64,000 bases of DNA from Alphaproteobacteria bacterium. GTDB lineage: Bacteria > Pseudomonadota > Alphaproteobacteria > JAAEOK01. Location: the NCBI GenBank assembly GCA_024244705.1, contig JAAEOK010000064.1, forward strand, positions 1 through 64,000. The letters run 5' to 3'. The position numbers were made by a program, and so were the translations under genes. Below, one piece after another: positions 1 to 64,000 of this stretch. The notes under the pieces are model-generated. The model saw nothing but the letters and a program-made list of their open reading frames with translations, was not told the DNA's origin and searched no databases. How positions within the stretch are numbered: the stretch's first letter is position 1; the number at the start of each line of letters is the position of its first letter.

Positions 1-203
1 AATCCACGGTCCCCACTTGTCCTGCGCAGCCGCCTCGTCCACCGGCAGCTGCGCCGCCACCGCCACCGTCGCCGCGCCGCCACCGCAACCGTCGCCGCGC
101 CGACCAGCAACGTGGTCTTCAGCGAGGCCGCCGGGCGGGCGCTCGAAATCTTGCTCGGGATCGATGAGAGGGTGGTTAGCTCGGCGTCGTCAATGCGTGC
201 CAT
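1..203 (-). pseudogene. 5' part of an unknown gene, frame broken by a 23-bp duplication
   Basis: Reading leftward from an ATG at 203 there is a good ribosome binding site (AAGGGGAG, about 6 bases upstream) and a GC3-rich frame starting MARIDDAELTTLSSIPSKIS, with a hydrophobic stretch (LLVGAATVAVAA) from about residue 32. The frame then turns into Arg/Trp-rich nonsense. The sensible continuation (QLPVDEAAAQDKWGPWI, up to the edge) lies in another frame. The shift is exactly explained by a 23-bp tandem duplication at 56-101: deleting one copy joins the two halves in frame. The gene runs off the left edge. The KWGPWI stretch could be the start of an extracellular beta domain, but I do not recognise the family. 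It may be a pseudogene, a phase-variable gene or an assembly error. Confidence 0.5.
56..101. repeat. 23-bp tandem duplication (two copies, one mismatch)
   Basis: Copies at 56-78 and 79-101 differ only at 64 (C) against 87 (A). Because 23 is not a multiple of 3, the duplication shifts the frame of the minus-strand gene it lies in. Confidence 0.85.
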
Positions 204-420
204 GTGGCAACTCCCCTTGTGCATAGGTCGCGCCCTTGGCCGTGGGGCACGACATCATTCGCTTCTCTCGCACACCCGTCCACAACGCAGGAAATTCGGG
301 TGGGCGTCTCCTTTCCGCGCATTGGCGACGCGGCATTTTTTCCACTTTTCCACGACGGCGCCGAAATTTCCACACCAATTTCAACGAATACATCCCAGGC
401 GCATCATTTTACGATCGAAC

Positions 421-438
421 TGTTGCAGATCTGCAACA
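421..438. promoter_or_regulatory. 18-bp perfect palindrome, candidate operator
   Basis: TGTTGCAGATCTGCAACA is self-complementary. It lies between the divergent gene start at 203 and the radical SAM gene start at 510, in an AT-richer stretch, which suits a dimeric repressor or activator site. The cognate regulator is not identified in the window. Confidence 0.4.
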
Positions 439-509
439 AGACCCCCGGAGAGCTTCGTTTCGGCGTCAATGTTCTTGTTTTGTTCGAACCACTGGTTTAC
501 CGTGACACC

Positions 510-1589
510 ATGGCCGACGGAGGAAGATCGCTGGCCCGCAAAGGACGCGGCGCGACCAGCAACGATAGCGGGCGCTACGAACGCGAGCGGCGAGTCTTGG
601 CCGACGACGGCTGGGGCTCTCTCGACGCCGATCCGCCGCCCCTGCGCACTGAAATCATCCTCGACAAGAGCCGCACCATCATCGCCCGCAATCGGTCGCC
701 GGACGTCCCCTTCGACCGCTCGATCAACCCCTATCGCGGTTGCGAACACGGCTGTGTCTATTGCTTCGCGCGCCCGACCCATGCCTGGCTCGGTTACTCG
801 CCGGGGCTCGATTTCGAAAGCCGGATCTTCGTCAAGCCGGAAGCGCCGGCGCTGCTCGAGCGCGAGCTCGCCAAACCCGGTTACCGCTGCCGCCCGATCG
901 CCATGGGCACCAACACCGACCCCTATCAACCGATCGAGAAACGGGCCGAGATCACCCGCGGCATCCTCGACGTGCTGTCGGCCCACAACCACCCACTGTC
1001 GATCGTCACCAAGTCGGCCCTGGTGCTGCGCGACCGCGACCTGCTGGTAGCGATGGCGGAACGCAACCTGGTCAAGGTGTTCGTTTCGATCACCACCCTC
1101 GACCGCAAGCTGGCGCGGCTGATGGAACCGCGAGCGGCGGCCCCGGGGCGGCGCCTCGACACCCTGCGCGGGTTGGCCGCCGCCGGCATCCCGACCGGGG
1201 TCATGGCGGCGCCGATGATCCCGGCGCTCAACGACATCGAGCTCGAGGCGATCCTCGAAGCCGCCCGCGACGCCGGCGCCGGTGCGGCGGGCTATATCCT
1301 GCTGCGGCTGCCGCTCGAGATCAAAGACCTGTTCACCGATTGGCTGCGCGAACACTACCCCGACCGCGCCGACCGCGTGCTCAGCCTGATCCGCCAGACC
1401 CGCGGCGGCGCGCTCTACAAGGACAGCTGGGGCCAGCGCATGACCGGCAGCGGGCCGGTCGCCGACCTTGTGGCGCGGCGTTTCGCGGCCGCCTGCCGGC
1501 GCCTCGGCCTCGACCGCAACGACCGCAATCTGGACACCACCCATTTCAAGCCGCCGGCGGCCGACAAGCGGCAACTCGACCTGCTGTAG
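510..1589 (+). CDS. PA0069-type radical SAM protein (SPL-like superfamily)
   Basis: The 359-residue protein has the radical SAM cluster motif CEHGCVYC (CxxxCxxC) about 80 residues in, within NPYRGCEHGCVYCFARPTH. This is the typical form in the PA0069 family, which is distantly related to spore photoproduct lyase. A further conserved block, MGTNTDPYQPIE, follows. Radical SAM enzymes bind a [4Fe-4S] cluster and cleave S-adenosylmethionine; the substrate of this family is not established. The ATG at 510 is chosen because the family N-terminus starts near it; an open frame continues upstream but is not protein-like. It is transcribed away from the disrupted gene at the left edge, behind the palindrome at 421-438. 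Confidence 0.85.
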   Translation: MADGGRSLARKGRGATSNDSGRYERERRVLADDGWGSLDADPPPLRTEIILDKSRTIIARNRSPDVPFDRSINPYRGCEHGCVYCFARPTHAWLGYSPGLDFESRIFVKPEAPALLERELAKPGYRCRPIAMGTNTDPYQPIEKRAEITRGILDVLSAHNHPLSIVTKSALVLRDRDLLVAMAERNLVKVFVSITTLDRKLARLMEPRAAAPGRRLDTLRGLAAAGIPTGVMAAPMIPALNDIELEAILEAARDAGAGAAGYILLRLPLEIKDLFTDWLREHYPDRADRVLSLIRQTRGGALYKDSWGQRMTGSGPVADLVARRFAAACRRLGLDRNDRNLDTTHFKPPAADKRQLDLL

Positions 1590-1592
1590 CGG

Positions 1593-1733
1593 CCCCTCAC
1601 CCCACCCCTCTCCCCCTCACGGGGGCGAGGGAGTGCTGACGCGGCCTTCGCAATATCCCTCGCCAATTGGGGGAGAGGGATGCGGAGGCTCGGCGTGGCA
1701 TTGAGCCGCGCCTAGCCGGAGCCGGGTGAGGGG
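1593..1733. repeat. Intergenic inverted repeat, REP/MITE-like
   Basis: The stretch begins CCCCTCACCC (1593-1602) and ends with its exact inverse GGGTGAGGGG (1724-1733), with further internal complementary blocks (CCCTCTCCCC against GGGGGAGAGGG). Short palindromic elements of this kind are common between genes in alphaproteobacterial genomes. No coding potential is seen. The rest of the gap to 1876 holds only the presumed promoter of the antiporter gene. Confidence 0.5.
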
Positions 1734-1875
1734 AAGATGCTGCACGCCCTCCGCTCAGTGCCCGGCGTACGGCGGGCAAGCAGAGGTCTCCGCCCGAAGG
1801 TAATTTTCCACCGAAATCGACGGCGCTCGGCGATATCGCGAATCACATTCGACGGCGCGGTGATAAGATCGCGCC

Positions 1876-3357
1876 ATGGCGGACCAGACACCACACGGCG
1901 CGGCCGATAGCGGCTTGGCCGAAACCGTTACCAGCACCCTCTCCGAGGCGGTCAGCAGCGAGCTCGGCGAAGCGGTGCAGGAACAGCTCGCCGCCGCCGC
2001 CCACAACGAACTGACCGGCCTCGCCGCGGTCGCCCTGGTGGCGCTGCTCTGCGGCCTGCTGCTGACCCGGTTCCGCCAGCCCGCCGTCGTCGGCTACATC
2101 CTCGCCGGCGTCGTCCTCGGGCCGTCGGGGGTGGCGCTGGTGACCGACCGCGAGCAAATCTCGATCCTTGCCGAGCTCGGCGTCCTGTTGCTGCTGTTCG
2201 TCATCGGCATGGAACTCAGTCTGCGCGCCTTCAAGCTGGTCTGGATCACCGCGGTCGGCACGGCACTGCTGCAGATTGCGCTCAGCCTCGGCGTCATGTT
2301 GCTGTTCCATTTCGTCTTCGGGCTGGCGCTCGGCACCGCCATCCTGCTCGGCTTCGTCGTCGCCATCAGCAGCACCGCGGTGTCGATCAAGATCCTCGAG
2401 GCGATCGGCGAGCTACGAACCCGGGTCGGGCGGGTCACGGTCGGCATCCTGATCGCCCAGGACCTCGCCGTGGTGCCGATGATGCTGATCGTCCAGAGCA
2501 TGGGCGGCGATGGCGCCTTGGATGCCTGGGCAGTCCTCAAGATCGTGTTCTCGATCGCCCTGCTGGCCGGGCTGATCGTCTTCTTGAGCCGCCGCCGGCG
2601 CGTCAACCTGCCGTTCGTCAAGAGCGCCGCCGGAAATTTGGAGCTGACCGCCATCGCCGGGCTCGCCTATTGCTTCGGCGGCGCCGCGCTCTCCGGCGCG
2701 TTCGGCCTGTCGCCCGCCTACGGTGCCTTCCTCGCCGGGCTGTTCATCGGCAACACCACCGAGCGGCGGGCGATGATGGACACGGTCGAGCCGATCCAGA
2801 GCGTGCTGCTGATGATCTTCTTCGTCTCCATCGGCCTGCTCATGGACCCGTCCTATATCTGGGCCAACATCTGGTTCGTGCTGTTCCTGTGGTTTTTCGT
2901 GTCGGTGTTCAAGACCGCGCTCAACATCGGCATCCTGCGCCTGTTCCGGCAATCCTGGCCGCGCGCTTTTCTGGCCAGCATGGCACTGGCCCAGATCGGC
3001 GAGTTCTCGTTCCTGCTCGCCCAGACCGGGCTCAGCGCCGGGGTCATCGACGACGCCATCCACAAGCTGGTGGTCTCGGTCACCGTGCTGTCGCTGGCCA
3101 TCTCGCCGATCTGGCTCGAAGGCTCGCGGCGTCTGCAAAGGGTGGCGATGCGGAGCATCACTTCGATCCGCTTTCTCATCCTGCTGCTCGCCGGGCGCGA
3201 AACCCGCAGCATGACCAAGGCCGGGGCGCGGCTGCGGCGGCGGGCGCGTGCCGCGCGCTATCTCCATGCCAAGCGGCGGCGGGCCAAGCGGCGCGCCAAG
3301 GCCGCCGGCCAAGCGACGCCCCCGGCGGCGCCGGCGGCACCGCCCGGCGATGCCTGA
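1876..3357 (+). CDS. CPA2-family cation:proton antiporter (KefB/YbaL-like)
   Basis: The 493-residue membrane protein is predicted to exchange monovalent cations (K+ or Na+) for protons. The Na/H exchanger domain spans about residues 48-420 in many hydrophobic segments. It includes [29 protein letters not shown] and [13 protein letters not shown], which are typical CPA2 blocks, and [10 protein letters not shown], which carries the conserved membrane aspartate. The usual C-terminal TrkA-N regulatory domain is missing; instead there is an Arg/Lys/Ala-rich tail of about 60 residues. The first ~45 residues are a polar, Glu-rich extension. The gene overlaps rnhB by 8 bases. Confidence 0.85.
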
Positions 3358-3955
3358 CTATCATCTCGAAGCGGCCCATGGCGGCATCGTCGCCGGCATC
3401 GACGAGGTCGGCCGCGGCCCGCTCGCCGGGCCGGTGGTGGCCGCCGCCGTCGTGCTCGATCCGGAGCGCCTCGGCGAACTCGCCGGGCTCGACGATTCGA
3501 AGGCGCTCTCCGGCCGTCGCCGGCGGATCCTCGACGGGCGGCTGCGGGCGGCGGCGCGGATCGGTCTCGGCGCCGCCAGCGTGGCCGAAATCGACCGCCT
3601 CAACATCCTGCAGGCGAGCCTGCTGGCGATGGCGCGCGCCCTCGCCGCGCTCGAAGTGCGGCCCGATCTGGCGCTGGTCGACGGCAATCGTGCACCCGCC
3701 GTGCCGTGCGCGGTCAGGACCGTCGTCCGCGGCGACGCCGCCTGCCTATCGATCGCCGCCGCCTCGGTCGTCGCCAAGGTCACCCGCGACCGCCTGATGG
3801 CCCGGCTGGCCGCCGTCTATCCCGGCTACGGCTGGGAGCGCAATGCCGGCTACGGGACGGCCCAGCACCGCGCCGCCATCGACAAACACGGCGTTACCCC
3901 GCATCACCGGCGGAGTTTTTCACCGATAAGTCAGCTTTCTCTCATAAGCGATTGA
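3350..3955 (+). CDS. rnhB: Ribonuclease HII
   Basis: This 201-residue enzyme cleaves RNA in RNA-DNA hybrids and removes single ribonucleotides from DNA. The catalytic carboxylates are visible: Asp-Glu in [12 protein letters not shown] near the N-terminus, Asp in LALVDGN, and Asp in [14 protein letters not shown]. The C-terminal substrate-binding block ([11 protein letters not shown]) is present. The ATG at 3350 overlaps the end of the antiporter gene, and the family N-terminus begins here. An in-frame upstream extension is Arg-rich and is the antiporter tail read in another frame. The gene ends just before the ccrM promoter region. Confidence 0.93.
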
Positions 3956-3972
3956 CTAAAAAAACTTATTGA

Positions 3973-5094
<1,122 letters not shown>

Positions 5095-5267
5095 GCCCTC
5101 CGGGCGACGTTCCATAGGCGAAATTCGCAGTCGGCCTTAGATCCTTGTCTTGATATTGCATCGCAACGGGCCGATGGCCACGAGAGCCAATTCTTGGCGC
5201 CAAGACAGCTTCAAGATATCAGTCGGCTGCCTTGGGATTGCATGCGGACCAAGCGAATATTCTCTGA

Positions 5268-5297
5268 TTGAAATTCGTAAATATGCAATTTTATGCT
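5268..5297 (+). promoter_or_regulatory. Candidate sigma-70 promoter
   Basis: TTGAAA (5268-5273), an 18-base spacer and TATGCT (5292-5297) lie in an AT-rich stretch 44 bases before the unknown gene at 5341. The rest of 5095-5325 shows no gene. Confidence 0.4.
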
Positions 5298-5340
5298 ATG
5301 ATTTCGCCTATCCGCGAAATCGCAAATGGGGGCACACAAA

Positions 5341-5799
5341 ATGGCCAACGGAGAAAATACGGAAACCGATTGGGAATTCGTCGCGAAATCTCCGTTCAGG
5401 GATATCGATGAACTAATCGATGCATTACGCAACGAGATCCTTTTTCTTCAGGACTGCAAGGCTAGCGCCACACAAAGGAAGCAACAAGCAGCGTTTCCGT
5501 CGGTTGCGGAATGGTTCGAAACTTGGGAGGACCGGCTCGAAGAGTTAAAAATCCAGGCTGAAACGTGGCTCGTCAGTCTAGAGGGCGGCTATGCTCCAGC
5601 GGTACTAAACGAGGCGAGGATCGAAAGAGACGTCCTGATGGGACTGCTTGGGCTCGCCAAAATCACTCGATTGGGATTGAAAGATGCGCCCGATGATACC
5701 CCGGGCAGCATTGCCAAAGAAACCCTTGGCTCGTACATCAAGGACTTCCAGCGAACGAACGCGTCGATGAGAAAGGTCATTAGAGTCTTACGGCCGTAG
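5341..5799 (+). CDS. Unknown protein of the island
   Basis: I do not recognise this 152-residue protein. It is soluble, rich in charged residues and predicted mostly helical (ELIDALRNEILFLQDCK ... WFETWEDRLEELKIQ), with no signal peptide or membrane segment. Codon use is less GC-biased than in flanking housekeeping genes, in keeping with acquisition. An ATG at 5326 in the same frame is possible; 5341 is preferred for the GGGGG stretch 8 bases upstream. It is transcribed towards the cyclase/SBP/DUF3326 operon and ends 78 bases before it. Confidence 0.6.
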   Translation: MANGENTETDWEFVAKSPFRDIDELIDALRNEILFLQDCKASATQRKQQAAFPSVAEWFETWEDRLEELKIQAETWLVSLEGGYAPAVLNEARIERDVLMGLLGLAKITRLGLKDAPDDTPGSIAKETLGSYIKDFQRTNASMRKVIRVLRP

Positions 5800-5877
5800 T
5801 TCGCCCAACGCGCGCTTCGTACTCCACGGTCAGCGGCTTACCTCGGACAACAAAAAGACCGATTTGTTGTGCAAATC

Positions 5878-7167
5878 TTATGCAAGAGGAACCGGCCGTG
5901 CGTCCAAGGTCACGCCGCCGCGCATGGCGCAGATCATTCCCGCCGCTTCCAGGTAAGTGTCGGCAAGGTGGACGGTCGCGCCTGATGCTGTCAGTAGGTC
6001 AGGATCATTCTTGGCCAGATTCGTTTCGTCCCGGACAAAGATAATGGGTATGTCCTGGGCGACCGCCGCCATCACGGGGAGGCCCAGGCAGCCTTCCGGC
6101 AAGACCAGGCAGTCGATATCGGCGGCGGTCAGGGCGTCGGTCCGCGCCGATTCACTTGCATCGAGGGATACGATGCGCGGACTGCGACTCAGGCCCTTGA
6201 GCACCGAAAAGAAGAATGGCACCGAGATCCCTTCCGCGGCGACACGCGGATCCATGATTCCTGCGCTCTCGTTCCATCGATCCCAGTCCTCATACATCGG
6301 CGCATGGGCCGAGGGTAGGTCGTAAAGGCTCGAGATCGTATGGGTCAGCATGGCCTCAACGCCGCCATAGGGATTGATCACCTCCAATTCATGAAAATAG
6401 CGATCGTGGAGTTCGCTCGACACGGCGACCTTCGTGGAGATGCCGATGGCGTCGAAAGTGCCGAGGTGAGGTTCGATCGCGGCGTGAAGATGGTCGAAGC
6501 CCGCGATCGAACCCACCGCGCGTCCCGAAGCGCTGTAGTCGGGAACCATCTCCAGCGACTCCTGCAGCAATATCGCTCTAACGACATTGATGCCCGCGGA
6601 TGCGCGTGCTGCATTGCAGACATTGACCGCGCTCTCGACGAAGACCTGGTCCTTGTGGGGACCGATGACAGCGAGTACGCGGTTCGCCCGAACCCTGGCC
6701 AAACCGACGGTACCCATGAGGAGCCGTGTGACGACGCTGCCCTCGACGTACAGCATGTTCGCCGTCATTTCATTGATATCGGCGGCATTCAATACATTGG
6801 GATGAGTGATCAAAATGTCGCTCGCGCTTGCCAAAAGCTGAGCCGTCGGTGTTGCATCGCCCGAATGTCCACCGATCCGGGCACCGATTCCGGTCGGCAC
6901 CAGGAACACGGTCACGAATCTATTCGCACCGCGCCGCCGCCGCCGCACGAATTCAAAAATCGAGCAAGGTTTCCGCTCGATACCAAGTTGGCCTAACGCC
7001 GCTGCCCCAACCTCGCAGCGAAAATTGCTATTCGAGCAACTTGCTACGACGAAACGAAGTGGATGCGCATCGTTGCCGAGCAGCGGCCGGAGGTGCTGCT
7101 CCAGGTGGTTGAAGATCCGGTGGTCGATGGGAGCGACGGGTATGTCGAGGTCTTGTTCAAAGATCAT
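5878..7167 (-). CDS. DUF3326 family protein
   Basis: The 429-residue protein shows the hallmarks I associate with DUF3326: FLVPTGIGARIGGHSGDATP, then SDILITHPNVLNAADIN and MLYVEGSVVTRLLMG in the middle, and a C-terminal part with GGVEAMLTHTISSLYDLPSAHAP. The family is known mainly from cyanobacteria and plants and has no established function. It is probably cytosolic: there is no signal peptide. The ATG shares its A with the TAA stop of the solute-binding protein gene (TAATG), so the two are probably translationally coupled. It is the last gene of the three-gene island operon. Confidence 0.72.
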   Translation of the reverse strand: MIFEQDLDIPVAPIDHRIFNHLEQHLRPLLGNDAHPLRFVVASCSNSNFRCEVGAAALGQLGIERKPCSIFEFVRRRRRGANRFVTVFLVPTGIGARIGGHSGDATPTAQLLASASDILITHPNVLNAADINEMTANMLYVEGSVVTRLLMGTVGLARVRANRVLAVIGPHKDQVFVESAVNVCNAARASAGINVVRAILLQESLEMVPDYSASGRAVGSIAGFDHLHAAIEPHLGTFDAIGISTKVAVSSELHDRYFHELEVINPYGGVEAMLTHTISSLYDLPSAHAPMYEDWDRWNESAGIMDPRVAAEGISVPFFFSVLKGLSRSPRIVSLDASESARTDALTAADIDCLVLPEGCLGLPVMAAVAQDIPIIFVRDETNLAKNDPDLLTASGATVHLADTYLEAAGMICAMRGGVTLDARPVPLA

Positions 7168-8060
7168 TATGTTTGGGGTGCCATTGGTCGGCTATAGTCT
7201 TTGCCGAACCATTTTTCCGACAAGCGGGAAAGTGTTCGATCCGCGCGCATCTCGTCGACGATCCTTTTGAGCTCTTCGGTAAGCTCGGGGTCTCCCTTCT
7301 CGGTCGCGACGGCGAGCGGCTCATAGAAGACCACGCCTGTCAGCAAACGCAGTGGAATTGCATCTTCGATCATCGCCTGCAGCGTCGGTTCGGCAGCGAT
7401 CACGGCGTCGATTTCGCTGCTGTCCGATCGACCGAGTGCCTCGCCGGCTGCCCACTCGTTGGGGAACGTTCTCGCCTCAACATTCAGTGCAACATCGCCT
7501 TTGACCGAGAACTTTTTTGGAATCGACAGACTGTTGGTAATGAAATATTCGTAACTACAATCGCGGCACACGCCGACGATCGATTTGCCTTCTTTTTTTG
7601 GCGCTGCGCCCGCGTTCAAGTCCGCGACATCCTCGTAACGAGTTTCATCCACACGGACCGCTACTCTTACCGGGGAAAAATAGTAGGCGGTTGGAAAATC
7701 GAGCCATTGCATACGATCAACCGTCGGCATCATTGAATTCACCGCGATTTCCCATCGACCGCGCCACATTCCCGACACTACCAACTCCCACGGAGGCGCT
7801 TTGAATTCGGCACCGACCCCTAATCGGTCGGCGATTTCGCGGGCAACATCGACATCAAATCCCTGCCACTCTCCGTCCACATCCTGGAACGATTGTGGCG
7901 CATAGTCCTCATTGACTGCGACGACGAGTGTGTTGCTGTTCTTAATCCGCTCGAGGACTTCGCCGGCCCAACTAGGAGAGCCGATCATCAGCATAACGAC
8001 TGAAAAGAGCACACCGCGCCCGAGCGCACTGTGCCATTCCCTTCGACGTCTTAGTTGCAT
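7167..8060 (-). CDS. Orphan family 3 solute-binding protein
   Basis: The 297-residue protein has a signal peptide (basic start, hydrophobic core LFSVVMLMIG, cleavage near SWAGE). A periplasmic binding fold of the amino-acid type follows: LVVAVNEDYAPQSFQDVDGEWQGFDVDVAREIADRLG, a WDIAV-like block (WEIAVNSMMPTVDRMQWLDF) and a C-terminal LSRLSEKWFGKDYS. A Cys pair (GVCRDCSY) may form a disulfide. No ABC permease or ATPase gene is nearby. Its gene overlaps the end of the cyclase gene by 10 bases and the start of the DUF3326 gene by one. It therefore more likely serves as a sensor or partner of the cyclase than as part of an importer; that role is inference. Confidence 0.8.
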   Translation of the reverse strand: MQLRRRREWHSALGRGVLFSVVMLMIGSPSWAGEVLERIKNSNTLVVAVNEDYAPQSFQDVDGEWQGFDVDVAREIADRLGVGAEFKAPPWELVVSGMWRGRWEIAVNSMMPTVDRMQWLDFPTAYYFSPVRVAVRVDETRYEDVADLNAGAAPKKEGKSIVGVCRDCSYEYFITNSLSIPKKFSVKGDVALNVEARTFPNEWAAGEALGRSDSSEIDAVIAAEPTLQAMIEDAIPLRLLTGVVFYEPLAVATEKGDPELTEELKRIVDEMRADRTLSRLSEKWFGKDYSRPMAPQT

Positions 8061-9862
8061 GTCCCAGATAATCCGGCTTTCGCCAACCCTTCACAAAGGC
8101 GGACATTATCCGATTCATTGCTGAAGGACCAGTATTGCACATCGCGCAAGGTGTAAGCGGCCTCGCCGGACTGTCGTCTCATGTCCTGAACGATTTCAGC
8201 TTCGTGCTGGGCCTGGCCAACCTCTCCAAGTTGACCGAGCGTCGCCGCTAGCAGAAGGTGTGTCCAATCATCTTCTCGATTTAGCTCGAGCGACATGCGT
8301 AACGCCCGTCTCGCGTTTTCATAGTTCTCGAGAATATAGTCTGCCAATCCTATCCAGAAGAGATAGTCTGCGCGGTTCAACGGATCGACCTTGCTTGCCT
8401 CGTCCAGATAATTGAGCGCCTCTTTCGGATTCCCGGCATAGATCAGAGCAATCGCCATGGTAAGTCGACCGACCGGATCATTAGGATCTAAGCTTTCAGC
8501 CTCTTTGGCTGCCTCGAGAGACTTCTCGAAATCACCCTCCCAAGCCAGTACGCGCGATTGCACTTGATATGTTAGTGCAATCGGAGCTTTCAACGATTGC
8601 TCGAGGTTTTGCAGCGCTAAATTGAGCGTCTGTTGAGTACCCAAACCAAGGGCATTGGACCAGTCGCGATCGAAACCCGCCCAGTAAATTGCGGCCAAAT
8701 AGGCATAGGCAACGGTGAAATTCGGGTCCAATCGAAGGGTTTCTTCGAACAGGCGTTTTGCAAGAGCGAGTTGGTCCGGTTGGTCGATGAAATAGGCCTC
8801 ACGCGCTCTGAAGAACAGATTTCTTAACGCAAAATCGGAAACCGACGTCGATCGCGGCCGTGTGCGACCACCGAGCTTGATTTCGACCGCCTCGAGAACC
8901 TTGTTTGTAATTTCGTGCTGAAACGCGAATAGCTGCGACGTGCTGCCGTCAAACCGCGCAGCCCACAATTGCCGTCCGGTAGACGCGTCATTCAAGGAAA
9001 CGTTCACCCGAATATCGTCGGCCCGCCGAAAAACCGTTCCCTCCACGACATACCTTGCGCCGAGAAGGCGAGTCACTTCCTCGAGATCGACGGGTCTTTG
9101 TTGATAGCGAAAGGATGAGCTTCGAGCGACGACCGATGCAGACTCGATCTGGGATAGGTCGACAATGAGATCGGTTGCGATGCCGCGGGCAATATGATCT
9201 TGGTCGGCATCTCCGCTTAGATTCTCGAACGGTAAGACCGCGATGGCCTCGTCAGCTTGTGCGTTTGGCGAACCAAGTAACCCAGGCACGATCTGCTGGC
9301 CAAAGGCGAAGACAAGGACGGCCGCAACGACAACCGCGGAGGCCGTGACGGGTACCCATGGTCGAAGGACGCGCCGGCGCCAGACCCGCCACAATCGCAT
9401 TGGCCCTCTACTCTTGGGTCGGATCCGGCGATCTATGTCCGTTGGTCGTACGCGATAAACTCGTACGGGCTCGGCAATGTTCTTTAGCCATCGTTGACCC
9501 ATTTCTTCATACGGCAAGAGCACTTTGTTGTGGACTTCGCGATAGGCCGACCCCGAGAGGGCCAACCCACCCGGCTCACACAGCCCCTCCAAGCGCGCGG
9601 CGAGATTGACGCTCTCGCCGGCAACGTCGTCACCATCGAGGATAATGTCGCCAAAGTTGATGCCAATTCTCATGCGAACTGCACTGCCGTCCGCGACCGC
9701 GGAATTTTCGGTCGCCAAAGCCGACTGTATGCGGCAAGCGCACTCGACCGCATCCACCACGCTGTCAAAGAGACCGAGCATGGAATCCCCGCCGGACCAC
9801 TGCACAGAGCCGCCGAATGCGTCGATCTGTTCCTGAATGACCTCATTCTTAAGCCAAGCCAA
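8051..9862 (-). CDS. Adenylate/guanylate cyclase with TPR repeats
   Basis: Read from a TTG at 9862 the protein has 603 residues: a class III cyclase domain (about 1-125, with GGDSMLGLF and MRIGINFGDIILDGDDVAGESVNLAARLE), a membrane helix (about 170-195), a FlgO-like block (AIAVLPFENLSGD ... ARYVVEGTVFR), then TPR repeats to the end. Homology clearly continues upstream in the same frame (AIIAGDLAGYSRLIERDELG, about 9875-9934), including the first metal-binding Asp. Yet no ATG, GTG or TTG lies between 9862 and the in-frame TAA at 9983-9985. Either a rare start codon is used or the 5' end is damaged. It is the first gene of the island operon and overlaps the SBP gene. Confidence 0.8.
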   Translation of the reverse strand: MAWLKNEVIQEQIDAFGGSVQWSGGDSMLGLFDSVVDAVECACRIQSALATENSAVADGSAVRMRIGINFGDIILDGDDVAGESVNLAARLEGLCEPGGLALSGSAYREVHNKVLLPYEEMGQRWLKNIAEPVRVYRVRPTDIDRRIRPKSRGPMRLWRVWRRRVLRPWVPVTASAVVVAAVLVFAFGQQIVPGLLGSPNAQADEAIAVLPFENLSGDADQDHIARGIATDLIVDLSQIESASVVARSSSFRYQQRPVDLEEVTRLLGARYVVEGTVFRRADDIRVNVSLNDASTGRQLWAARFDGSTSQLFAFQHEITNKVLEAVEIKLGGRTRPRSTSVSDFALRNLFFRAREAYFIDQPDQLALAKRLFEETLRLDPNFTVAYAYLAAIYWAGFDRDWSNALGLGTQQTLNLALQNLEQSLKAPIALTYQVQSRVLAWEGDFEKSLEAAKEAESLDPNDPVGRLTMAIALIYAGNPKEALNYLDEASKVDPLNRADYLFWIGLADYILENYENARRALRMSLELNREDDWTHLLLAATLGQLGEVGQAQHEAEIVQDMRRQSGEAAYTLRDVQYWSFSNESDNVRLCEGLAKAGLSGTCN

Positions 9863-10079
9863 GCGCTTAAGCGTGCCGAGTTCGTCGCGTTCGATCAGCC
9901 GACTATAGCCGGCGAGATCGCCAGCAATAATCGCCTTTAGTCGCCGAACTTTCTCTTGGCTATCGATCGCCTTACAAAGCCGTTACCAGCGCTCAATTTG
10001 CCGATGCCGGCTCCTCCCAAGTGGAGACGCAATCCTACCCCTACATACAAGTCTATTGGCTGTAACACACTACGTCATC

Positions 10080-10091
10080 GACAATATTGTC
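10080..10091. promoter_or_regulatory. 12-bp palindrome upstream of the cyclase operon
   Basis: GACAATATTGTC is a perfect palindrome in the AT-rich, gene-free stretch 9986-10221 that must hold the promoter of the minus-strand operon. It could be a regulator site; nothing else is clear in this stretch. Confidence 0.25.
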
Positions 10092-10221
10092 TTGCGACCG
10101 ACGTATACGACAATTTTCTCACGACATGGCCCCACGCGTGGAAACCTTGGCCGCGAAGACCCGCCGCATTGCCGAGACAACGCATTGATGCTCTCTCGTA
10201 GACTCAAAGCGAACGCGTAAA

Positions 10222-10274
10222 TGATCCCGATCGACATTCTCCGCCAACAGCTCCGCTCCGAGCTTCATTAGGGC
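10222..10274 (+). repeat. Right direct repeat (attR-like), displaced ccrM 3' end
   Basis: It encodes the same last 16 residues and stop as ccrM, but has no gene upstream in frame. It is followed by GGGCAAAAGCCCC, a small hairpin that may have been the original ccrM terminator. The gap 10275-10530 shows no other gene. Confidence 0.8.
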
Positions 10275-10530
10275 AAAAGCCCCGCTACGCATTGCCGTCG
10301 CGGCAAGGTTTCGGCGCAGCGGTGGCCCAGGCACGACCGCTGCGGTGTTTTCTGCTATCATGCGCGATGAGGCGGAACCTGCACGGCCTCCGGCACATTC
10401 GCCGGCCGACGCGGGATCCCGCCGCTCCGGCGGCAATCGGCGGCGTGGGCAAGACGCCGACGGCGGCTGTATGCCCGGTGAGCGCATTGGTGCTGGCCCG
10501 GCGCCGGACGAAGTTGGTTGGAGAAGCCCG

Positions 10531-10902
10531 ATGAACAGAAGACCGATTATCGTCGCCATCGCCGCGGTCATGTTCGCCGCCGCGGCGACGACGGCGATGG
10601 CGCAAAGAATTACCATTTCGCCGCCGATCGATGCGCTGCCGAGCGACGATCTCAACCTGATCCTGTCGGCCGAAGATGCGCTCTACGCCGCCGCGGCGCC
10701 CGAGGTCGGGACGACCGAAGTGTGGGAGAATCCGGCCAATGGCGACCAGGGCACGGCCGTGCTCACGGAAATCTACGAGTGGCGCGGCCTGCCGTGCCGC
10801 AAGATCGAGCACCGCGTCCTGGTCGCCGGCCATTCGGACTATCGCGGTGTCGCCATCGACCGCTGTCGGATCGCAACCGGCGAGTGGAAGATCCGCTATT
10901 AG
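10531..10902 (+). CDS. Small secreted protein with 17-kDa-surface-antigen-like C-terminus
   Basis: The 123-residue protein has a signal peptide (MNRRPIIVAIAAVMFAAAATTAMAQ, cleavage after AMA). Its C-terminal half (WRGLPCRKIEHRVLVAGHSDYRGVAIDRCRIATGEWKIRY) resembles the C-terminal domain of the 17-kDa/RT0821 surface antigen family, with a conserved Cys pair and final Trp. The usual glycine-zipper part is absent, so it is a short member at most. The function is unknown, probably in the cell envelope. An open frame reaches upstream to 10345, but the signal peptide fixes the start at 10531. Confidence 0.7.
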   Translation: MNRRPIIVAIAAVMFAAAATTAMAQRITISPPIDALPSDDLNLILSAEDALYAAAAPEVGTTEVWENPANGDQGTAVLTEIYEWRGLPCRKIEHRVLVAGHSDYRGVAIDRCRIATGEWKIRY

Positions 10903-11009
10903 CCACGGCGGCGGCGCGCCGGAAGGCGGCGCGATCCCAATAACGATATTGCGGTGGGCCACCGAATCCGGTCAAGATAGGGTCTGACAAGCTGAACAGG
11001 GAGGGAGAC

Positions 11010-11897
11010 TTGACGAAAAAGAAGACAGCGGTTGCGGCCCGGAAGGATACGGCCGCCGGCGGCGGCGAGACAGCCACCGCCACCGCCCCACGCGCGGTCG
11101 AGACGACCAATTCCTCGGCGCGCAAGATCAAGAACAGCGTATACGAGGCAGAGCTGGCCAACCTCCATGTCGAGCTGATCAAGCTTCAGGAGTGGATCGT
11201 CCACGAGGGGCTGAAAGTCGTCGCCATCTTCGAGGGCCGCGACGCCGCCGGCAAGGGTGGGGTGATCAAGCGCATCACCGAGAGCTTGAACCCGCGGGTT
11301 TGCCGCGTCGTCGCGCTCGGCACCCCGACCGAACGCGAAAAGACGCAATGGTACTTTCAGCGTTACGTGCCACACCTGCCGGCGGCAGGCGAAATGGTGC
11401 TGTTCGACCGCTCCTGGTACAACCGGGCCGGGGTCGAACGGGTCATGGGTTTCTGCACCGACGACGATTACCAGGAGTTCCTGCGCACCTGCCCCGAATT
11501 CGAGCGCATGCTGGTGCGGTCGGGCATCATCCTGATCAAATACTGGTTCTCGGTCAGCGACCAGGAACAGGAGCGCCGTTTCCAGGCCCGTCTCGAAAAC
11601 CCGGTCAAGCGATGGAAGCTGTCACCGATGGATTTGGAATCGCGCAAGCGCTGGCTCGAATATTCGAAGGCCAAGGACAACATGTTCGCCCATACGGATA
11701 TCAAGCAGGCGCCGTGGTATGTGGTCGACGCCGACGTCAAGAAGCGGGCGCGGCTCAACTGCATCAGGCACCTGCTCGGCGTCATCCGCTATGAGGACCT
11801 GACGCCGGAGCCGATAAAGTTGCCGCCGCGGCAGGATGCCGGCGACTACGTCCGCCCGCCGATGAGCGATCAGACCTTCGTGCCGGACGCGTTTTAG
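11010..11897 (+). CDS. ppk2: Polyphosphate kinase 2
   Basis: The 295-residue protein is a one-domain class I PPK2, which moves phosphate between polyphosphate and nucleoside diphosphates. Walker A is FEGRDAAGKGG, the lid module includes NPRVCRVVALGTPTEREKTQWYFQRY, and Walker B is VLFDRSWYNRAGVE; WKLSPMDLESRKRW and APWYVVDADVKKRARLN are also typical. It starts with TTG at 11010, behind an excellent ribosome binding site (AGGGAGGGAG). The first ~30 residues are a low-complexity Lys/Ala/Thr tail. The CBS-domain gene follows after a gap of 138 bases. Confidence 0.93.
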   Translation: MTKKKTAVAARKDTAAGGGETATATAPRAVETTNSSARKIKNSVYEAELANLHVELIKLQEWIVHEGLKVVAIFEGRDAAGKGGVIKRITESLNPRVCRVVALGTPTEREKTQWYFQRYVPHLPAAGEMVLFDRSWYNRAGVERVMGFCTDDDYQEFLRTCPEFERMLVRSGIILIKYWFSVSDQEQERRFQARLENPVKRWKLSPMDLESRKRWLEYSKAKDNMFAHTDIKQAPWYVVDADVKKRARLNCIRHLLGVIRYEDLTPEPIKLPPRQDAGDYVRPPMSDQTFVPDAF

Positions 11898-12035
11898 CGC
11901 CGCCTCGTTTGGTCACGGGACAAGACCGGCCGTAATCGTTACGGTTGGCGGCGGCCACGGGTGTTGTGCACGGTCCCGTGCCGACCCCGTCGGATCCTCG
12001 CACGCGGCTGCGGCGCCATTGCGGAGGAACAGGTC

Positions 12036-12455
12036 ATGACCCGGAAGATCAGGGACGCGTTTCGCCGCCGGGACCTCGTCGCGCTGGCCCCGGAGGCGAC
12101 CGTGCGCGACGCCGCCATGGCGATGAAGCAGGGCAATTGCGGCAGCGTTCTGGTGATTGTTGAGGTCAAATTGGTCGGCATCGTGACCGAGCGCGACGTC
12201 ATCAATCGGGTCGTCGCGGCGGCCTTGGATCCGGCGGCCACCGCGCTCGCCGCCGTGATGACCGAGCATCCCGACACGATCGGCCCCGACGATCCGGTCC
12301 TGAAGGCGCTCGAGATGATGGAGGACGGCAGCTATCGCCACCTTCCGGTGGTCGAGCGCGGGCAAGTGCTCGGCGTCGTTTCGCGACGCGACTTCTACGG
12401 CGAGGAGAAGGCGCAACTCGATGCGGAGCGCCGCCTCTGGGAGGTCATGGGCTGA
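12036..12455 (+). CDS. CBS-domain pair protein
   Basis: The 139-residue protein consists almost wholly of two CBS motifs: one ends GSVLVIVEVKLVGIVTERDVINRV, the other ends YRHLPVVERGQVLGVVSRRDFYGEE. Such pairs bind adenine nucleotides (AMP, ATP or SAM) and act as small sensors. The ATG at 12036 follows a GGAGG-type site; an upstream in-frame extension is unlikely. The target is not evident. The gene is convergent with minE, and the neighbouring ppk2 (nucleotide metabolism) may be a hint. Confidence 0.85.
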   Translation: MTRKIRDAFRRRDLVALAPEATVRDAAMAMKQGNCGSVLVIVEVKLVGIVTERDVINRVVAAALDPAATALAAVMTEHPDTIGPDDPVLKALEMMEDGSYRHLPVVERGQVLGVVSRRDFYGEEKAQLDAERRLWEVMG

Positions 12456-12468
12456 CGCTCGGTTGGCC

Positions 12469-12741
12469 CTACACCATCGCCTCGACCGGCCCGGGCAGCT
12501 CGATTTCGATTTCGAGGGTCGCGATATCGGCGGCCCGGTCGATGCGCACGATGGCTTTCTCCGGTTCGATTTCGACATAGCGGCCGACCACGGTCAGGAT
12601 CTCGCGCTGCAGGCGGGGCAGGAAATCCTCGCCGTTGCGGCTGACCCGCTCGTGCGCCAATACGATCTGCAGGCGGTCCTTGGCTAACGCCGCGGTCGGC
12701 CGGGCGCGGCGGCCGGCCAGAAGAAATTCGAGGATGTTCAT
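12469..12741 (-). CDS. minE: Cell division topological factor MinE
   Basis: The 90-residue protein stimulates the MinD ATPase and drives pole-to-pole oscillation, which keeps the Z ring at midcell. The N-terminal membrane/MinD-binding part (MNILEFLLAGRR) and the helix AALAKDRLQIVLAHER with the following topological domain (FLPRLQREILTVVGRYVEI) fit the family. It is the last gene of minC-minD-minE; its ATG overlaps the minD stop (ATGA). Confidence 0.95.
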   Translation of the reverse strand: MNILEFLLAGRRARPTAALAKDRLQIVLAHERVSRNGEDFLPRLQREILTVVGRYVEIEPEKAIVRIDRAADIATLEIEIELPGPVEAMV

Positions 12742-13553
12742 GCCGTACCTCCGATCAAGCGCCGGAACAGGCCCCTTCGCTCCGGTTCGAGGAAGCGGTG
12801 CTCAATTTGCTCGCCGAGGAAGCGGGAGACCGCATCGCGATAGGCTTGGCCGGCCTTCGAATTTTCGTTGAGGATGATCGGCGTGCCGGTGTTCGACGAG
12901 GTCAGCACATCCTCGTTTTCCGGGATCACACCGAGCAAGGGAATCGCCAGGATTTCCTTTATGTCCTCGATCTTCAGCATCTCGCCGCTGGCAACGCGGG
13001 CGGCGTCGTAGCGGGTCAGGAGGAGGTTCTCTTCGACCGGCGTGCGGCCGTCCTCGGCCCGTTTCGAGCGGCTGGCGAGGATGCCGAGGATGCGGTCGGA
13101 ATCGCGTACGCTGGAGATTTCCGGGTTGGTGACGATGATGGCGTGGTCGGCAAAGTAGAGCGCGAGCAGCGCACCCTTCTCGATTCCGGCCGGACTGTCA
13201 CAGACGATATATTCGAAATCGTCGCTCAACGCCTCGAGTACCTCGCCGACGCCTTCCCGGGTCAATGCGTCCTTGTCGCGGGTCTGGGACGCCGGCAGCA
13301 AGGACAAATTGTCGACCCGCTTGTCGCGGATCAGAGCCTGGTGAAGCTTTGCCTCGCCCTGGATGACGTTGACGAAATCGAAAACAACGCGCCGTTCGCA
13401 ACCCATGATCAGGTCGAGGTTGCGCAGGCCGACATCGAAATCAATGACCACCGTCTTGGCCCCACTCTGGGCCAGACCGGTCGCAAGCGACGCGCTGGTC
13501 GTAGTCTTGCCGACGCCTCCCTTGCCTGATGTCACCACGATTACTTTCGCCAT
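12738..13553 (-). CDS. minD: Septum site-determining ATPase MinD
   Basis: The 271-residue ParA/MinD-type ATPase has the deviant Walker A motif SGKGGVGKTTTSA at its start and Walker B-like YIVCDSPAGIEKGAL. The C-terminal amphipathic membrane helix is the stretch PERRGLFRRLIGG. It recruits MinC to the membrane. The ATG at 13553 is used because the family starts MAKVIVVTSGKGG; an ATG 15 bases further upstream is possible. It lies between minC and minE. Confidence 0.96.
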   Translation of the reverse strand: MAKVIVVTSGKGGVGKTTTSASLATGLAQSGAKTVVIDFDVGLRNLDLIMGCERRVVFDFVNVIQGEAKLHQALIRDKRVDNLSLLPASQTRDKDALTREGVGEVLEALSDDFEYIVCDSPAGIEKGALLALYFADHAIIVTNPEISSVRDSDRILGILASRSKRAEDGRTPVEENLLLTRYDAARVASGEMLKIEDIKEILAIPLLGVIPENEDVLTSSNTGTPIILNENSKAGQAYRDAVSRFLGEQIEHRFLEPERRGLFRRLIGGTA

Positions 13554-13647
13554 GTGCCGAACCTCCATGTCATCCGCACCAACTGTTGCACGACACGGCG
13601 TGCGCCGCCGCCGTACACCTTAACAATCCCGTTCTGCCGCCGCGCCG

Positions 13648-14532
13648 TCATGGCGCCGGACCCAACGCGTCGAAGCGAAGTCCCTCGCCATCCAGCCGCA
13701 GCTGGATGCCCTTGCCGATGAGGCCGGGGTCGAGGTCCTCGCGCACCCGATAGAGCCCGGCGATCGCGACCAGCTCGGGATCGAATTCCTGAGCAAATAT
13801 GCGCGCGCCTTCGTAACCCCCGGCACCCGCGATCGCGCGGCCGCGCAGGGCGCCGTAAATATGGATATTGCCGTCGGCGAAGATCTCCGCGCCGGCATTG
13901 ACCGTCGCCGTGACGATCAAGTCGGCGCCCTTGTTGGCATAGATCTGGCGTCCCGCCCGTACCGGGGTCGTGATCAGGACGGCGGGCGCCGCGTGCGATA
14001 CGTCGGCCGCCGACGCGTCTGCCACCGTCGGCGCGTCCGCAGGCACCGCTTCGGCAGCCGTCGCGGGCTCGTCCATCGGCAACTCCGGCGGTTGCCTCTC
14101 GGCGACCGCTTCGGCGGTCGGGTCTTCGGCAGGCGGCGGATCGGACGTTACCGGCGCCGGCTCCGGCGAGCCGAGATCTCCGCCCCGCATCGAACCTTTG
14201 GGCATGATCGGCAATCCGGCCGCCGCCGCCGCCTCGCGCACCGATACGCGGCCACCGGTGACGCCGATCGGGAACAGGTCCAGTCCGCGCAGCCCGCCGA
14301 TCAGGCCGGGAAAATCCACGTCCTTGGCTTCGGCGGTGATCGAATCCAGGCCGATGATGATCGGCGCGTTGCGCAGGAATGCCGGTGCCTGTTTGAGCAG
14401 GCGGCCCAATTCCTCGATGATGATCGCGGGCTCGGCCTGATTGATCTGCAGGGTCACCAGATTGACCGTGGTGCCGCGGATCCGGAACGGGGCCTCGGAG
14501 TCCTGATTTCGGGCCAGTTCAACCGCGGCCAT
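13648..14532 (-). CDS. minC: Septum formation inhibitor MinC
   Basis: The 294-residue inhibitor of FtsZ has an N-terminal domain (about 1-110, with FRIRGTTVNLVTLQI), a long Pro/Ala/Glu-rich linker (about 115-190), and the C-terminal beta-helix that binds MinD (VRAGRQIYANKGADLIVTATVNAGAEIFADGNIHIYGALRGRAIAG). The linker is longer than in E. coli MinC. It is the first gene of minCDE. Confidence 0.95.
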   Translation of the reverse strand: MAAVELARNQDSEAPFRIRGTTVNLVTLQINQAEPAIIIEELGRLLKQAPAFLRNAPIIIGLDSITAEAKDVDFPGLIGGLRGLDLFPIGVTGGRVSVREAAAAAGLPIMPKGSMRGGDLGSPEPAPVTSDPPPAEDPTAEAVAERQPPELPMDEPATAAEAVPADAPTVADASAADVSHAAPAVLITTPVRAGRQIYANKGADLIVTATVNAGAEIFADGNIHIYGALRGRAIAGAGGYEGARIFAQEFDPELVAIAGLYRVREDLDPGLIGKGIQLRLDGEGLRFDALGPAP

Positions 14533-14934
14533 TATCGCCCTCGATCGGAGCGCGGATCGGACGACCCGGCGCGGTAGTTAAGGTAGTTCCCGAGCATAAT
14601 TGCTTATATCCTAGTGGCATATGAAAAATCGGTATCAAATTTGTGGCACCGGTCGGCACGATATGCACCGCCGACCCGCGATGGTTGCAGGTTTCGCCCG
14701 TGCCGGCGCGCCGTTTCCGTGCCCGGCGGTCGCGTCATATCGGATTTGCCCATGCGGGCTCCCTCCATGTGCCCCACAGACGTTGAATCACATTCGTCGG
14801 CGCAAGGGAATCCCCTATTTTGCGTTTTGGGCAAAAAATATTGTGGTCCGAGGCGGCTGAGACCCAAGATATTGTGCCCTAAATACCCGTCGCGATTCGA
14901 AAACTCGGTCCGCCGCCGGGCAATTTGGCGTCGC
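14533..14934. other. Intergenic region upstream of minC
   Basis: About 400 bases without a convincing gene. The part nearest minC (about 14590-14650) is clearly AT-rich and is the likely minCDE promoter region, but I cannot fix the -35 and -10 boxes. The remainder shows nothing recognisable. Confidence 0.4.
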
Positions 14935-16278
14935 CTAAGCTTCCGCCGCGGGCAGGACCAATGTCACCGATAGGCCGCCAAGGTCGGAACCGCCGAGCTC
15001 GATGGCGCCGCCATAGACGGAAACCAGATCGGATACGATGGCGAGCCCCAGGCCCGAGCCCGACTTGCTCTCGTCGAAGCGTTTGCCGCGGGTCAAAGCG
15101 ACGGCGCGGTCTTCTTCCTTGAGCCCGGGGCCGTCGTCATCGACCCGGATCACGACGTCGCCGTTGCGCCGGCGCACCGTGGTCAGGACCCGATGCCGGG
15201 CCCACTTGCAGGCATTGTCGAGCAGGTTGCCGACCATTTCCTCGAGGTCTTCCCGATCGCCGCGAAACGCCACCGCCCGCCCGTCGATGGCGATGTCGAT
15301 GCCGCGGTCCTCGTGGATGCGCGCCAGGGTGCGGCGTAAATCCTCGGCCACCGGTAGAACCTCGGCGCGGGCGCCCAGGGTCTTGCGGCGGGCGGCGATG
15401 CGCGCCCGCGCCAGGTAGTGATCGATCTGGCGGGTCATGATCGCGCTGTGGCGGGTGACGACATCGGCGAGCCCGCCTTGTGCCCGCTCCGCTTCGCCGT
15501 GCAGCACGGTCAATGGCGTCTTCAAGGCATGGGCGAGATTGCCGACATGGGTGCGGGCGCGATCGACGACCTTGTCGCTGTGGTCGATAAGGGCGTTGAT
15601 TTCTACCGCCAAGGGCTCGACTTCGGTCGGAAACTCGCCGCTCAGGCGGTCGGCCCGGCCGGAGCGGATATCGGCCAGCGATTTCGGAATCTGCTTCAGC
15701 GGACCGAGCCCGTAGCGGACCTGGACGAAGATCGCCGCGATCAGGACCAGACCGAGGGTCGCCAGCGACAGCACCAGAGTCAGGGTGAAAGGCCGGGTCT
15801 CGGCTTCGATCTCGGCGCGGTCGGCGGCGACGGTGAAGACGTAGGCGCCCTCGGATCCGGGCAGGGTGATCAGCCGCGAGGCGGCGAACAGGTCTTGATC
15901 CGCCGGGCCGGCCAATTCTTGGAATACTTCGCGGCCGGCGGCGATCGACGGCGGGAACGTCAGCACACTGTCCCACAGCGAACGCGAGCGCACCGGCGCC
16001 TCGCTGCCGCTGGCCGGGGTGATCTGCCAGTACCAGCCCGAAAGCGGTTGGCGGAACCGCGGTTCGGCCAGCAGACTGAGGGGATGGGGCTGGCCATCGG
16101 CGCCGATCTCGGTGACCGTGATCAGGCCGTCGAGCTGCGCGTTCAGCCGCGCCTCGAGGCCGCGCTCGACGTAAATGCGGAACAGCACGCTCAGCAGCAC
16201 GGCGGCGATCGCCAAGGCGACCAGGACCGAGGCCGCGGCACCGATCACCAGCCGCAGCGAAAGGGACCTAATCCTCAT
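14935..16278 (-). CDS. Sensor histidine kinase, PhoQ/FeuQ-like
   Basis: The 447-residue inner-membrane sensor has two membrane helices (about 10-33 and 165-188) with a periplasmic domain between, then a HAMP-like segment. Next is the H box with phosphoacceptor His in NLAHALKTPLTVL, the N box (NLLDNACKWA), the DDDGPG G1 box and SGSGLGLAIV. The H box form AHALKTPL is typical of PhoQ-like kinases. The gene overlaps the response regulator gene by 11 bases. With the PepSY gene upstream, the arrangement recalls the rhizobial FeuN-FeuP-FeuQ system; the signal is unknown. Confidence 0.9.
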   Translation of the reverse strand: MRIRSLSLRLVIGAAASVLVALAIAAVLLSVLFRIYVERGLEARLNAQLDGLITVTEIGADGQPHPLSLLAEPRFRQPLSGWYWQITPASGSEAPVRSRSLWDSVLTFPPSIAAGREVFQELAGPADQDLFAASRLITLPGSEGAYVFTVAADRAEIEAETRPFTLTLVLSLATLGLVLIAAIFVQVRYGLGPLKQIPKSLADIRSGRADRLSGEFPTEVEPLAVEINALIDHSDKVVDRARTHVGNLAHALKTPLTVLHGEAERAQGGLADVVTRHSAIMTRQIDHYLARARIAARRKTLGARAEVLPVAEDLRRTLARIHEDRGIDIAIDGRAVAFRGDREDLEEMVGNLLDNACKWARHRVLTTVRRRNGDVVIRVDDDGPGLKEEDRAVALTRGKRFDESKSGSGLGLAIVSDLVSVYGGAIELGGSDLGGLSVTLVLPAAEA

Positions 16279-16939
16279 GCGCGGGCGCGCTCATGCGATA
16301 GCCCAGGCCGCGTTCGGTGGTGATCACGTCGGCGCCCAGCTTCTTGCGCAGGCGGCCGATAAAGACCTCGATGGTGTTCGAATCGCGGTCGAAGTCCTGG
16401 TCGTAGATGTGCTCGGTCAGCTCGGTCCGCGAGACCACCTTGTTGAGGTGGTGGATGAGATAGCTCAGCACCTTGAACTCCTGGGCGGTCAGCTTGACCG
16501 GCTGGCCATCGAGAGTGACCCGACCGCTGCGCGTATCGACGGCAACCGGGCCGCAATTCAGTTCGGCTGCCGCGTGGCCGGCGGCGCGGCGGATCAGCGC
16601 GCGCACCCGCGCCAGCACCTCTTCCATCTGGAACGGCTTGGCGACGTAGTCGTCGGCGCCGGCATCGATGCCCTCGACCTTCTCGCGCCAGCGGTCTCGG
16701 GCGGTAAGGATGAGAACCGGCATCATGCGGCCGTCGCTGCGCCACTGCCGCAGCACCGAAAGCCCGTCCATCAGCGGCAGGCCGAGGTCCAGGACGACCG
16801 CGTCATAGGGTTCGGTGTCGCCGAGAAAATGACCTTCCTCGCCGTCCATCGCCACATCGACGGCATAGCCCGCCTCGGCCAGCGATTCACGCAGCACATC
16901 GGCCAGCTCGGGCTGATCCTCGACGACAAGAACACGCAT
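16268..16939 (-). CDS. OmpR/PhoP-family response regulator
   Basis: The 223-residue regulator has a receiver domain (about 1-115) with the acidic pocket VVEDQP, phosphoacceptor Asp in AVVLDLGLPLMDG and Lys in DYVAKPF. A winged-helix DNA-binding domain (about 125-223) follows, including LTAQEFKVLSYL and DRDSNTIEVFIGRLRKKLG. The ATG at 16939 shares a base with the TGA of the PepSY gene (TGATG), so the three genes form one tightly coupled operon with the kinase. Targets cannot be read from the sequence. Confidence 0.93.
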   Translation of the reverse strand: MRVLVVEDQPELADVLRESLAEAGYAVDVAMDGEEGHFLGDTEPYDAVVLDLGLPLMDGLSVLRQWRSDGRMMPVLILTARDRWREKVEGIDAGADDYVAKPFQMEEVLARVRALIRRAAGHAAAELNCGPVAVDTRSGRVTLDGQPVKLTAQEFKVLSYLIHHLNKVVSRTELTEHIYDQDFDRDSNTIEVFIGRLRKKLGADVITTERGLGYRMSAPAHED

Positions 16940-17247
16940 CAATGCTTCCCCTTGACGCCAAGGACACGACCCGAGGCCGCGTCGACGGTCATGTTGAGAA
17001 CATTGCCCTCGGGCGTCAGCCAACGCAGGACATAAACCAAGCTATCGCCCTTTCCCTTACGCATGTCGGCGTCGAGCAGGCGGCCCGGATAGCTCCGCCC
17101 GACCTGGCCGACGATGGCACCGAGCGGCAGCGCGCGGCCGGCCTGAACCGCGTTTCGCGCGTCGTCGTGATCGCTCGCCGCGGCGGCGGCGGCGGCGAGT
17201 GCCGTCAATACCGCCACCACCATCGCTATGCGTACCAGGAAGGTCAT
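16939..17247 (-). CDS. Periplasmic PepSY-domain protein
   Basis: The 102-residue protein has a signal peptide (MTFLVRIAMVVAVLTALAAAAAAAS) and one PepSY-like domain (IVGQVGRSYPGRLLDADMRKGKGDSLVYVLRWLTPEGNVLNMTVDAASGRVLGVKGKH). It is the first gene of the operon with the response regulator and kinase. In rhizobia, a small periplasmic protein encoded beside FeuPQ restrains the kinase; this one could do the same. An ATG 24 bases further upstream is possible. Confidence 0.8.
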   Translation of the reverse strand: MTFLVRIAMVVAVLTALAAAAAAASDHDDARNAVQAGRALPLGAIVGQVGRSYPGRLLDADMRKGKGDSLVYVLRWLTPEGNVLNMTVDAASGRVLGVKGKH

Positions 17248-17371
17248 GGCCCCCGATTTATCCCCGCGCACCTGAATACCGCATGAACATCGGGCTCAGG
17301 CTCGATTCAGCCAAGCCCGGTCATAGTCCACCCATCATGAACGATTTAGCGCGAAAAGAGGAGATCGAGCG

Positions 17372-17887
17372 ATGACCACTCTCAAGCTAATGGCAGCCGC
17401 CCTGGGTATCTCGTTGGCCGCGATCACGGCCGTGCCGCAGAATGCGGTGGCAGAACGGGTCGACCGCGACCAACGCATCTATCAGTCAAACCCCTATTAC
17501 GGGGGAACGCCGCGCACCCAGCAATATCGACAGGACCGCCGCAACCATCGCGCCACCGTCTACGCGGTGCCCTACGATCGGTTCCAGCGCTACGTCAACC
17601 GCTACGGGCGACACGACCTTGGCAGCCGGCGGTTTCGCAAATGGGCCGTCCGCAACGGCCGGCCGGTGCGCCATCCGGCCACCTACTACAACAACAATCA
17701 GCCGCGAGACTATCGGCAGAACCGGTGGCAGAACGGCAACCAAAACGGTTGGCAGTACGGTCAGCAGAATTGGTGGCAGAACGGTCAGCAGAACGGGTGG
17801 TGGAACAATCGCTACGACGGCCGACGCAAGCCGTGGCAGCCGCAATGGGTTTATGTCGACCTGCGGTCCGGGCGTTATTGGTTCTGA
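17372..17887 (+). CDS. Secreted Gln/Asn/Trp/Arg-rich repeat protein
   Basis: I do not recognise this 171-residue protein as a whole. It has a signal peptide (cleavage near AVAERV), a basic Arg/Tyr-rich middle (YDRFQRYVNRYGRHDLGSRRFRKW), then imperfect repeats of the type QNG(N/Q)QNGW over about residues 112-150. It ends in WVYVDLRSGRYWF. The middle part loosely recalls RcnB-type periplasmic proteins. A ribosome binding site (GAGGAG) precedes the ATG. It is divergent from the PepSY/two-component operon, so it is a plausible target of that system. Its last 13 bases overlap the end of convergent mutY. Confidence 0.7.
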   Translation: MTTLKLMAAALGISLAAITAVPQNAVAERVDRDQRIYQSNPYYGGTPRTQQYRQDRRNHRATVYAVPYDRFQRYVNRYGRHDLGSRRFRKWAVRNGRPVRHPATYYNNNQPRDYRQNRWQNGNQNGWQYGQQNWWQNGQQNGWWNNRYDGRRKPWQPQWVYVDLRSGRYWF

Positions 17888-18957
17888 TCCAGCGCGGCCG
17901 CGGCGTGGCCGACGACCTTTTTCATGACCGTCGGCAGCGCATACCCGGTCAGGGCGTCGAGGGCGACCCATTCTCCCTCGGCGCCCCTTTGTTTTGACCG
18001 CCCGTCGCACTGGCCGGCGGCAACTTCGAGTTCGAGATGGAAATGGGTAAAGGTATGGCGCACGATCCCGGGCAAGGCCTGCCAGTCCGCCGTGACCGGC
18101 GCCTCGGCGGTCGCTTCGCCGATAGTCCACGGGGCACTGCGCCATGCCGTCGACGGGACCTCCATCATGCCGCCGAGCAATCCCCGCTCGGGTCGGCGGC
18201 GCAGCAGGATGGACCCGTCGCGCCGCCAGGCCCAGAACGCGATCCCGCGGCGCAGCGGCCTTGCTCCCGAAGCCGCCCGCCGCGGCAACTCGCCGGTTCG
18301 GCCGTCGGCGAGCGCACGGCAGGCACCGCGCCATGGGCATACGCCGCAATCCGGATTACGCGGCGTGCATATCGTCGCGCCGAGATCCATGACCGCCTGG
18401 GCGTAATCGCCAGGACGCCGTTGCGGGGTCAACCGGGCGGCGCGGCGGCGCAGCTCCGGCTTGGCGCCGGGCAAAGCCTGCTCAACCGCGTAGAGGCGTG
18501 CCATCACCCGTTCGACATTGCCGTCGACCGGCGTGGCCGGCCGGTTGAAGGCGATCGCCGCAATGGCCGCCGCGGTGTAGGGACCGATTCCCGGCAGCGC
18601 GCGCAATTCCGCTTCGCTAGCGGGGAACCGGCCGCCATGCTCGGCCGCGACGACGCGGGCGCAGGCATGCATGTTCCGCGCCCGGGCGTAGTAACCGAGC
18701 CCCTGCCAGGCATGAAGGACGTCGTCGAGGGTGGCCGCCGCCAGATCCTGCACACGCGGCCATCGGTCGAGAAATGCGCGGTAGTAGGGCGCGACGGTAG
18801 CCACCGTCGTCTGCTGCAGCATGATCTCGCTGAGCCACACGCGATAGGGGTCCGACGACGATCCCGGCGCCGCGCGCCACGGCAGGTCGCGCCGCGCGCG
18901 GTCGTACCAAGCGAGCAGAGATACGGCGAGGCCGGTGGATTGCGGAGGCTGTTTCAC
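17875..18957 (-). CDS. mutY: A/G-specific adenine glycosylase MutY
   Basis: The 360-residue base-excision enzyme removes adenine paired with 8-oxoguanine. The catalytic Glu is in LSEIMLQQTTVATV, the helix-hairpin-helix is LPGIGPYTAAAIAAIAFN, and the catalytic Asp is in PVDGNVERV. The iron-sulfur cluster is ligated by C-x6-C-x2-C-x5-C (CTPRNPDCGVCPWRGAC). The C-terminal NUDIX-like domain that reads 8-oxoG is present (about 235-350). It starts with GTG at 18957 and is divergent from dciA. Confidence 0.94.
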   Translation of the reverse strand: MKQPPQSTGLAVSLLAWYDRARRDLPWRAAPGSSSDPYRVWLSEIMLQQTTVATVAPYYRAFLDRWPRVQDLAAATLDDVLHAWQGLGYYARARNMHACARVVAAEHGGRFPASEAELRALPGIGPYTAAAIAAIAFNRPATPVDGNVERVMARLYAVEQALPGAKPELRRRAARLTPQRRPGDYAQAVMDLGATICTPRNPDCGVCPWRGACRALADGRTGELPRRAASGARPLRRGIAFWAWRRDGSILLRRRPERGLLGGMMEVPSTAWRSAPWTIGEATAEAPVTADWQALPGIVRHTFTHFHLELEVAAGQCDGRSKQRGAEGEWVALDALTGYALPTVMKKVVGHAAAALDQNQ

Positions 18958-19005
18958 GGCGCCGCCATGCTAATATGTTCGCGCAATGAGAGGTACGCCG
19001 ATTTG

Positions 19006-19485
19006 ATGACCACGCCCAATCGTGCTTACGGTCCCCGCAGCCTTGCCGGTCCGCTGTCCCGGGTGACCCGACCGATTCTGCGCCGCCGCGGGCTGGCCTC
19101 GGCGCAGGTGGTGTCGAAATGGCGAGAGATCATGGGCCCGCAGCTGGCGGCGCAGTCGATTCCGCAACGCTACCAGCCCGAGCGCGGCGGCGGCGGCACT
19201 TTGCATATTCGGGTCGGTGGCGGCTGGGCAACCGAGTTCCAACATCTCGAACCCCAGATCATCGACCGCATCAACACCTATTTCGGCTATCGCGCGGTGT
19301 CCCGCCTCGTGCTTCGGCAGGGCCCGGTGCCGCAACCGCCGCAATCGAAGACAAGGTCAGTGGACGGAACCCATGAACCGGGTCCAGCGGTCGACGTGCC
19401 GGTTCGCGACGATGACTTGCGCACCGCCCTGGAACGACTTGGCCAAGCGGTCCGCCGCAGCCATAAAGAAGACAAGAAAACGTGA
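19006..19485 (+). CDS. dciA: DUF721 protein, DciA-like helicase loader
   Basis: The 159-residue protein has a DUF721 domain: LSRVTRPILRRRGLASAQVVSKWREIMGPQLA, then the beta-rich part HIRVGGGWATEFQHLEPQIIDRINTYFGYRAV. DciA binds the replicative helicase DnaB and replaces DnaC-type loaders in most bacteria. The C-terminal ~45 residues are charged and probably disordered. The pairing with mutY, divergent here, is common in alphaproteobacteria. Confidence 0.85.
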   Translation: MTTPNRAYGPRSLAGPLSRVTRPILRRRGLASAQVVSKWREIMGPQLAAQSIPQRYQPERGGGGTLHIRVGGGWATEFQHLEPQIIDRINTYFGYRAVSRLVLRQGPVPQPPQSKTRSVDGTHEPGPAVDVPVRDDDLRTALERLGQAVRRSHKEDKKT

Positions 19486-19570
19486 CTATCAAGGGGCCCG
19501 GCGACCGGGTTAGGTTGGCGTCAAACACCGCCTTGCGGCGGCTTTAGTGGATGCAATGAAGGAGGCCGAT

Positions 19571-20176
19571 TTGCGCAATACAGCCCTGGCACTTGGAATT
19601 CTTATTCTCTCGACGATCGCATTCGGAGCGGCACGCGCCGAACCGGTTTCGACCGAGGACGCCTTGGCTGACAAAGTCCTCGGCAACGCCGACGCGCCGA
19701 TCGAGATTATCGCCTATGAATCGCTGACCTGCCCCCACTGCGCGTCATTCCACGAAAACGCCTGGAAGGAGATCAAGAAGAACTATATCGAGCCCGGTAA
19801 GGCGAAGTTCGTCTTCCGCGATTTTCCCTTCGATGCCGTTGGCCTGCGCGCCGCCATGTTGGCGCGCTGCACCGGTGACGACCGTTACTTCGCCACCCTC
19901 GAAGTGCTGTTCTCCAGTCAGTCGCAGTGGTCGCGCGCCGCCGATCCGATGCAGGCGTTGGCGGGCATCGGTCGACTCGCTGGCCTGAGCGCTGAAGATT
20001 TCGACGCTTGCATGGCCAACGAGGCATTGCTCGACGGTATTCTGGCGCGGCGCCAGGAAGGCGAACGCGAATTCGATGTTTCCTCGACGCCGACTTTCAT
20101 TATAAATGGCACCAAGGTCATCGGCGCCCAGCCGTTCGAGGAATTCGACAAGGTGATGGCGCCAATGGCCGAGTGA
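19571..20176 (+). CDS. DsbA-like periplasmic thiol oxidoreductase
   Basis: The 201-residue protein has a signal peptide (LRNTALALGILILSTIAFGA, cleavage near ARA) and a thioredoxin fold of the DsbA/BdbD type. The active site CPHC is in AYESLTCPHCASFHENAW, the Phe-rich block is KFVFRDFPFDAVGLRAAM, and the cis-Pro loop is VSSTPTFIINGTKVIGA. The TTG at 19571 is chosen because AAGGAGG stands 5 bases before it and the signal peptide starts there. In-frame ATGs at 19547 and 19556 would overlap that site. It lies between dciA and smc, as in many alphaproteobacteria. Confidence 0.88.
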   Translation: MRNTALALGILILSTIAFGAARAEPVSTEDALADKVLGNADAPIEIIAYESLTCPHCASFHENAWKEIKKNYIEPGKAKFVFRDFPFDAVGLRAAMLARCTGDDRYFATLEVLFSSQSQWSRAADPMQALAGIGRLAGLSAEDFDACMANEALLDGILARRQEGEREFDVSSTPTFIINGTKVIGAQPFEEFDKVMAPMAE

Positions 20177-20215
20177 CGAGGGTACCTATCACCACCAAAT
20201 CAGCAGATCCCGCCT

Positions 20216-23200
20216 TTGCAATTCAGCGCACTCAGGCTTAGCGGCTTCAAGTCCTTTGTCGATCCCACCGAACTGACGATCGAACCGGGACTGTCGGGCG
20301 TCGTCGGACCGAACGGTTGCGGCAAATCGAATCTGGTCGAGGCGCTGCGCTGGGTCATGGGGGAAACCTCGGCCAAGAAAATGCGCGGTGGCGGCATGGA
20401 CGACATCATATTCGGTGGCACCACCGAACGCCCGTCGCGCAACATCGCCGAGGTCATGCTCGTCCTCGACAACGGCGATCGCACGGCGCCGTCGTCCTTC
20501 AACGACAGCGACATTCTTGAAATTTCGCGCCGCATCGAACGCGAATCGGGGTCAGTCTACCGGGTCAACGGCAAGGACGTGCGGGCCCGCGATGTTCAGC
20601 TTCTGTTCGCCGACCTCGCCACCGGCGCCCGTTCCGGCGCCATGGTCAGCCAGGGACGGGTGGGCGCATTGATCAATGCCAAGCCGGCCGACCGGCGAAT
20701 CCTGCTGGAGGAAGCGGCGGGCATCAGCGGGCTCCATTCGCGGCGCCACGAGGCCGAGCTGCGGCTGCGCGCGGCCGAGGGCAATCTGGAACGCCTCGAC
20801 GACGTCCTGGCGGCCCTCGACGGACAGCTCAAGGCGCTCAAGCGCCAGGCGCGGCAGGCCGCCCGCTACCGCAATATCGGCGAACATATCCGCAAGGCGG
20901 AGGCAATCGTCCTCTATTTGAGGTGGCAGACGGCGAGCCAGGAGCTGGCGACGACGCAGGCATCGCTCAACGCGGTCACCGCCAAGGTCGGCGAGCTTGC
21001 CGGGCAAGCGACCCGCCAGACCACGGAACACGCCGAGGCCGCGGACAAACTGCCGGCGCTGCGCCAGAGCGAGGCCGAGGCGGCCGCCGCGTTGCACCGC
21101 TTGACGGCGGCACGAGAGGCGATCGATGCGGAGCGCGAGCGGCTGCGCCTGGCCAAGGCCGATGCCGATGCCCGGCTCGAACAGATCGCCCAGGACATCA
21201 CCCGCGAACTCGCCTTGTCGGCCGATGCCGAGGCGGCCGAAAAACGACTGAGCGAGGAACGGGACGCTCTCACCGCCGGTCAGGACAACCAGGAGGCCGA
21301 AACCCGCGCCGCCGAGGAGGCGGTCGCTGCCGCCGAATCGGAGGTCGATGGCCTCGACGGCGAGATGAGCGCCCTGACCCAGTCGATCCTCACCGAAGAA
21401 GCCCGTCGCACGGCAGCCCAACGGCGCATCGCGGAGATCGAGGAACGGATCGCCCGGCTCCGCGAACGCGGCGAACGGGTCAACGAAGAACGGGCCGCCA
21501 GTGCGTCACACACCGAAACGGCGGACCAAATTGCCGCCGCCGAGGACGCGGTGGCGACGGCAGCCGCGGCTCTGGGCGATCGCCAATCCGAGGCGGAATC
21601 GGTCGAGACCGCGCGGACCGAGGCGCAAGACGGCGAAATGACAGCGCGCGAGACGGCACAGCAGGCCGAAGAAACACTGGCCGGTCTGCGGGCCGAGGAG
21701 CGCGCCTTGGCCGAATTGCTCGCCGAAGGCCGCCCCGAATCCTGGGCCCCGATCATCGATTCGGTGGCCGTCGACGCCGGATACGAAGACGCACTGGGCG
21801 CCGCGTTGGGCGACGACCTGACGGCCTCCGATGACAGCGCCGCGCCGATCCATTGGCGCGATCTGCCGCCGATTACCGGCGCGCCGCCGCTGCCCGACGG
21901 CGCCGAGCCCCTGTCCAAATTCGTCCGCGGACCGCGCACCCTCGAGCGCCGTCTGGCGCAGATCGGCGTCGTACCCGACCGCGCGACCGGGCTCCGGCTC
22001 GGCGGCGACCTGGCTATCGGACAGCGGCTGGTCAGTCGCGCGGGCGAATTGTGGCGGTGGGACGGGTTTACCGTGACCGCCGGCGCCGACACCGCCGCGG
22101 CGACCCGCCTCGGCCAGCGCAACCGTCTGGCCGAGGTCCGAAGCGATTTGACCGCAGCCAACGATACCGCGGCAACCGCGCGGGAACACTTTGAGACGGC
22201 GCGCGCCGCCGCCGCCGACGCCGCCGCGTCCGAGGCCACTGCGCGGCAATCGTTGCGCCAGGCTTTCGCCGCGCTGGCGGCGGCCCGGGACAGCCAAGCG
22301 AGGTTGGTCCGTGAGAACGCCGAAAGCGCGTCGCGCCTTGCCGCGCTCGATCAGGCCGGGGAACAGGTCGCGGCCGATCTGAACGAGGCCGAGGCGGAAC
22401 TCGCGGCAGCCCGGGACGCGGTTGCCGATGGCCTGGATCTCGAGGAAAAACGACGCCAACAGCAAGGCCTGCGCGAACGCCTGGGCGCGGCGCGATTGGA
22501 TCTCATCGAACGGCGCAGCCGCCACGACCGTCTGCTGAGCGAAGCCGAGGCCCGCGGCGCGCGCCTCGACGCGATCGGCGATGACCTTCGCTCATGGCAG
22601 CAGCGCACCGAGAATGCACGCCAACAAATGCGAACGCTCGCCGAGCGGCGCGACGCGACCCGGACCGAAATCAGTCAACTCGAAGCGGCGCCCGCCGAGA
22701 TCGACGAAAAACGGCGCGCCCTGCTCGCCGAAATCGACCGCTCCGAGATCACGCGCAAGGAAGCGGCTGACGCTTTGGTCGCCGCGGAAAACGTGCTCAA
22801 TGCCATCGCCAAGGCCCTGCGCGAAGCCGAGGCGGCGCTTGCCGACGCGCGCGAGGAACGGGCGCGGTCGGAGGGCGCGGTCGCGCAAATCGAGCAATCG
22901 CGTGACGCCATTCGCGACCGCATGAAGGAACGGCTCGACTGCGCTCCCGACCAGGCGCTGGCGGTGGCCGGCCATGAGCCGGGCGATCAATTGCCCGAAC
23001 CGGGCACCGTCGAGACCCGCCTCGAACGCTTGCTCCGCGAGCGCGACAATATCGGTCCGGTGAATCTGCGCGCCGAACAGGAAGTCAAGGAACTGGGAGA
23101 GCAGATTGCGTCCCTCGACCAGGAGCGCGGCGATTTGATCGACGCCATAGCGCGGCTCCGCCAGGGCATCAACGAACTCAACCGCGAAGGCCGGGCGCGC

Positions 23201-23677
23201 TTGCTGGAATCTTTCAAAGAGGTCAACACCCACTTCGAAGAATTGTTCGTCCGCCTGTTTGGCGGCGGGCATGCGTATATCCGGCTCATCGAGTCCGACG
23301 ACCCGCTCGACGCCGGGCTGGAGATCTTCGCCAGCCCACCCGGTAAGAAACTGCAGATCCTGTCGCTGCTGTCCGGCGGCGAGCAGGCGCTCACCGCCCT
23401 CGCCCTCCTGTTTTCGGTGTTTCTGACCAACCCGGCACCGATCTGCGTCCTCGACGAGGTCGACGCCCCCCTCGACGACGCCAACGTCGACCGTTTCTGC
23501 AAGCTGTTGGCGGACATCGCCGAGAGCTCGGCGACTCGGTTCCTGATCGTCACCCACCATCGCATGACGATGGCACGCATGGACCGGCTGTACGGCGTGA
23601 CGATGCCCGAACAGGGCATCTCGCAGCTCGTCTCGGTCGATCTCCAAACCGCCGAGGAACTGCGGGATTCCGCGTAG
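20216..23677 (+). CDS. smc: Chromosome segregation ATPase SMC
   Basis: The 1153-residue protein is a full-length SMC. The N-terminal ATPase half has Walker A GPNGCGKSN, long coiled coils run on either side of a central hinge (about 490-640), and the C-terminal half has the signature LLSGGEQALTALALL and Walker B PICVLDEVDAPLDDAN. It compacts and separates sister chromosomes with ScpA/ScpB (not in the window). The start is TTG at 20216; the family N-terminus MQFSALRLSGFKSF fixes it. The coiled coils are unusually Ala/Glu/Arg-rich, in keeping with the high GC. Confidence 0.96.
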   Translation: MQFSALRLSGFKSFVDPTELTIEPGLSGVVGPNGCGKSNLVEALRWVMGETSAKKMRGGGMDDIIFGGTTERPSRNIAEVMLVLDNGDRTAPSSFNDSDILEISRRIERESGSVYRVNGKDVRARDVQLLFADLATGARSGAMVSQGRVGALINAKPADRRILLEEAAGISGLHSRRHEAELRLRAAEGNLERLDDVLAALDGQLKALKRQARQAARYRNIGEHIRKAEAIVLYLRWQTASQELATTQASLNAVTAKVGELAGQATRQTTEHAEAADKLPALRQSEAEAAAALHRLTAAREAIDAERERLRLAKADADARLEQIAQDITRELALSADAEAAEKRLSEERDALTAGQDNQEAETRAAEEAVAAAESEVDGLDGEMSALTQSILTEEARRTAAQRRIAEIEERIARLRERGERVNEERAASASHTETADQIAAAEDAVATAAAALGDRQSEAESVETARTEAQDGEMTARETAQQAEETLAGLRAEERALAELLAEGRPESWAPIIDSVAVDAGYEDALGAALGDDLTASDDSAAPIHWRDLPPITGAPPLPDGAEPLSKFVRGPRTLERRLAQIGVVPDRATGLRLGGDLAIGQRLVSRAGELWRWDGFTVTAGADTAAATRLGQRNRLAEVRSDLTAANDTAATAREHFETARAAAADAAASEATARQSLRQAFAALAAARDSQARLVRENAESASRLAALDQAGEQVAADLNEAEAELAAARDAVADGLDLEEKRRQQQGLRERLGAARLDLIERRSRHDRLLSEAEARGARLDAIGDDLRSWQQRTENARQQMRTLAERRDATRTEISQLEAAPAEIDEKRRALLAEIDRSEITRKEAADALVAAENVLNAIAKALREAEAALADAREERARSEGAVAQIEQSRDAIRDRMKERLDCAPDQALAVAGHEPGDQLPEPGTVETRLERLLRERDNIGPVNLRAEQEVKELGEQIASLDQERGDLIDAIARLRQGINELNREGRARLLESFKEVNTHFEELFVRLFGGGHAYIRLIESDDPLDAGLEIFASPPGKKLQILSLLSGGEQALTALALLFSVFLTNPAPICVLDEVDAPLDDANVDRFCKLLADIAESSATRFLIVTHHRMTMARMDRLYGVTMPEQGISQLVSVDLQTAEELRDSA

Positions 23678-23720
23678 TTCGGCCAAAGTGTCGCAGGGCA
23701 AAACGGGCCCCCGCGCGTGC

Positions 23721-23749
23721 TTGACAGGGTATGGGGCAAACCGTAAGGT
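23721..23749 (+). promoter_or_regulatory. Sigma-70 promoter of the atp operon
   Basis: TTGACA (23721-23726), a 17-base spacer and TAAGGT (23744-23749) stand 54 bases before atpI. The -35 box is a perfect consensus and no gene occupies 23678-23802. Confidence 0.6.
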
Positions 23750-23802
23750 GCGCCCGCTTTTCGCCTGCGCCGCATGCGGCATTAATGGTTCCGGGTGACA
23801 TC

Positions 23803-24171
23803 ATGACGGAACGCAAGGCTCCCCCGTCCCTCGACGATCTCGGAGCTCGGCTCAAGGCCGCGCGCGAACGTCAGGATGGTGCGGAACCCGCGGCAACGGC
23901 GGCGGAAGAAGCCCCGTTCAGCGGGCTCGGCATGGCGGCGCGGATCGGAGTCGAACTGGTCGCTTCGCTGGCCGTCGGTGCGGGGATCGGATGGCTGCTC
24001 GACCAGTGGCTGGGCACGGCGCCCTGGTTGATGGTCGTTTTTCTGTTCTTGGGCATGGGCGCCGGAGTTTCCAACGTCTATCGCGCCATGAACCGTTTGG
24101 GATCGGCGGTCGGTTACCGCGACGCCGGGGATGACAGTGAAGGCCCGAAATCGGGCTACGACGGGAGTTAG
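23803..24171 (+). CDS. atpI: ATP synthase assembly protein AtpI
   Basis: The 122-residue inner-membrane protein helps assemble the c-ring. A charged N-terminus (MTERKAPPSLDDLGARLKAARER) is followed by two membrane helices (about 47-69 and 75-95) around GAGIGWLLDQWLGTAPWLMVVFLFLGMGAG, the typical AtpI/NCA2 block. It is the first gene of atpI-B-E-F'-F. In-frame starts further upstream (23731, 23785) lack support from the family. Confidence 0.9.
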   Translation: MTERKAPPSLDDLGARLKAARERQDGAEPAATAAEEAPFSGLGMAARIGVELVASLAVGAGIGWLLDQWLGTAPWLMVVFLFLGMGAGVSNVYRAMNRLGSAVGYRDAGDDSEGPKSGYDGS

Positions 24172-24173
24172 GC

Positions 24174-24956
24174 ATGGCGAGCGCGGAAACCGGGGCGGGC
24201 GCCGACCAAGCGGCGGCAGCACACGGTCCCCTCTATCAGTTCGAAATTCAGCCCATCGTGTCGATCGAGATCGCCGGGTTGGACCTTTCGTTTACCAATT
24301 CCGCGCTGTTCATGGTCGCCTCGCTGATTACCATCTCGGTATTCCTGACCTATGGCGTCCAGAGCCGCGCGCTGGTGCCCGGCCGGCTGCAATCGATGGC
24401 CGAGTTGAGCTACGAATTCGTCGCCAACATGATCCGCGACAATGTCGGCAGCGAGGGACGCCGCTTTTTCCCGGTCATATTCACGCTGTTCATGTTCATC
24501 CTGTTCGGCAACATGTTCGGGCTGCTGCCGTACAGCTTTACCTACACCAGCCACATCATCGTCACCGCGGCGCTGGCGTTGGCCGTGTTCTTCGGCGTCA
24601 CCATGGTCGGGCTGTTCCGCCACGGGCTTCACTTTTTTTCGTTCTTCGTGCCGTCGGGCGTGCCGAAGTTGATGTTGCCGCTGATGGTGCCGATCGAGAT
24701 CATCTCGTACCTGTCGCGGCCGGTCAGCCTGTCGATCCGGCTGTTCGCCAACATGATGGCCGGCCACACCATGCTCAAGGTCTTCGCCGGTTTCGTCGTA
24801 CCGTTGGGCGCGGCGACCTTCGGCATCGGCGGATTGGCGCCGATCGTGATGGATATACTGTTGATCGCGTTCGAACTGCTTGTCGCATTCCTGCAGGCCT
24901 ACGTCTTTACAGTACTGACCTGCCTCTATCTCAACGACGCGATTCACCTCCATTAG
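24174..24956 (+). CDS. atpB: ATP synthase F0 subunit a
   Basis: The 260-residue membrane subunit forms the proton half-channels next to the c-ring. The essential Arg lies in SRPVSLSIRLFANMMAGH, and the C-terminal helix AFELLVAFLQAYVFTVLTCLYLNDAI is typical. It is two bases from atpI and followed by atpE. Confidence 0.96.
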   Translation: MASAETGAGADQAAAAHGPLYQFEIQPIVSIEIAGLDLSFTNSALFMVASLITISVFLTYGVQSRALVPGRLQSMAELSYEFVANMIRDNVGSEGRRFFPVIFTLFMFILFGNMFGLLPYSFTYTSHIIVTAALALAVFFGVTMVGLFRHGLHFFSFFVPSGVPKLMLPLMVPIEIISYLSRPVSLSIRLFANMMAGHTMLKVFAGFVVPLGAATFGIGGLAPIVMDILLIAFELLVAFLQAYVFTVLTCLYLNDAIHLH

Positions 24957-25005
24957 GGTCGCGGGACCATTCACATTCTGAGCCTTAAGAAAGGGGACTG
25001 AGGAA

Positions 25006-25230
25006 ATGGAACTTGATGCCGCAAAAATGATTGGCGCGGGCCTTGCCGTGATCGGTCTGTCCGGCGTGGGCGCCGGTATTGGGAGCATTTTCGCTTCGCT
25101 CATCCAGTCTATCGCGCGCAACCCGTCGGCCCGGCCGCAGGTGTTCCCGCTCGGCATGCTGGGCTTCGCCCTGGTCGAGGCGGTGGCACTCTACGCCCTG
25201 CTGATTTCGTTCCTGATCCTGTTCACCTAA
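25006..25230 (+). CDS. atpE: ATP synthase F0 subunit c
   Basis: This 74-residue hairpin of two membrane helices has the polar loop around ARNPSARP. The proton-carrying Glu is in LVEAVALYALLI on helix 2 and a glycine pattern GVGAGIGS on helix 1, which fits a proton-type c-ring. A GAGGAA ribosome binding site precedes the ATG. Confidence 0.96.
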   Translation: MELDAAKMIGAGLAVIGLSGVGAGIGSIFASLIQSIARNPSARPQVFPLGMLGFALVEAVALYALLISFLILFT

Positions 25231-25287
25231 GGATCGGGCGCGCCGACGGGCTTCGGCTCGCGGCGCGGCATTCGAAGGACCGCGTCC

Positions 25288-25779
25288 ATGCCCCAACTCG
25301 ACGCCGCCTCGTTCCCCAGCCAGTTGATCTGGCTCGTGATCACGATCGGCCTGCTCTATGTGATTCTGTCGCGCGTCGCGTTGCCGCGGATTTCGAGCGT
25401 GCTCGAAGAGCGTCAGCGGCGCATCAGCGGCGACCTGGAAAAGGCCGAACAGCTCAGGGCCGAAGCCGAGAAGGTGCTCGCCGCCCACGAGGCGGCGATG
25501 ACCGAGACCCGGGCCAAGGCGCATGCTCTCGTCCGCCAGACCAAGGACGAGATGGCCGCCGAGGCGGCGCGCCGCCAGGAAGAGCTGGCGGCCAAGATCG
25601 CCGCCACCACCGGTGAGGCCGAGGCCCGCATCGACAGCGCCCGCAAGGAGGCGGTCGACAATATCCGCCAGGTCGCGGTCGAAGTGGCGCAGGAGGCGAC
25701 CAAGCGGCTGATCGACGGCGAGGTCGAGAGCGCCGACGCCGAGGCGGCGGTCGACGCGGTGCAGGGAAGCCACAGCTGA
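25288..25779 (+). CDS. atpG: ATP synthase F0 subunit b'
   Basis: The 163-residue peripheral-stalk subunit has one N-terminal membrane helix (LIWLVITIGLLYVILSRVALPRI) and then a long Ala/Glu/Lys-rich coiled coil. Alphaproteobacteria carry two different b subunits; this first copy corresponds to b' (also called AtpF2 or AtpX). The PRISSVLEERQRRI stretch after the helix is typical. It overlaps atpF by one base. Confidence 0.9.
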   Translation: MPQLDAASFPSQLIWLVITIGLLYVILSRVALPRISSVLEERQRRISGDLEKAEQLRAEAEKVLAAHEAAMTETRAKAHALVRQTKDEMAAEAARRQEELAAKIAATTGEAEARIDSARKEAVDNIRQVAVEVAQEATKRLIDGEVESADAEAAVDAVQGSHS

Positions 25780-26270
25780 TGGACGCGTTGCTTCACGATA
25801 CCAGCTTCTGGGTCGGCGTCGCCTTCGTCATCTTCGTCGTCTTGGCCTGGCGGCCGTTGAGCCGGACGCTCGTCACCGCCCTCGACGAACGCGCCGAGAC
25901 CATCCGCAACAACATCGACGAAGCGACCCGCCTGCGCGAGGAAGCGCAGGCCCTGCTGGCGAGTTACAAGCGCAAACAGCGGAATGCGGCGCAGGAAGCG
26001 GAAGAGATCCTGCGCCATGCACGCAGCGAGGCGGGCCGGCTGAAGGAGCAGGCGATCGCCGATCTCGAAGCCCTGCTCGCGCGGCGCGAGCAGCAGGCGC
26101 TCGATCGCATCGCCCAGGCCGAAGCCCAGGCCACCGCGGAGGTGCGCGGGCTCGCCGTCGACCTCGCGGTGGCGGCGACGCGGCGCCTGCTGACCGAGCG
26201 CGCCGGCGGCGTGGCGGCGGCCATGCTGATCGACCAATCGATCAAGCAGATCGACGAAAAACTCCACTGA
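25779..26270 (+). CDS. atpF: ATP synthase F0 subunit b
   Basis: This 163-residue second b-type subunit has an N-terminal membrane helix (FWVGVAFVIFVVLAWRPL) followed by a coiled coil (LDERAETIRNNIDEATRLREEAQALLASYKRK). It pairs with b' to form the stator stalk. It is the last gene of the operon; F1 genes are not in the window, as usual in alphaproteobacteria. The gap 26271-26451 to the convergent gcvP shows no gene. Confidence 0.93.
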   Translation: MDALLHDTSFWVGVAFVIFVVLAWRPLSRTLVTALDERAETIRNNIDEATRLREEAQALLASYKRKQRNAAQEAEEILRHARSEAGRLKEQAIADLEALLARREQQALDRIAQAEAQATAEVRGLAVDLAVAATRRLLTERAGGVAAAMLIDQSIKQIDEKLH

Positions 26271-26451
26271 TATCGGGCCTGGCGCGGCGCCGGGGCGACT
26301 TATGCCGATGCCGCGGCCGATGAATTAGCCAGTCGCGGAGCGCGCATCGGCCGGGCGGCGCTAAACCGAGCGGCTGATCCCGCCACCGACGCCGGGGCGG
26401 ACCGTCAACACCTTGGTACCGCGCTTGTGGGCCATGCCCGCCCCCGGATGC

Positions 26452-29304
26452 TTATTCGGCGGCATCCTCATAGGCATCCATCGGCGGGCAAGTGCAGACC
26501 AGGTGCCTGTCGCCATAGGCGTTGTCGACGCGGTTGACCGGCGGCCAGTACTTATCGACCCTAAACGCGCCCGGCGGGTAGCACGCCTGCTCACGGCTAT
26601 AGGGCCGGTCCCAATCGCCAATCAGATCCCCGACGGTGTGCGGCGCGTTCTTCAGCGGGTTGTTGTCCGGGTCGATTCGCTTCTCTTCGATATCGCGGGC
26701 TTCTTCGCGAATCGAATGCATGGCCACACAGAAGCGATCGATCTCGGCCCTGGGCTCGCTCTCGGTCGGCTCGACCATCAACGTACCGGCTACCGGCCAG
26801 CTCATGGTCGGCGCATGAAAACCGTTATCCATCAGCCGCTTGGCGACGTCGTCGACGGTGACGTTGGCGCTTTCCTGCAGCGGTCTGGTGTCGAGAATAC
26901 ACTCATGAGCCACCCGGCCCTTAGCCGATGTAAAGAGCACGTCGTAATCGTCCTTGAGCCTTGCGGCGATGTAGTTGGCGTTCAGGATGGCGACCTTCGT
27001 GGCCTGGGTAAGTCCGGCGCCCCCCATCAGCAGACAATAGGCCCAACTGACCGGCAGGATCGACGCCGATCCGAACGGCGCCGCCGAGACCGGACCAATA
27101 TCGCCACCGGTTTCCGGATGACCGGGAAGGAACGGCACCAGGTGTTTCTTGACGCCGATCGGCCCCATGCCGGGACCGCCGCCCCCGTGCGGGATGCAGA
27201 ACGTCTTGTGAAGGTTGAGATGGCTGACGTCACCGCCAATACTGCCGGGACGCGCCAAACCGACCATGGCGTTCATGTTGGCCCCATCGATATAGACCTG
27301 GCCGCCATGTTCATGGGTGATATCGCAGACCTCGGTGACGCCCTCCTCGAAGACGCCGTGGGTGGACGGGTAGGTGATCATGCAGGCGGCCAGTTCAGCG
27401 CTATGTTCCCTCGCTTTCTCGCGAAAATCCTCGAGGTTGATATCTCCGTTTTCGGCCGATTTTACGGGTACGACTTCCCATCCCGCCATATGGGCCGAGG
27501 CCGGGTTGGTGCCATGGGCCGAGGTCGGGATCAGGCAGATGTTGCGGTGCCCTTCGCCCCGCGACTCATGATAGGCGCGGATGGTCAGGAGGCCGGCATA
27601 TTCGCCCTGGGCGCCCGAATTGGGTTGCTGTGAAATGGCATCGTAGCCGGTGATCTGACAGAGCTTGTCGTTCAGGTCGGCGATCATCTCGGCATAGCCT
27701 TGCGCCTGATCGGCCGGCACGAACGGGTGCAAGTCGGCAAATTCCGGCCACGTGACCGGCAACATCTCGATCGTCGCGTTCAGTTTCATCGTGCATGAGC
27801 CGAGCGGGATCATCGCCCGGTCAAGCGCCAGATCGCGATCGGCCAAACGGCGCATGTAGCGGGTGATTTCCGCCTCGGCCCGGTTGAGGTGGAAGATCGG
27901 ATGAGTGAGGTAGGCGCTGTGACGAAGATTCGCTTCCGGCAGCCGATACTCGCGATTGGTCTCGCTGTCGTCCTTCATGTCGCCACCAAAAGCTCGCCAG
28001 ACGCCCTCGAGCGTCTCCGGGCGGGTCTTTTCATCGAGGCTAATGCCGACGCGCGTTGTGCCGATCTTGCGCAGGTTGACACCGTTGGCGACGGCGGCAT
28101 TCATGATCACGCCCTGAAGCGCGCCGACATCCACCGTGATGGTGTCGAAAAACACCTCCGGATCGACTTTGTAGCCCAGGCTCTCCAATCCTTTGGCGAG
28201 TCGCGCCGTCTTACGATGCACCGACTGGGCGATCGCCTTGATCCCGTCCGGGCCGTGATAAACGGCATACATCGATGCCATTACCGCCAGCAACGCCTGC
28301 GCCGTGCACACATTGGAATTGGCTTTCTCGCGTCGGATATGCTGTTCGCGGGTCTGCAGGGCGAGGCGGTAGGCCTTCTTGCCCCGGCTGTCGATCGTCA
28401 CACCAATAATTCGGCCCGGCATCGAGCGTTTGAACGCATCTTTCGACGCCATGTAGGCTGCATGGGGGCCGCCATAACCGATGGGAACACCGAAGCGCTG
28501 GGTCGAGCCGACGGCAATATCGGCACCCATTTCGCCCGGTGATTTGAGCAACGCCAACGCCAACGGATCCGCCACCATAATGGCCAGCGCCTTGGCCCCG
28601 TGCAGTTGAGTGATCAAATCAGTAAAATCGCGCACATGGCCGTACGTGCCCGGATACTGGAAGATCGCGCCAAATACCGCATCCGCCTGCAAATTGTCGG
28701 GCTGGCCGACAATCACCTCGATTCCCAGCGGCTTGGCGCGGGTTTGAACAACGGCGATGTTCTGGGGATGGCAGTTTTCGTCGACAAAGATGGCATTGCT
28801 TGCCGATTTCGAGCTGCGCCGGGCCATCGTCATTGCCTCGGCCGCCGCCGTCGACTCGTCCAAAAGCGACGCATTTGCAATCTCGAGTCCGGTCAGGTCC
28901 GAAACCATGGTCTGGAAATTCAACAAGGCCTCGAGCCGGCCCTGTGAAATCTCTGGCTGATAGGGCGTATAGGCCGTGTACCAGGCTGGATTCTCAAAAA
29001 TGTTGCGCAGTATGACCGGCGGCGTCGTCGTCCCGTAATATCCCTGGCCGATCAGCGAGGTCAGGACCTTGTTCTTTTCGGCGACCTCGCGCATATGGAA
29101 CAGCGCGTCGCGCTCGGTCATCGCCGGTCCCCAGTCCAGGCGTTCGTCCTGGCGAATCGCCGAAGGCACCGTGTCATCGATCAGCTGGTCGAGCGTTTTG
29201 TAGCCGATCACCGTCAGCATATCGGCCATTTCTTGCGGCGACGGCCCGATGTGTCGCCGATTCGCGAAGTCATAGGCCATGTATTCGGTAAGTTTGAAAC
29301 CCAT
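26452..29304 (-). CDS. gcvP: Glycine dehydrogenase (decarboxylating), P protein
   Basis: The 950-residue PLP enzyme is a full-length fused P protein (N- and C-terminal aminotransferase-like halves). It decarboxylates glycine and hands the aminomethyl group to the lipoyl arm of GcvH. The PLP lysine is in [21 protein letters not shown] at about residue 690. [14 protein letters not shown] near the start, [12 protein letters not shown] and [17 protein letters not shown] are characteristic. It is the last gene of gcvT-gcvH-gcvP. Confidence 0.96.
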
Positions 29305-29361
29305 GTCCGTCCCCTCAGTCGACCCGTGCCCGATAGGCGCCGGTTTGCGGCAAGAAACGCA

Positions 29362-29739
29362 TCAGTCCAGGCCCTCGACGAATTTCTTGTAGGCCGCGGC
29401 ATCCATCAGCCCCTCGAGTTGGCCGGCGTCGGCGATGCGCAGTTTGACCATCCAGCCCTGTCCTTCGGCGTCGCTGTTGACCGTCGCCGGATCGTCGTCG
29501 AGCGCACTGTTGACCTTGACCACCTCTCCGCTGACCGGCGCAAAGATTTCGCTCGCCGCCTTGACCGATTCGATGGTCGCCATGTCGCCGTCTTTTTCGA
29601 CGGTGCGGCCGACCTCCGGCAGCTCGACATAAACGACGTCGCCGAGTTGTTGCTGGGCATAGTCGGTGATGCCGATCGTGCCGACATCGCCGTCGACGCT
29701 GATCCACTCATGTTCCTCCGAGTAGCGTACTTCGCTCAT
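29362..29739 (-). CDS. gcvH: Glycine cleavage system H protein
   Basis: The 125-residue lipoyl carrier shuttles the aminomethyl group between P, T and L proteins. The lipoylated Lys is in IESVKAASEIFAP at about residue 60; YSEEHEWI and GITDYAQQQLGDVVYVELPEVG are typical. The ATG at 29739 has a strong GGGAGG site before it. It lies between gcvT and gcvP. Confidence 0.96.
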   Translation of the reverse strand: MSEVRYSEEHEWISVDGDVGTIGITDYAQQQLGDVVYVELPEVGRTVEKDGDMATIESVKAASEIFAPVSGEVVKVNSALDDDPATVNSDAEGQGWMVKLRIADAGQLEGLMDAAAYKKFVEGLD

Positions 29740-29756
29740 ATCAAGCCTCCCTTTCG

Positions 29757-30869
29757 TTAACCTCGATAATAGTTCGCCGCGACGAACGGCATTTTGACCA
29801 CCGTTGCCGGGCGCGGCGCACCGCGGACCAACAGGTTGACCGCCGACTCGGGGTCGGAATGCGCGGTCGCGACATAGCCCATCGCGACCGGGCCGCCGAC
29901 CGTCGGTCCAAAACCGCCGCTGGTAATATGTCCGATCGGGGCACCATCGGAATCGGTTATTTCCGTCCCTTCGCGCGCCGGCGCCCGACCCTCCGGGCGC
30001 AACCCGACCCGGCGGCGGTCGACCCCGTTTTCGATCTGCCGGAGAATGATTTCGGCACCTGGAAAGCCACCCTCGACGCGCCGGCGTTTGCCGATCGCCC
30101 AGACCAGGCGAGCCTCGACCGGGGTCGTGGTTTCGTCGATATCGTGGCCATAGAGACAGAGGCCCGCCTCGAGGCGCAACGAATCGCGGGCACCGAGCCC
30201 AATCGGCGCCACCTCGTCCTCGGCCAGGAGGCGCCGGCCCAGCGCCTCCGCCGCATCGGCGGGAACCGAAACCTCGAAGCCGTCCTCGCCGGTATACCCG
30301 GACCGGCTGACGCGGCAGGCAATGCCGGCGACCGGCATTTCCGCCGATTGCATGAACCGGAGTGAATCCGACCCGGCGGCGTGGCGCTGCAGAACCGCCG
30401 CCGCTGCCGGGCCCTGAAGCGCCAGCAACGCACGATCGCCGAGCACCTGCAAAGCGGTGCCGGACGGCAGGCCGGCCTGCATGTGGGCAACATCCGCCTC
30501 CTTGCACGCGGCGTTGACGACGACAAACAGGTAGTCGCCGGCCTGGGTCACCATGAGGTCGTCGAGAATGCCGCCGGCATCGTTGGTAAACAGGTTGTAA
30601 CAGATTTCGCCGTTCCCCAACCGCTGCAGGTCGTTGGTTACCAACGTCTCCAGCGCCGCCGCCGGGTTATCGCCGTCGAGCCGGACCTGGCCCATGTGGG
30701 AGACGTCGAACAGCCCGGCCTGGGATCGGGTGTGCAGATGCTCGGCGAGAATGCCGCTCGGGTACTGAACCGGCATCTCGTAGCCGGCAAACGGAACCAT
30801 CTTGCCGCCGAGCTCGACGTGAAGGTCGTAAAGCGGTGTCCGGTTGAGGGATTCGGTCGGTTCGGCCAC
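29757..30869 (-). CDS. gcvT: Glycine cleavage system T protein (aminomethyltransferase)
   Basis: The 370-residue folate enzyme transfers the one-carbon unit from the H protein to tetrahydrofolate. FAGYEMPVQYPSGILAEHLHTRSQAGLFDVSHMGQV, GYTGEDGFEVSVP and the C-terminal barrel (APIGHITSGGFGPTVGGPVAMGYV) are typical. It is the first gene of the operon and follows a tandem glycine riboswitch at 30915-31130. Confidence 0.96.
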   Translation of the reverse strand: MAEPTESLNRTPLYDLHVELGGKMVPFAGYEMPVQYPSGILAEHLHTRSQAGLFDVSHMGQVRLDGDNPAAALETLVTNDLQRLGNGEICYNLFTNDAGGILDDLMVTQAGDYLFVVVNAACKEADVAHMQAGLPSGTALQVLGDRALLALQGPAAAAVLQRHAAGSDSLRFMQSAEMPVAGIACRVSRSGYTGEDGFEVSVPADAAEALGRRLLAEDEVAPIGLGARDSLRLEAGLCLYGHDIDETTTPVEARLVWAIGKRRRVEGGFPGAEIILRQIENGVDRRRVGLRPEGRAPAREGTEITDSDGAPIGHITSGGFGPTVGGPVAMGYVATAHSDPESAVNLLVRGAPRPATVVKMPFVAANYYRG

Positions 30870-30914
30870 GGGCGGTCTCCCTTCGGGTCAACGGGCGCCG
30901 GCGTCAGCCGACGG

Positions 30915-31130
30915 TCCGCCCCCTCTGTCCCGTAACCTGAGAGATTCACCGGGCCGCCGTGGTGGCCCTGTGGCTTACCCCTTCGGTGAGGCGCCACCGC
31001 GCAACACGCCGACGCCTGCTTTCCAGAGTCGCCTCGCCCTGCGGTCCATTTTGCCTGAGAGTTTCCGGGGCGGTTGCTCCTTCGGCGTCGGCCCGAATGT
31101 CCTCGAGCCACCCTCTCCCGCAAGGGTCAT
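30915..31130 (-). promoter_or_regulatory. Tandem glycine riboswitch
   Basis: Read on the minus strand this leader contains the conserved glycine aptamer pieces in order. First come GGGAGAG (about 31112-31118), GCCGAAGGAGCAA and CTCTCAGG with CTCTGGAAAG; then a second set with CACCGAAGGGGTAA, CTCTCAGG and GGGACAGAGGG (about 30921-30931). The arrangement is the usual two-aptamer form that senses glycine and controls the gcv operon. It ends about 45 bases before the gcvT ATG. Confidence 0.88.
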
Positions 31131-31189
31131 CGGTCTTTGCAGCGCGCTCTTGGGCGCGCGCCAGGAGCCTAGCGGGTGGCCGCGGAATG

Positions 31190-31493
31190 TCAACCCGGTA
31201 CCGGGGCGGCGGGCGCCGAACCGCGAAGGCGCAGCGCGTTCGGGGTCACGATGATCGACGAAGCCGACATCGCTGTCGCGGCGATCAGGGGGTGGCAAAG
31301 CCGAGAACGGCGACCGAGAGCAGCATGATGTTGGCAGCGGCGAAACCGGCGACGGCGAGGCACCGCACCAGGACACGCAATTCGACATCTACGCTCGGAT
31401 CGTCGGCGCACTGATGTCCAGTTGATATCGGCCGTGACCAAGGGGACGGCTGCGCGCGACGATCTCCTCCCGGCTCAGTGCCTGCGCGTCCAT
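31190..31493 (-). pseudogene. Eroded ccoI/fixI copper P-type ATPase gene
   Basis: Three pieces of a CcoI-type copper ATPase lie in order on the minus strand. The N-terminus (MDAQALSREEIVARSRPLGH ... ISAPTIR) reads from an ATG at 31493 and stops where the CxxC metal-binding motif is expected. Then comes the segment ELRVLVRCLAVAGFAAANIM, typical of the region before the first helices. Last is the extreme C-terminus (LIAATAMSASSIIVTPNALR ... APVPG, stop at 31190-31192) in another frame. Roughly 600 residues, including the ATPase core, are missing through at least two internal deletions. It lies upstream of and divergent from ccoN. Confidence 0.7.
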
Positions 31494-31677
31494 CGCGTTT
31501 CGTCCAATCTCTGCCGATCAGCCAGAAAAACGATCTCGGTCAAGGGCATTGTCACCGTCTTCAAGGATGAATGCCCGGTTTTCGGGGTCATCGCGCTTCT
31601 GCGTTGGCGGGGGTGGTCTTGTCGCCATAGGACCGGTGATCACAATGTCTGCGCATTCGGCGCCACAGCATCTGCGT

Positions 31678-31705
31678 TTGCCAGTGTACGGTTGTGTTTT
31701 ATGAT
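31678..31705 (+). promoter_or_regulatory. Candidate promoter of the cco operon
   Basis: TTGCCA (31678-31683), a 16-base spacer and TATGAT (31700-31705) stand 54 bases before ccoN in an AT-rich stretch. No good FNR/FixK box (TTGAT-N4-ATCAA) is visible. The rest of 31494-31677 holds nothing I recognise. Confidence 0.4.
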
Positions 31706-31759
31706 TGCTAGCTGTCAAATAATTCACCGGGCCATGACGGTCGACCTCTTGGAATAGCC

Positions 31760-33406
31760 ATGCTGAACGAACTGACCAAAAACGAACTCTATCTGGGACT
31801 CGTCCTGGCCGTAATCGTGGCATTGCTAGGCCTGCTTATCGCATTCGCCGGACAGAATACCCTGCTCGGCGTGCACGGCTGGATTATCCTGGTCTTTGGC
31901 CTGATCGCCACTTTCGTGGTCATAGCCGGGTGCGTGGATCATGGTCCCTCTGTCGATCGCCTCGAAGGCCGCAATCTAGAATATTACGACGCCCCGACGC
32001 GTGTCGGCATCGTGATTGCCATGATCTGGGCGGTGATCGGGTTTTTTGTCGGCGACTGGGTGGCCTGGTCATTGGCCTATCCGGACTTCAATCTGGACCA
32101 GTCCTGGAGCAATTTCGGACGACTTCGGCCGGTCCATACGTCGGCGGTGATTTTCGGCTTCGGCGGCAACGCGCTCATCGCGACCTCGCTCCACGTCGTG
32201 CAGCGCACGTCGCGGGCCCGACTGCCCGATTCACTCAGTCCGTGGATTGTTTTCGCCGGATACAACCTGTTTTGCATCCTGGCGGCCACCGGCTACCTGA
32301 TGGGCATTACCCAATCCAAGGAATACGCGGAGCCGGAATGGTATGCCGATATCCTGCTGACCGTCGTCTGGGTCGTCTATTTCGTCCTCTACCTGAGAAC
32401 GCTCGCGCGGCGGTCGGAACCGCACATCTATGTCGCGAATTGGTACTACCTCGCCTTCATACTTGTGGTGGCGATGCTGCACATCGTCAACAACCTGGCA
32501 ATTCCCGTTTCTCTGGGCCATGCCAAGAGCTATTCCCTATTCGCCGGAGTTCAGGATGCGATGACCCAGTGGTGGTACGGGCACAATGCCGTCGCGTTCT
32601 TCCTGACCGCCGGATTCCTGGGCATGATGTACTACTTCCTGCCGGTCAAGGCGCAGCGGCCGATCTATTCCTACCGCATGTCGATCGTGAGCTTTTGGGG
32701 AATCACGTTTCTCTATATGTGGGCCGGCTCACACCACCTCCATTACACGGCGCTGCCTGACTGGGTTCAGACCCTCGGCATGTCCTTTTCCATCATGTTG
32801 CTGGTGCCGTCTTGGGCCTCCGCGGCGAATGCCCTGCTGACCCTCAACGGGGCCTGGCGTCGAGTACGGGACGACGCGGCGCTGCGGTTCATGATGGTTG
32901 CGGCGGCCTTCTACGGCCTGTCCACTTTCGAGGGCTCGTTCATGGCGATCCGGCCGGTGAATTCGCTGTCCCACTATACCGACTGGACCGTCGGTCATGT
33001 GCATGCCGGCGCGCTCGGCTGGGTCGCGTTCATAACCTTTGGTGCGATCTACACGTTGGTGCCGTGGCTGTGGAAACGGCCCGGCATGTATTCCAATCGC
33101 CTCGTCGAGGTGCATTTCTGGTTCGCCCTCATCGGCACCGTCATCTACGTCATCGCGATGTGGAATTCTGGGATCATCCAGGGCCTCATGTGGCGCACCT
33201 ATAACGAGTTCGGCACATTGGAGTATTCGTTCCTCGATTCGCTGGAAGCCATGCACCCCTACTACGTGGCCCGTGCGATCGGTGGGTTGTTCTTCCTCGC
33301 TGGCGGCGTGGTTGCGTTCTACAACATATACAAGACCATCTCGACGATCGGCCCGGAAACCAAGGCCGGCGACCAGCCGCTCCCGACCTCGCAGCCGGCG
33401 GAGTGA
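31760..33406 (+). CDS. ccoN: cbb3-type cytochrome c oxidase subunit I (CcoN)
   Basis: The 548-residue heme-copper oxidase subunit has a low-spin heme b and the heme b3-CuB centre. The CuB/heme region is seen in [20 protein letters not shown] and [18 protein letters not shown], and [18 protein letters not shown] near the C-terminus carries a conserved His. An extra N-terminal hydrophobic segment precedes the core. cbb3 oxidases have high oxygen affinity and work at low oxygen. It is the first gene of ccoN-O-Q-P-x-S. Confidence 0.95.
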
Positions 33407-33414
33407 GATCGGGC

Positions 33415-34149
33415 ATGCTGGACAAACACAAGAGTGTCGAGCGCCATTCCCTGGCTTTGGTCCTGATGATCATTGTCGTCGCGTCCATCGGCGGAATTGT
33501 TGAGATTGCCCCGCTGTTCACGATCGACAAGACCGTCGAGGATGTCGAGGGCATCCGGCCCTACACGCCGCTCGAACTCGCTGGCCGAAACATCTACATC
33601 CGCGAGGGATGCTACGCCTGTCACTCGCAGATGATTCGCACCTTGCGCGACGAAGTCGAACGCTACGGCCACTACAGCCTCGCCGCCGAATCGCAATACG
33701 ACCATCCGATGCTGTGGGGCTCGAAGCGAACCGGACCCGATCTCGCCCGCGTCGGCGGCAAGTATTCCGACGCCTGGCATGTCGCCCACCTCACGCGTTC
33801 CCGTGACGTGGTGCCGCAATCTAACATGCCGAATTACAGGTTTCTCGCCGGCACCCCGCTGCGCACCGATGACTTGAACCTGCACCTCGAGGCGCTACGC
33901 GCCGTGGGCGTGCCCTATACCGATGAGCAAATCGCGGCGGCGGCGGCCGATGCGCGCGGTCAGGCCGATCCCGACAGCGAGGCTGCGGACGGCGTCATCG
34001 AAAGGTATGGAGACCGGGTCGCAGTCCGCGATTTCGGTGGCGATGGCGCCAAGGTTTCCGAGATGGACGCCCTCGTCGCCTACCTGCAAATGCTGGGAAC
34101 CTTGGTCGATTTCGAGAGCACCCAGAGTGCGAACATGGGCGCGAACTGA
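33415..34149 (+). CDS. ccoO: cbb3-type oxidase subunit II (CcoO), monoheme cytochrome c
   Basis: The 244-residue subunit has one N-terminal membrane helix (LALVLMIIVVASIGGIVEIAPLF) and one heme c site (CYACHS). The distal Met is probably in QSNMPNYRFL, near the typical block DHPMLWGSKRTGPDLARVGGKYSD. A GTG at 33403 overlapping the ccoN stop is an alternative start. Confidence 0.95.
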   Translation: MLDKHKSVERHSLALVLMIIVVASIGGIVEIAPLFTIDKTVEDVEGIRPYTPLELAGRNIYIREGCYACHSQMIRTLRDEVERYGHYSLAAESQYDHPMLWGSKRTGPDLARVGGKYSDAWHVAHLTRSRDVVPQSNMPNYRFLAGTPLRTDDLNLHLEALRAVGVPYTDEQIAAAAADARGQADPDSEAADGVIERYGDRVAVRDFGGDGAKVSEMDALVAYLQMLGTLVDFESTQSANMGAN

Positions 34150-34152
34150 GCG

Positions 34153-34326
34153 ATGATCGATTTCTCTTATGATTCGCTCGCCTATTTCGCCAAGTCGTGG
34201 GGCCTGTTCTACTTCATCGCGTTTTCGATTGCGGTCCTGGTCTACGTCCTGTGGCCATCGAACAAGAAGACGTTTGATCGCGCGGCCAATCAGATCCTGG
34301 ACGACGAGGACAAACCATGTCGGTAG
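34153..34326 (+). CDS. ccoQ: cbb3-type oxidase subunit CcoQ
   Basis: This short gene of 57 residues (MIDFSYDSLAYFAKSWGLFY ...) has one membrane helix (FYFIAFSIAVLVYVLWP) and a polar tail ending DDEDKPCR. The position between ccoO and ccoP and the LWPSNKKTFDRAANQIL block fit CcoQ/FixQ, which stabilises the oxidase. It overlaps ccoP by 10 bases. Confidence 0.85.
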   Translation: MIDFSYDSLAYFAKSWGLFYFIAFSIAVLVYVLWPSNKKTFDRAANQILDDEDKPCR

Positions 34327-35180
34327 GCGAACGCGACCCCCATACCGGGATCCATACGACGGGCCATGAATGGAGCGGCATAAAGGAGCTGGACACGCCG
34401 ATCCCGCGGATCGTCTTCGCCTGTTATGCCGTTGTTTTCATCGTCGCTCTCGTGATGTGGGTGCTTCTCCCGGCGTGGCCGCTGGTCAACTCCTACACAT
34501 CCGGGCTGATGGGGTTCTCACAACGCGATTACGTTCGGGGCCAATTGGCCGACGCGGATCTACGCCGCGCGGAATGGTCGGATCGGATTGCCGCAATGGA
34601 CTTCGGCGAATTGGCGGCCGATCCGGAAGCCCGTACCGTCGCGATCGAAACCGGAGAAAGCCTGTTCATCGACAACTGCGCCGTCTGCCATGGCCGGGAT
34701 GGAAGGGGCGGTCCTGGATTTCCGGACCTGACCGACGGGGCGTGGCTGTGGGGCGGCACGCCGGAAGACATCCACGAAACCCTCCGCGTCGGCATCAACT
34801 CCGGCCATGACGAGACCCGATTCGGGCAAATGCCGGCCTTTGGCAGGGATGAGATGCTCGAACGCGACGAAATCCGATTGCTTGCCACCTACGTTCAGCA
34901 CCTGTCCGGTTTGGAAGAGGCGGACGGCGATACCGTGGCGCAGGGCGAAGTGCTCTTCGCCGACAACTGCGCGAGCTGTCACGGCGAGGATGCCCGCGGC
35001 GGAATCGAATTCGGCGCACCCGATCTCACCGACGGCTACTGGATATACGGCGGCGACCGCGAAACCATCTACGAGAGCCTATTTCGTGGCCGACAGGGGC
35101 ATATGCCGCACTGGAGCGGACGTCTCAGCCCGGTCCAGCTCAGGGTGCTGTCGCTCTACGTCGATAGCCTGAATCAGTAG
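34317..35180 (+). CDS. ccoP: cbb3-type oxidase subunit III (CcoP), diheme cytochrome c
   Basis: The 287-residue subunit has an N-terminal membrane helix (RIVFACYAVVFIVALVMWVLLP) and two cytochrome c domains with heme sites CAVCH and CASCH. GIKELDTPIPR before the helix is the family signature. It receives electrons from soluble or membrane cytochromes and passes them to CcoO and CcoN. Confidence 0.95.
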   Translation: MSVGERDPHTGIHTTGHEWSGIKELDTPIPRIVFACYAVVFIVALVMWVLLPAWPLVNSYTSGLMGFSQRDYVRGQLADADLRRAEWSDRIAAMDFGELAADPEARTVAIETGESLFIDNCAVCHGRDGRGGPGFPDLTDGAWLWGGTPEDIHETLRVGINSGHDETRFGQMPAFGRDEMLERDEIRLLATYVQHLSGLEEADGDTVAQGEVLFADNCASCHGEDARGGIEFGAPDLTDGYWIYGGDRETIYESLFRGRQGHMPHWSGRLSPVQLRVLSLYVDSLNQ

Positions 35181-35184
35181 TGTC

Positions 35185-35382
35185 ATGAACAGACGGGTAA
35201 ACCTGCCCGTTCGGTTCTGGGTTGTCGGAGGCGCGTTGTTGATCCTCGCGCTCATCCTCGGCGCCAATGCCCATCTCCTCTACGTCGCCGTTTCGAGCGC
35301 GCCGGATTGCGCCGACGAAGCCGTAAAGGTTGACCGCGACGGTGCCGCGCAGACGCTGCAGCCGGCCAAGAAAGCCTGCTGA
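35185..35382 (+). CDS. Small single-helix membrane protein of the cco operon
   Basis: The 65-residue protein has a basic start (MNRRVNLPVRF), one membrane helix (WVVGGALLILALILGANAHLLYVAV) and a periplasmic tail with two Cys (SAPDC and the C-terminal KKAC). It fills the place where ccoG, ccoH and ccoI usually stand but resembles none of them closely; it is much shorter than CcoH. It overlaps ccoS (TGATG). A role in oxidase assembly, perhaps in metal or heme handling through the Cys, is only inferred from context. Confidence 0.65.
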   Translation: MNRRVNLPVRFWVVGGALLILALILGANAHLLYVAVSSAPDCADEAVKVDRDGAAQTLQPAKKAC

Positions 35383-35555
35383 TGAACGCCCTTCTTTACC
35401 TCATCCCCATTTCGATCGTACTCGGCGGGGTCGCCCTGTGCGCCTTCCTGTGGAGCCTGAAAGACGGCCAATACGACGACCTCGACGGCGCCGCCAATCG
35501 AATATTGACCGACGACGACCGGCCACTGCCCCGGAATACCAATAAGAACACGTAG
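35382..35555 (+). CDS. ccoS: cbb3 oxidase maturation protein CcoS
   Basis: The 57-residue protein (MNALLYLIPISIVLGGVALC ...) has one membrane helix and the family hallmark SLKDGQYDDLDGAANRILTDD. CcoS is needed to insert the cofactors of CcoN. It is translationally coupled to the small gene before it. In typical loci ccoS follows ccoI; here the only ccoI trace is the wreck upstream of ccoN. Confidence 0.9.
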   Translation: MNALLYLIPISIVLGGVALCAFLWSLKDGQYDDLDGAANRILTDDDRPLPRNTNKNT

Positions 35556-35591
35556 CGGCCTGCGGATCGGGCCGGCCCAGGACCTGAAAAG

Positions 35592-36377
35592 TCAATCCAG
35601 CCGGGAGGTGTCGCAGGTTTCCCGATAGGCATGCCAAGTCGCATGGCCCAAGAGAGGGAATACGATGATAATCAGCACCAATCCCGAGAGCAGGGTCAAG
35701 ACTCCGAGCGCGACCACAATGGCGCCCCACGGCAGCAAGATCCGGAGTTGGTGCCACACCGTGTTCATGCTGACGGCCATCGCCGTAAAGGCATCGGTCT
35801 TTCGATCGTAGAGCATCGGAATGCCAAAGACGCTGATCGAGAAGGCGAAGGCGGCAAACAGCCCGCCGACCGCCGATCCGACTATGAACAAAGCCCATCC
35901 TTCCGGTGTGCCAAAGATGAACGGCAAGATCTGATCGAGCCCGTCGAACGGCCTCAGGCCAAAGAAAAGGGCATAGAGGATTACCGCCGCCCGGATCCAA
36001 AGCATGACGAGCAAACAAAGCAGAACGCCGGCCAGGAGGATTTGCGTTGTCGACCGCGCGTGGAAGAACAGCATCGAGGACAGCGTCACCGGTTCTTGGT
36101 TCTCGATACGGCGGCTTTTTTCGTAGAGGCCAATCGCCAGGATTGGCCCGATGACCAGGAACCCGGCCAGGGCCGGAAAGAGATAGGCGCTCAGATCAAG
36201 AAGGATGAGGCCCAGGATGAGCGCCCAGCTGACGGCAAAGACTATTACTCCGTAGACCAGGCTTGGGAGCGGGTTCGTCCACAGGTCTTTCCACCCCGCT
36301 TTGAGCCACCCCACCGCCGCCGTGCCCTCGAGTGGGGCGACGGTATCTTTGCCCGGCACTATGTCGGAATGAGACAT
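35592..36377 (-). CDS. DUF2189 integral membrane protein
   Basis: The 261-residue protein has about six hydrophobic segments. The DUF2189 pattern is seen in GWLKAGWKDLWTNPLPSLVYG near the start and GLYEKSRRIENQEPVTLSSML in the middle. The family has no established function but is often found near cytochrome oxidase genes, as here, where it converges on the cco operon. The ATG at 36377 is preferred; an upstream extension lacks family support. Confidence 0.78.
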   Translation of the reverse strand: MSHSDIVPGKDTVAPLEGTAAVGWLKAGWKDLWTNPLPSLVYGVIVFAVSWALILGLILLDLSAYLFPALAGFLVIGPILAIGLYEKSRRIENQEPVTLSSMLFFHARSTTQILLAGVLLCLLVMLWIRAAVILYALFFGLRPFDGLDQILPFIFGTPEGWALFIVGSAVGGLFAAFAFSISVFGIPMLYDRKTDAFTAMAVSMNTVWHQLRILLPWGAIVVALGVLTLLSGLVLIIIVFPLLGHATWHAYRETCDTSRLD

Positions 36378-36608
36378 TTGCAAACTCGTCTTCCACGCTA
36401 ACCTGGCCGCATTATACCACGCCGGAACCGATCGCCCATCGTCTATGCTCGACTTTGGATGACCGATCGCATGGTCGTCGACCGATAAGCTTTCGGACCA
36501 TAACCCGATCGCCGGCAGATCTGAGATTAATTCTCGAACGTCGGCCGCGGGAGCGGTATTCGCGCTGCCGTCTGAAACTTTTTTTCGCCATCTGTGTACC
36601 GTTGAGTC

Positions 36609-37283
36609 ATGAGCGGAATTTCTTCTTCTCAACGCATGATCGGGCTGGTGGCTGTACAATCGAACGATCCCTCAATCGAAGAGCGGCGGCGGCAGGTGAT
36701 TGATCTCGAATCGCGAACTTGGCTGAGCCGCCATTGCCGCGGTGACACCGGCGCGTTCCCCGCCCTCCTCGAAGCCTATCGGCGGCCGGTTTTCGGCTAT
36801 CTGGTGCGGAGCGGCGTGGCGGCGGCGGATCGCGAGGATATCTTCCAGAGCATCTTCCTCAAGGTCCATGCGGCGGCCAAGTCCTACGATCCGGCGCGAC
36901 CCCTGAAACCGTGGCTGTTCACCATCGTGGCCAATACGGTGCGCAATCATTTTCGCAGCCGGCCGGCCCATCTGGTCGCCGTGACCGGCGGCGACCCGCC
37001 GGAAACGACGGATCCCAACCCGGGCCCGGAACAAGTCGCCGAAGCGCGCGAAACGCTGGCGTGGCTCGAACAGGCGCTGCTCGCCCTGCCGCCGGCGCAA
37101 CGCGAGGTGCTGCTGCTCGCCACCGTCATCGGCCTGCCCCAGCAAGAGATCGCCGAGGCATTGCACCTGCCGCTCAACACCGTCAAGACGCACCTGCGCC
37201 GCGCCCGCCTCGCGCTGGCCGCCGGCCGAGCCGAACGCGAGGCAACGGACGGGTGCCATGGAGATACCGATGAAGCGCTGTGA
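36609..37283 (+). CDS. ECF-type RNA polymerase sigma factor
   Basis: The 224-residue sigma factor has region 2 (about 45-110: AFPALLEAYRRPVFGYLV ... DREDIFQSIFLKVH and RPLKPWLFTIVANTVRNHFR) and region 4 (about 150-205: LLALPPAQREVLLLATVIGLPQQEIAEAL, then LPLNTVKTHLRRARLAL). Its gene overlaps that of a zinc-finger anti-sigma factor fused to a VWA domain, the standard arrangement of a sigma and its inhibitor. TGAAAC (36573-36578) stands near the start and could be an ECF -35 box, but the -10 spacing is poor. The gap 36378-36608 has no gene. Confidence 0.92.
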   Translation: MSGISSSQRMIGLVAVQSNDPSIEERRRQVIDLESRTWLSRHCRGDTGAFPALLEAYRRPVFGYLVRSGVAAADREDIFQSIFLKVHAAAKSYDPARPLKPWLFTIVANTVRNHFRSRPAHLVAVTGGDPPETTDPNPGPEQVAEARETLAWLEQALLALPPAQREVLLLATVIGLPQQEIAEALHLPLNTVKTHLRRARLALAAGRAEREATDGCHGDTDEAL

Positions 37284-39993
37284 CCTTGTTCGACAGAGGC
37301 TGGCGGAGGACGGGGCCGCCATTGCCGAAATGGATATCGAAATCCGGCACCACCTCGAAACCTGTCACGACTGCACCCGGTTCGCCGCCGAGCTGAAGCG
37401 TCTCGAGGCGGAATTGAACGACCTTTCCTGCCCCGACGCGCCGGACGAGCTGGTCGCCGCGACCCTGGAGGCGGTGCGGCGGACGGCAGGCGCTGAAAGC
37501 GACACGACGTGGAGCGGCGGGCGCGGTCGTTACGTTGCCGGCGGCCTGGCCGCCGCCGTGGTCATCGCGGCGAGTGTGGCCCTGACCCTCAACATCATGG
37601 AATCGACGGCGCCGTATCGAGCGGCCGACCGAGAATACGCCGACGCCGGTGGTGGGCTGGGCGCGAGCGAGGAGCAGGTCGCAACCGGGCTTTACCGACC
37701 GCAGCCGCCGGCGGAGTCGCAAAGCGCGGCCGAGCCGCCGCGTTCCGACCTGGAGATTGCCGGCGCGATCGATGAATCCTCGCGGGTGACGGGCCAGCGG
37801 GAGAATGTCGCCGGTAGCGAGAACGAAGAATTCGAGATCGCCGAGTTGGCCGGGAACGAGGGCCTGTTCGGCGACCTGCGGTCGCGAGCGGCAGGCCAAT
37901 CGTTGCTCGCCGAATCGGAGATCATCGCCCAACTCAAGAACCAACGGCGCGACGCCGATTCCTCCGACGATTTCGCCAAGGAAAATCGTCGCGGTGGTGG
38001 CGAGAAGGATGTCGTGGCCACACTCGAACGTGGACTGGTCCCCGAGACCTCGGCGCCGGTGGGCAAGGCGAAAGGCGACCGCCGGTATCACGGCGCGCCG
38101 GCCGCTCCCCCCGCCCAGGCAAGCAAGCAGGAGAGCCGGTCGGCGTCCGAGTTCGGCAGCGAACTCTACGACACGCCCGGGGACGACGTCTTTGCCGCCG
38201 GCGCCGGCTCGGTTACCGGGCCCGCCGACGAGAAGAAGGCAGCGACCAAATCGCTCGACAAGGGCCGGGCGGAAAACGTGCCGGATGCAGATCCCGTGAT
38301 CGCCGGTGACGCCGGCGTGGCGGGAGGTCTATCGGGTAACGCGAACGCACCGCTCGGCGGCCTCGTCCAATCGGAAGAGAACAAGCGGCGCGCCGTCGAC
38401 ATCCTTTCCACTTCGGATCGGACGCGGCAACCGGCGGATGATTTCCTCACATCCTACCGCGCGCTCGATGGCCTGACCTTCCAGGAGCCAACCGGCTATT
38501 GGGCCAACACCTATATCCCGGGCGATCCCGAGATGCGCCTGCTGCAGGCTCGGCTGGCGGCGTGGAACCGCGCGGCGCTGGGCTCCGACGTTCGACTCGA
38601 ACAGGCGGTGCATCCCATCGAGCAGCCGTTCGACGCCCCGCGTGATGCGGCGCTGGCGGTGTATCTCGACGCCGACACCGCCGCCATCGAGGGCGAGACC
38701 CGGCTGCGCATCCAGGTTGGCCTCAAGGGCGCCGAGCGCCAGGGCGGGCACCGGCCGGCGATGAACATCGGCGTCGTCCTCGATCTGCTGTCCGGTGCCG
38801 ACGGCGACATGGCGACCCGGATCCGCGCCCTGATGACGGCGCTCGAGCGCATGGACCAGCCCGGTGACCGCTTTTCGCTGACCGTCGCCGGGCCGTCCGG
38901 CGGCCGGTTGATCGCACCCGATCAGTTCAAGCACGGCCCCTTGCAGATCACCCTCGACCGGTTATTCGACAGCGATGCGGCAGGCGGTGGTCAGAATGTC
39001 GAATTACTGGACGCGGTAGCGCGGGCCGCGGACGGCGTGCGCCAGGGCGACGATCCCAACGCCATCCTCGGCTCGAGCCTGGTGCTGCTGGTCACCGGCG
39101 ACTCGCTCGATGACGACATCGACATGCTGGAACGGCTCGCCCACCGCAATGCGATCGGCGGTGTGCCGTTGAGCGTGGTGAGCCTGGGAACGCAGGCGGA
39201 GCTGGCGAATATCGACCGCCTGGTCGCGGCCGGCCAGGGCAGCCGGCGGATTCTGGCCTCACCGGCCGAGGCGATGGCGCTCGTCGACCGCGAATTGCAC
39301 GCCGCGAGCGGCGCCGTGGCGCGCGCGGTCCGGCTTCGCATTCGGCTCGCCGCGGGGGTCAGGCTGATCGACGTCTTGGGCTCGCGGCCGCTCGGCGAGC
39401 CGCACGCCGAACGCGTACGCGAGGCCGAACAGGCGATCGACCAGCGGCTGGCCCGCAACCTCGGCATCGAAGCCGATCGCGGCGACGACGAGGAGGGCAT
39501 CCAAATCGTGATCCCGAACTTCTTTGCCGGCGATTCCCATGTCGTCCTGCTCGACGTGGTTGCCGACGGGCCCGGACCGGTCGCCGAGGTGACGGTGCGC
39601 TATAAGGACGTGATCGGTTTGCGCAACGGGATCACGCGCGCCAGCCTCGCAATCGGCGGCGGCCAGCGGGCGGACGGCTTGTTGGAGCGCAATGTCCTCA
39701 AGAACTTGGTCGCCTGGGAAATTGCCCGAGGGCTGCGCGAAACCGGCCGGGATCTCGGCGATTTGCCGCGGGCGATCGCGCGGCTGGCCGACCTGCGCGA
39801 TCTGGTCGCCGGGCTGCGGCTCGCCGTCGTCGGCTGGTCGGGCGACCCCGACCTGGCCGCCGACGAGGCCATGCTCGGGACGTATCTGGCGGTCCTCGGC
39901 TCATCCGCCATGGCCGATACGGTTCACCGTCACCACCTAGCCGAATCCCTGCGCTACGCGGCCTTCCGCAAGCTCCAGGTCGCGGCCCGCTAA
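37270..39993 (+). CDS. Zinc-finger anti-sigma factor fused to a degenerate VWA/YfbK-like protein
   Basis: The 907-residue protein is read in this order. A ZAS-type anti-sigma zinc finger (HxxxCxxC, LETCHDC, residues 28-35) comes first, then one membrane helix (about 88-110) and a long low-complexity Gly/Ala/Glu-rich linker (about 111-385). Next is the YfbK N-terminal block (FLTSYRALDGLTF ... GYWANTYIPGDP), then a VWA fold (about 495-660) and a DUF3520-like C-terminus. The metal site of the VWA is degenerate: DLLSG replaces DxSxS. The cytosolic end should hold the ECF sigma factor and the periplasmic VWA may sense a partner. The ATG at 37270 has GGAG 6 bases before it; 37258 is an alternative. 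Confidence 0.82.
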   Translation: MKRCDLVRQRLAEDGAAIAEMDIEIRHHLETCHDCTRFAAELKRLEAELNDLSCPDAPDELVAATLEAVRRTAGAESDTTWSGGRGRYVAGGLAAAVVIAASVALTLNIMESTAPYRAADREYADAGGGLGASEEQVATGLYRPQPPAESQSAAEPPRSDLEIAGAIDESSRVTGQRENVAGSENEEFEIAELAGNEGLFGDLRSRAAGQSLLAESEIIAQLKNQRRDADSSDDFAKENRRGGGEKDVVATLERGLVPETSAPVGKAKGDRRYHGAPAAPPAQASKQESRSASEFGSELYDTPGDDVFAAGAGSVTGPADEKKAATKSLDKGRAENVPDADPVIAGDAGVAGGLSGNANAPLGGLVQSEENKRRAVDILSTSDRTRQPADDFLTSYRALDGLTFQEPTGYWANTYIPGDPEMRLLQARLAAWNRAALGSDVRLEQAVHPIEQPFDAPRDAALAVYLDADTAAIEGETRLRIQVGLKGAERQGGHRPAMNIGVVLDLLSGADGDMATRIRALMTALERMDQPGDRFSLTVAGPSGGRLIAPDQFKHGPLQITLDRLFDSDAAGGGQNVELLDAVARAADGVRQGDDPNAILGSSLVLLVTGDSLDDDIDMLERLAHRNAIGGVPLSVVSLGTQAELANIDRLVAAGQGSRRILASPAEAMALVDRELHAASGAVARAVRLRIRLAAGVRLIDVLGSRPLGEPHAERVREAEQAIDQRLARNLGIEADRGDDEEGIQIVIPNFFAGDSHVVLLDVVADGPGPVAEVTVRYKDVIGLRNGITRASLAIGGGQRADGLLERNVLKNLVAWEIARGLRETGRDLGDLPRAIARLADLRDLVAGLRLAVVGWSGDPDLAADEAMLGTYLAVLGSSAMADTVHRHHLAESLRYAAFRKLQVAAR

Positions 39994-40026
39994 TTACCGA
40001 CCCGTACTGTCGAAAGGCTCCGAACC

Positions 40027-43000
40027 ATGCGACGTCTGCTCTTTCTGCTTGCCTTGATTCTGGTTTCACCGGCCACCGCCGAGGAACTCGGCCCGCGGTC
40101 GACGGGTGAGGTCCGGGTACCGTTGGCCGATTACACGGCGATGATCGAACGGCTGGCCCGGGAACCGCGCCGCGCTCCCGCCGCCTACGCCATCGGTCGG
40201 TCGAACGTCGTCGTCGACGTGGCCGACCGCGAAGACCGTTTCACCGCCACCGTCACCGTCACCGTCGCGATCGAAACCTTCGAGGACGAATGGACCCTGG
40301 TGCCCATCCTGCCCCACGGCGCGGCGCTCACGCGGGCCGTCGTCGATGGCGGTCCGGCGCAGCTCGTGGATGCCCCCGACGGGATCGCCTGGAGCACGGA
40401 CCGCGCCGGCACTGTCACGATGGAACTGACCTATGGCGTCGACGCCCGCAGCTACGCCGGCGGCTATGTCCTGTCCCTGGCCGTGCCCCGCGCGGCGGCG
40501 ACGACTTTCAGCGCGACCTTGCCAGACACCGCCGGCGACGTCGCGGTGGTGCCGTCGGCGGAGCTGCAGCGCAGCGACGTTGCCGGAGCCACGCGGGTGA
40601 CCGCGGCGGTGCCGGCGACATCCTCGATCCTGGTCTCGTGGCGCGCCCCAAGCGGCCGTGCGTTCGCCATCAGCCGTGCCGATTACAGCGGCGTGCTGCG
40701 CGATATGGCCGTGGTCTGGAGCGGCCGGTTCGAGGTCGAAATCTTCGGCGACGAACGGATCACCCTGCCGGTCATTCCGAACAGCGTTACCATCAACGAC
40801 CTGCGGATCGACGGCGAGACCGCGACCGTGCTCGATGAGGACGGAAACTTCGCGACCCTGGTCGAGGGACCGGGGAAGCATCAAGTCGAGGTCGCGTTTC
40901 AGGTGCCCGTCGTCGGCGACACCGGCCCGCCGCAGGCCCGCTTACGAATTCCTCGTATTCCGGTTTCCCGGTTCGAGCTCGTGCTGCCGGGACGGAAAGA
41001 GGTGCGCGTGGCCCCGGGTGCCGACGTGGTGACGGTCGAAGGCGAAGACACGACGACCGCGACGGCATTCATCCCGATGAGCGACAGCGTGGTCTTCACC
41101 TGGACCGAGGCGGTGCCGCAAAACCTGCGCGGCCAGGTGCGGGCGAATGCCAGCATCTATCACGCCATCCACGCCGAAGAGGGCGTCCTGCACGCCGCGG
41201 GCACGATCGTCTACGAAATCACCCATGGCGAGACCAATCGGCTCGAACTGGAAATCCCGAACGATGCCCAGGTCAACCGCATCGCCTCGCCATCGGGCGG
41301 GGTCTCGGACTGGGCGGTGGCGCTGGGGGAGGAAGCGGGCCGCAAGAAGGTCAGCGTCTTCCTCGAACGCCCGGTAAGCGGCGAATACGTGCTTGCGATT
41401 GCCTATGAGCGCCTGCTCGGTTCGGATGCGGAGGCGCTCGCCTCCATCGTTGTTCCCTTGCTCAGCGCCGACAGCGTCCAGCGCCAACGCGGCATGGTCG
41501 CGCTGCTGTCCGGGCCCGAACTCACGCTGCGGCCGGAATCCGACGACGGGCTGTCGAAGGTCGGCGAGAACCAGTTGCCGGCCTTCATCCGCAACCAGAT
41601 CGCGATGACAGTCGCCCATACGTTCAAATATATCGATCCGACGCCCACGCTGGTCGTCGCCGCGGCGGCGCCGGAGCGCAAGCAAGGCAGGTTCAACGCC
41701 CAGGTCGACACCCTGATCTCGCTGGGCGACGTCACCATGAAGGGCTCAGCGACGGTCGAGATCGACATCAAATCCGGCACCATCGTCGATCTCCGCCTGA
41801 GCGCGCCGCAGAGCGTCAATGTGCTGGCGGTGTCCGGCCCATCGCTCAGGACGCACCTGGTCCGCGAGGTCGATGGCGGCCAGGCCATCGAGTTGGAGTT
41901 CACCCGCGAAATGGAGGGGCAGTTCCGCGTCGAGGTGGCCTACGAGAAAATCATGGATGCCGGCGCCGGCGAATCGACCGTCCCGACCATTTCGGTCGTC
42001 GGCGCCGAAGTCGAGCACGGCCGCATCGCCGTCGAGGCGCTGACCGCGGTCGAGGTCAGCACCGCCGCGGTCGAACGGCTGTCGAACCTGGACATCAACG
42101 AATTGCCGCAGCAATTGGTGCTCAAGACGACCAATCCGATCCTGCTCGCCTTTCGCTACGTCAACGCCAGGCCGCCATTCCGCCTCGCGCTGAGGATCAC
42201 CCGGCACAATGAAATCGATGTGCAGGTCGCCGCCATAGAGCGGGCCGACTACCGATCCCTCTTGACCCGCGACGGGCTGGCGGTGACGACGGCGCGGCTC
42301 ATCGTGCGCAACAGCCGGCGCCAGTTTCTGCGTCTCGACCTGCCGCCGAATTCCGAAATCTGGTCGGTCTTCGTCGACGACAAAGCCGAGAAGCCGGCCT
42401 ATGCCGGCGGCGGCACCAACGGCGACGGGTCGGCCGTCCTCGTCAAACTGATCAACTCCGCCAAGGGATTTCCAATCGACCTCGTCTACGCGACCCCGGC
42501 CGATCCGATTCGCCATATCGGCACAGTCTCGAGCGTGCTGCCGCGGCCCGACATGGTCGTCACCCATAGCCGCTGGGACGTCTTCCTCCCCGACGGTCCC
42601 GCCTATCTGACCCCCGACAGCACGATGGATCTGGTCGTCGGCGGCGTACCGGTCAACCCGAGCGCCGCCGGCGGCGTCATCTTGGCGCGGGCGGCCGACG
42701 CCTATCAGACGGAGATGGGGCAACCGCTCAGGATCACGGTGCCGACCCGCGGCATCCAGTTTGCCTTCGAGAAGCTTTATGCCAGCCAGTCGCCCGAGCC
42801 GGCGGCGTTCTCGATTCGCTATGTTTCCGAGAATACCAACAAGGTCGCCATCGCGCTGAGCGCCGTCGGCGTGATCATGCTGTGGATTGGCATCGTCGCG
42901 CTTGCCGGCCGCCGATTGCCGCTGTCGAGATACGGCACAATCGCCGTGCTTGCCGGCGGCCTCGCCCTGCTTGTCCTGACCACCGGCTACCTCGGCGCGA

Positions 43001-43083
43001 GCCCGATCATCGCCGCGGCCCTGGCCCTCGTTGTCGCCGCCGGGCTGGGCTTGTGGGCCGGCGCCGAGCGCTGGCGCGCATGA
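40027..43083 (+). CDS. Large secreted protein with C-terminal membrane helices, unknown
   Basis: The 1018-residue protein has a signal peptide (MRRLLFLLALILVSPATA), then about 900 residues that look like repeated beta-sandwich domains, and three membrane helices at the end (about 937-1012) with a short basic tail. There is no heme, metal or catalytic motif that I can see. Similar designs occur next to ECF sigma/anti-sigma genes in other bacteria, but I do not recognise a named family. It lies 33 bases behind the VWA/anti-sigma gene and is probably in its operon, so it is the likely partner or output of that system. Confidence 0.7.
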   Translation: MRRLLFLLALILVSPATAEELGPRSTGEVRVPLADYTAMIERLAREPRRAPAAYAIGRSNVVVDVADREDRFTATVTVTVAIETFEDEWTLVPILPHGAALTRAVVDGGPAQLVDAPDGIAWSTDRAGTVTMELTYGVDARSYAGGYVLSLAVPRAAATTFSATLPDTAGDVAVVPSAELQRSDVAGATRVTAAVPATSSILVSWRAPSGRAFAISRADYSGVLRDMAVVWSGRFEVEIFGDERITLPVIPNSVTINDLRIDGETATVLDEDGNFATLVEGPGKHQVEVAFQVPVVGDTGPPQARLRIPRIPVSRFELVLPGRKEVRVAPGADVVTVEGEDTTTATAFIPMSDSVVFTWTEAVPQNLRGQVRANASIYHAIHAEEGVLHAAGTIVYEITHGETNRLELEIPNDAQVNRIASPSGGVSDWAVALGEEAGRKKVSVFLERPVSGEYVLAIAYERLLGSDAEALASIVVPLLSADSVQRQRGMVALLSGPELTLRPESDDGLSKVGENQLPAFIRNQIAMTVAHTFKYIDPTPTLVVAAAAPERKQGRFNAQVDTLISLGDVTMKGSATVEIDIKSGTIVDLRLSAPQSVNVLAVSGPSLRTHLVREVDGGQAIELEFTREMEGQFRVEVAYEKIMDAGAGESTVPTISVVGAEVEHGRIAVEALTAVEVSTAAVERLSNLDINELPQQLVLKTTNPILLAFRYVNARPPFRLALRITRHNEIDVQVAAIERADYRSLLTRDGLAVTTARLIVRNSRRQFLRLDLPPNSEIWSVFVDDKAEKPAYAGGGTNGDGSAVLVKLINSAKGFPIDLVYATPADPIRHIGTVSSVLPRPDMVVTHSRWDVFLPDGPAYLTPDSTMDLVVGGVPVNPSAAGGVILARAADAYQTEMGQPLRITVPTRGIQFAFEKLYASQSPEPAAFSIRYVSENTNKVAIALSAVGVIMLWIGIVALAGRRLPLSRYGTIAVLAGGLALLVLTTGYLGASPIIAAALALVVAAGLGLWAGAERWRA

Positions 43084-43156
43084 TGCGCTGCCACCGCCTC
43101 ACGATCGTCGAAGAAGCGCCGCGGCACGGATGCCGCCGTGATCACCGGCAGGCAGG

Positions 43157-43681
43157 CTAGTCCGGCCGCAGGTCCCGGCTGACGGCGAGGTCGTGCTCGC
43201 TCATCTGAAACCCGGCCCAGATGCGATAGGCGCCGCCGCTCTGGCCCTTGAGGAACTGATATTTCTGCCAGATGCCTTCGCTCTCGGTAACCGGCTCGCC
43301 GACCGACCCGAGATCCATTTCGACCTCGAAGACTTCCTTGCTGAGCACGGTTCCGCGGACATCGGTGATGGCGATGAAATACGCGAACTCCGCCACACCG
43401 GTCTTGTTCGCCGCGCCGCGCCGCGCCGTAATATCGAGGTCCATGTTGACCTCGAGTTCGGTCAGCAGGTCGTCGACATAGCCGCACTGAAGACCGGTGA
43501 CTTTCATCTTGGCCTGGTAGTCGAGATTGCTGACGTTGGCCGGCCCGCCCGGCGCGAAGCGCACCAATTCGCCGGTCCGGTCGAGGACCAGGGGACGCGG
43601 ACAGGTACTGGTGGGTTCGATGCAGGACGCCAACACCAGGGCCGTCGCCAGCAGCGCGGCGGGCATCCGCCACCGTTTCAC
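43157..43681 (-). CDS. Lipoprotein of unknown function
   Basis: The 174-residue protein has a lipoprotein signal (MKRWRMPAALLATALVLASC, lipobox LASC) followed by TCPRPLVLDRTGELVRFAPG and a beta-rich domain of about 130 residues (TELEVNMDLDITARR ... EFAYFIAITDVRGTVLSKEVFEVEMDL). The GTG at 43681 is preferred because AAGG stands 6 bases before it and it gives a compact signal; ATGs at 43708 and 43666 are alternatives. The family is not recognised. The gap 43084-43156 to the convergent large gene holds nothing clear. Confidence 0.65.
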   Translation of the reverse strand: MKRWRMPAALLATALVLASCIEPTSTCPRPLVLDRTGELVRFAPGGPANVSNLDYQAKMKVTGLQCGYVDDLLTELEVNMDLDITARRGAANKTGVAEFAYFIAITDVRGTVLSKEVFEVEMDLGSVGEPVTESEGIWQKYQFLKGQSGGAYRIWAGFQMSEHDLAVSRDLRPD

Positions 43682-43716
43682 CGACGCCTTATATCCAGAA
43701 CAATTCATCGATCGAA

Positions 43717-43956
43717 CTACAGCCTGCCGTGGGTTCCGTCGCAGAAGGGCTTGTTGGCCGTATGCTTGCAGCCGCACAGATACACCTCGCCATCCTTTTC
43801 CGCGGTAAAGACGACCGGCGTCAGGTCGGTGACCTTGTGCGAACCATCGCAGAACGGCTGGGTGCTGCTGAGGCCGCAGGCGCACCAGGCGTATTTCTTG
43901 CCGGCCTCGACCGTGGCGGGATAAGGCTCCTTCTGGGGGGAAACGGGTTCCGTCAT
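43717..43956 (-). CDS. CDGSH iron-sulfur protein
   Basis: The 79-residue protein has two CDGSH-type motifs: CACGLSSTQPFCDGSH and CGCKHTANKPFCDGTH. Each supplies three Cys and one His for a [2Fe-2S] cluster. Small two-motif members are common in bacteria; an electron-transfer or redox-sensing role is likely but not proven. It lies just before the lipoprotein gene, on the same strand. Confidence 0.88.
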   Translation of the reverse strand: MTEPVSPQKEPYPATVEAGKKYAWCACGLSSTQPFCDGSHKVTDLTPVVFTAEKDGEVYLCGCKHTANKPFCDGTHGRL

Positions 43957-44142
43957 CGATCGCCTCTTTGCCTCGTCAAATCGGCCGCAACCGCGGTTCC
44001 GGGGTCGGCCGCACTCTAGGTGACGGTCGCATTATGCACAAGGGCTCGGGGTCGGCGTTGAATCATAGAATGGCCAGAGTTGTCAGAGGCATGCGCGATC
44101 TGTTAAGTGCTGCCCACCGCAGCCGCTGGATGCCGCGTTTCG

Positions 44143-45105
44143 ATGGCCGTCTACACCGAAGTCTCCGATGAGGACCTGGAATCATTCATCGCCCAGTACG
44201 ATGTCGGGCGGGTGATTTCCTACAAGGGAATCGCGGAAGGCGTCGAGAACACGAACTATCTGCTCCAGACCGATGTCGGCACCTATATCCTGACCCTCTA
44301 CGAGAAACGCGTCGCCCGTTGCGATTTGCCCTTCTTTCTCGGCCTGATGGAACATTTGGCGGATCAGGGCATCGCCTGTCCGACCCCGATACATGGCCGC
44401 GACGGCGAGGCGCTGAGAGAGCTCTGCGATCGCCCGGCGGCGATAATTTCCTTTCTCCACGGCATGTGGCCGCGGCGCATCATGCCGCGGCATTGCCAGC
44501 TGCTGGGAGATGCGCTGGCGGCGTTCCATCTCGCCGGACAATCCTATCCGGTGCGGCGCGCCAACAACCTTTCGGTCTCGGGCTGGCGGCCGATCTATGA
44601 CCAATGCGCGGCGCGCGCCGACGAGGTCGAACCCGGACTACGCGAATTCCTTGCCGCCGAGCTGGTGAAGCTCGAAACGAACTGGCCCACCGATCTGCCG
44701 GCCGGCGTCATCCACGCCGACCTGTTCCCCGACAACGTCTTCTTCCTCGAAGACAATTTATCGGGGCTGATCGATTTCTACTTCGCCTGCAACGACTTCT
44801 TCGCCTATGACCTGGCGACCTGCCTCAATGCCTGGTGTTTCGAGACCGACGGCAGTTTCAACATCACCAAGGCGCGCCAGATGCTGTCGGCCTACCGACG
44901 GACCCGGCCCCTGGCCGAGGCCGAGCTATCGGCCCTGCCGCTGCTGGCGCAGGGCAGCGCGATGCGATTCCTGCTGACCCGCCTCTATGACTGGCTGCAC
45001 CACCCGGAAGGGGCGTTCGTACGGCCCAAGGATCCGCGCGAATACCTCAAGATACTCCACTTCCACCAAGGCATCACCGGCCCCGGCGCTTATGGCCTCG
45101 CCTGA
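44143..45105 (+). CDS. thrB: Homoserine kinase (ThrB type II, APH fold)
   Basis: The 320-residue enzyme phosphorylates homoserine in threonine synthesis. It belongs to the aminoglycoside-phosphotransferase-fold homoserine kinases found in proteobacteria: [35 protein letters not shown], the catalytic loop [14 protein letters not shown] and the DFYFACND metal block are typical. The ATG at 44143 begins the family N-terminus. It overlaps rnhA by 14 bases, a common pair in alphaproteobacteria. The gap 43957-44142 has no gene. Confidence 0.93.
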
Positions 45106-45553
45106 AGACACAATCGTCGACATCTATACGGATGGCGCCTGCAGCGGCAATCCTGGCCCCGGCGGCTGGGCGGCGGTTCTCGACTATCGTGGCCATCGCC
45201 GCGAACTATCCGGTTCGTCGCCCGATACCACGAACAACCGCATGGAGTTGATGGCCGCGATCGCCGCCCTCGAGGCGCTGAAACGGCCGATGACGGTACG
45301 GGTCCACACCGATAGCACCTATGTCAAAGACGGCATCACGGTGTGGATCAAGGACTGGCAGGCGCGCGGTTGGAAGACGGCGGCCAAGAAACCGGTCAAG
45401 AACCGCGAATTATGGGAACGCCTGCTGGCCGCGCTCGGCCGCCACAAGGTGCAATGGCACTGGGTCCGCGGCCATGACGGCCACCCGGAGAACGAGCGCG
45501 CCGACACGCTCGCCCGAGCGGCCATCGAGAAACGTTCAGGCGATGCCGATTAG
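45092..45553 (+). CDS. rnhA: Ribonuclease HI
   Basis: The 153-residue enzyme degrades the RNA strand of RNA-DNA hybrids. The catalytic residues are Asp in [16 protein letters not shown], Glu in NRMELMAAI, Asp in [11 protein letters not shown] and Asp in [11 protein letters not shown]. Its end overlaps the convergent peroxiredoxin gene by 4 bases. Confidence 0.96.
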
Positions 45554-46032
45554 AGCTGCTTGAGAAGGTGCTCGGCGCTGCTGACCTCGAACGCGCCGCC
45601 ATCCTCCAAGTTCAAAGCGGAGACGACGCCGTCGTCGACAACCATCGAGAAACGCCGGTTGCGCTTGCCAAGGCCGTGGCCGCTGGCATCGAACGCGAGC
45701 CCCATCGCGGTGGTCAGTTCGCCGTTGCCGTCGGCCAGCATCATGACCTTGTCGCCGACGCTTTGCGCCGTGCCCCAGGCGCCCATGACGAAAGGATCGT
45801 TCCACGCCAGGCAGGCAATCGCGTCGACGCCCTTGCCCTTGAGCGCGTCGGCCTGCCGGACGAAGCCGGGAAGATGCTTGGCCGAGCAGGTCGGCGTGAA
45901 CGCGCCCGGAACGCCAAAGAATGCGACCTTCTTGCCGCCGAAGACGTCGCCGGTCGACATCTCGACGATGCCGTCATCGGTCATCATCCGCAACGTCGCC
46001 TCTGGAATCCTATCGCCAACTTGAATCGTCAT
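45550..46032 (-). CDS. Peroxiredoxin, Prx5/AhpE-like
   Basis: The 160-residue enzyme reduces peroxides. The peroxidatic Cys is in [18 protein letters not shown], and [18 protein letters not shown] near the end is typical of Prx5 (the glutaredoxin- or thioredoxin-dependent type). The ATG at 46032 starts the family N-terminus [14 protein letters not shown]. It is downstream of the DsbD-like reductase gene on the same strand. Confidence 0.92.
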
Positions 46033-46139
46033 AGTTCGTGTCCTCCACAGGCAAGAAATCTGCCGGGTTGTGAAGAGGCCGCCACATCGCCCGCGGCCCG
46101 CCGGTAAACCGCATAGATAGGCTTTCCGGTGCGACGAGT

Positions 46140-48284
46140 CTAGCCGCCGGCGCGGGCCCGGCGCAGTGCGTTCATGACCGCGTCGGAGGTCAGCAATTCC
46201 GGCAGCGGCAGGCCGCGCGGCGCGCCCGGTCCATAGACCGCGTTGAACGGAATACCGTAACGGCCGAAGCGGGCGAGATAGTCGGCGATGGCGTCGTCCG
46301 GGCGGGTCCAATCGGCGAGCATGGCGACGACATCGGCGGAGCCGAGTTCGCCGGCCACCGGTTCGGTGTCGAGAACGAAGCTCTTGTTTACCTTGCAGGT
46401 CAGACACCAATCCGCGGTGACATCGACGAACACCACCTTGCCGTCGCGCACCAGATCGCTGATCCGGCCGGCGGCAAACGGCGTCCATGCCGACGGCTCG
46501 CCGCTGGCGGCGGTGGCCGGGATTGGCCGGTCGCGGATGATCGCCGGGCCGGCAACCGCTAGACCGGCAACCACCAGTGCCAAGACCCAGGCCACGGCGC
46601 CGGCCGGCGGCACGAGGCGACGGCCAAGCCACAGCAGGGCGACGATCGCAACCATGGCGGCCAGGGTGGCGACGGCCGCCGACGCGCCGACTTGCGCCGC
46701 CAGCACCGAGAGCAACCACAGCCCGGTCCCGGCCAGCGCCGCACCGAGGATGCGGCGAAGCACAGCCATCCACGGTCCCGGCCGCGGCAGTCGTGTTGCC
46801 AGGGCCGGGAACGTCGCTACCGCCAGGTAGGGAATAGCCAGGCCGAGGCCGAGAACGAGGAAGACGGCAATGATTTCAATGGCCCCGCGCGACAGGGCGA
46901 AGCCCACGGCGGAGCCGAGGAACGGCGCCGAACACGGGGTCGCGAGCAGAGTGGCGAACGCGCCGGTGAGGAAGTGGCCGCGCAGCGAGGTGTCGTGGCC
47001 GGGGGTGCTGAATCGATCGGAAATGCCGCCAGGAAGGCGGATTTCGAATAGGCCCCACAGATTGGCCGCGAACAGGGTCAGGATCAAAGTCATCACGGCG
47101 AGGAACACCGGTTGCTGGAATTGAATTCCCCAGCCGACCGCCATGCCGGCCGATTTGACCACGATCAGCGCGACCCCGATGACCAGGAACGAGAACACGA
47201 TCCCGGCAGCCGTCGCCAGGAACCCGGCACGCACGTCGCCGGGGGCGCCACCGCCGTGCTTGACCACCGACAGAAGCTTGAGCGACAGCACCGGCAGGAC
47301 GCAGGGCATCAGATTGAGAATCAGGCCACCGGCCAAAGCGAGACCGAGAATACCCAACAGGGTCCCCAGCGTCGGTCCGCCGTCGGTGCCGGTAACGGCC
47401 GGAACCGGCACCTCCATGGCGCGAGACCCGTCGACCACGGTCAGGGTGATGTCCTTACCGGCCAGATCGGCGCTGTCCTTGCCAATGGTGCTGACATCGA
47501 TCTCGAAGACCGCCTCCCGCCGGTCGTCCGCAAAGGTCAACGTCGGAGCGCCGAATTCGAAGCGATCGGGCGCCTCGACATAGAGGTCGGGTTCCGAGAA
47601 CGGCGGGTCGGCGCTGGCGGCAACTCGCAGCAACTGCGCGCCACCGTGCCCGACGATGGTGGCTTCATTGACCGCCATGCCGACCGCCGCGCCATCGCCC
47701 GGGACCTGCGCCGCGAAACGATCGAGAAGCTGGGCGTAGGGGGTCGGGAACGCGGAACCGGAGGGCAGGCTCAGCGCGAGATCGGCCTCGTAGGGCACGC
47801 AGATCTCGTCGCAGGTCAGGTAATTGACCCGTGCGGCGATGGTCAGCGGGTCGCCCGGCCGCTGCAGCGCCACCGAGATCGGGAACACCACCTCGTCCTT
47901 GTAACCGAGGGTATCGAGGCCGAGGACGCTGAACCGCTTCGGCGCCGGCCACCGCATCACCGAATCGGCAAGGTTGTCGGAACCGGCCCAGTCGATAGAC
48001 GGTGGGAACCCGGCCGCGCCCGGATTACGCCAATACACCTTCCAGTTGGGAATGAGCTTGAATTGAAGTCCGAGTTGAACGGTGTCCGTCTCTCCGGTGG
48101 CCGTCGTCGCCGCGACCAGCCGGACCTCCGTCTGATCCGTCGTGACCCAGGGCGAGGCCGCGGCCATGGACGAGCTTTGGCCATGCGCCACCGCCGCCGC
48201 GCCAACCACCGCCAGCGCCGCGAGCAAGGGCACTCGCACAAGATTTACCGCAACCCACATCGTCCGGCCGAATAACGTCGTCAC
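46140..48284 (-). CDS. DsbD/ScsB-like thiol:disulfide reductase
   Basis: The 714-residue membrane protein passes electrons from cytosolic thioredoxin to periplasmic thiols. It has an N-terminal hydrophobic signal and an alpha domain of the ScsB type (about 45-290, with Cys in YLTCDEICVPYE). Eight membrane helices follow, with the redox Cys in NLMPCVLPVLSLK and LATPCSAPFLGSAVG, and a C-terminal thioredoxin-like domain with ADWCLTCKVNK. It is longer than classical DsbD and fits the ScsB-like group. The DsbA-like protein at 19.6 kb is a possible partner system. Confidence 0.9.
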   Translation of the reverse strand: MTTLFGRTMWVAVNLVRVPLLAALAVVGAAAVAHGQSSSMAAASPWVTTDQTEVRLVAATTATGETDTVQLGLQFKLIPNWKVYWRNPGAAGFPPSIDWAGSDNLADSVMRWPAPKRFSVLGLDTLGYKDEVVFPISVALQRPGDPLTIAARVNYLTCDEICVPYEADLALSLPSGSAFPTPYAQLLDRFAAQVPGDGAAVGMAVNEATIVGHGGAQLLRVAASADPPFSEPDLYVEAPDRFEFGAPTLTFADDRREAVFEIDVSTIGKDSADLAGKDITLTVVDGSRAMEVPVPAVTGTDGGPTLGTLLGILGLALAGGLILNLMPCVLPVLSLKLLSVVKHGGGAPGDVRAGFLATAAGIVFSFLVIGVALIVVKSAGMAVGWGIQFQQPVFLAVMTLILTLFAANLWGLFEIRLPGGISDRFSTPGHDTSLRGHFLTGAFATLLATPCSAPFLGSAVGFALSRGAIEIIAVFLVLGLGLAIPYLAVATFPALATRLPRPGPWMAVLRRILGAALAGTGLWLLSVLAAQVGASAAVATLAAMVAIVALLWLGRRLVPPAGAVAWVLALVVAGLAVAGPAIIRDRPIPATAASGEPSAWTPFAAGRISDLVRDGKVVFVDVTADWCLTCKVNKSFVLDTEPVAGELGSADVVAMLADWTRPDDAIADYLARFGRYGIPFNAVYGPGAPRGLPLPELLTSDAVMNALRRARAGG

Positions 48285-48382
48285 GAAATCAACAAAATAT
48301 CCAATTAGGTCGATTGTATGACTTTAAAAGTCAATTTAACGTGTAAGCGACGGAATTGGATAAGGCGCGAAGCACAAATCCG

Positions 48383-48958
48383 ATGATACCAGAATCCGAT
48401 AGCGGCGGGTACCTGCCAGGGCATTTGCTGATTGCCATGCCGACGATGGAAGATCCTCGGTTTTCCCGCGCGGTGATCTATATGTGCGCCCACAACGCCG
48501 AAGGCGCGATGGGGCTTGTCGTTAACAAGGAGCTGGATTCCTTAAGTTTTTCCGAATTGCTCAAGCAAGTCGGGGTCGATCCGCCGCCGGCCGACAAGGA
48601 GATCCGGGTCCATTTCGGCGGCCCTGTCGAGACCGGCCGCGGTTTCGTTCTCCATTCGGCGGACTACGATCAGGGCGGGACGCTCACCGTCGACGACACT
48701 TTCGCGGTGACGGCATCGATCGATATCCTGCGCGATATCGCCCTCGGCAACGGTCCGGATCGGAGCCTGTTGGCACTCGGCTATGCCGGATGGGGGCCCG
48801 GCCAGCTGGAAACGGAGATACAGGCCAATGGCTGGCTGCACTCGAGCGCCGACCCGGAACTGGTCTTCGCCACCGATCTCGAGGCCAAGTGGCTGCGTGC
48901 GGTCGCCGCCCTCGGCATCGACCCCTCGATGCTGGCCGGCGAGCCGGGCCACGCCTGA
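48383..48958 (+). CDS. YqgE/AlgH (UPF0301) family protein
   Basis: The 191-residue protein shows GYLPGHLLIAMPTMEDPRFSRAVIYMCAHNAEGAMGLVVNK and FGGPVETGRGFVLHS, which define the family, and WGPGQLETEIQANGWL. The function is unsettled (named for a link with alginate regulation in Pseudomonas). A TTG at 48356 is an alternative start; ATG 48383 matches the family length better. A short inverted repeat GACTTT-A-AAAGTC at 48320-48332 lies in the divergent promoter region shared with the DsbD-like gene. Confidence 0.88.
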   Translation: MIPESDSGGYLPGHLLIAMPTMEDPRFSRAVIYMCAHNAEGAMGLVVNKELDSLSFSELLKQVGVDPPPADKEIRVHFGGPVETGRGFVLHSADYDQGGTLTVDDTFAVTASIDILRDIALGNGPDRSLLALGYAGWGPGQLETEIQANGWLHSSADPELVFATDLEAKWLRAVAALGIDPSMLAGEPGHA

Positions 48959-48994
48959 GCCCCGATCGACCTCAAATTTACGGACCTCGTCGTC

Positions 48995-49426
48995 ATGGAC
49001 AGATTGCCCCGCGATCTGACGATCGCTTTCGCCGCCGGCGCGCTTGGAGCGCTGGCCAATTCGCTGACGGCTTGGGCCTTTGGCGAGCTCGGCATTACCG
49101 GCGCTCTCGGGGTACGGATTTCGCCGACCCTGTCGCCGCAATGGTTCTACCAGCGACTGGTTTGGGGCGGAATTTGGGGGTTCCTTCTCGTGCTGCCGTT
49201 TCTCCGCGCGAATTGGCCGTTGCGCGGGCTCGTGTTCAGCATCGCGCCCTCATTGGCGCTCTTGTTGATCGTCTTGCCGATCAAGACGCAGGCGGGTGTC
49301 GGCGGCTTCGGCCTCGGCGCCCTGACGCCGGTTTTCGTATTTTTCTTCAACGCGGTGTGGGGCCTGGTCGCGGCCTGGTGGTTCCGTGCGATGACCGCGC
49401 CGGCGACCGTCGCCGACACCCGGTAG
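48995..49426 (+). CDS. Unknown small membrane protein
   Basis: The 143-residue protein has four hydrophobic segments (IAFAAGALGALANSLTAWAF, LVWGGIWGFLLVLPFL, LVFSIAPSLALLLIVLPI, VFVFFFNAVWGLVAAWWF). No family is recognised with certainty. It follows the AlgH-family gene by 36 bases and is probably cotranscribed. Confidence 0.7.
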   Translation: MDRLPRDLTIAFAAGALGALANSLTAWAFGELGITGALGVRISPTLSPQWFYQRLVWGGIWGFLLVLPFLRANWPLRGLVFSIAPSLALLLIVLPIKTQAGVGGFGLGALTPVFVFFFNAVWGLVAAWWFRAMTAPATVADTR

Positions 49427-49499
49427 GCGCGGTCGAGCGATTGAACACGCGATCCGAGCAATCCGGCCGCACAACCTATCCGTTTAGGTAGGTAACCTA

Positions 49500-49669
49500 T
49501 CCATTTGAACAGCTGTATCCGGTTGGCAACGGCGATAGACTTTCAACCGGCAGATTCAAAAGCCATCACAAAGAATCTTCCAACCCTCGCTGGGATGCAT
49601 ATCCAGTCCACTGCATTCCAGTCGAAGCCAACGCAGAGCGGTCATGTTTCGGCATGGCCGCTCTTTTTT
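49500..49669 (+). ncRNA. Candidate small RNA ending in a strong terminator
   Basis: The 296-base gap 49427-49722 contains no plausible protein gene yet ends in an excellent plus-strand terminator (49635-49669), more than 200 bases after the last coding sequence. The stretch before it has a lower GC content and internal pairing (CCGGTTGG with a later CAACCGG). An independent small RNA is plausible; a long 3' UTR of the membrane-protein gene is the alternative. The 5' end is a guess. A repeated AACCTATCC at about 49472 and 49493 may belong to the promoter. Confidence 0.3.
49635..49669 (+). terminator. Rho-independent terminator
   Basis: A 12-base stem AGAGCGGTCATG / CATGGCCGCTCT with one G-U pair and a 6-base loop is followed by six T (49664-49669). 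It is oriented on the plus strand. Confidence 0.85.
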
Positions 49670-49703
49670 GCGGCCCAGGAAGACGGTTTCACAGGCCATA
49701 CGA

Positions 49704-49732
49704 GTTAAGAAAAGAACCCCGGCTAACGCCGG
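49704..49732 (-). terminator. Terminator of the thrC-M16-acetyltransferase genes
   Basis: On the minus strand the hairpin CCGGC-GTTA-GCCGG, followed by GGTTCTTTTCTT, closes the operon. The stop codon of the acetyltransferase lies in the loop, so the terminator overlaps the coding sequence. Confidence 0.65.
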
Positions 49733-50322
49733 CGGGCGAGATAGTCTTCGCGCACCAGACCGAACAACAGGTGATCGCTCCAACTCCCGTTGATCAACAA
49801 ATAGAGGCGCGCCCGACCCTCCTCGTCGAAATCGAATTTCCGCAGCAACTCGCGGCTCGCCCCGTTGTCGGGCTGACAGGCGGCCTCGATCCGGTGCAGG
49901 TTGAGCTGTCCGAAGGCGTATTTCGCGAGGCAATGCAGCGCCGCCGTCATATACCCCCGGCGCGCGTGGCGGCGGCTGATCCAGTAACCGATGGTGCCCG
50001 CCTGAGCCACGCCGCGGCGAATATTGGATAGGGTGATGCCGCCGACCAGCGCCTCGTCATCGCGCCGAAAGATGAAGAACGCATGGCCGGTTCCCTCGCG
50101 TCGTTCCGCCTCGAACTGACGCAGCCTCAGCCGATAGGCGCTGCGGGTCAGTGCATCGCGCGGCCAGGTCGGCTCCCACGGCTGCAAGAAATCCCGCGAT
50201 TCGGCGCGAACCTCGGCCCAGGCGGACCAATCGGAATCGCGCGGATGGCGCAGATAGACCCCATCGCCGTCGAGGTGCACGCCACCCGAAAGGCCGGTGG
50301 CGCTGCGCAGGAAACCAATCAC
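49723..50322 (-). CDS. GNAT acetyltransferase, RimJ-like
   Basis: The 199-residue protein has a GNAT fold of the RimJ/RimL type that acetylates protein N-termini or amino groups. Characteristic parts are VYLRHPRDSDWSAWAEVRAESRDFLQPWEPTWP, the acetyl-CoA loop GYWISRRHARRGYMTAAL and LHRIEAACQPDNGASRELLRKFDFDEEGRARLYLLING. It starts with GTG at 50322, overlapping the stop of the M16 peptidase gene by 4 bases. Confidence 0.9.
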   Translation of the reverse strand: MIGFLRSATGLSGGVHLDGDGVYLRHPRDSDWSAWAEVRAESRDFLQPWEPTWPRDALTRSAYRLRLRQFEAERREGTGHAFFIFRRDDEALVGGITLSNIRRGVAQAGTIGYWISRRHARRGYMTAALHCLAKYAFGQLNLHRIEAACQPDNGASRELLRKFDFDEEGRARLYLLINGSWSDHLLFGLVREDYLARRR

Positions 50323-51578
50323 GCCGCCAGCCTCGCGCGAATATTCTCATAGGATTGGAGCCCACCTATTGGACCCAGCGCGGCAACCGACGGCGGGCTT
50401 TCGAGCAAGCGTGCCGCCACGCGCTCTATGGCCGTCTCGTCGACCGCTTCGATGCGGGCGACCAGTTCCTCTTCGGTCAGAACGCGGCCATAGCGCAACA
50501 GATGGAGCGCGTGTATTTCGCCGCGGGCATCCATGCTTTCGAGCCCCATCAGCAACTGGGCCTTGAGCTGGGCCTTGGCGCGATCGAGTTCGGCCTCGCG
50601 CAGGTCGCCGGCCAGACCGGCGACCTGATCGCAGATAACCGGCACCAACTCTTCGATCTGGTGCCCGCCGGTGCCGGCATAGATCCGAAACAGGCCGGTA
50701 TCGGCGTATGCCGCCGTCATCGAAAAGATCGAATAGGCCAAACCTCGCTTCTCCCGCACCTCCTGAAACAGGCGCGACGACATGCCGCCGCCGAGCATCG
50801 TCGAGAACAACGACAACGCCGGCAGGTCCTCGTCGTGGAGCGACAACGCGCCAAAGCCGAACAGCACATGGGCCTGCTCGAGATCCTGGTCGGTCCGGGA
50901 TTCGCCACCGCCATACCGCCCCGCCGATGGCGTCGCCGCCGTCCCCCGCGGCATGTCGCCAAAACCCTCGGCGACCAATTCGACGACGCGATCGTGATCG
51001 ACCTTGCCGGCGGCGGAAAATACCGCCCGCCCGGTGTGGTAATGGTCGGCCATGAAATCGAACAAGTTCTCGCGGGCCATGGTGCACACGGTCTCGGTAT
51101 CGCCGAGAACAGGCCGCCCCAACGCTTGTCCGGGAAACGCCGCGCCCTGCATATGGTCGAAGATAATGTCGTCGGGTGTGTCCTGGGCCTGACCGATCTC
51201 CTGCAGGACCACCGCGCGCTCGCGCTCCAACTCATCAAAGTCGAGAGCTGGGTTCATCACCATGTCGGCGAGGATATCCACCGCCAACGAGAGGTCGGCT
51301 TTCAGAACTTTGGCGTGGTAGGCCGTGTTCTCGCGCGTCGTGTAGGCATTGATATGGCCGCCGACGGCCTCGATTTCCTCCGCGATGTCGAGCGCCGACC
51401 GCCGCGCCGTGCCTTTGAACAGCATGTGTTCGATGAGGTGGGCGACACCGTTATTCGCGGGCTCCTCTTGCCGGGCGCCGGCGCCGAGCCACAATCCGAC
51501 GGATGCGGTTTCAACGTGATCAGCGGTGTCGCTGACGACACGCAGGCCATTGTCGAGCGTGGTGATACGGATCGTCAT
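50319..51578 (-). CDS. M16 zinc metallopeptidase (processing-peptidase-like)
   Basis: The 419-residue peptidase has the inverted zinc motif HLIEHMLFKGT (HxxEH) at about residue 48 and a downstream zinc-ligand Glu in the helix after RENTAYHAKVLK. It resembles the beta subunit of mitochondrial processing peptidase, a well-known alphaproteobacterial relative. The gene overlaps thrC by 4 bases and is likely cotranscribed with it. Confidence 0.94.
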   Translation of the reverse strand: MTIRITTLDNGLRVVSDTADHVETASVGLWLGAGARQEEPANNGVAHLIEHMLFKGTARRSALDIAEEIEAVGGHINAYTTRENTAYHAKVLKADLSLAVDILADMVMNPALDFDELERERAVVLQEIGQAQDTPDDIIFDHMQGAAFPGQALGRPVLGDTETVCTMARENLFDFMADHYHTGRAVFSAAGKVDHDRVVELVAEGFGDMPRGTAATPSAGRYGGGESRTDQDLEQAHVLFGFGALSLHDEDLPALSLFSTMLGGGMSSRLFQEVREKRGLAYSIFSMTAAYADTGLFRIYAGTGGHQIEELVPVICDQVAGLAGDLREAELDRAKAQLKAQLLMGLESMDARGEIHALHLLRYGRVLTEEELVARIEAVDETAIERVAARLLESPPSVAALGPIGGLQSYENIRARLAA

Positions 51579-52981
51579 GCGGCACCGTCGAGCATGGTAT
51601 GGCCGCGGACATAGCCCTCGACGGCGGCGAGGTCGTTGGCCAGCGACGTGACCCGCTCCTGCCGTTCAAGGAGATCGCTGAGATGGGCCGGCAAAGCCGG
51701 ACGTATACCCGTCGCCGCCTCGACGGCATCGGGAAATTTGGCCGGGTGCGCGGTCGCCAGGGCAACGACCGGGACATCGCCTTGGTCGCGGATGGCGCGC
51801 GCCGCAGCCAAACCGACGGCGGTATGTGGGTCGATCAATTGTCCGGTCTCCTCGTAATGGCCTCGCATCACCGATTTGGTTTCGTCGTCGTCGAGCCGAT
51901 GGGCAACAAAAAGCTCGCGCGCGGCCCGCCACCGCGCATCGCCCATGTCGAGAACCCCGGTTGCGCGCATCGCGGTCATTGCCTCGGCCACCGCAGCGCC
52001 GTCGCGGCCGTAGAGCTCGAAAACCAGGCGCTCGAAATTGCTCGACACCTGAATGTCCATGCTCGGGCTCAGAGTCGGCACAACTTCCCGCATCTCCATT
52101 CGGCCGCTATTGAAATAGCGGGTTAGTATATCGTTGCGATTCGATCCGATGGCAAGGCGGCCGATCGGCAAACCCATGCGGGCGGCCGCATAGCCGGCGA
52201 AGACGTTGCCAAAGTTGCCGGTCGGCACGGCGAAGGATACCGGCCGGTCGGGACCGCCGACCCGGAGCGCCGCATAGACGTAATAGACGATCTGCGCCAT
52301 CACCCGCGCCCAGTTTATCGAGTTCACCGCGGTGATGCGGACGTCGCGGCGAAAGGCGGTGTCGTTGAACATCGCCTTGACCAAGTCCTGGCAGTCGTCG
52401 AACGTCCCCTCGATTTCGATATTGTGCACATTGGCCGACGCCACCGTGGTCATCTGCCGGCGCTGCACCTCGGACACGCGACCCTTGGGGTGGAGCATGA
52501 AAATCTCGATCCGATCGCGGTCGCGGCACGCCTCTATGGCCGCCGAACCGGTATCGCCGGAGGTCGCGCCGACAACCGTTACACGCTCGCCATGAACCTC
52601 GAGCACATGGTCGAACAACCGTCCGACCAATTGCAGCGCATAATCCTTGAATGCCAGGGTCGGGCCCTGGAACAGCTCCAGCATCCACAGATCGTCGTCG
52701 ACCCGGCGAAGCGGCGCGACCTCGGGGGAGTCGAACCGGGCATAGGTCTCGGCGACCATGTCATGGAAACTGCGCGGCGGGATACGCCCGCCGACAAAGG
52801 GCGTCATCACGCGGACCGCCGCCTCGGCGTAGGGCAGGCCGTCGAGCGCGCGGAACGCGTCGGCGGAAAGCCGCGGCCATTCCGCTGGTACATAGAGGCC
52901 GCCGTCGGACGCCAAGCCGGCGAGCAACACATCGTCGAATTCGAGGGCCGCGGCCGCCCCGCGGGTGCTTACATAGTGCAA
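51575..52981 (-). CDS. thrC: Threonine synthase
   Basis: The 468-residue PLP enzyme turns phosphohomoserine into threonine. MHYVSTRGAAAALEFDDVLLAGLASDGGLYVP is the family start, the PLP Lys is in LFQGPTLAFKDYALQ, and GATSGDTGSAAIEA follows. It starts with TTG at 52981. thrB is 7 kb away on the other strand. The gap 52982-53139 has no gene. Confidence 0.96.
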   Translation of the reverse strand: MHYVSTRGAAAALEFDDVLLAGLASDGGLYVPAEWPRLSADAFRALDGLPYAEAAVRVMTPFVGGRIPPRSFHDMVAETYARFDSPEVAPLRRVDDDLWMLELFQGPTLAFKDYALQLVGRLFDHVLEVHGERVTVVGATSGDTGSAAIEACRDRDRIEIFMLHPKGRVSEVQRRQMTTVASANVHNIEIEGTFDDCQDLVKAMFNDTAFRRDVRITAVNSINWARVMAQIVYYVYAALRVGGPDRPVSFAVPTGNFGNVFAGYAAARMGLPIGRLAIGSNRNDILTRYFNSGRMEMREVVPTLSPSMDIQVSSNFERLVFELYGRDGAAVAEAMTAMRATGVLDMGDARWRAARELFVAHRLDDDETKSVMRGHYEETGQLIDPHTAVGLAAARAIRDQGDVPVVALATAHPAKFPDAVEAATGIRPALPAHLSDLLERQERVTSLANDLAAVEGYVRGHTMLDGAA

Positions 52982-53139
52982 AACCGGACACTCTCTTTTT
53001 GCGCCGCTCAGACTAAAACTTCGCCCCCCGAAACCGCAAGACGCGCGTCGGTATCGGGCCCGCCGGGACGGGATGGTGCACGATTGGCCAATCGCATCGA
53101 CCGCACGTGATCATCGAATGCCGCGCCCCATCCAAAGCA

Positions 53140-54633
53140 CTATGCGTCGAGGTACCGGGTCTCGAGGTGGCGGCGAAAACAGGCCGGATCGAGCGGCCGC
53201 CCGGTGGCCGCGACGACGACTTCTGCGGTCGACAGGCGCGACCCATGTCCGTGCACGTTGGTGCGCAACCACGACAACAGCGGACGGAAATCGCCCTTGG
53301 CGATGCCGGGACGAATGTCCGGGTCGGCCGCTTCGGCGGCAGCGAAGAGCTGGGCCGCGATCATCGCGCCGAGCGTGTAGGTCGGGAAATAGCCCCACGC
53401 GCCGTCGTACCAGTGCAGATCCTGAAGGCACCCGTCACGGTCATTGGCGGGGCGAATGCCGAGTAACGATTCCATGCCGTCGTTCCAGGCTGCCGGAAGG
53501 TCGGCGACGGCCAGCTCGTCGGCGATCATCGCCCGCTCGAGGCGATAGCGCAGGATGACATGGGCCGGATAGGTCACCTCGTCGGCCTCGACGCGGATAA
53601 AACTGCGTTCGACCCGGGTGTAGTGCCGGTAGATGTTGTCCTCCGACCAATCGCCGCCGTTGCCGCCCAGCTTTTCCCGCATCAGCGGCGCGGCGAAGGT
53701 GACGAACTCGCGCGACCGGCAGGCTTGCATTTCCATCAGCAGCGACTGGCTTTCGTGCAGCGCCATGCCCCGCGACTGGCCGACCGGCTGATAGCGCCAT
53801 TCTTGCGGCAACTGATATTCGTAGAGTGCATGCCCGGTCTCGTGAATGACCGCCATCAGCGTTTCGGTGAAGTCGCGGTCGCTGTAACGGGTGGTGATGC
53901 GGAGGTCGTCGGGCGCACCGCCGGAAAAGGGATGGGCGCTGGTATCGAGCCGCCCGTGTTCGAAATCGAAGCCAAGAACCGCCATTATGCTGTGGCCGAG
54001 CTCGCGCTGGCGATCTTCGGCGATACCGGCGGCAAAGGCGGCGACCGCTGGCTGCGCGGTTTGGCGGACCAGCACGCGATCGATCAAATCGGGCAGGAAG
54101 GCGGCGACATCCTCGAACACGCGATCGATCTCGACGGCCCGGCCGGCGGGCTCGAATTCGTCGAGAAGCGCATCGTAGGGGGTGGTGCCGAGCGCCTCCG
54201 CCTTGCGGGCAGCGATTTCGCGCACCCGCGCCAGCATCTCTTCCAGGTACGGCCGCACGGTGGCGAAATCGGCCTTGGGCCGGGCCTCGCGCCACACCAT
54301 GTCACCGGTCGAGCAGATCTTGCTGAACGCCGCCACCAGGTCCGCATCGAGCGCATTGGCGTGGATCCACTGGCGCCGCATCTCGCGCAGATTGGCGGCC
54401 TGCCAGGGATCGAGACCCGCGGCCTCGGATTCGGCGGCATCAAGCAGGTCGGCGAGCGCCGGATCGGTCATCAGTTCGTGATGGATCACGCGCAGGGTCG
54501 CCATCTGCTCGCCGCGGGTTTCGGCGCCCCCGGGCGGCATGATGACCGATGCGTCCCAGTGCAGGACGCCGATCGCGTCACCGAGGATCGCGAGCCGGCG
54601 AAACCGCGTCTCGAGCCCCTCGTATGCAGTCAT
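53140..54633 (-). CDS. Carboxypeptidase Taq (M32 family)
   Basis: The 497-residue zinc carboxypeptidase has the HETGHALYEYQ motif (HExxH), ALHESQSLLMEMQ for the third ligand Glu, and IRVEADEVTYPAHVILRYRLE and the DLPAAWNDGM block, all typical of M32. The ATG at 54633 overlaps the surf1 stop (ATGA). It is the gene after surf1 in the oxidase cluster. Confidence 0.94.
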   Translation of the reverse strand: MTAYEGLETRFRRLAILGDAIGVLHWDASVIMPPGGAETRGEQMATLRVIHHELMTDPALADLLDAAESEAAGLDPWQAANLREMRRQWIHANALDADLVAAFSKICSTGDMVWREARPKADFATVRPYLEEMLARVREIAARKAEALGTTPYDALLDEFEPAGRAVEIDRVFEDVAAFLPDLIDRVLVRQTAQPAVAAFAAGIAEDRQRELGHSIMAVLGFDFEHGRLDTSAHPFSGGAPDDLRITTRYSDRDFTETLMAVIHETGHALYEYQLPQEWRYQPVGQSRGMALHESQSLLMEMQACRSREFVTFAAPLMREKLGGNGGDWSEDNIYRHYTRVERSFIRVEADEVTYPAHVILRYRLERAMIADELAVADLPAAWNDGMESLLGIRPANDRDGCLQDLHWYDGAWGYFPTYTLGAMIAAQLFAAAEAADPDIRPGIAKGDFRPLLSWLRTNVHGHGSRLSTAEVVVAATGRPLDPACFRRHLETRYLDA

Positions 54634-55367
54634 GGAGCGTTGAGCCGGCGGACATAGACGACGTAAATGACAGCCAACGCAACCGCCAGACAGAACCAGG
54701 TGATGGCGTATTGCAGATGGTCGTTGGGCAGTTCCCACCTCGTCTGGCCGCCGATCGGTAGTTCGACGCTCTGGGACCTGCCGGCTTCGATATAAACCGG
54801 GACGACATTTTTGAGTTCGAGGTGGCGGCCAATGGCGTCGATATCGACGACGAACCAGAATTCCTCTTCAGGGCTGTCTTCCGGCGTCAGCCAGCCGCGT
54901 TTTCCGGTCGTGCGGGCGACCCCTGCCACCGTAATCTCGCCGGCGGTCAGGGACCCGGGCCGGTTGGCGCGGTCATGCGAACGGAGCGGTATCCAGCCGC
55001 GGTCGACGATGACGTCGGTGCCGTCGGAACGGCGCAGCGGCGTCAGCACGTGGTAGCCCAGATTGCCGTTCAGCGAGCGGGCGCCGAGATAGGTTTCCCG
55101 GTCATGGTCGAAGACACCGGTTGCCGTTACCCGCCGGAAATCCCAATCCTCGGCGGCCTCGATCACACTCGGCAGCGGTATTGGCCGCGCCTTCAATGCG
55201 GCCTTGCGCTCCGCGATCACCGAATCCTTCCATTCAAGCCGCTCGACCTGCCACAGTGAGAGGGCGAGCATGGCGACGATCGCGCCGCCGGCGAACACCG
55301 TCGCCCACAGCGGCAGCCGCCAACGGCCGCAGCGAAACGTCCGTTCGCCCGATCCTGTGTCAGTCAT
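54630..55367 (-). CDS. surf1: SURF1 cytochrome oxidase assembly protein
   Basis: The 245-residue membrane protein helps insert heme a into subunit I. Two membrane helices lie at the ends (about 20-40 and 215-235); between are the periplasmic blocks WDFRRVTATGVFDHDRETYLGAR, GYHVLTPLRRSDGTDVIVDRGWIPL and ELPNDHLQYAITWF. It overlaps the DUF983 gene by 8 bases upstream and the M32 gene by 4 downstream. Confidence 0.94.
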   Translation of the reverse strand: MTDTGSGERTFRCGRWRLPLWATVFAGGAIVAMLALSLWQVERLEWKDSVIAERKAALKARPIPLPSVIEAAEDWDFRRVTATGVFDHDRETYLGARSLNGNLGYHVLTPLRRSDGTDVIVDRGWIPLRSHDRANRPGSLTAGEITVAGVARTTGKRGWLTPEDSPEEEFWFVVDIDAIGRHLELKNVVPVYIEAGRSQSVELPIGGQTRWELPNDHLQYAITWFCLAVALAVIYVVYVRRLNAP

Positions 55368-55728
55368 GCGACGCGAGCAGATCGTGCTTGAATTGCAGGG
55401 CGATCAGCATCGCCTTGAGCGGCCGCAGCATGAGCAGCGACAGGCCGATCACGATTGGCGGCCACAAAACGACGTGGACCCAATAGGGCGGTGTGAAGAA
55501 TACTTCGACCATGATCGCCAGGAAAACCACGACAAAGCCGAGGATGAGGATGATAAAGACCGCCGGGCCGTCACCGCTGTCATGGGCGCGAAGGTCGAGC
55601 CCGCATTCCGCGCAGGTCTCGGCGACGGTCAGATAACCGCTATAGAGCCGCCCGCGGCCGCAGCGCGGGCAGCGGCAGCCGAGACCGGCGGTGAGCGGGG
55701 AAATGGCCGGATAGTACGGCTCTGTCAT
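55360..55728 (-). CDS. DUF983 family protein
   Basis: The 122-residue protein has a zinc-ribbon-like Cys pattern at the N-terminus (CRCPRCGRGRL, then CAECGLDL) and two membrane helices (about 55-75 and 80-100) with HDSGDGPAVFIILILGF before them. DUF983 proteins are regularly encoded between ctaE and surf1 in alphaproteobacteria and are assumed to help oxidase assembly. The ATG at 55728 is the family start. Confidence 0.88.
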   Translation of the reverse strand: MTEPYYPAISPLTAGLGCRCPRCGRGRLYSGYLTVAETCAECGLDLRAHDSGDGPAVFIILILGFVVVFLAIMVEVFFTPPYWVHVVLWPPIVIGLSLLMLRPLKAMLIALQFKHDLLASHD

Positions 55729-55738
55729 CCGTGCCCGG

Positions 55739-56563
55739 TCAATTGTGGAACGGGGTGTCGCCGCTGCCCCAGACATAGACGCAGACGAACAGGAAGATCC
55801 ACACCACGTCGACGAAATGCCAGTACCAGGCCGCCGCCTCGAAGCCGAAATGGTGATCGGGCTTGAAATGGCCCTTCACGGCGCGGAAGAAACAGACGAT
55901 CAAGAAGGTCGTGCCGATGATGACGTGGAAGCCGTGAAAGCCGGTCGCCATGAAGAACGCCGACGGATAGATGCCCTCGGTGAAGCCGAACGGCGCGTGG
56001 GTGTATTCGTAGGCCTGGACACAGGTGAACAGGATACCGAGCACGACCGTCAGACCGAGGCCGTAGATCAGGCCCTGGCGATTGCCCTCGCGCAGCGCAT
56101 GGTGAGCCCAGGTCACGGTGCAGCCCGAGGTCAGCAGGATCAAGGTGTTCATGAACGGCAGATCCCACGGATTGAATACCGCCTCGATGCTTTCCGGCGG
56201 CCACACACCGCCGGTCGCCTCGGTCGGGAACAGGCTGGCGTTGAAGAAGGCCCAGAAGAAGGCGACAAAGAACATCACCTCGGAGGCGATGAACAACGCC
56301 ATGCCATAGCGCAAGCCGAGCTGAACGACCGGCGTATGGTGGCCCTCGACCATGGCCTCGCGAATCACGTCGCGCCACCACATCCACATCGTCGCCAGGA
56401 TCATGAGCAAGCCGATCGCCATGACCGACCAATGGCCGCCATGCATATACCAGATGGCGCCGACGGCGAGGATGAAGGCGGCGACCGCGCCGACCGCCGG
56501 CCACGGGCTCGGATCGACCAGGTGGTAGGGGTGCTTTTGCTCGTGGGCGTGGCTGTCAGTCAT
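55739..56563 (-). CDS. ctaE: Cytochrome c oxidase subunit III
   Basis: The 274-residue subunit has seven membrane helices. MTDSHAHEQKHPYHLVDPSPWP, EVMFFVAFFWAFFNASLFP, the GFHGFHVIIGTTFL block and HHFGFEAAAWYWHFVDVVWIFLF are typical. It is part of the aa3 oxidase operon and lies between ctaG and the DUF983 gene. Confidence 0.96.
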   Translation of the reverse strand: MTDSHAHEQKHPYHLVDPSPWPAVGAVAAFILAVGAIWYMHGGHWSVMAIGLLMILATMWMWWRDVIREAMVEGHHTPVVQLGLRYGMALFIASEVMFFVAFFWAFFNASLFPTEATGGVWPPESIEAVFNPWDLPFMNTLILLTSGCTVTWAHHALREGNRQGLIYGLGLTVVLGILFTCVQAYEYTHAPFGFTEGIYPSAFFMATGFHGFHVIIGTTFLIVCFFRAVKGHFKPDHHFGFEAAAWYWHFVDVVWIFLFVCVYVWGSGDTPFHN

Positions 56564-56612
56564 CGTACTTTCCCCTGGTTTGGGCGGTTTGCGGCCCGGT
56601 CCATTGTCATGC

Positions 56613-57224
56613 TCATTGCGCCGCCGCGAGGCGTTCCTCAGCCGTCGTCCACGCGGCCTGCTCCGCCGTCGCATCGGGCTTGTCTTCGAGATCGCGGAAA
56701 AAGGTATAAGAGAGCGTAATCGAGGTCACGTCATCGAGATTGGGGTCGGCCGCCAGATCGGGATCGATAAAGAACGAGACCGGCATTTCCAGGCTTTCGC
56801 CCGGCGCCAAGCGCTGCTCGGTGAAGCAAAAGCACTCGATCTTGGTGAAATAATAGCCCGCCTTCTGGGGCGTCACATTGAATGTCGCGGTGCCGACGAT
56901 CGCCTCTTCGCCGGTGTTCCGGGCCTGATAAAAGGCCAATGTCTGCTCGCCGAGACGCACCACGACCTCGCGCTGGCTGGGCTCGAACTCCCACGGCAAG
57001 CGGGAATTGACGTCGGCGTTGAAGCGCACAATCATCTCGCGCTCGCCGATTACCGCCGGTGCTTCCACCGCCGTATTGGTCGTGCCGCCATAGCCGGTGG
57101 CCTGGCAGAACCATTGGTAGAGCGGTACCGAGGCGTAGACCAACCCGCCCATCGCCATGATCACCATCGCCAGGCCCGCCACCGTGATCGCGTGGCGTCG
57201 TCTCGGGTTCGCCGCCGCGTTCAT
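56613..57224 (-). CDS. ctaG: Cytochrome c oxidase assembly protein CtaG (Cox11)
   Basis: The 203-residue copper chaperone delivers copper to the CuB site. It has one N-terminal membrane helix (ITVAGLAMVIMAMGGLVYASVPLY), the QWFCQATGYGGTT block and the copper-binding CFCF motif in FTKIECFCFTEQRL, followed by EMPVSFFIDPDL. It lies between coxF and ctaE. Confidence 0.95.
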   Translation of the reverse strand: MNAAANPRRRHAITVAGLAMVIMAMGGLVYASVPLYQWFCQATGYGGTTNTAVEAPAVIGEREMIVRFNADVNSRLPWEFEPSQREVVVRLGEQTLAFYQARNTGEEAIVGTATFNVTPQKAGYYFTKIECFCFTEQRLAPGESLEMPVSFFIDPDLAADPNLDDVTSITLSYTFFRDLEDKPDATAEQAAWTTAEERLAAAQ

Positions 57225-57225
57225 C

Positions 57226-57354
57226 TCAACCGCCCCCCATCCGAACCAGGGTGACGACGTAGAACAGCACGACGAGCCCGCCGAGGACGGCGAGCAAAGC
57301 CAGGTTGCGGCCACGGTTGCGACGGTGCTGCGCGCTGAGTTGGCGGCCCGCCAC
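57226..57354 (-). CDS. CoxF-type small oxidase protein
   Basis: This short gene of 42 residues starts with GTG at 57354, overlapping the ctaB stop. The N-terminus is basic (MAGRQLSAQHRRNRGRN), then one membrane helix (LALLAVLGGLVVLFYVVTLV) and the end RMGGG. The position between ctaB and ctaG and the RRNRGRNLALLAVLGGLVVLFY pattern match CoxF-like proteins of alphaproteobacterial oxidase clusters. The role is unknown, probably in assembly. Its stop is one base before the ctaG start. Confidence 0.75.
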   Translation of the reverse strand: MAGRQLSAQHRRNRGRNLALLAVLGGLVVLFYVVTLVRMGGG

Positions 57355-57355
57355 A

Positions 57356-58285
57356 TCACGCTCCCGAAGCCGGCGCTCGGTCGGCCAGCATCAACAGGAA
57401 CAACAGGAAGAGATACAGGATCGAATAACCGAACATCAGTCGCGCCGTGCGTTCGACCGGATCGCGCCAAACCCGGATGGCGCAGACCATGAACAGGGCG
57501 CCGAGCACCGCCGCGCCGGCGAAATAGGTCCAGCCGGTCGCGCCCAGCAGGGTCGGCGCAAGCGTCACCGGCACCAGGCAGATGGTATAGATCAGGATCT
57601 GGCGCCGGGTCTCGGCCTCGCCGGCGACGACCGGCAACATCGGCACCCCGGCCCGCTCGTAGTCGCCGCGCCGATAGAGCGACAGCGCCCAGAAGTGGGG
57701 CGGTGTCCACATGAATATGATGGCGAACAGCGCGATGCTCGCCAAGGTGACGTCGCCGCCGACGGCGGCCCACCCGACCATTGGCGGAAACGCGCCCGCC
57801 GCGCCGCCGATGACGATGTTGTGCGGCGTCCGGCGTTTCAACCAAATCGTATAAACGAAGACATAGAAGGCGATGGTCAGCGCCAACAGGGCGGCCGCCG
57901 TCCAATTGACCGCGAGCCCCATGATGGCGACCGCGCCGAGGGCCAGGAAACAGCCGAACTCCAACGCCGTCGTCGGCGCCACCCGGGCGGTCGGAATCGG
58001 CCGCCCGCGAGTGCGCTCCATCAGCGCGTCGATGTCGCGGTCGTACCACATGTTGATCGCCCCGGACGCGCCCGCCGCGGCGGCGATGCACAGGATCGCG
58101 ACCAGCGCCAGCACCGGGTGGAGCGTCCCCGGCGCCAGCATCATGCCGCAGAATGCGGTAAACACCACCAGCGACATCACCCGCGGTTTCATCAGTTCGA
58201 CGAAGTCGCGCGCCGATGCCGGCGCCGCAGTGTCATACACCGGTGCCGGGATGCGCGTTTCTAGCGATGTACCGCTCATCGTCAT
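57356..58285 (-). CDS. ctaB: Heme o synthase (protoheme IX farnesyltransferase)
   Basis: The 309-residue UbiA-family enzyme adds a farnesyl group to heme b on the way to heme a. The first Asp-rich motif is [37 protein letters not shown] and the loop [24 protein letters not shown] are typical. About eight membrane helices are present. It follows ctaD by 33 bases. Confidence 0.96.
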
Positions 58286-58318
58286 CGGCCGTTCCGCTGT
58301 CGATCCGCCATCCGCCGC

Positions 58319-60782
<2,464 letters not shown>

Positions 60783-61099
60783 ATCGTTTGCCCCAATTGT
60801 CGGCTTGGATGTCGAAACGGCGGCATCGACAGGCGTCAGTGCCGCAGCGGGCGGACCTTACACCACCAATTCATTGACCCTCAACGCCATGGCGCCCGCA
60901 CCCCGCGGCGGCTGTAGGCGCGACCCAATTCCGCCACCCTATTCCTTTGATTCCAAACGAAAAAAAATCGATCCGTGGGCCGTGCGACACGATGTCGCAG
61001 AAAACCGGGCGCGGCCGTGGCGTTTCGGCCGCGGCGATGCCATATTTGATCCCTATCCGCGACGCCAAGATTCGAACCAGTCGAGAAGAGAGTGATGCC
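60783..61099. other. Divergent intergenic region ctaC / tldD
   Basis: About 317 bases without a convincing gene. It must contain the promoters of the aa3 operon (minus strand) and tldD (plus strand). The stretch around 60940-60975 is AT-rich (a run of A at 60959-60967), but I cannot assign clear -35/-10 boxes. Confidence 0.4.
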
Positions 61100-62527
61100 A
61101 TGACCGCAACCGACGCCCTGTTCTTCGAGCGCACCGATCTCGACCCCGATCGCGTCGAGAGGATCGTCGACGATGCGCTGACCGGATGCGACGACGGCGA
61201 ATTGTTCCTCGAATACTGCCAGTCGGAGAGCCTGGTTTTCGACGACGGCAAGCTGAAATCCGCCGGCTTCGACACCAGCCAGGGCTTCGGTTTGCGTGCC
61301 GTCGACGGCGAAGCCATCGGCTATGCCCACGCCTCGGAGCTGTCGGAGGCGGCGATCCGACGCGCCGCCGACACCGTGCGTGCGGTGCGCAGCGGCCGTT
61401 CGGGGGCGATGGCGGCACCACCGCCGGGGACCAACCAGACCCTCTACATCGACGCCAACCCGTTGGAAGGGGTGCCGTTCGAAGACAAGGTCAAGCTGTT
61501 GGCCGATATCGACCGCCACCTCCGTGACCGGGACCAGCGGGTGCGTCAGGTTTCGGTCTCGCTGTCGGGCCAGTGGCAGGCGGTCCGAATCCTCCGCGCC
61601 GACGGCGCCGGCGTCGGCGACATCCGCCCGCTGGTGCGGCTCAACGTGACCGTTATCGCCGAGAATGACGGGCGCATGGAATCGGGCAGCCATGGCGCCG
61701 GCGGCCGCGCGCTTTACGACGAATGGCTGCAGCCGGAGAACTGGCGGGAGCAGGCCGACGAGGCGTTGCGGCGGGCGTTGGTCAACCTCGAATCGGTTGC
61801 GGCGCCGGCCGGCGAAATGCCGGTCGTGCTCGGCCCCGGCTGGCCCGGCATCCTGTTGCACGAGGCGATCGGCCACGGCCTCGAGGGCGATTTCAACCGC
61901 AAGAAGACTTCGGCCTTCGCCGGGCTGCTCGGCGAGCGTATCGCGTCGCCCGGGGTGACCGTGGTCGATGACGGCACCCTCGCCGACCGGCGCGGCTCGC
62001 TCACCGTCGACGACGAAGGCACGCCAACGCAGAATACGACATTGATCGAGGACGGCATCCTCGTCGGATTCATGCAGGACCGGCAGAACGCGCGGCTAAT
62101 GGGCATGGCGCCGACCGGCAACGGCCGCCGCGAGAGCCACGCCCACCACCCGATGCCGCGTATGACCAATACCTATATGCTGGCCGGCAATCATGCGCCG
62201 GACGAGATCATCGGCGCCGTCGACCGCGGCCTCTATGCGGTCAATTTCGGCGGCGGCTCGGTCGATATCACATCGGGCAAATTCGTGTTCTCGGCGGCCG
62301 AGGCCTATCTCATCGAGGATGGGCGGATCGGCGCGCCGGTCAAGGGCGCGACGCTGGTCGGCAATGGGCCCGACGCCTTGACCAAGATCAGCATGGTCGG
62401 CAACGACATGGCTCTCGATCCGGGCGTCGGCACCTGCGGCAAGGATGGCCAAGGCGTCCCGGTGGGCGTCGGCCAGCCGACCCTGTTGCTCGACGCAATG
62501 ACCGTCGGCGGCACCGAAGCAGCGTAG
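61100..62527 (+). CDS. tldD: Metalloprotease TldD
   Basis: The 475-residue protein is a TldD/PmbA-family zinc peptidase. It has the HEAIGHGLEGD motif (HExxxH) at about residue 254 and the C-terminal block with CGKDGQGVPVGVGQPTLLLD. With TldE/PmbA (not in the window) it degrades unfolded peptides and matures some peptide products. The ATG at 61100 matches the family start. Divergence from the cox operon is a usual arrangement in alphaproteobacteria. Confidence 0.95.
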   Translation: MTATDALFFERTDLDPDRVERIVDDALTGCDDGELFLEYCQSESLVFDDGKLKSAGFDTSQGFGLRAVDGEAIGYAHASELSEAAIRRAADTVRAVRSGRSGAMAAPPPGTNQTLYIDANPLEGVPFEDKVKLLADIDRHLRDRDQRVRQVSVSLSGQWQAVRILRADGAGVGDIRPLVRLNVTVIAENDGRMESGSHGAGGRALYDEWLQPENWREQADEALRRALVNLESVAAPAGEMPVVLGPGWPGILLHEAIGHGLEGDFNRKKTSAFAGLLGERIASPGVTVVDDGTLADRRGSLTVDDEGTPTQNTTLIEDGILVGFMQDRQNARLMGMAPTGNGRRESHAHHPMPRMTNTYMLAGNHAPDEIIGAVDRGLYAVNFGGGSVDITSGKFVFSAAEAYLIEDGRIGAPVKGATLVGNGPDALTKISMVGNDMALDPGVGTCGKDGQGVPVGVGQPTLLLDAMTVGGTEAA

Positions 62528-62558
62528 CTCTCTCCACCCAACCGATGGATTGCTGAGC

Positions 62559-63722
62559 GTGGAACTTCTCGGCATCGGATGGCAGCCGTCGACGGTATCC
62601 GGGTGGGGGATCTTCGGCGTCAATTTCGCCTACGAAGCGTTCAAGGCGGGCCGGGCGATGCCGTGTTTTCTGGTACAACCGAGCCGCTCCATCAACGATC
62701 TGGCCGATGAGCAACGCCAGGTACTCGCCACGATTCACGCGGCCACCGGTCAGGTTCTTACCAATATCAGGGGCCATTCCGAGACCGCCAAGGTCAGCTT
62801 CCCCATCATCGCCGCAGCCAACCATGATTTCGTCTCCCTCACGCCTCGCTCGACCACGGCCAACCACGCAGTCACATTCCAGGAACACAACATTCTGAGC
62901 GACGAAGGGCGCGTGCGTGCGCGGTCTTTCGATACCATCGTCGCGGGATCGACCTGGGTCGGTGACTGGCTGCGCGCGGAAGGTCTGGATAACGTCCGGG
63001 TCATATTGCAAGGGATCGACCACGCGCGCTTTCGACCGCGGCCCGAAATGAGCAACGAGCCCGGTCCGTTCCGGGTGTTCTCCGGCGGCAAGCTGGAATA
63101 CCGCAAGGGGCAGGACATCGTCATCGCCGCCTTCCGCGCCTTCCATGCGCGGCACCCAGATGCGAAGCTCTGCTTCTGCTGGGACAATCTCTACCCGCGC
63201 TGGAGCGCACTGATCGAACACGGCGGGCTGGTGACGCGGCCGCCGGAAATCAACAGCAACACCAAGGACGAGATCGCGCGGTGGCTGGTCGATAATGGCC
63301 TGCCCTCGGGATCCTTCGACAATATCGGCATGGTCGCCAACAAGGAAATGCCCCAGATTCTGCAGGGCATGGACGCGGCCGTCTTTCCCAACCGCTGCGA
63401 AGGCGGTACCAACCTTGTCGCCATGGAAGCGATGGCCTGCGGCGTGCCGACGATCCTGTCGGCGAACACCGGGCATCTGGATCTGATCGGCGACGACAAT
63501 TGTTATGTGTTGACCGACAAGGGCTCGGTGCCGTGGTGCCCCTCGCAAGGCAATGTCGAACACTGGGGCGAATCTTCGGTCGATCAGATTGTGGAAGCGC
63601 TCGACGCTATCTACAGCGACCGTGACGAGGCCCGGCGCCGCGCCGGGCGTGGTGCCGCGACATTGGCCGAATTATCCTGGCAGCGCCAGTCGGCTCTACT
63701 GCTCGACGCGATCGGATTCTGA
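62559..63722 (+). CDS. Glycosyltransferase, GT4-like
   Basis: The 387-residue protein has a GT-B fold. The N-terminal part includes VELLGIGWQPSTVSGWGIFGVNFAYEAF, and the C-terminal donor-binding part RVFSGGKLEYRKGQDIVIAAFRAFHARHPDAKL and FPNRCEGGTNLVAMEAMACGVPTILS (the EX7E motif). An extended segment before residue 130 may bind the acceptor. Sugar donor and acceptor are unknown. The GTG at 62559 is preferred over a TTG at 62550. It follows tldD closely and may share its transcript. Confidence 0.85.
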   Translation: MELLGIGWQPSTVSGWGIFGVNFAYEAFKAGRAMPCFLVQPSRSINDLADEQRQVLATIHAATGQVLTNIRGHSETAKVSFPIIAAANHDFVSLTPRSTTANHAVTFQEHNILSDEGRVRARSFDTIVAGSTWVGDWLRAEGLDNVRVILQGIDHARFRPRPEMSNEPGPFRVFSGGKLEYRKGQDIVIAAFRAFHARHPDAKLCFCWDNLYPRWSALIEHGGLVTRPPEINSNTKDEIARWLVDNGLPSGSFDNIGMVANKEMPQILQGMDAAVFPNRCEGGTNLVAMEAMACGVPTILSANTGHLDLIGDDNCYVLTDKGSVPWCPSQGNVEHWGESSVDQIVEALDAIYSDRDEARRRAGRGAATLAELSWQRQSALLLDAIGF

Positions 63723-63747
63723 GCTCGGGGGTCAGAACGCCAACCGT

Positions 63748-64000
63748 CTAATACGCGCATTCGGCATAGATGCGGTCGATGTCGCCGTTCCAGCGCTGGT
63801 GGTAGTCGTCGAGCAGGTAGTCGGCGGGCGTCATTCCGCTGTCCGCGTTTTCCTGCAGCGTGGCGAGGAAGCCCTCCTCGTTGTGGCCGATACGGTCTGG
63901 CACCGCACGGTGGCGCAGGCCTTGGCGGGCGATGGCAAGCACTTCGAGCGACAGGTCGCGCACCGTGCCGTCGCGGAACGGCGTCGCGAAACCGCTCTTC
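63748..64000 (-). CDS. gshA: Glutamate-cysteine ligase, C-terminal part
   Basis: The open frame continues past the right edge. The visible 83 residues (KSGFATPFRDGTVRDLSLEV ... GMTPADYLLDDYHQRWNGDIDRIYAECAY) match the C-terminus of plant/alphaproteobacterial-type glutamate-cysteine ligase, which makes gamma-glutamylcysteine for glutathione. GTVRDLSLEVLAIARQGL and TPADYLLDDYHQRW are typical. It is convergent with the glycosyltransferase gene, with a gap of 25 bases. Confidence 0.8.
   Translation of the reverse strand, partial: KSGFATPFRDGTVRDLSLEVLAIARQGLRHRAVPDRIGHNEEGFLATLQENADSGMTPADYLLDDYHQRWNGDIDRIYAECAY

Follow-up and report, generated by a model that had tools for sequence, protein, structure and literature searches.

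The window analyzed here is a 64,000-nucleotide stretch of an alphaproteobacterial contig (JAAEOK010000064.1, positions 1 to 64,000). Within it, three consecutive genes encode an ECF sigma factor, a membrane protein that combines a zinc anti-sigma motif with a VWA domain, and a very large protein, referred to here as the giant. The question raised by this locus is whether the three products form a single signaling device in which, as a sequence-only reading had proposed, the anti-sigma protein senses the giant across the membrane. We therefore examined the layout and conservation of the three genes, the domains of their products, and the occurrence of comparable systems elsewhere. All features described below are on the forward strand unless stated otherwise.

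Gene organization

The ECF sigma factor gene (36609 to 37283; 224 aa, with an in-frame ATG also at 36636) overlaps the gene for the anti-sigma/membrane/VWA protein (37258 to 39993; 911 aa), and the giant gene (40027 to 43083; 1,018 aa) follows after a gap of 33 bp. Based on homology to the start of its G207 counterpart (MTICDTVQ), the second protein probably begins at 37270 (MKRCDLV), in which case the overlap with the sigma gene is 14 bp instead of 26. When the three genes were compared with their orthologues in G207, a genome from another order of the class, codon differences affected 0.53 to 0.58 of the third positions and 0.19 to 0.34 of the first two. This concentration at third codon positions indicates that all three genes are coding and translated. 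The arrangement described in the sequence-only reading, with an ECF sigma gene overlapping an anti-sigma gene and the giant gene following, was thus borne out by the positions of the ORFs, their coding character, and the sigma domains described below. Directly downstream of the giant gene is a minus-strand lipoprotein-like gene (43157 to 43885) with no Pfam or NCBIfam match.

Sigma factor and promoter-like site

The first gene product matched Pfam Sigma70_r2 (residues 53 to 118; E = 6.8e-13) and Sigma70_r4_2 (residues 151 to 203; E = 5.9e-17), both above cut-off, as well as the NCBIfam sigma70-ECF model with 88.8 bits against a cut-off of 42.9. With regions 2 and 4 present and regions 1 and 3 absent, it is a member of the ECF sigma-70 family. 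The best specific NCBIfam model was PRK12513, at 106 bits and below its 206-bit cut-off. The orthologue in G207 is 66% identical.

Just upstream of the sigma gene lies a predicted ECF-type autoregulatory promoter, TGAAAC-N14-TGTGTA (36573 to 36598). The same site precedes the G207 sigma gene (L006, 3807 to 3832), with 15 fixed bases and the spacing identical, and an alignment of the two upstream regions had one block of strong conservation (TGAAACYTTTT...TGTGTACC), immediately ahead of the start. The pattern TGAAAC-N-TTT-N10-TGTGTA with up to two mismatches was found once in the window, where 0.00 matches were expected. With at most one mismatch it was found once each in G000 and G207, always at the sigma-upstream site, and a control pattern gave no match. 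At the latter stringency, the operon itself is the sole predicted target of the site, and weaker sites are possible. A lone match in G678 (one mismatch) is located amid unrelated genes and was treated as chance. No match came from G655 and G664, as would be the case if the broken contigs of these genomes stop short of the site.

Anti-sigma/VWA protein

Near its N terminus, the second protein carries the zinc anti-sigma motif Hx3Cx2C in the form HLETCHDC (residues 32 to 39; 37351 to 37374), which is kept in G207 (HLEGCDDC) and L004 (HVNRCPKC). This motif marks the zinc-type class I anti-sigma domains (ASDI), where it lies across helices 2 and 3 (PMC7406223). By its motif sequence, the second protein falls into this class; the Pfam zf-HC2 model gave a weak match, below cut-off. 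The motif is followed by a single transmembrane helix at residues about 93 to 111 (37534 to 37590; hydropathy, 2.26), also found in G207 and L004, and then by a disordered, unconserved linker of about 300 residues (residues 113 to 411; 37594 to 38490). The linker is of low complexity, and its identity between the window and G207 (30.4%) is near the shuffled background (mean, 26.0; maximum, 32.1). The zinc-finger anti-sigma domain, membrane helix, and linker of roughly 275 residues noted in the sequence-only reading were all recovered. Beyond the linker, an alignment of the window, G207, G664, and L004 proteins revealed that a conserved segment starting with TGYWANTYIPGD (residues 412 to 477; 38491 to 38688) leads into the VWA domain, and from the start of this segment onward the window and G207 proteins are 64% identical.

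Residues 478 to 700 (38689 to 39357) are a VWA domain. Comparison by hhalign with YfbK-type VWA proteins gave an E value of 1.5e-8, against 0.66 for the reversed control, and a low-confidence structure model of this part aligned with solved VWA domains at Z 15.4 and an rmsd of 2.8 over 172 residues. This part of the protein is a genuine VWA Rossmann fold. The mean confidence was low in both structure models, at 51.8 for the VWA protein and 59.3 for the giant. The Pfam models vWF_A and YfbK_C did not match the window protein at E values up to 10, and similarity to YfbK_C (formerly DUF3520) in the C-terminal part spanned 13 columns only in the profile comparison. The YfbK/VWA/DUF3520-like part that had been proposed is therefore a true VWA domain, but its similarity to DUF3520 was not supported. 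A PDB sequence search with the giant and VWA profiles returned no match.

The best-known mode of ligand binding by VWA domains is through the MIDAS metal site. In the window family, the positions of DxSxS read DLLSG, DLRSL, or DLTGA, and those of TDGD read LVTGDS, LVTGAS, or LVTASP. The motifs DxSxS, GGST, and TDGD or SDGD were all kept in the five aligned YfbK-type proteins. Because the VWA domain of the window family is without the DxSxS and TDGD residues, its MIDAS metal site is gone, and metal-dependent ligand binding through MIDAS was rejected. Other VWA matches, in G182, G699, and G201, were ordinary MIDAS-type proteins with no adjacent sigma gene in the stretch examined.

Giant protein

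The giant has a signal peptide, tandem beta domains, and three C-terminal membrane helices. Hydropathy predicted helices at residues 4 to 22, 940 to 958, 966 to 984, and 994 to 1012. The last three (residues 940 to 1012; 42844 to 43062), which are all-helical in the structure model, come with one Arg-rich loop (GRRLPLSRYG), one uncharged loop, and an RWRA tail. Three C-terminal helices with R-rich inner loops indicate that the giant is anchored in the inner membrane, with its bulk in the periplasm, rather than secreted. The signal peptide and C-terminal helices of the sequence-only reading were retained, but a secreted surface protein was rejected because of the three helices.

In the N-terminal region, domains D1 and D2 (residues 50 to 364; 40174 to 41118) are an internal duplication (hhalign E = 2.2e-13) with a fold like that of the M1 aminopeptidase N-domain. 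A second internal duplication forms D3 and D4 (residues 368 to 700; 41128 to 42126; hhalign E = 4.3e-10), and comparison of D1 with D3 by hhalign was negative. The top Foldseek matches of D1-D2 were the M1 aminopeptidase N-domain and the oligosaccharyltransferase subunit OST1/ribophorin I; the match list was filled by D1-D2, with D3 to D5 barely covered. Against the N-domain of E. coli PepN, D1-D2 aligned at Z 13.8 and an rmsd of 3.4 over 158 residues. The resemblance to PepN and OST1 is one of fold only, at about 10% identity, and neither of the catalytic motifs HEXXH and GxMEN was found in any of the seven giant homologues. The giant was accordingly rejected as an M1 peptidase. Searches of the giant against Pfam and NCBIfam gave nothing above chance, and it represents a protein family without a name. 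In D3, the HxxHAEEGVLH cluster (residues 379 to 389; 41161 to 41193), which includes the HxxHAEE motif and has three invariant His and two invariant Glu residues, is invariant in 7/7 homologues and is possibly a metal site.

Distribution and gene neighborhood

Six homologues of the giant were found, with 45 to 64% identity to the window protein. They are encoded in G207, G655, and G664, which belong to one other order of the class, on the MAG contigs L003 and L004, and in the gammaproteobacterial MAG L005. The giant is rare, with homologues in 2 of 289 class genomes and 1 of 398 phylum genomes, and among 385 genomes searched, the only ones with close VWA homologues were the two giant-bearing genomes of the class. 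Searches of viral contigs, and of plasmids for the giant and VWA proteins, gave no match.

In six of the seven loci, namely the window, G207, G664, G655, L003, and L004, which span at least two unrelated lineages, the VWA gene immediately precedes the giant gene. This adjacency persists over 45 to 64% protein divergence and with differing flanking genes. The position of the sigma gene could be read in four loci; it is present in the window and G207 and absent in L004 and L005. The contigs of G655, G664, and L003 break off within the VWA gene, placing the sigma position beyond reach. Since VWA and giant are paired in 6/7 loci and sigma is present in two of the three checkable VWA-bearing loci, we regard VWA and giant as the conserved core and sigma as a companion. 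The proposed three-gene cassette is supported by the pairing itself and by the G207 sigma orthologue, which lies upstream under the conserved promoter-like site. A pattern in which giants are mostly encoded away from such sigma factors was not seen, and the giant was without a VWA neighbor in just one locus.

Two loci depart from the cassette. L004 has no sigma gene and no sigma remnant upstream of its anti-sigma-VWA gene. A transposase/integrase-like ORF (L004, 214 to 706), about 1.6 kb upstream of that gene, may account for the absence of sigma. In L005, the giant homologue (7932 to 10952; 45% identity) is encoded alone, with neither sigma nor VWA beside it, and no VWA homologue was found in that genome.

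Comparison with known systems

On plasmid p42c of R. etli CFN 42, RHE_RS23540 and RHE_RS23545 encode an ECF sigma factor and a VWA domain-containing protein with a 4-bp overlap, and the same ECF/VWA pair, again overlapping by 4 bp, is present in Ruegeria sp. B32. The overlapping Rhizobium pair of ECF and membrane-VWA-YfbK genes (L048, 2811 to 5431) is widespread on Rhizobium plasmids. A relative of the Rhizobium VWA protein was found in 113 Rhizobium plasmid records; a neighboring ECF gene was verified in R. etli and Ruegeria themselves, and the feature lists of numerous further records show one as well. As in these pairs, the window ECF gene overlaps a gene for a short N-terminal cytoplasmic part, one transmembrane helix, a linker, a VWA domain, and a C-terminal region. 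However, the Rhizobium/Ruegeria proteins lack Hx3Cx2C, have an intact MIDAS DxSxS, and match Pfam vWF_A and YfbK_C, whereas the reverse is true of the window protein. They also have a shorter linker and no giant gene beside them, in contrast to the longer tether and conserved third gene of the window. ECF/VWA pairs as such are therefore already known, and the window operon is a divergent, rare variant of a widespread pair. The claim that the system is not covered by the classical ECF groups was too broad in view of these pairs, although no study of an ECF/VWA pair or a VWA-type anti-sigma factor was found in the open-access literature, where published work may be missed. The operon points to a widespread pair for which the literature searched held no study, and it connects a protein family that has no name with a signaling switch open to testing.

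Two further families share parts of the second protein. The YfbK family (vWF_A, PF12450; YfbK_C, PF12034) has a VWA core homologous to that of the window, as the hhalign comparison above indicates, but the members examined start with a lipoprotein-like signal, whereas the window protein is without MIDAS and was hit by neither of the two Pfam models. Class I membrane anti-sigma factors (PMC7406223) share the zinc motif, the position right after the ECF gene, and the single helix, but in the window protein a VWA domain on a long tether makes up the periplasmic part.

Model and alternative explanations

The reading we favor, although tentatively and at slightly less than an even chance, is that the operon is an autoregulated envelope-sensing switch in which contact between VWA and giant in the periplasm controls sigma. 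The zinc anti-sigma domain would hold the ECF sigma factor at the inner membrane. Past the membrane helix, the flexible tether of about 300 residues would let the metal-independent VWA domain reach into the periplasm and dock there on the large ectodomain of the giant, itself anchored in the inner membrane. A change in this contact, through loss, load, damage, or a ligand on the giant, would free sigma, either directly or via proteolysis of the anti-sigma protein. Free sigma would then transcribe its own operon from TGAAAC-N14-TGTGTA, yielding more VWA and giant protein. From the gene order and its conservation, the domain anatomy, the zinc motif, the lost MIDAS, the topology signals, and the promoter-like site, all of which are observed, we infer the binding of sigma by anti-sigma and of VWA by giant, the direction of signaling, the identity of the signal, and any proteolysis.

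A periplasmic VWA-giant contact that controls sigma is plausible. The membrane helices of the two proteins put the VWA domain and the giant ectodomain on the periplasmic face of one and the same membrane. The switch is also consistent with the ECF domains, the overlapping gene for a zinc-motif membrane protein, the VWA-giant adjacency in 6/7 loci, the restriction of close VWA homologues to giant-bearing class genomes, the promoter-like site shared across orders, and the conservation of zinc motif, VWA, and giant beside an unconserved linker; the sigma-less L004, the giant alone in L005, the rarity of the operon, the lost MIDAS, and the low-confidence structure models argue against it. If the contact is real, a VWA domain would be serving as the sensor of an anti-sigma factor. 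A more specific form, which we consider unlikely, is a three-protein inner-membrane sensor whose tethered metal-independent VWA domain reads the state of the giant and whose ECF sigma controls mainly its own operon, so that the whole would be a homeostat for one envelope protein family.

The main rival, that the giant is an induced effector (output rather than input) while the sigma/anti-sigma-VWA pair senses something else, appears somewhat unlikely. The existence of ECF/VWA pairs without a giant partner speaks for it, as the two-gene Rhizobium pair must sense something else, and so do the operon shared by giant and sensor, with its single conserved promoter-like site, and the solitary giant of L005. 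However, the VWA-giant linkage is kept in L004, where sigma is missing, a pattern more in keeping with physical partners than with regulation only.

Such a partnership could also be structural, with VWA and giant forming an envelope structure or chaperone complex. The anti-sigma domain would then only report the assembly state of this complex in part of the lineages and be vestigial in the rest. No unit is better conserved than the VWA-giant pair (6/7 loci), sigma is missing in L004, and M1-N-domain-like beta repeats without HEXXH and GxMEN suggest a scaffold. Nevertheless, the zinc motif of L004 is intact (HVNRCPKC), which speaks against a decaying anti-sigma domain, and we judge this explanation improbable. 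An ordinary ECF/anti-sigma operon with a passenger gene, in which VWA and giant are functionally unrelated, is very improbable, since the adjacency is conserved despite the divergence and different flanking genes noted above, even though only seven loci are known and several are in fragmented draft assemblies.

Other genes in the window

Elsewhere in the window, positions 8051 to 9862 encode a 603-aa protein in which a weak match to adenylate cyclase, narrowly short of the cut-off, precedes TPR repeats. A gene for a DsbD-like thiol:disulfide interchange protein is located on the minus strand at 46140 to 48284. The window also contains two COX1-type oxidase genes (31760 to 35180 and 58319 to 60214), one accompanied by FixO- and FixP-like genes (cbb3 type) and the other located elsewhere.
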